IMG/VR virus record: IMGVR_UViG_3300031951_001419
Location: 1 to 21,206 of that record
Origin: a virus
DNA: 21,206 bases
Reading direction: 5' to 3' (one strand)
Numbering within the stretch: position 1 is the first letter of the stretch; every line of letters begins with the position of its first letter. This document shows positions 1 to 21,206 of this stretch, piece after piece. Both the position numbers and the translations under genes were made by a program. The notes beneath the pieces are model-generated. The model was not told where the DNA came from, did no database searches, and saw only the letters and a list, made by a program, of their open reading frames with translations.

Positions 1-1
1 T

Positions 2-508
2 TCATTTTTTTAATTTGTATGCGATAGTAACTCTTAAATCAGTGAAGTTTTTAGATGGTGACTTACCACAGTGTAACCAGTTAGATGGGAACATTATAGC
101 ACTATTTGGCATTGGATGTATAGTGCTTATCACACCATCAGGATCAAGAATGACCGTTTCACCACCCCAGGATAAATTCCAATTTCTCATTGGGTAATAA
201 AGAAAAGTATATGCATTATCATCTTGATCATCGATATGGAATTCACCATCCAACCCAAATGTTTGACCATTTGCATAGACTCTCTCAATAGAAAGATCTT
301 CACCAATATGAGTTTTGATTTTTGAGAATAGATCCTCAGTGAAAAAAGAATGATCCTCTAGATTCATGTACCAGAAAAAATTCTTAGAGTCTGGATTACT
401 CAAGTGCCAGAACTCCCAATTAGGTTGGGTCAAATAATTCCAAATATTATCTACTTGCTTTTTATCAAATATATCAAGGTATTGACTAATCACGTTGTCT
501 CCAATCAT
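2..508 (-). CDS. 2OG-Fe(II) oxygenase, prolyl-4-hydroxylase-like
   Basis: Predicted non-heme iron, 2-oxoglutarate-dependent dioxygenase of 168 aa. The visible catalytic pattern is H91-x-D93 (in GEFHIDD), a distal H146 (in NWLHCG) and R159 (in DLRVTIAY), matching the HxD...H iron triad and the 2OG-binding Arg that follows it. The GGETVI strand at about residues 115-120 and the PNSAIMFPS segment at 135-142 fit the double-stranded beta-helix core. The ATG lies inside the preceding gene with a 23-nt overlap, suggesting translational coupling; no clear Shine-Dalgarno is seen. The stop TGA lies at the window edge, so the gene is complete. Such oxygenases are frequent in cyanomyoviruses; the substrate (protein residue, nucleobase or small molecule) cannot be told from sequence. 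Confidence 0.85.
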   Translation of the reverse strand: MIGDNVISQYLDIFDKKQVDNIWNYLTQPNWEFWHLSNPDSKNFFWYMNLEDHSFFTEDLFSKIKTHIGEDLSIERVYANGQTFGLDGEFHIDDQDDNAYTFLYYPMRNWNLSWGGETVILDPDGVISTIHPMPNSAIMFPSNWLHCGKSPSKNFTDLRVTIAYKLKK

Positions 509-806
509 CTGGTTTATCTTCTGCCCACCAGTCTACCATATCATCGACACTTTCAAAACTTCTTTTACCGAAACGTTCGTGTCCAGTGCCACCGATGTCA
601 AGTTGATTCAAAAAATCGTCTAGATCTCCTTCTTGCATATCAGGATTTTCTGCTTTTCTTCTTGCCTGACGAAGTATTGTTGCTGCTGATCGATTTACTT
701 TGGCAAGTTTTTCTGCCCAAATCATATCTTCTAAACTTACTTCTTTACCCCCTACAATGTTTTCACATATTGATTCAAGACGTAGGCGATATTGTGTCGA
801 AAGCAT
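486..806 (-). CDS. Conserved-type cyanophage hypothetical protein, 106 aa
   Basis: Small soluble, charged protein. The N-terminal half (residues 1-55) is predicted helical and rich in Arg/Lys/Glu, including the stretch RQARRKAENPDMQEGD. The C-terminus is acidic and tryptophan-rich and ends in KPDDWRQRD. I recall very similar proteins in cyanomyoviruses but no assigned function, and I see no catalytic motif. A GGAG ribosome binding site (813-816) sits 6 nt before the ATG, and a late-promoter-like octamer lies at 827-834. The 3' end overlaps the oxygenase start by 23 nt, so the two are probably co-translated. Confidence 0.8.
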   Translation of the reverse strand: MLSTQYRLRLESICENIVGGKEVSLEDMIWAEKLAKVNRSAATILRQARRKAENPDMQEGDLDDFLNQLDIGGTGHERFGKRSFESVDDMVDWWAEDKPDDWRQRD

Positions 807-812
807 ATCATT

Positions 813-816
813 CTCC
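813..816 (-). promoter_or_regulatory. Shine-Dalgarno GGAG for the 106-aa gene
   Basis: Minus-strand GGAG lies 6 nt before the ATG at 806. It supports that start over internal alternatives. Confidence 0.6.
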
Positions 817-825
817 AGATATAAC

Positions 826-1065
826 TTATTTATTTTTGGATTCTAACTCCTTCATCAACTCTTTGGCAAGTCTATTTGATCTTCTCCACATAGAATATCT
901 TGCCCATGGTGTTTTTGGATTATGAATTGCCCACCAACGAAAGATTGCAAATTGATTCTGTATAATTTTTGTAATATAAAAGAATGCTTTTGCAATACTT
1001 TCGTCTGTGACAATCAAATAGGCGACACAGGAAAAGATAATCAGATAGACATACTGTGTGGTCAT
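826..1065 (-). CDS. Small predicted membrane protein, 79 aa
   Basis: The N-terminus is hydrophobic (about residues 5-19, YVYLIIFSCVAYLIV), consistent with one membrane-spanning helix. It is followed by an aromatic and basic middle (FRWWAIHNPKTPWARY, about residues 42-57) and a basic amphipathic C-terminal helix rich in Arg, Lys and Glu. No enzymatic motif is visible. A cytoplasmic-membrane location is inferred from the N-terminal helix. The ATG overlaps the stop of the 56-aa gene before it (ATGA), indicating translational coupling within an operon. I recall proteins with this architecture in cyanomyoviruses, without a known role. Confidence 0.75.
   Translation of the reverse strand: MTTQYVYLIIFSCVAYLIVTDESIAKAFFYITKIIQNQFAIFRWWAIHNPKTPWARYSMWRRSNRLAKELMKELESKNK
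827..834 (-). promoter_or_regulatory. Late-promoter-like octamer AATAAATA
   Basis: The minus strand reads AATAAATA, one mismatch from the T4 late consensus TATAAATA, 20 nt before the ATG at 806. It overlaps the TAA stop (826-828) of the upstream gene. Such AT-rich octamers can occur by chance, so confidence is moderate, but the placement repeats at several structural genes in this window. Confidence 0.4.
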
Positions 1066-1232
1066 CGCCTTATTGTTTTGAGGTATTCCAGAACATGCTC
1101 ACGAACATCCATCAGTTCATTATAGCACTTCTGGTTGTGAGCACATTGCCTTAGTTCATGGTCTGGTTTGTGTACACTTTCGATAAACAAGTCCAATCCT
1201 CGATTCCACTTAACGTCAGGTGTTTCGTCCAT
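1062..1232 (-). CDS. Hypothetical protein, 56 aa
   Basis: The ORF reads MDETPDVKWNRGLDLF... and ends ...LEYLKTIRR. It is supported by its ATGA overlap with the next gene and by the lack of any other reading frame filling this gap between two tightly packed genes. The protein is predicted all-helical and has two cysteines (C30, C36) with a nearby His (H32), which could bind metal, but this is speculative. No Shine-Dalgarno is apparent; a short palindrome (TACAAT-gtg-ATTGTA) lies just before the start. Function unknown. Confidence 0.7.
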   Translation of the reverse strand: MDETPDVKWNRGLDLFIESVHKPDHELRQCAHNQKCYNELMDVREHVLEYLKTIRR

Positions 1233-1236
1233 AATC

Positions 1237-1251
1237 TACAATGTGATTGTA
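1237..1251. repeat. Short palindrome before the 56-aa gene
   Basis: Perfect 6-bp inverted repeat TACAAT / ATTGTA with a 3-nt spacer, ending 4 nt before the ATG at 1232 and in the position a ribosome binding site would take. It could be a small RNA hairpin or an operator; it could also be chance. Confidence 0.35.
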
Positions 1252-1255
1252 CTAT

Positions 1256-1489
1256 TTAACCAAAAAATTGATCGACAGTTGTACTTGCTTTTTTAGATGC
1301 CTTAATCTGCTTTAGGATATAAGATTTGGCAGCCGTGTAATTACTAGCAGTATGAACTTGCTGCCCATTATGAATGATAATGAATTTTTTACCCGTCCAA
1401 GGGACAGCAGCCCACATACCATCTTTGGTTACATAACCATTAGGATCTCCAGGTACATTATTCAAAATGCCTTCGTTTTGAATGTTCAT
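1256..1489 (-). CDS. Hypothetical protein, 77 aa
   Basis: A small protein with a probable beta-rich centre (GYVTKDGMWAAVPWTGKKF, roughly residues 18-36, then IIIHNGQQVHTA) and a helical basic C-terminus (YTAAKSYILKQIKASKK). The centre reads like a small beta-sheet domain with a motif for displaying or binding a ligand, but no family is recognised. The ATG overlaps the TGA of the 45-aa gene before it (ATGA), so it is likely translated by re-initiation. It belongs to the same compact unit of small genes that ends with the oxygenase. Confidence 0.75.
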   Translation of the reverse strand: MNIQNEGILNNVPGDPNGYVTKDGMWAAVPWTGKKFIIIHNGQQVHTASNYTAAKSYILKQIKASKKASTTVDQFFG

Positions 1490-1623
1490 ACCGCAGTCAC
1501 ACTGACAACTTTAGCAGTTGGATTTCGTGCCAGAGCAGTACGCTTAGCATCCTGATAATCCCGTGCTTCGACGTGCTCATAGAACACTTTACCAGCAACA
1601 TACAATTCAACTTTGCAACGCAT
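1486..1623 (-). CDS. Hypothetical protein, 45 aa
   Basis: The ORF begins MRCKVELYVAGKVFYEHVEA and ends ...AKVVSVTAV. It has a strong Shine-Dalgarno (AAGGAG, followed 7 nt later by the ATG) and a stop that overlaps the next start (ATGA). The predicted fold is beta-strand, helix (ARDYQDAKRTALAR), beta-strand, a plausible complete mini-domain. I recall near-identical short proteins in many cyanomyoviruses, function unknown. It is probably transcribed with the nuclease-like gene just upstream, whose stop is 17 nt before this start. Confidence 0.8.
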   Translation of the reverse strand: MRCKVELYVAGKVFYEHVEARDYQDAKRTALARNPTAKVVSVTAV

Positions 1624-1630
1624 TGGTTTT

Positions 1631-1636
1631 CTCCTT
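1631..1636 (-). promoter_or_regulatory. Shine-Dalgarno AAGGAG for the 45-aa gene
   Basis: The minus strand reads AAGGAG, then AAAACCA, then ATG. This is one of the best ribosome binding sites in the early-type region and supports the 45-aa gene as real. Confidence 0.65.
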
Positions 1637-1640
1637 AATA

Positions 1641-2198
1641 TCAAAAATTGAGATGATTATCGATTGCAGATTGAATCTGCTCAGAAAGTTGTGTTGGGGG
1701 AAGAATGGGAGTTACTTCACCGATGTCACACTTGTAGTAATCACCAAGACCAAACTTGGCAAACACTCCATCACCATCAGCAAAATAACGACTCCGTGCC
1801 ACATCATCCTCAACAACAATGACTTGATAAGTCGTGAGGCATAGAACGATTGCAACGTCGAAGGTTTGATCGTTCTTGAAGTCTTCCAGAGTCTTTTTGT
1901 TACCCTGAAAGTTCTTCATCTTTATGACTTGAGTTTGGTGTGGTGTGCGTTTGTAGAACAGATTTTGACGCATTTTCAATTCTACTTTCAAACCACCATA
2001 CACAAAGTCATATCCAATTTGATCAACACGTTCCAAGTCAGAAAACTTGGCAAGTGCCTTTTCAATTGTAGTTGATTTTGTAAAGTTGTCTGCCCTAGAG
2101 GTGAATCCAGAATCATCGTAGGTAGAACGAACAACTCCAAAAACTTTGTTCCAGTTGACACCTGTTTCTAGGTGATCAATGAGATTTGCGATTGTCAT
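1641..2198 (-). CDS. PD-(D/E)XK nuclease-like protein next to SF2 helicase
   Basis: I place the start at the ATG at 2198 (185 aa, MTIANLIDHLETG...). An in-frame TTG at 2261 would add 21 residues, but that TTG is the first three bases of a perfect -35 box, so it would lie upstream of the transcript. The centre has D64 (in QIGYDFVYGG), then E73-L-K75 (in LKVELKMRQN) on the next strand, and a following helix/strand with basic residues (QVIKMKN). This spacing fits the core of PD-(D/E)XK restriction/repair nucleases. It follows a DEAH helicase gene, suggesting a helicase-nuclease pair. A family cannot be named by eye; a non-catalytic DNA-binding protein remains possible. Confidence 0.6.
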   Translation of the reverse strand: MTIANLIDHLETGVNWNKVFGVVRSTYDDSGFTSRADNFTKSTTIEKALAKFSDLERVDQIGYDFVYGGLKVELKMRQNLFYKRTPHQTQVIKMKNFQGNKKTLEDFKNDQTFDVAIVLCLTTYQVIVVEDDVARSRYFADGDGVFAKFGLGDYYKCDIGEVTPILPPTQLSEQIQSAIDNHLNF

Positions 2199-2232
2199 AA
2201 TTGAACTAACTCTGTTAGTATCGAACGGGTCT

Positions 2233-2261
2233 ATTATAAAAGAAAGTGGTTGGTTTGTCAA
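2233..2261 (-). promoter_or_regulatory. Consensus sigma-70 promoter, nuclease-like gene
   Basis: Minus strand: TTGACA (2256-2261), exactly 17 nt, then TATAAT (2233-2238), a perfect match to the sigma-70 consensus. The -35 box starts 4 nt after the helicase stop (2266-2268). The expected transcription start near 2226 gives a leader of about 28 nt to the ATG at 2198. It would serve the nuclease-like gene and the small genes downstream, as an early promoter read by the host polymerase. Confidence 0.85.
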
Positions 2262-2265
2262 GGGG

Positions 2266-3501
2266 TCACCGACGAACGATGCTCACTGCCACGTCACCCT
2301 GCTTGAAGATGATGTCAACCACGTTCTGAACGGACTTGGCAGTGGCACCAGATGCCTTGTCAAAGGTCGGGCAGATCACCAGACCATAGGATTTGGTGTA
2401 CGATGCCAGATCACCTGCCTGAAGGGCACCAGAACGGATTCCAGCAGCATCTGAGGGGTGCAGACGCAGTGTACGTCCGACCGTCTGACCGATGCCCACA
2501 ACGTCCATAGAACGCATGAATACAACTGCCTCCAGTGCCGAAATGTTGATGCCTTCGGCAAGGATACTATGATGAAGAACCACAAACTTCTTGTCAGCAT
2601 CCTTACCCCATGCATTCAGAGTGTCAAAGAACACCTCACGGTTGACCTTCTGACCATCAATGAATGCACCGTGCTTAGCAGTAATGTGCATCACAGAATA
2701 ACCCTCTTCGGCAAGTTGATCGGCAAAGTCAGTTTGAGACAGCAAACCAATAATGTGCTTGGTTGCCTTCGCACAAATCAGAATCTTGTTGACAGGATTC
2801 TCAGAAATCACCTGCAGCAGATACTCACAGTCACGTTGAGCAATATCCTCACCCTTGACAGACAGACGCATTTGAGTTGCAATCACCTTAGGAGGAATGA
2901 TATAACCATTCTCCACCAGTTCGGGTGCAGGAACCTTAGCAATGATGCTACCGTAGACTGCAGTATCATTCATACCAGGTTTAGAAATCGTGGCAGAATA
3001 CTTCGGAGTTGCAGTAAAAAAGTAGCAACGATTTGCTTCCTGAGAGAAGTGCTCAACAGCAGGAAAGAAATCACGACGAACAGAATTGTGTGCTTCATCA
3101 AAATAAATGGTATTCACATTGATGTCTGCCTTGGCAATCTGCTGCAGAGAATTGTAGGTCGTAAAGATCAGTTTGTGACCTTGAGTTTGCTCTACCCAAG
3201 TACGAATCACATTCGGACGAGTGCTGCTGAAGTGGTGCGTCTCACCAGTGTGCACGTGCAGAACACGGGCATTGGTGATAAACTCAAGATACTCGGAAGA
3301 AAGTTGCTCTGCCAGAAGAATGCGTGGTGCCACAACTACAATCGTCTGAGCAGTTTCTTTCAGAAACTCTTGAATCGCATCGAAAATACCCACATTGGTC
3401 TTCCCACCACCAGTCGGAAACACACAGATACCCTTGTCATTCTGACGCAGTGCATCCAGAGCAATCTGCTGGTGAGGTCGGAGTTGAATCACAGGTCTCA
3501 T
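2266..3501 (-). CDS. SF2 DEAD/DEAH-box helicase, restriction-helicase-like
   Basis: ATP-dependent DNA translocase/helicase of 411 aa. Motifs in order: RPHQ near residues 8-11; Walker A TGGGKT at 30-35; motif Ia APR at 58-60; DEAH at 135-138; motif III TAT at 163-165; a second RecA-like domain with ICAKATKHI (about 242-250) and the SILAEGINI segment (312-320); and motif VI GQTVGRTLR at 338-346. The order and compact size resemble restriction-type (ResIII/type III R) helicase cores and T4 UvsW, but no extra nuclease or target-recognition domain is present. A PD-(D/E)XK-like protein follows. Base composition is richer in G+C than the fibre genes beside it. A role in recombination, host DNA degradation or exclusion of other DNA is inference. 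Confidence 0.85.
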   Translation of the reverse strand: MRPVIQLRPHQQIALDALRQNDKGICVFPTGGGKTNVGIFDAIQEFLKETAQTIVVVAPRILLAEQLSSEYLEFITNARVLHVHTGETHHFSSTRPNVIRTWVEQTQGHKLIFTTYNSLQQIAKADINVNTIYFDEAHNSVRRDFFPAVEHFSQEANRCYFFTATPKYSATISKPGMNDTAVYGSIIAKVPAPELVENGYIIPPKVIATQMRLSVKGEDIAQRDCEYLLQVISENPVNKILICAKATKHIIGLLSQTDFADQLAEEGYSVMHITAKHGAFIDGQKVNREVFFDTLNAWGKDADKKFVVLHHSILAEGINISALEAVVFMRSMDVVGIGQTVGRTLRLHPSDAAGIRSGALQAGDLASYTKSYGLVICPTFDKASGATAKSVQNVVDIIFKQGDVAVSIVRR

Positions 3502-3514
3502 TGCGTATGAAACT

Positions 3515-3522
3515 ATTATAGC
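3515..3522 (-). promoter_or_regulatory. Possible extended -10 element before the helicase
   Basis: The minus strand reads TGC-TATAAT ending 13 nt before the ATG at 3501. There is no good -35 box at 17 nt, but TGn-TATAAT can act as an extended -10. It lies immediately after the hairpin at 3527-3557. A start here would leave a leader of only about 7 nt. Confidence 0.4.
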
Positions 3523-3526
3523 AGAA

Positions 3527-3557
3527 AACCGTCCCTGGTGCGACCCAGTGGACGGTT
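3527..3557 (-). terminator. Hairpin after the fibre genes, candidate terminator
   Basis: AACCGTCC pairs with GGACGGTT (8 bp), and inside it CTGG pairs with CCAG, with one bulged T and a 6-nt loop. On the minus strand it is followed by TTCTGC (four T in all counting the stem end), a weak U-tract. It could end the late fibre transcript or attenuate transcription into the helicase gene from the promoter at 3600-3628. Confidence 0.5.
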
Positions 3558-3599
3558 CTTAAAGTGGCTCAGACTCTCATCTTCAACCAGGACAAAGGT

Positions 3600-3628
3600 A
3601 GTCTATAGGGTTTTTATGAAGTTGTCAA
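3600..3628 (-). promoter_or_regulatory. Sigma-70-like promoter for the helicase
   Basis: Minus strand: TTGACA (3623-3628), 17 nt, TAGACT (3600-3605), the latter matching 4 of 6 of the -10 consensus. The -35 box begins 3 nt after the stop of the 955-aa fibre gene, the same arrangement as the promoter at 2233-2261. Its transcript would carry the hairpin at 3527-3557 in a leader of about 90 nt. Confidence 0.55.
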
Positions 3629-3631
3629 GTG

Positions 3632-6499
3632 TTATACTGCGGTTGTAATACCGAACCAGTTACCTTTTAGTCTGACTTCTAATCTGTCTGTTGTTGAATT
3701 ATAAATGATTGCTCCACTCTGAATACCAGCAGTTGTCATAGTATTACGTTGAGTGGTTGTCATTGTTGGTGGAACAAATGCGCCAAATCCACTGTGATTA
3801 TTTGTATATGTCGCAACACCACAGAAAGTTGTTGCAGCAACAGCAACTTTTAACTGAGATGCAGTTATGTCATAAACAATTCCACCAGATGTAAGTCCAT
3901 CTGGTGTTGCTAAGTTTGCTCTAGCATGTCCTGCCCAATTTCCAGCACTAGGACCAGCAACATTAGGGTTCCACAATTGACTTACATAGTAAATATCTGA
4001 CGTTGATAATCTTGGTGGTATAAAGTAAGAGCTATTTGCACTATTGCCATATCCAACATCAAATGTAGATCTAATGTATAGTGTATTAAATCCAACTTTA
4101 CATAGATTATTATTGATAAATTGTAGACCCATTCCAATATTTTGTGCTCCAGTTAAACCTGGCCAATTTCCTGTTTCACTAGATGCAAGTGAAGGATGAA
4201 CTGCAATATAATCTTGAGAAATGATGTTAATGCCACCAGATCTTATTTGTATATCACCATAACCAGAGAATGGGAGAATGCCATTATTTGGAATAGTTGT
4301 TTGATAGTTTGCTAATAAAGTTTGATTTCTAGGATCAAAAAATCCTGTCGTTACACCAGCAACATAATCATAATAAATTTTTGACGTAGCAAATCCAAGA
4401 TCGGCATTTCTTAAAGTTGCTGGGCTGTAAATGTTTAATGGACTTGCAAAACCAGATGTTCCAATATTAACTCCACCAAAGAATGTAGTAATACCAATAA
4501 AAGATGAGACACCAGTTGCATTAAATGTACTTGTAACTTTTAACTGATTAAATGTTGATAATCCAGATTGAGTGTTAAAGTTTTGAGTTGTTGAGAATGT
4601 AGATAAACCAGTAACTGTGATGTTAGAGAATGTTGAAAGACCTGCATTTATACCAGCATCTAAGTCTAATCTACCTCTAATTTTGGTATTACCATTCACC
4701 ATCAATGAATATTGAGTGTCTGTTAATAATGGAACACTTTCATTGATAGACACTCTGCCGTCATAATTTAGATTTAATAATACTTTCGCATCAGAACCAG
4801 TTTTGAAGAAATATCCTCCAGTTTGAGTTCCAACTACAGCACCATTTCCTTTGTGAGTATGGAAATTAACTTCCCCAGAACCGTTATTATCAAGGTCTAA
4901 AACTTGTGTAAGTGGATTATATCTAATTCTCGCAGTGTTATTTCCACCCAATGCTTGTGAACCAAGACCGATATTTGCACTTCCTTGTTTAGAAATAACT
5001 TCTAATGTGGTTGTAGCATCTTTTACGATTGCAAAATCAGAGGTAAAGGTATCAGTTCCGACTCCAAGAGTTTCTACTCTAATCTTGTTTAGAGTCGTTA
5101 TACCAACAGATCGATTAAGGTTAGAAGTAATTAAATCTGGTAATCTCGCATCATTAATTGTTCCAGTTGTAATATTTGCACCATCGTAAAGATTTAAGGC
5201 AGTAGTTGCAATACCAACTAATCTTCCATCAAATCGTATTGCAGTTACAATGCCACTACTACCATTTAATGATATGGCATTACCTACGTCAAGTTCTGCA
5301 CTAATCGTTGTAAATCCAGTAACATTTAACTGCTGAGTTGTAGTTACACCTGAGATTTGAGCATTATTTGCTACTCTAATATTTCCTAATGTATCAATAA
5401 AGAATAATTCATTATCAGAACCTGAAAAATAATTTGAGAAGTAGTAAGAAGATGTACCACTTACACCTGCTCTAAAATATTGAGTAGTCCCTACTTGTTG
5501 AATGTTTCCTGTATTATTAAATTGTATTTGACCTGGTGTAATATAAGTTCTTGATGTACTACTTAAAACATCAACTGAACCAGCATTTCCTGCAGATGAA
5601 CTACCAAAAATTCCAGCTGGTGCTGCTCCAGTAACAGTTAATGCATTGGATTCAAGTCTTCCAAAAACTGTTGCACCATAACCTGTGGTTTCAAATTCTT
5701 TGCTATTATCATAATATAGTGCAACTGATCCATCTTGAGTGATTGTAATTGCAGTTTCTGCGGCAAATCCAGATGCTCCAGTAGCAAAAGTATAATCTTT
5801 GGCACGAATATAAAAATCAGTATTTGTTCCACTAAACTCATTACGGGTGGAACCGGAATTATAGTATAATTTTGCTGTCTGGGATGAACCACCAAGTATT
5901 AAACCCGTAGATGCAAGATTATATTCACCTAAAATAACATCACTTTGGAAAGTAGAAAGACCCGTTACTGTTAAGTTTGTTGCACCAATTCCACCTCTAA
6001 CATCTAATGTTCTTGTCGTAACTGTTGTACCAATACCAACATTACCGTTAAAACCAATCAAAAATGCAGTTGAACCAACACCAACTTGTAAAGGACCCAA
6101 TGAAACGGGTAAAACTCCATCAGTAAAAGGCCCTTGATAAATGTTAAATGATGTTGAGAGTGTTCCAGCATTTTTTACCCAACCATCAGTGGCAATCGCA
6201 ATGACATTTGCTAGTAAAGCACCATCACCACGGTAGGAAACTGCACTAATAATTCCAGTCGTTGGGTTAAAAAATACACTACTCCCAACAGTAACTAAAG
6301 ATTGAAATGTAGATGCCGATGATACTCTTAGTAATGTTGATTCTAGTAATCCATTAACTCTCGCAGTACCATAAACATCTAGGGGTCTGTTTGGTGCCGA
6401 CGTTCCGACACCAACATTTCCTCTTCCATCTACAAGGAACTTATCATTATCAACCTGTACACCACTTCTGAAATTAAAAGACTTCCTATAATTTGCCAT
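3632..6499 (-). CDS. Large tail fibre-like virion protein, 955 aa
   Basis: Long, repetitive, beta-rich protein low in Cys and rich in Gly, Thr, Ser and Asn, typical of trimeric phage fibres. It has NVGVGTSAPNRPLDVYG at residues 28-44 and NVGIGTTVTTRTLDVRG at 153-169, each a glycine loop followed by a beta-strand. Many LTVTGLSTFQ-like units recur, for example 176-185 and several later. The C-terminus has the PPTMTTTQRNTM...GAIIYNSTTDRLEVRLKGNW pattern seen at the ends of many fibre proteins. No S74 chaperone domain is present, unlike the adjacent 2008-aa protein, with which it shares the VGIGT repeats. The start is the ATG 17 nt after a GATAAATA octamer. Receptor binding or whisker function is inferred. 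Confidence 0.8.
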   Translation of the reverse strand: MANYRKSFNFRSGVQVDNDKFLVDGRGNVGVGTSAPNRPLDVYGTARVNGLLESTLLRVSSASTFQSLVTVGSSVFFNPTTGIISAVSYRGDGALLANVIAIATDGWVKNAGTLSTSFNIYQGPFTDGVLPVSLGPLQVGVGSTAFLIGFNGNVGIGTTVTTRTLDVRGGIGATNLTVTGLSTFQSDVILGEYNLASTGLILGGSSQTAKLYYNSGSTRNEFSGTNTDFYIRAKDYTFATGASGFAAETAITITQDGSVALYYDNSKEFETTGYGATVFGRLESNALTVTGAAPAGIFGSSSAGNAGSVDVLSSTSRTYITPGQIQFNNTGNIQQVGTTQYFRAGVSGTSSYYFSNYFSGSDNELFFIDTLGNIRVANNAQISGVTTTQQLNVTGFTTISAELDVGNAISLNGSSGIVTAIRFDGRLVGIATTALNLYDGANITTGTINDARLPDLITSNLNRSVGITTLNKIRVETLGVGTDTFTSDFAIVKDATTTLEVISKQGSANIGLGSQALGGNNTARIRYNPLTQVLDLDNNGSGEVNFHTHKGNGAVVGTQTGGYFFKTGSDAKVLLNLNYDGRVSINESVPLLTDTQYSLMVNGNTKIRGRLDLDAGINAGLSTFSNITVTGLSTFSTTQNFNTQSGLSTFNQLKVTSTFNATGVSSFIGITTFFGGVNIGTSGFASPLNIYSPATLRNADLGFATSKIYYDYVAGVTTGFFDPRNQTLLANYQTTIPNNGILPFSGYGDIQIRSGGINIISQDYIAVHPSLASSETGNWPGLTGAQNIGMGLQFINNNLCKVGFNTLYIRSTFDVGYGNSANSSYFIPPRLSTSDIYYVSQLWNPNVAGPSAGNWAGHARANLATPDGLTSGGIVYDITASQLKVAVAATTFCGVATYTNNHSGFGAFVPPTMTTTQRNTMTTAGIQSGAIIYNSTTDRLEVRLKGNWFGITTAV

Positions 6500-6515
6500 C
6501 TTCTATGGTTTTTAG

Positions 6516-9500
6516 TTATTTATCTTGTAATTTTTGCTCTAGTTTTTCAACCTTTGCAGTTAACTCTTTAATTGATTCAATAAGAAGTGGAACTAACTTA
6601 TGGTAATCAACTGCAAGATAACCATTATCTCTTTCAATCACCGCTTCTGGTAGAACTGCTTGAATCTCTTGTGCGATTACACCAACATCATTACCTTCTT
6701 TGCCAGATTGTTCGTTCCAAGTATAAGTATTACCACTAATTGAGATAACTTTAGCAAGAGGATCATTAATTGGAGTAATGTTATCCTTTAATCTTTGGTC
6801 AGAAGTATAGAATGCTGTAATATCACCAGTTACTCTTAATTCACCGTCAACAGTTGCAACAGAACTGGTCATTGTCAAGATATCATTATATGTTCCACCA
6901 GAATCTTTAACATTGAATGCTATTGATCCACTATTTGTGGTGTTGTAAATACCAAATATTCCATCACCACCACCATTACTACCAATATCACCAACACCAA
7001 TTCCAGTAGTTGTGTGAGTTAAACTTAAACTATCTGCAGCAAGTGATCCAGCAATTAATGCAGTTCCTTGAACGTGTAATTTATTATTAATAGTTGCGGT
7101 TCCAATACCAAGATCACCATCACCATCGAGGATCATTTGATCCACATTATTCATTCTGAATCTAATATTTTTAGTAGATGGTCTATTAATATAGAGATCA
7201 GTATCACCTACTCTTGAAATGAAATTATAATCATTATCAGAAGTGCTGCCATTTAAAGTAATACCATTATATCCAGCATAAACCTCACCGATTCTGACAA
7301 ATCCCAATCCACCTTTAACATCTAATTGTTCTTGTGGGGATGTTGATCCCACACCGACATTACCACCACCTGTAATTGTGATAGTAGGATCTGTAGTATC
7401 TTGGTGACGAGCAGTAAGTTGAAGTTTATTGTCTGCTGTAGTTCCGTCTGCTCCAGCATCAAAGTAAATTGAACCTTTGTTTCCGATACTACCATTATCA
7501 GATCTTGCCATAAATGACAGAGATGCTGGTTCACCAACACTAATGTTTTCAATTAAACCAATTTCATCATTGGCAATATGAGTATGTGCGGCAAAGATGT
7601 GGAATCTCTTTGTTGGATTCGTGGTTCCGATGCCAACATTTTGATTAATAATTAGATTCTTAGAAATTGCGGCGCCACCAGCAACACTTAAAGCAGAAGA
7701 TGTGCTTCCAAAACCAACTGCCTGATTAGTGCTAGTTGAGTTAATAACACCAAATGTTACGTTATTTGCAACTAAATTATTGGCAGTTAATGTGCCACCA
7801 ATACTTACATTCTTTGCAATACCAACACCACCTGTAACCACCAAAGCACCACTGGTAGTAGAAGTAGAATCAGTTTCATCTCTAACTGTAAGAAGGTGTC
7901 TGATTAAGACTGGTGCAGTAAAGTTAGTTTCCCCATTAATGTTAAGTGGTCCATCAAATTGAGAAAGAACGGTATTTGAACTACCACCTTCAACAACAAT
8001 TCTTTCTTTTACAGTAACTTCATCAAATACAACACTTAATCTTGATGCATTTTCACCAGTAATTGTTGGTGTTGGAATATCATAAGTAACAATTACCCCA
8101 CTTGCAGCAGATGACTTAGAGTTTCCTTGGAAAGAGTCACCTCTGTTGTTCATACCAGTATAAACAACAATACCACCTCTCTTCTCCTGAGATTGTGCAA
8201 GGAATTCTTCTCTTTCGGATAGAGATCTAATTTGAACTTGTGGTAAACCTGTTGAGTAGTTTCCAGGTCCATAACCAAGATATTCAAATGTATGACCCGA
8301 AGCTCTCATTGTCGTGGGTCTACGAATCTCCAGAGGAACTGGATCGATTTTTCTAATAATTGATCCAACATCATGAGATACTTTTCTCGTAGCAAGAGAA
8401 CCACGTAGAACCGTAATTTCATCATTATTTGTTCCACCAAGAGTGTTACTTGCCACTCTCATGATTTCATCATCAATTTGAATGTAAGACCCGTAAGAGA
8501 ATCTTGATGTCGTTCCTATTCCAGGGGAAGGTACACTAATTCTAATTCTTGTGTCATCAGTAAATCCAACAACATAAGCTACCTCCTTATCAAGAATGAA
8601 GGTTGATCTTGTGCTTAGATTTTCTAGTGTTGAGTCTGATGAACCATCATTTGATGCAAAACCATGCTTTAATGCAAACGATGCCGTAGTAATTCCTGAA
8701 GTAAGAACATTAAATGTGTTGACACCAACTCTTGAATTGACAAAATAGTCTCCAAGATTATTATTACTGCTATCAAGAAGTCTAATCTTATTCCCTGCTA
8801 CCAGACCATGAGCAGATGAACAAGTAAACGTTGTGATTCCTGCACTTGCATTTGATGCTAATGAAGTTATCGAAGCAGAAAGACCAGTTAATAGTAAATA
8901 TTGACCGACTAATGGGGTTGGATCTCCAGCAGTTCTGGCAATTGCAATTCTATTTGGTGCTGGAATACTGGTGATGCGATAATAACCATCTGCGGTAGTG
9001 CCAATACCAGTTGTTTGAATGACTTGTCCTAATGATGTTGAAATTCCACCAGCAGTAAGATCCAACGATACATTAGTTTGAGCACCATTATTACCAATTA
9101 CACTTTCATCTAATTGATATGTTCCAGTTGTATATCCTGAACCAGGGTTAGTAATTTGAACGGAAGATACATTTGTGCTGCTGTTAACAACAACGGTTGC
9201 AGTTGCACCTTGCCAAGTATTTGTTATAGTACCATCTTTTAGAACCTTAACGTTGTAATATGTTCCGGTTTGATACCCAACACCACCAGTAGTAATGCCA
9301 ACAGAAATAATACCACCAAATCCATGGTTTCTATCAAAACTTAAAGTCGCAATTCCAGTAGAACTTGTAACAGTGGTAATACCTAAACCAAATCCAAAAG
9401 ACTTAGCAAACTTATCAGTTGTTTCTCTAGTTAAACTATGCTTTTGATCATTTGTAACAACTTTACCTAGAGGTGTTCTTAATGCATATGATTTTGTCGA

Positions 9501-12500
9501 TGGTGGGTTATCATTGATGTTGTCTCTATCTAACTGGGGATAAAGGTCAACAACGTTTTGAGTATAAGTGCTATCTGTAAATTCTTCTTCTACGGTGTTT
9601 GATGCATTTAATGCAAATAAATGATAAACACCATCTTTTTGCCCTTCAATATAATCAGAAATGACTACACTTCTGTAGATAATAAAATTATCCTTAACGT
9701 CATTTCTCTCAAATCTTGGCCAAGATGTATTTTTAGTTGTTGGGAATGTTGGGAATGTAGAAACCCCTGCAGTAATTTGATATGTAAATGACATATCATT
9801 TACTACAGATTTGACATCATACTTGCCATTATAACCATACCCAAATTCACCAAATGGGTTTAGAATAGAATCCTTAATACCGTAGATTTTAACGTCATTA
9901 CCAACATTAAGATTGTGTGGTTTTTCAGTTTCAACCGTTACTGTATAGACACCATTAACAGCTGCAGACCTTGAACAACTTGAAATAAATCTTGGATTTT
10001 TGTTATAGTTGTAATCAGAAGAAGTTAGATTTCTCGTAGTTGGTAAGATAAAGTCAGTATCATTTCTTACACCAGTAAAACTACTCTCTTGTATAATAAA
10101 ACCAGGTTCTGGTGCTTTTGCACCTAAAAGTTCTTTTGGAATGACAACTCTAAGTTTGTAAAGTCTTTCATCTAAACTTCTTGTATCTGGAATTCTCTTA
10201 ATATAAGATGCATCTGTTCTGATTTGATAACCACCGACACCAAGAGAACTTAATGTTGAGTAAATTGTATTATTTGTAGATTTTACATTGATATACCACT
10301 GTTTCTTGGTGTTATCAAACTGAACAGGGTGACCAAGATCACCAGCTTGCTTATCATGAACTCTACTAAGAATTTTTAACTTTATTCCGCCGTATACTGT
10401 TACTGGAACTCCCAAACTTGCATCTGCTTGAGATGTTGCAAGTTGAACTTCTGTTGATTGTAACGTTACTCCATCTGTTCTTGTTGCATTAATTGCAGAT
10501 GTAATGACATAATAAACCGTATGTTCTGTAATATTTTCTGGTAGGTCACCATCTATACTTTGAATTGTAACTTTCTCTGCATTTTCAAGAGTGTGGGCAC
10601 CACTTAAAACAAATCTATTATTACTTACTTGACTTACAGTATATTCTTTTGCACTTGAAGTAACTCCATCTGACATAACAATGTCAGCAGAATATTCAAC
10701 CTTATTAATTGTTGCATATAATTTATCATTTACGGCACCACCAATGCGATATCCTTGAGTTAGAATTGGTGGTACATTATCTTGAGAGTTGAATCCAAAT
10801 AGATATATTTTATTTCCAGATGGGTTGAAAGTTGGACTCGTTGTTACTCCAACATCAATTGCCTGCCAGTCAACGGTTTTTGGTGTACCAGTAATTGCTT
10901 TTGGTGTGACAACATTTGTTAAGAATAAATTATTATCTTTATCAAATGCCTTTGCTCTAAATCCATCTCCATTCAAGGAGATTTGACCAAAGTTGGAGTT
11001 GGAGTTTGTGATGCTATAGTCTGCACCAGATTCACCATCAAAATGTTTCGCAAATCCAATCGCAAAAACAGAAACAACCTGAATGAATGAATCATTAGAT
11101 GCTTTAATATGAGAGGTTTCCCATCCTTTTCTGTAAATTGCAGAAGCATCTAGGTGATATGCGGTTCCAGGATCTGTTGATGATGATCTAGAAGATAGTT
11201 CTGCTCCTGTTACCTTAGATACACTAATACCAATATATTTTCTTGAGTCTTGGAAATATTTTACAAATGCACGGTCGTCTTTTTGTAGAGAAACACCAGT
11301 AAACTGAGCAACAACCATTGAACGGAAACCTGATGCCTTGCTACCATCAGCGTGCATACCGTTCATACCCCATACAGAACGTAAGGAGATATTAAAGATA
11401 TATGGAGAAGCACCAGAAACAGTATCAGTTTCAATAACAACTGTTGCTGAAGAAATACTACCATTTAGATCAAGATCTCGTCTTGCATTTGGAATCAGGT
11501 AAGTAAATCTAGTGTCACTTAAAACTGTCTGAACTTTTGTTGAAATATTATAATCAGTAGGAACTACGTTTCTAATTTTAATAGGTGTCCCTTCGTTAAA
11601 TTCGTGAGGAACAGAAGTTGTGACAGTAACTAAATTACTTCCAGAAGAACTAATACTGATTGAGGCAAGTGGAATTACGTCACTATCAAATGCACCTACA
11701 ATTTCCCATTCTGGACGTTGTTTTGCAAATCCACCTGCATCTGCTGGGTATTTCTGATCGATTTCTCTAGTACCAGCACTAGTGCCATATGCATTCGATA
11801 ACTTGGCATAGTACATATCCAGGTCAGTAAGACCCGTATTACCATATTTGTTTACGCCATCAACATATTCAAAACAAGTTAGTTTATGGTGAGAAAATGT
11901 TGGTTTTGCAGTATCAGTAAAATCAGTTGGGTTAGTATATGCTAATTCAGTTTCTCGTGCATCAAAGAATGAAAACTGCCATAAGTAACATGCACCAGTT
12001 ACTCTAAAAATAGCAGACTTTGCGGCAGATGGATCTGTTGGGTTTGGGATATATTTTGGTCTAACCTTTGTCTTTCTTAAGTCAAGACCAACAATAGATA
12101 CACCTCTTGGTACAATAACACCACCGTAGATGCTATTGAATTTATATAAAATGTTATCAACTTGTGTCAAATCAAAGTTTGATGACAGTGATAAACCTAA
12201 TGCCGACGATGCTGTTGGATTGCTGCCACTAATACTCTGATCTGGTGCTACAACTTTTGCCGTTCCACCATCATTATAAAGTCTAAAACCAGGTCTATTA
12301 TCAATTAAATGCTCACCAGGTAATAGTAAAATAGTCGTTTTTTCTGTAATATCATTATCATCACCCTTTACATATGAAAATCTTGCTGCCTCTAAAAGTG
12401 CCCTTTGAATTGTTTTAAAAGGTCTCGCAAGTGAATTTCCCTGATTATCAATACTATCAGTGGAATCAAGATCACTTGGACTTACATAAAGAATACGCCC

Positions 12501-12542
12501 ATCAGTATTCTTTATAAAATTATCTAACTTATTAAGAGGCAT
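6516..12542 (-). CDS. Giant tail fibre/virion protein with C-terminal S74 chaperone
   Basis: 2008 aa. The N-terminus (about 1-100) has DGRILYVSPSD...PFKTIQRALLEAARFSYV...TTILLLPGEH, the pattern that opens pectate-lyase-like beta-helix proteins. The middle is repetitive and beta-rich. At about 1638, 1727 and 1810 there are VGIGTTNP-, VGVGSTSP- and LGIGTATI-type repeats ending in a hydrophobic strand (LDV or LHV). The C-terminal 95 residues are an intramolecular chaperone (peptidase S74): S1914-D-Q-R-L-K1919 followed by VGVIAQEIQAVLPEAV and a terminal coiled coil (ESIKELTAKVEKLEQKLQ). In the family the Ser/Lys dyad cuts just before the Ser, releasing the chaperone after trimer folding, so mature protein would be about 1913 aa. 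It is the largest gene here; the baseplate/fibre role is inferred. Confidence 0.85.
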   Translation of the reverse strand: MPLNKLDNFIKNTDGRILYVSPSDLDSTDSIDNQGNSLARPFKTIQRALLEAARFSYVKGDDNDITEKTTILLLPGEHLIDNRPGFRLYNDGGTAKVVAPDQSISGSNPTASSALGLSLSSNFDLTQVDNILYKFNSIYGGVIVPRGVSIVGLDLRKTKVRPKYIPNPTDPSAAKSAIFRVTGACYLWQFSFFDARETELAYTNPTDFTDTAKPTFSHHKLTCFEYVDGVNKYGNTGLTDLDMYYAKLSNAYGTSAGTREIDQKYPADAGGFAKQRPEWEIVGAFDSDVIPLASISISSSGSNLVTVTTSVPHEFNEGTPIKIRNVVPTDYNISTKVQTVLSDTRFTYLIPNARRDLDLNGSISSATVVIETDTVSGASPYIFNISLRSVWGMNGMHADGSKASGFRSMVVAQFTGVSLQKDDRAFVKYFQDSRKYIGISVSKVTGAELSSRSSSTDPGTAYHLDASAIYRKGWETSHIKASNDSFIQVVSVFAIGFAKHFDGESGADYSITNSNSNFGQISLNGDGFRAKAFDKDNNLFLTNVVTPKAITGTPKTVDWQAIDVGVTTSPTFNPSGNKIYLFGFNSQDNVPPILTQGYRIGGAVNDKLYATINKVEYSADIVMSDGVTSSAKEYTVSQVSNNRFVLSGAHTLENAEKVTIQSIDGDLPENITEHTVYYVITSAINATRTDGVTLQSTEVQLATSQADASLGVPVTVYGGIKLKILSRVHDKQAGDLGHPVQFDNTKKQWYINVKSTNNTIYSTLSSLGVGGYQIRTDASYIKRIPDTRSLDERLYKLRVVIPKELLGAKAPEPGFIIQESSFTGVRNDTDFILPTTRNLTSSDYNYNKNPRFISSCSRSAAVNGVYTVTVETEKPHNLNVGNDVKIYGIKDSILNPFGEFGYGYNGKYDVKSVVNDMSFTYQITAGVSTFPTFPTTKNTSWPRFERNDVKDNFIIYRSVVISDYIEGQKDGVYHLFALNASNTVEEEFTDSTYTQNVVDLYPQLDRDNINDNPPSTKSYALRTPLGKVVTNDQKHSLTRETTDKFAKSFGFGLGITTVTSSTGIATLSFDRNHGFGGIISVGITTGGVGYQTGTYYNVKVLKDGTITNTWQGATATVVVNSSTNVSSVQITNPGSGYTTGTYQLDESVIGNNGAQTNVSLDLTAGGISTSLGQVIQTTGIGTTADGYYRITSIPAPNRIAIARTAGDPTPLVGQYLLLTGLSASITSLASNASAGITTFTCSSAHGLVAGNKIRLLDSSNNNLGDYFVNSRVGVNTFNVLTSGITTASFALKHGFASNDGSSDSTLENLSTRSTFILDKEVAYVVGFTDDTRIRISVPSPGIGTTSRFSYGSYIQIDDEIMRVASNTLGGTNNDEITVLRGSLATRKVSHDVGSIIRKIDPVPLEIRRPTTMRASGHTFEYLGYGPGNYSTGLPQVQIRSLSEREEFLAQSQEKRGGIVVYTGMNNRGDSFQGNSKSSAASGVIVTYDIPTPTITGENASRLSVVFDEVTVKERIVVEGGSSNTVLSQFDGPLNINGETNFTAPVLIRHLLTVRDETDSTSTTSGALVVTGGVGIAKNVSIGGTLTANNLVANNVTFGVINSTSTNQAVGFGSTSSALSVAGGAAISKNLIINQNVGIGTTNPTKRFHIFAAHTHIANDEIGLIENISVGEPASLSFMARSDNGSIGNKGSIYFDAGADGTTADNKLQLTARHQDTTDPTITITGGGNVGVGSTSPQEQLDVKGGLGFVRIGEVYAGYNGITLNGSTSDNDYNFISRVGDTDLYINRPSTKNIRFRMNNVDQMILDGDGDLGIGTATINNKLHVQGTALIAGSLAADSLSLTHTTTGIGVGDIGSNGGGDGIFGIYNTTNSGSIAFNVKDSGGTYNDILTMTSSVATVDGELRVTGDITAFYTSDQRLKDNITPINDPLAKVISISGNTYTWNEQSGKEGNDVGVIAQEIQAVLPEAVIERDNGYLAVDYHKLVPLLIESIKELTAKVEKLEQKLQDK
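6517..6524 (-). promoter_or_regulatory. Late-promoter-like octamer GATAAATA
   Basis: Minus-strand GATAAATA, 17 nt before the ATG at 6499 and overlapping the TAA stop (6516-6518) of the 2008-aa gene. It matches the T4 late consensus at 7 of 8 positions and would drive the 955-aa fibre gene. Confidence 0.55.
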
Positions 12543-12574
12543 TTTATTACGACTTTTAATTGTTTTCTATCTTT

Positions 12575-12582
12575 TATTTATG
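12575..12582 (-). promoter_or_regulatory. Late-promoter-like octamer CATAAATA
   Basis: Minus-strand CATAAATA, 32 nt before the ATG at 12542 and containing the TAA stop of the upstream 106-aa gene (12578-12580). It matches the T4 late consensus at 7 of 8 positions. Likely late promoter for the giant fibre gene. Confidence 0.55.
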
Positions 12583-12898
12583 AAGTCAAATCTTCCTCGT
12601 CATATTCAAATTCAATATCATCAGGCATATCTTCAGGGTTCTCTAACTCAACTGGGAAGAAACAAGGGTGTACTTCTTCATCTATCAAGTAGAAAGAATT
12701 TCTATACAAATCATCTGGTTCAAATGATCTGTTCTTATCTGCTTCTCTACAAAGATCCTGATCATACAAATGACCTTCTGGCATTTCATCAAACGTAAAA
12801 GGTATATGATTGATGAAATACATTTTCACAATCATACTGCCATTATTGTACCAGCAGTATGCAGAATCGATACGATAAGACATAGGAAAAATTCCCAT
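12578..12898 (-). CDS. Acidic hypothetical protein, 106 aa or 101 aa
   Basis: Strongly acidic, especially the C-terminus (VELENPEDMPDDIEFEYDEEDLTS). The N-terminal half is aromatic (YRIDSAYCWYNNGSMIVKMYF), probably a small beta-rich domain. Two starts are possible: the ATG at 12898 lies only 4 nt after an AATAAATA octamer and would be close to the transcription start, while the second ATG at 12883 (MSYRIDSAYCW...) lies 19 nt after it, a spacing like that at the 955-aa gene. Neither has a clear Shine-Dalgarno. It sits between the tRNA cluster and the giant fibre gene. No family recognised; an acidic inhibitor or DNA mimic is only a guess. Confidence 0.7.
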   Translation of the reverse strand: MGIFPMSYRIDSAYCWYNNGSMIVKMYFINHIPFTFDEMPEGHLYDQDLCREADKNRSFEPDDLYRNSFYLIDEEVHPCFFPVELENPEDMPDDIEFEYDEEDLTS

Positions 12899-12904
12899 AT
12901 CTTA

Positions 12905-12912
12905 TATTTATT
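12905..12912 (-). promoter_or_regulatory. Late-promoter-like octamer AATAAATA
   Basis: Minus-strand AATAAATA between tRNA-Leu (3' end at 12918) and the acidic 106-aa gene. If used, it favours the second ATG (12883) as the start of that gene. Confidence 0.4.
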
Positions 12913-12917
12913 TTCAG

Positions 12918-13001
12918 TAGGGCGAGGGGGAATCGAACCCCCACGGGAATACTCCCAGCAGATTTTAAGTCTGATACGGCTACCAGTTACGTCACCGCCC
13001 C
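12918..13001 (-). tRNA. tRNA-Leu(UAA)
   Basis: 84 nt, class II tRNA with a long variable arm (TGGGAGTATTCCCG). Acceptor GGGGCGG pairs with TCGCCCT (two G-U pairs). The anticodon loop is CTTAAAA (anticodon TAA). T-arm GGGGG-TTCGATT-CCCCC. CCA is not encoded. It decodes UUA, a codon expected to be common in AT-rich phage genes. It has its own sigma-70 promoter directly upstream. Confidence 0.92.
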
Positions 13002-13013
13002 GTGTATGGGACC

Positions 13014-13042
13014 ATTATAACTCAGAGAGTTGTAGTGGTCAA
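13014..13042 (-). promoter_or_regulatory. Sigma-70 promoter for tRNA-Leu
   Basis: Minus strand: TTGACC (13037-13042), 17 nt, TATAAT (13014-13019), one mismatch from consensus. It fits exactly in the gap between tRNA-Met/Ile2 and tRNA-Leu; the start would be about 6 nt before the tRNA-Leu 5' end. Confidence 0.8.
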
Positions 13043-13043
13043 G

Positions 13044-13116
13044 TGCTGGTTGTCGGGATCGAACCGACCTGTCTTGCCTTATGAGGGCAGTGCTTTCGCC
13101 AGAGAGCTAAACCAGC
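13044..13116 (-). tRNA. tRNA with CAU anticodon (elongator Met or Ile2)
   Basis: 73 nt. Acceptor GCTGGTT pairs with AACCAGC, discriminator A. Anticodon loop CTCATAA (anticodon CAT) on a stem with four pairs and a C-A mismatch at its base. T-arm GTCGG-TTCGATC-CCGAC. The G1-C72 pair argues against an initiator tRNA. Whether it is elongator Met or Ile2 (C34 modified to lysidine, reading AUA) cannot be decided by eye. CCA not encoded. Its first base is the last base of the HNH gene stop codon. Confidence 0.88.
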
Positions 13117-13493
13117 TATTTTATATTCAACGCTCGATAAGTAGGAGTTAATGAATGACAGTTAGGGCATAATACTCGAAGATTGTCTTTACTAGCATTC
13201 TTCCTATTACCATCAATGTGGTCGATTTCTAGTGTTGTATTTCCAGAAACTGGATTGACACCTGCCCAACTACATTGAGAGCATTTGTATCCTGCTTCTT
13301 CTAGCAAATGTCTTCTAACATAACCAGAGAGTGAATTACCCCTTATTATACCAGATTTTGTGCCATTCAACCATTCAGTGATATATTCACGATCTTGGTT
13401 GTCTTGCTGACATTTACGAGAACAGTATTTACCTGTCGATTGTGACGGCATATACTTAAAGTTTTTTTCACAAGATAAACACTTACCAATCAT
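13116..13493 (-). CDS. HNH homing-type endonuclease, 125 aa
   Basis: N-terminal zinc-finger-like cysteines C5, C8, C24 and C28, then a linker and an HNH domain: C71/C74 (CSQC), the core LEIDHIDGNRKNASKDNLRVLC with D91-H92, and C109-x-x-C112-H113 (CPNCHS). The four later cysteines fit the zinc-stabilised HNH type. It is probably a DNA endonuclease that nicks or cuts double-stranded DNA. It lies inside a tRNA cluster, a common insertion place for free-standing phage homing endonucleases. The stop TAG shares its G with tRNA-Met/Ile2. A late promoter in a hairpin loop lies directly upstream, suggesting tight expression control. Confidence 0.9.
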   Translation of the reverse strand: MIGKCLSCEKNFKYMPSQSTGKYCSRKCQQDNQDREYITEWLNGTKSGIIRGNSLSGYVRRHLLEEAGYKCSQCSWAGVNPVSGNTTLEIDHIDGNRKNASKDNLRVLCPNCHSLTPTYRALNIK

Positions 13494-13502
13494 TGAACTA
13501 TA

Positions 13503-13538
13503 AGTTAGAACAATAGTATTTATACGATTGTTCTAACT
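13503..13538 (-). promoter_or_regulatory. Hairpin with perfect T4-type late promoter in its loop
   Basis: Twelve-bp perfect inverted repeat (AGTTAGAACAAT / ATTGTTCTAACT) with a 12-nt loop. The loop contains TATAAATA (minus strand, 13517-13524), identical to the T4 late consensus. The 3' arm ends 9 nt before the HNH start at 13493, so the hairpin covers or abuts the ribosome entry region in read-through transcripts. A late transcript starting about 6 nt after the octamer would begin inside the 3' arm and could not form the hairpin. It also begins 2 nt after the tRNA-Ile 3' end and may serve as its terminator or processing signal. Confidence 0.7.
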
Positions 13539-13540
13539 AA

Positions 13541-13612
13541 TGGGAATGCTGGGACTTGAACCCAGTTCTACCGCTTATAAGGCGATGGCCTTAACCCATA
13601 GGCGACACTCCC
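13541..13612 (-). tRNA. tRNA-Ile(UAU)
   Basis: 72 nt. Acceptor GGGAGTG pairs with CATTCCC (one G-U), D-stem GCC/GGC, anticodon stem ATCGC/GCGGT, loop CTTATAA giving anticodon TAT, T-arm CTGGG-TTCAAGT-CCCAG, discriminator A, no encoded CCA. It would read AUA directly. Most bacteria instead read AUA with a lysidine-modified CAU tRNA, so this anticodon is unusual. Confidence 0.88.
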
Positions 13613-13614
13613 AT

Positions 13615-13635
13615 AAAAACCCTGAAGATCAGGGT
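13615..13635 (-). terminator. Hairpin plus T-run after the antitoxin-like gene
   Basis: On the minus strand ACCCTGA and TCAGGGT form a 7-bp stem with a 3-nt loop, followed by TTTTAT. The stem contains the stop codon of the 56-aa gene. Modest Rho-independent terminator; read-through would be needed if tRNA-Ile is transcribed from the promoter at 14028-14056, since no separate promoter is visible for it. Confidence 0.5.
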
Positions 13636-13799
13636 GCTTCGTCGTGCTCAGTGTGTATTCGCACAAAGTCATCATCCGCAGGTATCATCACAGCAGCTCT
13701 ACCTTCTTCATCCACAATTCCTAACGTCTCTCCATTCTCAACTCTTTTGATTAATTCATCCCATCGTTCTTGAAATTCTTCCACGGTAAAAATTTCCAT
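13629..13799 (-). CDS. Phd/YefM-like antitoxin, 56 aa, no visible toxin
   Basis: Begins MEIFTVEEFQERWDELIKRV and continues ENGETLGIVDEEGRAAVMIP before an acidic, His-containing tail (ADDDFVRIHTEHDEAP). The order (strand, helix with W/L-E-L-hydrophobic pattern, ENGET turn, strand, GRAAVMIP strand) matches the N-terminal DNA-binding domain of Phd/YefM antitoxins. Family members are usually 75-90 aa, with a C-terminal toxin-binding tail, so this one is short. No Doc, RelE or YoeB-like gene is adjacent; the 65-aa neighbour shows none of their motifs. It may block a host toxin, act as a repressor, or do something else. A perfect TATAAATA lies 6 nt before the start. Confidence 0.7.
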   Translation of the reverse strand: MEIFTVEEFQERWDELIKRVENGETLGIVDEEGRAAVMIPADDDFVRIHTEHDEAP

Positions 13800-13805
13800 T
13801 TTGGA

Positions 13806-13813
13806 TATTTATA
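13806..13813 (-). promoter_or_regulatory. Late-promoter-like octamer TATAAATA before the antitoxin-like gene
   Basis: Minus-strand TATAAATA, a perfect match to the T4 late consensus, but only 6 nt before the ATG at 13799. A transcript starting here would be nearly leaderless, so it may instead be chance or serve a gene farther on. Confidence 0.35.
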
Positions 13814-13815
13814 AA

Positions 13816-14013
13816 TCAGAGAGGATTGGAATATGCAAGACAATCATCACTGACTTGATCACGAACAACTTCTAGTACATTCATGAATTGATCTACGGTC
13901 TCACACTCCACAACTCGTTCGTTACCTTCACTCGAATACAAATAGAACTTACGTGCCAAAGTATCGACAACACAACGACTCAGGATTTCTTCGGTGGGCA
14001 TTGGGTGATTCAT
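13816..14013 (-). CDS. Hypothetical early protein, 65 aa (or 61 aa)
   Basis: Small acidic protein with one cysteine in each half (C14, C36 and C58). The sequence MPTEEILSRCVVDTLARKFYLYSSEGNERVVECETVDQFMNVLEVVRD suggests strand-strand-helix with a basic, aromatic centre. I recall similar proteins in cyanomyoviruses, function unknown. A consensus promoter at 14028-14056 would place the transcription start about 8 nt before the first ATG (14013) and 20 nt before the second (14001, MPTEE...), so the second may be the real start. No Shine-Dalgarno distinguishes them. It leads the unit that continues into the antitoxin-like gene. Confidence 0.7.
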   Translation of the reverse strand: MNHPMPTEEILSRCVVDTLARKFYLYSSEGNERVVECETVDQFMNVLEVVRDQVSDDCLAYSNPL

Positions 14014-14027
14014 TTGATTACCCCCAT

Positions 14028-14056
14028 ATTATAGGGGGTCTTGGTCCTGGTGTCAA
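14028..14056 (-). promoter_or_regulatory. Consensus sigma-70 promoter with flanking repeats
   Basis: Minus strand: TTGACA (14051-14056), 17 nt, TATAAT (14028-14033), a perfect consensus. A 10-bp direct repeat (AAGACCCCCT on the minus strand) occurs at 14056-14065 and 14033-14042, 23 bp apart, touching the -35 and the -10 boxes. The -10 box is also enclosed by C5/G5 arms (14021-14025 and 14034-14038). It serves the 65-aa gene and probably the antitoxin-like gene. Confidence 0.85.
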
Positions 14057-14063
14057 GGGGGTC

Positions 14064-14999
14064 TTAGGAAAAACTTTGAACTGCAGCAATTGCCGATGTA
14101 TTTTTAGTTTTTCTTGCGGTAACTCTTTCTCTTAAATTTTTACATCCCCAATTTTGAAGTTCTTTCTCTTTTTTTGTATTTTTTACGGCATTTAAATTCG
14201 TTCTATTTACTGCAGCATCTCGTTGTGCTCTTAAAGATACAATTTGTGCTTGAAGTGCTGTAATTGAATTGGCAATTGATACACAAGTTGCACCAGGTAC
14301 TGTTGCTCCAGTATAGTAAACATTAGGGACAGTTGAAATACGTCTGGCACTGTGATCTGTCGTTATTCCAGACACATCAAATCTTCCTTGACTTGTAACT
14401 AATGATCCACCATCATCTTGCTTTACATTTTCATAACCATATCCAGCATAAGATGTTGATAGTGTTACAGTATCATCCGGATCAAAGGGATCTTCTGCGG
14501 CAAAATTTTGATTTGGTCCAGACATACTTTGAAATATCTTTAATGCATCTCTATCTTGATTGATTACGGTATAAGTGGCAAGATCTGTAGTTACTCCCGA
14601 ACATATTGTATTACCAGGCAATGTGGTGCTGCAAGCAACTCCAGGCCAGCAGTTTCCACTAGTTGCTTGTGCAGATAACGTTGCAATTTGAGATTTTAAT
14701 TCATTAATCTGTGCATTGAATGATATAATTGTATTATCAGGAATTGCACAAAACTGTTGAAGAGTTTTGACATCATCCTCAATTTGCTGTTCAACTTTTC
14801 CAACTACACTCTCATCATATAAACCACTATCTTCTTCTACTTCTTCTTTTGACCAAGTTCCATTAGCATTTTGAATGATGTTCACTTTCATCATCTTTGT
14901 TGGTGCCGTAACATCAGATTGTTTATCAAAGACACCGTTTAATTGATTTTGCTCATTCTCAAAAACTTTAAGAGCATTATTTCTTAAATTTTCATCCAT
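14064..14999 (-). CDS. Coiled-coil virion-type protein, 311 aa
   Basis: Two helical, coiled-coil-like stretches: about residues 64-112 (KVEQQIEDDVKTLQQF...NAQINELKSQIATLSAQ) and 240-262 (SIANSITALQAQIVSLRAQRD). Between them is a Cys/Gly/Thr/Ser-rich region with possible beta structure (CWPGVACSTTLPGNTICSG at about 117-135), and then a basic C-terminus. It follows a small S74 fibre and lies at the end of the baseplate module, so a fibre or baseplate-associated structural role is likely. No family is recognised. An AATAAATA octamer lies 25 nt before the ATG. Confidence 0.75.
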   Translation of the reverse strand: MDENLRNNALKVFENEQNQLNGVFDKQSDVTAPTKMMKVNIIQNANGTWSKEEVEEDSGLYDESVVGKVEQQIEDDVKTLQQFCAIPDNTIISFNAQINELKSQIATLSAQATSGNCWPGVACSTTLPGNTICSGVTTDLATYTVINQDRDALKIFQSMSGPNQNFAAEDPFDPDDTVTLSTSYAGYGYENVKQDDGGSLVTSQGRFDVSGITTDHSARRISTVPNVYYTGATVPGATCVSIANSITALQAQIVSLRAQRDAAVNRTNLNAVKNTKKEKELQNWGCKNLRERVTARKTKNTSAIAAVQSFS

Positions 15000-15023
15000 T
15001 TAATTGAATCATCGTAATAATTT

Positions 15024-15818
15024 TTATTTATTTCCTTCTAGGTCTGTTATTCTTTGCTTTAGTTCTTCAATTTGTTGTTGTTGTTCTTTAATTGCTTCAA
15101 TTAAAACAGCTGTTAAATTTCCATATTCAACAGTTTTTAAATCTTCATTTTCTATTTTTTCTCTAACAACAACTTCTGGAATAACTTTTTCAACTTCTTG
15201 AGCAATAAGTCCAATTGCAATATCTTGTTTTTTTGCTCTACCAGGTACGACATCAGGATTCCAACTAAAAGAAACTCCTCTTAAACTTAATACTTTTTCA
15301 AGAGAATTTTCTAAATTAACAACGTTGGTTTTTGATCTTTGATCTGATGGGCACGGAGCACAAATAGTAGATCCGTTGTAAAGCCATGCACCTTTAAGTT
15401 TTCCTGCAGGTGATTTTAAATCCATTGTGAATGCGTTTGCATCAAATTTTGGAGCAACTGTACTCCACTCAGGAACTGCGGCAGCTTTAATTCCATTAAG
15501 TTCAGAATTAACACCATTATAAGATATGTCTAATGCTCCAAGAGAAATGTTTGATCCAATTTTGATGTCAGATCCAAAACAATTTCTAATACCAGTTAGT
15601 TGTTCAAGTCCAATCGTATTAATTGATAATGGTGAAGTTGCTGAAGGACCGACTACCAATGAAGCAGCAAAAGGAGTTGCCATTGCACCTTGACCACAGT
15701 GCAATTTATGAATTGATGCAGTTCCAGGTTCCCAAAATCCTTTTGGAATTACAAGTGCTCCACCAACTAGAGGATTAAAAACATCTAATGTACCAACATC
15801 TAGAGTATCAAAAGCCAT
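15024..15818 (-). CDS. Small tail fibre with C-terminal S74 chaperone, 264 aa
   Basis: Residues 1-157 form a short fibre-like body with beta-rich segments (MAFDTLDVGTLDVFNPLVGG... and NISLGALDISYNGVNSEL). From S158 the sequence is S-D-Q-R-S-K163, then IGLIAQEVEKVIPEVV at about 202-217, and a terminal coiled coil (AIKEQQQQIEELKQRITDLEG). This is an S74 intramolecular chaperone; the family cuts before the Ser, leaving a mature body of about 157 aa after trimer assembly. The chaperone resembles that of the 2008-aa fibre, suggesting a shared origin. The Shine-Dalgarno AAGGAG overlaps the stop of the spike-like gene before it. Confidence 0.85.
   Translation of the reverse strand: MAFDTLDVGTLDVFNPLVGGALVIPKGFWEPGTASIHKLHCGQGAMATPFAASLVVGPSATSPLSINTIGLEQLTGIRNCFGSDIKIGSNISLGALDISYNGVNSELNGIKAAAVPEWSTVAPKFDANAFTMDLKSPAGKLKGAWLYNGSTICAPCPSDQRSKTNVVNLENSLEKVLSLRGVSFSWNPDVVPGRAKKQDIAIGLIAQEVEKVIPEVVVREKIENEDLKTVEYGNLTAVLIEAIKEQQQQIEELKQRITDLEGNK
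15025..15032 (-). promoter_or_regulatory. Late-promoter-like octamer AATAAATA
   Basis: Minus-strand AATAAATA, 25 nt before the ATG at 14999. It contains the TAA stop (15024-15026 overlap) of the upstream S74 fibre gene. It matches 7 of 8 bases of the T4 late consensus. Confidence 0.5.
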
Positions 15819-15823
15819 AAATT

Positions 15824-15829
15824 CTCCTT
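15824..15829 (-). promoter_or_regulatory. Shine-Dalgarno AAGGAG for the small fibre
   Basis: Minus-strand AAGGAG overlapping the TAA stop of the upstream gene and 5 nt before the ATG. Together these indicate translational coupling of spike and fibre genes. Confidence 0.65.
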
Positions 15830-16415
15830 ATTTGCAACTAAGTGCGATTCCATCAATTAGATCCTTAACTGGACCTGGAATAAAATTTCCTAAAACACCA
15901 GCAAGTGGTGATCCTTTACTTATATCCTTACATAACATGTAAATAATACCATCGGCATTGAAAGTGATTGAATCTGGAGTTGACATGCAGATTTTTGCAC
16001 CACCCAAAGTCATTTGCTCTCCAGCAGTCATGGTAATTGCTTCGTTTGCTTTTACCATAAATGAACCATCATTGCCATCTCCAATGGTCTCAATGAAAAT
16101 ATTCTTTGCTTTTAACTTAATATTTCCATTCTCGGCAATAATTGAGATATCACCTTCCTCAACAATAATTGATTTGGTTACGTTCTCTTTTTCTTTTTGT
16201 TTTCGATCATCTCCAGGTTTTTGTCCTTTGATGATCTCATGAGAAGTTCCACGAACTATTTCACCCTTGTTTCCATCCTTGGTATGAGTTTGATTATACC
16301 CATTTGTTAATGAAACAGTGTATTGAAGTCCTGGATCTTTTTTCTTCTCTGCTCCTGGACCAAAGAATACTTTTCCGTATGGGTTATCACTAAGTAACCA
16401 TTCTGGTTTTGACAT
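15828..16415 (-). CDS. 5: gp5-like beta-helix spike domain protein, 195 aa
   Basis: Residues 1-80 are charged and polar, with MSKPEWLLSDNPYGKVFFGPG at the start. Residues 82-160 show short alternating strands of the type seen in the triple-stranded beta-helix spike of T4 gp5 (SIIVEEGDISIIAENGNIKL, IFIETIGDGNDGSFMV, AITMTAGEQMTLGGAKICM, SITFNADGIIYML). The C-terminus is helical and hydrophobic with a terminal Cys. It is shorter than T4 gp5 (575 aa) and has only the spike part; the OB-fold part is in the 252-aa gene two cistrons upstream. It is probably the membrane-piercing tip of the tail tube. A GAGG Shine-Dalgarno lies inside the last codons of the upstream gene. Assignment as a gp5 part is inference. 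Confidence 0.65.
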   Translation of the reverse strand: MSKPEWLLSDNPYGKVFFGPGAEKKKDPGLQYTVSLTNGYNQTHTKDGNKGEIVRGTSHEIIKGQKPGDDRKQKEKENVTKSIIVEEGDISIIAENGNIKLKAKNIFIETIGDGNDGSFMVKANEAITMTAGEQMTLGGAKICMSTPDSITFNADGIIYMLCKDISKGSPLAGVLGNFIPGPVKDLIDGIALSCK

Positions 16416-16418
16416 ATT

Positions 16419-18815
16419 TTACCTCACGCAATCAATAACTCTGATGATGTTTCTCTGCCCAGTTTGAGTTGTTGCTCCAAGTTCATCATCTGTGGCAACT
16501 CTACTTTTAACAGTAGCATCTCGACGTGTCGTTGGATCTAGAACCCTTCTACTTCCTGAGTCGATAGAAATATTTGGAGTTGCATTAGGATCTACTTGTT
16601 GTGTACCATCACCAGGGAGTGGATTGACTCTAATAATTTCAAACACAGGTTTAATCTCGACTCCAGCACCAGCATCACTATTTATTTCTATTTCAGGGAT
16701 GTCCGTAATACCACAAATTCTGTTTGAAAGTTGTATGTCAATAATTTGTCCAGATTCTGTCATTTTAACAACTGCCTTAAGACCTTCAAGATTGGGAGTG
16801 ATCTTAACAGTATCAGTTGGTTTATATCCAATACCTGTTGAAAGAATTTTAAATCCAGATAAACAGACGTTGTAATCATTAACTCTTGTTCTGGTTGGAT
16901 CAGGATCTATTGGTTCATCAAATTCATTCAATCCTGTTGGTTGACTTACATATCCAGCACCTGAATTTACAACTACAATGTTAGTAACTTCTCCATCATC
17001 ATTAATTTCTGCATATGCCGAAGCGTAATTTCCATTCTCACAGGGATCTAATATCGTGACAAAAGGAGGACTGCTATAATTAGATCCACCAAAGACCAGA
17101 TCAACTCCAACAATTCTACCAATTCGATCTACTACGGCATTACCAATCGCACCAGATCCACCACCACCAAAGATTTCAACTGATGGAGGACCACATCTAA
17201 ATGGTGCCGTATCACATTGAGTGATGCTATCTGGAATTGTGCCATCATATTGCCCTAGTGTTCCACCAAAAATTGGTAGATCTTTTGTCCATCCAGTTGC
17301 ACCTTCAATGATTTGAGAATCGGATGGAATTGGTAAGAAGTTATTAAAATTGTCAATATCCTGTTGATTTGGACCGTCCTTCAGAGGATTACCTATGAAA
17401 CTTTTAACCTGCGGACAGTTTGGCTTTGCACACAAGAATGATTCAAATCCAAGAATAAAATCAAGTGCCTGGAAGACTGATCCTGCAATTTTACCAACAC
17501 CACCTAGTACATCATTGATTTGATCAAGTATAGGACCGATTGCCTTATCAATATCTGATGCTAACTTATTGATTAGAGAATTTGTCCACTGTTCTGCAGC
17601 ACAAAAAGGAATATTAACAACTTTGCCAATGAGTTCAAATAAGAAATCACCGACCATTTGTGCCAATCCCTTGACAATATCTTTGAACTTACAAAAAATT
17701 GTATCGACGACTTTTTGTACGATAGTATTCTTAATTGCCTTGGCAACTGTTGGTATAAGAATATCGAGGAGATCTTGTATACCTGCTCTGATTTTTCCGA
17801 TTAGATAGTTTCTCAATCTCTGAATAAGAATTTTAAGAATAGCAGCAATAATACTTCCAGTGTTACGAATCAAACTACTGATCTGACCAATTTTATTGAT
17901 TGTTCCATTAACATATAGTTGACCGTACTTTTTAATCTTCTTGAGAGTTTTGAAGAAACTGAGTAGTGCGGTATTGATTCCAGCAAGTTCTGATGTTCCG
18001 CAAGGATCTGGTTGAACTCTTTCCTTTTGATACGTTTGTAGAGCTTCTTGGAATGCTGTTGAATTGATATATTCTTCACACTTGGGAGGATCTACATATC
18101 CAACTCCCTTGTCAGTTTGTAATGTTTTACATGCTGCAGATTTTCTCTTTGCTTTTTCTTTGTCAATTGAATCAAGAATATTTTGAGTTGATTTAAACAG
18201 TTCTTGCTGCTCTGGAGTCCAGGTATCACTACCTTGCTCATTTAATTGTGCAACTACATCATTATTACCCTTTGCAATTCTATCAATTGTTTCGTCCGAA
18301 ACATTTGCCCATACAGGATCTGGTTGAATTGGAGTATCTGGGACAAATACTGATGGTTGCTCTGAATACGTTCGTGCATTTGGACTACTAGCAATTTTTC
18401 GTCTAATACGATTTGCTATGTCGGCACTCATCTCACCAACAATTCTTTCATTAGTTTGTTCATTGATTGCAATATATGCAGATCCATCAGAACTTACTTT
18501 TATAGTTGTTGGTTTTCCTTCAAGATCAAGTCCAGTAAATGTATTTCCAGCAAGATCTGTTCCTGGTCTTGGTTTTCTGGGTGGTGATACTGGTCCTTGA
18601 GTTACATTTACTCCAGCAGGAATTGAAACCTTTTTTTGTGTTGGTATGTTTGGTATCTGACCTTTTGATTCTATTTCTTTAACTACATCATAATTTTCTA
18701 CAAACGTTGCCGTATAATTATCAGGTCCAAGTAAATACCACTGTGGTTTATTTTCTACTTGAACGTATATTTTTCCACCAATTACTTTAGTTTTGGTTAC
18801 GTTATTTACAGACAT
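16419..18815 (-). CDS. Large cysteine-rich baseplate/virion protein, 798 aa
   Basis: No named family recognised. N-terminal 1-270 is soluble and charged. Residues about 280-460 are a long helical, hydrophobic/amphipathic region (for example SIIAAILKILIQRLRNYLIGKI and LFELIGKVVNIPFCAAEQW). Residues about 545-725 contain repeated beta units ending in GxGY or GSNY (VFGGSNYSSPPFVTI, VVNSGAGYVSQPT, STGIGYKPTDTVKI). The C-terminus is basic and polar. About 13 Cys are spread along the chain, unusual for a cytoplasmic phage protein. It lies between the OB-fold and spike genes, so it probably belongs to the baseplate hub complex. It has a strong Shine-Dalgarno (AAGGAGG) and a late-like octamer upstream. 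The stop overlaps the spike ribosome site. Confidence 0.75.
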   Translation of the reverse strand: MSVNNVTKTKVIGGKIYVQVENKPQWYLLGPDNYTATFVENYDVVKEIESKGQIPNIPTQKKVSIPAGVNVTQGPVSPPRKPRPGTDLAGNTFTGLDLEGKPTTIKVSSDGSAYIAINEQTNERIVGEMSADIANRIRRKIASSPNARTYSEQPSVFVPDTPIQPDPVWANVSDETIDRIAKGNNDVVAQLNEQGSDTWTPEQQELFKSTQNILDSIDKEKAKRKSAACKTLQTDKGVGYVDPPKCEEYINSTAFQEALQTYQKERVQPDPCGTSELAGINTALLSFFKTLKKIKKYGQLYVNGTINKIGQISSLIRNTGSIIAAILKILIQRLRNYLIGKIRAGIQDLLDILIPTVAKAIKNTIVQKVVDTIFCKFKDIVKGLAQMVGDFLFELIGKVVNIPFCAAEQWTNSLINKLASDIDKAIGPILDQINDVLGGVGKIAGSVFQALDFILGFESFLCAKPNCPQVKSFIGNPLKDGPNQQDIDNFNNFLPIPSDSQIIEGATGWTKDLPIFGGTLGQYDGTIPDSITQCDTAPFRCGPPSVEIFGGGGSGAIGNAVVDRIGRIVGVDLVFGGSNYSSPPFVTILDPCENGNYASAYAEINDDGEVTNIVVVNSGAGYVSQPTGLNEFDEPIDPDPTRTRVNDYNVCLSGFKILSTGIGYKPTDTVKITPNLEGLKAVVKMTESGQIIDIQLSNRICGITDIPEIEINSDAGAGVEIKPVFEIIRVNPLPGDGTQQVDPNATPNISIDSGSRRVLDPTTRRDATVKSRVATDDELGATTQTGQRNIIRVIDCVR

Positions 18816-18826
18816 TTATATTTTCA

Positions 18827-18833
18827 CCTCCTT
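18827..18833 (-). promoter_or_regulatory. Shine-Dalgarno AAGGAGG for the 798-aa gene
   Basis: Minus-strand AAGGAGG, 11 nt before the ATG at 18815, the strongest ribosome binding site seen in the window. Confidence 0.65.
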
Positions 18834-18840
18834 ATTCTGA

Positions 18841-18848
18841 TATTTATG
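18841..18848 (-). promoter_or_regulatory. Late-promoter-like octamer CATAAATA
   Basis: Minus-strand CATAAATA, 25 nt before the ATG at 18815 and just after the stop (18856-18858) of the OB-fold gene. It precedes a strong Shine-Dalgarno, so it is one of the more believable late promoters here. Confidence 0.6.
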
Positions 18849-18855
18849 GGTCATA

Positions 18856-19614
18856 TTATCCTCTCCCAGCTGCTCTATTGGCATAGAAAGTTGCGGAAGC
18901 ATCATCTCCACGAAGTGTTGCTTCTTTACTCATTTGTAGGTTAAAAGCAGTTTCCTGCATTTTATTAAAGGTTGCGAGAGTGGAAACAGGAATATCTCGG
19001 TCTTTATAAGTATAATTTGTTTTGTTTCCATCAGCATCAATAATAGTAACAGTTTTTGTCCCATCTGGACTTTCTGTGATTATAGGTTCTTTTGGAATTC
19101 CACTTTCTGATACATTTTTGGATTGGGGATCTTTAGTTGCTCCAGCAATTTCTTCCTTTGTCGGTTGTGCTGGTCCTTTTGGTTTTGTATCATCACCAAT
19201 GATCTGATGAGCTCCAGGAGTTAATCCAGAATTGAAACGATCTACCCTTTTGAATTCTGTCGTACCATTTTTAGATTCTCGTATGTCAAATTGAGTTAGG
19301 TTATTACCAAATACATGAACGACTGCTGGAATCTGTTCACTCTCATCCAAATAACATGCCATGACCCATTCACCACCCCACAATCCACAAGAACCACCAT
19401 TCAAGTTACCATGAGAAGTTGATTTTAAAACAATTGCCCAGGGTAAGTTTTCGTCTTTTACTTCATTCATACTAGGATGCTTTCCAGGTATTCGAATTCT
19501 AACTCGATCTCCATGGGCATCTTGCCACTTTGCATTTTTCACATGCTGATTTTGACCAGGAGCAACTTGGGCAATAAAGAATTTATTGATATTGACCGTT
19601 GCTAAATTATTCAT
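18856..19614 (-). CDS. 5: gp5-like OB-fold baseplate hub protein, 252 aa
   Basis: Residues about 10-105 match the gp5/VgrG N-terminal OB-fold pattern: FFIAQVAPGQNQ, then DRVRIRIPGKHP, LPWAIVLKSTS, GLWGGEWVMACYLDESEQIPAVVHVFG. Residues about 140-250 are a Pro/Lys/Asp-rich linker and a mixed helix/strand tail (ITESPDGTKTVTIIDADGN). No lysozyme domain is present, whereas T4 gp5 has one between its OB-fold and spike; the spike here is a separate gene. Its likely place is the central baseplate hub, joined to the gp27-like product. The ATG overlaps the previous stop (TAATG), suggesting translational coupling. gp5 naming is based on domain pattern and order. Confidence 0.75.
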   Translation of the reverse strand: MNNLATVNINKFFIAQVAPGQNQHVKNAKWQDAHGDRVRIRIPGKHPSMNEVKDENLPWAIVLKSTSHGNLNGGSCGLWGGEWVMACYLDESEQIPAVVHVFGNNLTQFDIRESKNGTTEFKRVDRFNSGLTPGAHQIIGDDTKPKGPAQPTKEEIAGATKDPQSKNVSESGIPKEPIITESPDGTKTVTIIDADGNKTNYTYKDRDIPVSTLATFNKMQETAFNLQMSKEATLRGDDASATFYANRAAGRG

Positions 19615-20900
19615 TACTTGCTTTTATTTGTATATAGACCGTAAGTGTCACGAACTAGTGTCATTGATGTAAAAGATCTTAAAGGATCAAAATGATGACA
19701 CAAATTGACAATCAAATATTTTCCACTGTTGACCGGATCACCAACTCCCTGAGTTTTCTTTCCCTGTGACACAATCTCAAAGTCACATTGAATTGTATTA
19801 CCTGCTCTCAGATTTGGATTGCATGGAACTTGAACTTGAATGATCTGAGTGAATAGCAGATTATATCTCATTGTTGACTTTGCTTGCCATTCCTTTGGAT
19901 CATTATTTGGATCGTCTTTTATTTTAGAACTCAGAACTCCAATGTCTTTAATATGAAAATGAGTTCTTGTATAAGAATCTAATTGTGGAACAGATAGATT
20001 TTTACCTAATGATTTTTCAAGACCATTATCCGTTAACTTATAAATTCCCTCTTCATAACTAAAAGATTGAGGATCCCAAAAAATATTACGACTTTGATAC
20101 ACTCCAGACTTAAGTGCCGTGATTAGATCTTCTCTTTTAATGTCTGACTTAAGTGCAATCTTAAAGTCATTTTCATCATTCTCCACACCAGATCTTAAAA
20201 CATCTGTTCTATAATAAGTTTCAACTGGTGGTTGAGATACTAAGTCATCAATTGCTCTAAAATTAAATCCATCTCTGGTTTCATAGAAAAAATATCCAGG
20301 GTTCCCTCTTCCTGGTACAGATTTTGATGCTAGACTGCAAATGACATCAAACACATGACGAGTATTTCCAATGAATGAATATGAATTTCGAGTTGGTGTT
20401 TTAGTTGCAAGTTTTGTTTTCAGATAATCAGCAACTAATTTTTCTACAGTATTTGTGATATTACCCGAGTATGGTTTAAAAATTGCGGTCTCTTGATTTA
20501 GTACGGCAGATTTTGAAACCAAATTCATGACAATTGCTTCACGGTTTGATTCTTGATTTGGATTGATCTGCTTATCAAATACCAAAGGATTATTAGTAAA
20601 ATCAAGAGTTCCTAGTTTTGATCTGATTTTAAAGGATACATTTACATCACCATTCAGAGGAAGTGCAGAACTCAGTGTTCCAAATCTTGTTTGCTTATCA
20701 AAAGTTTTATCATAGGTAGTAGCACCACCAACATCCATTAAAGATAAAACTGCAGTAATATTTGGTGATAACAAACTCTCGTAGTAATCAAAACTTGTTA
20801 CTCTGGCACCATAAGGATCCTGACCAGTAATATCTACTCTCTTACCATTTTTTTGAATCTCAAAAAGTTCATATGCTGATGCCTGTGCTGCATTTGCCAT
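19614..20900 (-). CDS. 27: gp27/gpD-like baseplate hub protein, 428 aa
   Basis: The N-terminus (KRVDITGQDPYGARVTSFDYYESLLSPNITAVLSLMDVGG, about residues 20-58) matches the pattern of gp27/gpD-type tail hub proteins, in which a beta-sandwich stalk domain is followed by others. It is 428 aa against 391 aa in T4 gp27. Later parts include DVICSLASKSVPGRGNPGYFFYETRDGFNFRAIDDL (about 184-219) and a C-terminus with GDPVNSGKYLIVNLCHHFDP. In T4, gp27 trimers hold gp5 and join the tail tube; the next gene here is gp5-like, in the same order. GGAG lies before the ATG. Family call is from pattern and neighbour, not alignment. Confidence 0.7.
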   Translation of the reverse strand: MANAAQASAYELFEIQKNGKRVDITGQDPYGARVTSFDYYESLLSPNITAVLSLMDVGGATTYDKTFDKQTRFGTLSSALPLNGDVNVSFKIRSKLGTLDFTNNPLVFDKQINPNQESNREAIVMNLVSKSAVLNQETAIFKPYSGNITNTVEKLVADYLKTKLATKTPTRNSYSFIGNTRHVFDVICSLASKSVPGRGNPGYFFYETRDGFNFRAIDDLVSQPPVETYYRTDVLRSGVENDENDFKIALKSDIKREDLITALKSGVYQSRNIFWDPQSFSYEEGIYKLTDNGLEKSLGKNLSVPQLDSYTRTHFHIKDIGVLSSKIKDDPNNDPKEWQAKSTMRYNLLFTQIIQVQVPCNPNLRAGNTIQCDFEIVSQGKKTQGVGDPVNSGKYLIVNLCHHFDPLRSFTSMTLVRDTYGLYTNKSK

Positions 20901-20905
20901 TTATC

Positions 20906-21206
20906 TTATAATCTCCATATTTCTGGTAACTTCTGTCTTTGTGGTGATGAACTGGATGCCTGTTGCATTGGGACTGGATATGGAAATGGTACAAAAGTTT
21001 CTACTGGTTGTACCGCATAAATGAACAGTGATTGATTTCCACGACTACTTGTATTATTTAATAGTTTTCTGTTACCACCTCCACCAGGTCTTTCTAATGC
21101 CTTTAAAAGGTTTCCGGCAGCTCCAGATACTGGATCACCTGATCCTGCAGGAGATAATTGTACTCCACTGGGTGGTTGTACAATCTGTGCTGGTTTGATT
21201 GCTGTT
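20906..21206 (-). CDS. Unrecognised proline-rich virion-module protein, C-terminal part
   Basis: Only the last 99 codons are in the window; the 5' part runs off the right edge (first whole codon at 21205). Sequence is Pro/Gly/Ser/Gln-rich: QIVQPPSGVQLSPAGSGDP, ALERPGGGGNRKLL, then a hydrophobic strand region (NQSLFIYAVQPVETFVPFPYP), and ends RQKLPEIWRL. The composition suggests a disordered linker plus a C-terminal anchor. It stops 5 nt before the ATG of the gp27-like gene and likely belongs to the same baseplate operon. No family can be named from this fragment. Confidence 0.7.
   Translation of the reverse strand, partial: TAIKPAQIVQPPSGVQLSPAGSGDPVSGAAGNLLKALERPGGGGNRKLLNNTSSRGNQSLFIYAVQPVETFVPFPYPVPMQQASSSSPQRQKLPEIWRL

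Follow-up and report, generated by a model that had tools for sequence, protein, structure and literature searches.

A candidate restriction-fold nuclease carried near a helicase gene in T4-like cyanophages

In a 21,206-base virus record (here referred to as the window), which by its content (tail-type genes, three tRNAs and phage-family genes) is a fragment of a T4-like cyanophage genome, a gene for an SF2 helicase (HEL) is followed on the same strand by a gene for a small protein (REN) with a nuclease-like sequence pattern. The original prediction was that the two proteins form a split restriction-type pair. The locus raises the question of whether HEL and REN belong together and, if they are mere neighbours, what REN does and why it lies next to HEL. 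The features considered are the following:

2266..3501, minus strand: HEL, 411 aa, SF2 (phrog_16) helicase without a nuclease domain
2233..2261, minus strand: sigma-70-type promoter match (12/12, TTGACA-17-TATAAT) between HEL and REN
2205..2219, minus strand: perfect inverted repeat ACTAAC-AGA-GTTAGT, separated by six bases from the ATG of REN
1641..2198, minus strand: REN, 185 aa, predicted PD-(D/E)XK restriction-endonuclease fold, motif class KNFQG (residues 95-99) and GDGV (residues 142-145)
Within REN, minus strand: presumed catalytic residues E46, D64 and E73-x-K75, from invariance in relatives and the predicted fold
1486..1623, minus strand: cl1, 45-aa backbone ORF starting ATGCGTTGCAAAGTT, the downstream edge of the slot described below and directly after HEL where this slot is empty
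1256..1489, minus strand: cl0-family backbone gene, 77 aa, next after cl1

The start codon of REN is very probably the ATG at 2198 (185 aa) rather than the TTG at 2261, because in a close relative a stop codon immediately precedes that ATG.

A phage helicase and a predicted restriction-fold nuclease

HEL contains the SF2 core motifs (P29-T-G-G-G-K-T35, D135-E-A-H138, T163-A-T165 and Q339-TVGRTLR346) and matches the Pfam families ResIII (3.1e-19, residues 5-167), which is its best match, and Helicase_C (3.1e-5, residues 226-347), while no nuclease family in Pfam was matched. Thus, motifs and Pfam bear out the original description of HEL as an SF2 helicase without a nuclease domain. HEL also matches the phrog_16 profile (5.4e-58 in PHROGs), and 450 records in a phage collection match HEL at E 1e-5, a count that may include a related helicase; these are assigned to Synechococcus (334), Cyanophage (61), Streptococcus (24), Prochlorococcus (18) and a few others. 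All three larger genomes searched for phrog_16 (S-SCSM1 and two IMG/VR records) hold, beside HEL (E 1e-60 to 1e-66), a longer and better match (E about 1e-120), which carries two internal stops in one of the three, and HEL is therefore a second gene of the phrog_16 family. We take the longer helicase to be UvsW (T4); HEL has the family profile in common with helicases of the T4 UvsW type and is the shorter of the two.

As originally noted, REN has a D...ExK pattern (D64-x8-E73-L-K75). In a protein of 185 aa, such a string alone is weak evidence, and it is strengthened here by invariance in relatives and by the predicted fold. Specifically, E46, D59, D64, E73, K75, K93 and K95 are invariant in 127/127 distinct relatives, and D64, E73 and K75 together with E46 correspond to the conserved D...(D/E)xK active site of the PD-(D/E)XK superfamily. 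The AlphaFold2 model of REN (from 58 aligned sequences; pLDDT 93.0, pTM 0.88) has the restriction-endonuclease-like core fold. With this model, Foldseek returned six PDB matches under E 0.001, all of them NhoI chains (E 1.6e-4), followed by Eco15I, DpnI, NaeI and 3ndh, the last of which is presumably ThaI. With VIA-align 2, the model aligned to NaeI (Z 10.8, 154 aligned, rmsd 6.8), 3ndh (Z 9.6, 166 aligned, rmsd 3.9), DpnI (8.9), Eco15I (8.7) and NhoI (8.3), and with lower scores to I-Ssp6803I (Z 6.4, 114 aligned, rmsd 3.9), SwaI (6.1), PvuII (6.0), Hjc (Z 6.0, 92 aligned, rmsd 3.0) and RecU (Z 5.3); a Z under 8 may reflect a mere common arrangement, and human Rep15, which is unrelated to REN, scores Z 6.4 too. 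The active site of NaeI, which we take to be D86, D95 and K97, has a spacing like that of D64-x8-E73-x-K75 in REN. In agreement with the original prediction, AlphaFold2, Foldseek and VIA-align 2 thus point to a PD-(D/E)XK fold. On the basis of these models, the assignment of REN to the restriction endonuclease fold class is well supported, and a nuclease of this fold is very probably what REN is, while Foldseek and VIA-align 2 rank different enzymes first within it (NhoI and NaeI).

Among curated families, REN had no match in Pfam or PHROGs, its only NCBIfam match was IniB_NTERM (0.012) and its only PADLOC match MTase_I (0.0066); a Pfam scan of 14 relatives gave scattered matches only, the best at 0.049. 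A sequence search of the PDB gave no match and a profile search of the PDB only DHFR at 1.3. Genome contigs yielded 292 pattern matches of which none were confirmed, and plasmids one match with E 0.7. In the phage collection, REN matches only S-SCSM1 (two records, 54.9% identical and annotated hypothetical), and a second query from another branch of the family (L081) returned the same two records. By contrast, REN is common in IMG/VR, where one scan confirmed 178 relatives, 80 of which were retained. Our locus set comprises 148 loci left from 212 matches after removal of exact duplicates, with 139 full-length and 127 distinct proteins, and excludes a copy of the window and two loci with internal stops. 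Thus, members of the family occur frequently in uncultured cyanophages (at least 148 non-redundant loci), yet S-SCSM1 is its sole carrier in the phage collection, and this phage makes a direct test possible. A search of one open-access library found neither the REN protein family nor the slot at HEL named, although we do not claim that they are unpublished. We regard REN as an uncharacterised member of the restriction-fold nucleases and its novelty as modest.

The gap 3' of HEL as a candidate cargo slot

HEL is present in the available DNA of 114 of the 148 REN loci, and in 111 it lies upstream on the same strand, with a median gap of 123 nt among these 111 and a gap within 500 nt in 82. Where 1,800 nt or more of upstream DNA is available, HEL ends within 500 nt in 64/116 REN loci, and where 5,300 nt or more is available, it is found within 4,000 nt in 54/66. 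Ten of the 148 loci have 5 kb or more of upstream DNA and no HEL match there, and REN and HEL are about 10.2 kb apart in S-SCSM1; therefore, the nearness of the two genes is real but not fixed. Seen from HEL, the association is much looser. Only two of the 450 phage records matching HEL, both of S-SCSM1, also match REN, and the consistent co-occurrence expected of a pair is not seen.

The two genes also diverge separately. In a comparison from which a near copy of the window had already been removed as a duplicate, seven loci have a REN 86-94% identical to that of the window next to a HEL with 53-83% identity (53-63% in five of them); in four loci, REN is 86-88% and HEL only 53-61% identical. 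In the 96 loci in which REN is under 65% identical, HEL is 48-64% identical, and the rank correlation between REN and HEL identities over 103 loci is a modest 0.39. The reverse situation is seen in L024 and L025, the DNA of which is mostly 95-100% identical through HEL to the start of REN (one 60-base step has 80%), 42-72% identical through REN and 97-100% identical again just after the stop, with more divergent patches from about 130 nt downstream of the stop. The two loci thus differ at a single site over the entire REN ORF, as would follow from an exchange, and the boundaries of REN exchange in close relatives are sharp. With different RENs beside near-identical HELs and similar RENs beside dissimilar HELs, the sequences do not follow the co-evolution expected of partners, and HEL and REN look like neighbours and not like a matched pair.

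What else occupies the DNA 3' of HEL was surveyed in 91 HEL loci, i.e. 79 new loci (from the best 80 of 593 confirmed), one further locus (L011), the window and ten stretches from isolates. The contents could be read in the 86 loci in which at least 600 nt follow HEL, a sample that leans to HELs like that of the window and includes near-duplicates. The first ORF after HEL is cl1, mostly 45-47 aa, in 30 of the 86 loci and a member of the cl0 family in 19. Other loci hold REN (the window and L011, and L285 as second ORF), the cl11 family, methylase-like genes (cl6 and cl15, the latter called as a methylase by motif and similarity only) or unknown proteins. In L240, a methylase (PF01555 at 2.6e-29) follows the cl11 gene, and the methylase in L271 scores under the cut-offs of the NCBIfam methylase models that it matches. 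The isolates are similar around HEL: in S-RIM2, an adenine methylase gene immediately precedes a helicase gene that is as large as HEL, P-TIM68 has methylases upstream of HEL, Bellamy has a DNA methyltransferase downstream of HEL, and S-SM2 carries upstream of HEL a gene whose annotation reads type II restriction enzyme. ACG-2014f has an HNH gene near HEL on the opposite strand. Based on these sequences, the gap 3' of HEL appears to be a cargo slot where these viruses exchange such genes, and REN is near HEL apparently because this gap is such a slot, which in other phages is empty or otherwise filled.

Apart from a gene in S-T4, no annotated nuclease or methylase of such kind was found beside HEL in the S-SKS1, S-T4, SynMITS9220M01 and S-CAM7 stretches; the S-T4 gene is annotated 'DNA endonuclease V' and looks like an oxygenase. 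Oxygenase-like genes were also seen by eye in some slots. The slot proteins of L271, L299, L272, L280 and L260 resembled PD-(D/E)XK proteins by eye, a reading that we rejected: none had a PADLOC match, and Pfam gave nothing except weak NOV_C (0.0034) and RmuC (0.005) matches in L299. PDB sequence searches with the L272, L260 and L299 proteins gave nothing meaningful, and the impression by eye that the L272 protein is EcoRI-like had no support from the search.

The cl11 family is a possible second nuclease of the slot. It lies directly after HEL in S-SM1, L240, L262 and L283, and SSM1_072 of S-SM1 (170 aa) starts 2 bases after HEL. In hhalign, a cl11 profile (L262, L240, L283, S-SM1 and L222) matched the REN profile with E 3.3e-4 and a probability of only 38%, aligning E46, D64 and the ExK at 23% identity; the S-SM1 protein alone matched REN with E 0.088. 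The BFVD model E3SI79 (S-SM1, 170 aa), which is probably SSM1_072 because phage and length agree, aligned to REN with TM 0.65 and 16% identity, while an AlphaFold2 model of SSM1_072 from 3 close sequences had low confidence (pLDDT 39.7). We consider cl11 and REN probably related by descent.

The arrangement of the slot also bears on how REN might be transcribed. In empty slots, i.e. where cl1 starts within 150 nt after HEL, the gap contains TATAAT in 8/16 loci listed and TATACT in two. Thus, the two elements on either side of REN in the window, where the order is HEL, TATAAT, leader, REN and cl1, occur side by side in empty slots, the cl1 start in most cases. The original prediction had assigned separate early-type promoters to the two genes, which holds for one half only. 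The one before REN stands as a 12/12 sigma-70 match (TTGACA-17-TATAAT, 2261-2233, minus strand), while the DNA upstream of HEL has only TGCTATAAT (3515-3523), by eye without a good -35; promoter-like matches in positions 1-6700 (17) are not in excess over shuffled DNA (mean 20.6). Because TATAAT stands in the HEL-cl1 gap where the slot is empty, the strong match before REN is probably part of the backbone and was already present between HEL and cl1. The leader ACTAACNNAGTTAGT lies just before the REN ATG in 15/29 loci (one being the copy of the window), each of which has a REN from the window's clade, and the DNA further upstream is mostly unrelated among these loci. Its inverted repeat was not seen in other REN clades and is ruled out as a family-wide operator, and a DNA search of the phage collection with the leader region gave no match. 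Within this clade, the palindrome may serve as an operator or form an RNA hairpin at the ribosome site.

Motif classes, methylases and site avoidance

The 127 distinct REN proteins fall into two motif classes, with KSFLS (95-99) and GADGA (141-145) in 99 and KNF[QY]G (95-99) and GDG[VI] (142-145) in 28. The two segments are linked in 127/127 proteins with no mixture; the S-SCSM1 protein (gp116) is of the KSFLS type. In a tree built without the motif columns, the classes require three changes, each on a well-supported branch, and in 3/3 independent pairs the two segments switch in concert; with so few events, significance is out of reach (sign test, p 0.25). Co-adaptation and the recombination of a single tract some 50 residues long explain the linkage equally well. 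From the alignments, residues 95-99 and 142-145 are candidates for reading DNA, the two linked classes may represent two specificities, and they offer a ready specificity experiment.

If REN is a restriction enzyme, a methylase might be expected nearby. Within 300 nt, a methylase was found in 17/128 REN loci vs 4/76 HEL loci without REN (p 0.094) and within 1 kb in 19/109 vs 13/70 (p 0.84), which is no clear enrichment near REN; these counts are lower bounds because the seeds came from the same loci. The REN loci with an adjacent methylase are not independent because 11/18 of those with one within 300 nt match one methylase type. In one REN clade, an SPPY methylase directly follows REN (PF01555 E 2.2e-55 and PADLOC MTase_II 1e-106 in L168). 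Because HEL neighbourhoods used as controls hold methylases too, we rejected an adjacent methylase as proof of a type II system and regard it as a hint only. PF01555, PF02086 and PF00145 had no match in the 21-kb window, which may be a fragment. Among larger records, PF01555 is present in 2/13 and absent from S-SCSM1, PF02086 is present in 2/14, one of which is S-SCSM1, and PF00145 in 0/14. The D12 methylase of S-SCSM1 is related (62%) to one near HEL in L081; it sits among replication genes, and we found no evidence for it as the cognate partner of REN.

Palindromes avoided by REN carriers are mostly avoided by controls too. With related loci pooled and 80 words compared, and with no correction for either, CACGTG (observed/expected 6/22 and 8/94 in the REN groups vs 32/63 in controls), TTCGAA (13/43 and 17/128 vs 26/56) and a few other 6-mers are lower in the REN groups.

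Models for REN and comparison with known systems

We suggest a model that builds on the predicted fold, the invariant putative catalytic residues, the slot position, the exchange independently of HEL and the linked motif classes, and towards which we lean: REN would be a sequence-specific type II-like endonuclease that is carried as exchangeable cargo and cuts the DNA of rival phages and/or the host. In this model, a small double-strand DNA endonuclease of the PD-(D/E)XK restriction fold would be carried between HEL and the cl1/cl0 backbone genes of T4-like cyanophages and would probably be transcribed from the promoter already present between HEL and cl1. REN would work like a type II restriction enzyme that lacks a neighbouring methylase, and the phage could protect its own DNA by a methylase encoded elsewhere, by modified DNA or by a lack of sites. 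We put forward more tentatively, as a possibility that we somewhat doubt, that the gap 3' of HEL is a cyanophage weapons slot at which lytic phages trade nucleases with or without methylases, and that REN is an undescribed restriction family with at least two specificities switched by concerted replacement around residues 95-99 and 142-145. If true, sequence-specific nucleases traded at the HEL slot would be arms of T4-like cyanophages against each other.

The main rival reading is that REN is a free-standing homing endonuclease, comparable to the PD-(D/E)XK homing enzyme I-Ssp6803I or to homing genes that stand alone in phages, which would cleave relatives lacking REN close to the HEL-cl1 gap and spread through recombination. 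This reading would account for the movement of REN between lineages with sharp boundaries in close relatives, for its presence mostly in one slot of which empty versions exist, and for the lack of a methylase near most REN genes, and I-Ssp6803I is among the structural matches. We nevertheless consider it unlikely: REN is without HEL in 5 kb or more upstream in ten loci and 10 kb away from it in S-SCSM1, methylases and other genes are found in the slot as well, and the linked alternative motif classes and the allele difference at an occupied site suit a changing specificity better than a single fixed homing site. Moreover, restriction enzymes outrank I-Ssp6803I, the Z of which equals that of the unrelated Rep15.

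Less probable still is that REN is a structure-specific recombination nuclease, similar to Holliday-junction resolvases, or a nuclease of little sequence specificity for scavenging host DNA. T4-like phages degrade host DNA, and Hjc and RecU are among the VIA-align 2 matches, but they stand lower in the list than restriction enzymes such as NaeI and 3ndh. REN is also accessory and rare in isolates, and the two motif classes would suggest that it reads sequence. Finally, the split motor-nuclease (restriction- or AddAB-like) of the original prediction, for which the closeness of HEL on the same strand in 82/148 REN loci, the ResIII match and the modest correlation of identities speak, is very improbable given that 448/450 HEL-matching phage records have no REN match, that REN is exchanged independently of HEL, that the genes are 10 kb apart in S-SCSM1 and that REN alone gives a confident model.

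Returning to REN as a type II-like enzyme, its model has its fold in common with type II and related restriction endonucleases (NaeI, 3ndh, DpnI, NhoI, Eco15I, SwaI, PvuII and EcoRV), over most of its length in the case of NaeI and 3ndh and in the core only for the others, and the D-x8-E-x-K active-site pattern is also that of type II enzymes. Unlike these enzymes, REN has no detectable similarity in sequence to chains of known structure, and the window has no methylase match. With I-Ssp6803I, a bacterial PD-(D/E)XK homing endonuclease, REN has the fold core and the behaviour of a mobile gene in common; unlike I-Ssp6803I, it is free-standing, occurs in varied places and in alternative motif classes, and sometimes has a methylase as neighbour. 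Virus-encoded restriction enzymes have precedents: the chlorovirus systems are reported to act on host DNA and those of marseilleviruses on rival viruses (PMC7253447). Host attack or exclusion of other phages by REN alone is plausible. The chlorovirus and marseillevirus systems have identified methylases and tested activity; REN as proposed here would resemble them in being a restriction enzyme encoded by a virus.

Families beside REN and in the slot 3' of HEL

Among the 86 surveyed loci encoding the SF2 helicase HEL and having at least 600 nt after it, a sample that leans to window-like helicases and holds near-duplicates, the cl9 family (176-210 aa) supplies the first ORF 3' of HEL in seven.

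L103, 4698-5330: cl9 member
L266, 5340-5867: cl9 member
Five further loci: one cl9 member each

A Pfam search with the L266 protein gave no match. At another locus (L136, 3760-5103), the gene for REN, the predicted PD-(D/E)XK protein, and a match to cl11, a probable distant REN relative, occur together with ~300 nt between them.

Palindrome avoidance and a 66-kb contig

In the pooled REN and HEL loci, several 6-base palindromes, e.g. GTCGAC, GACGTC and GCATGC, are strongly avoided, both by REN carriers and by controls. L027 and L028 lie on a single 66-kb contig with two REN-like and two HEL-like stretches, all of them frame-broken, and with HEL downstream of REN. The arrangement suggests that the contig was assembled with many errors or is a chimera.

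Other window genes and the endonuclease V label

Window 13116-13493, minus strand: HNH endonuclease gene, with tRNA-Met and tRNA-Ile on either side
Window 13816-14013, minus strand: 65-aa gene, Pfam DUF7294 (E 3e-20) and phrog_662
Window 2-508, minus strand: phrog_274 protein, named DNA endonuclease V by PHROGs

The HNH gene is possibly a homing gene within the tRNA cluster. For the phrog_274 protein, Pfam and NCBIfam, unlike the PHROGs label, indicate a 2OG-Fe(II) oxygenase. In the cyanophage isolate S-T4, the gene after HEL is likewise annotated as DNA endonuclease V and is oxygenase-like on inspection by eye. The name may be a mislabel that is being propagated.
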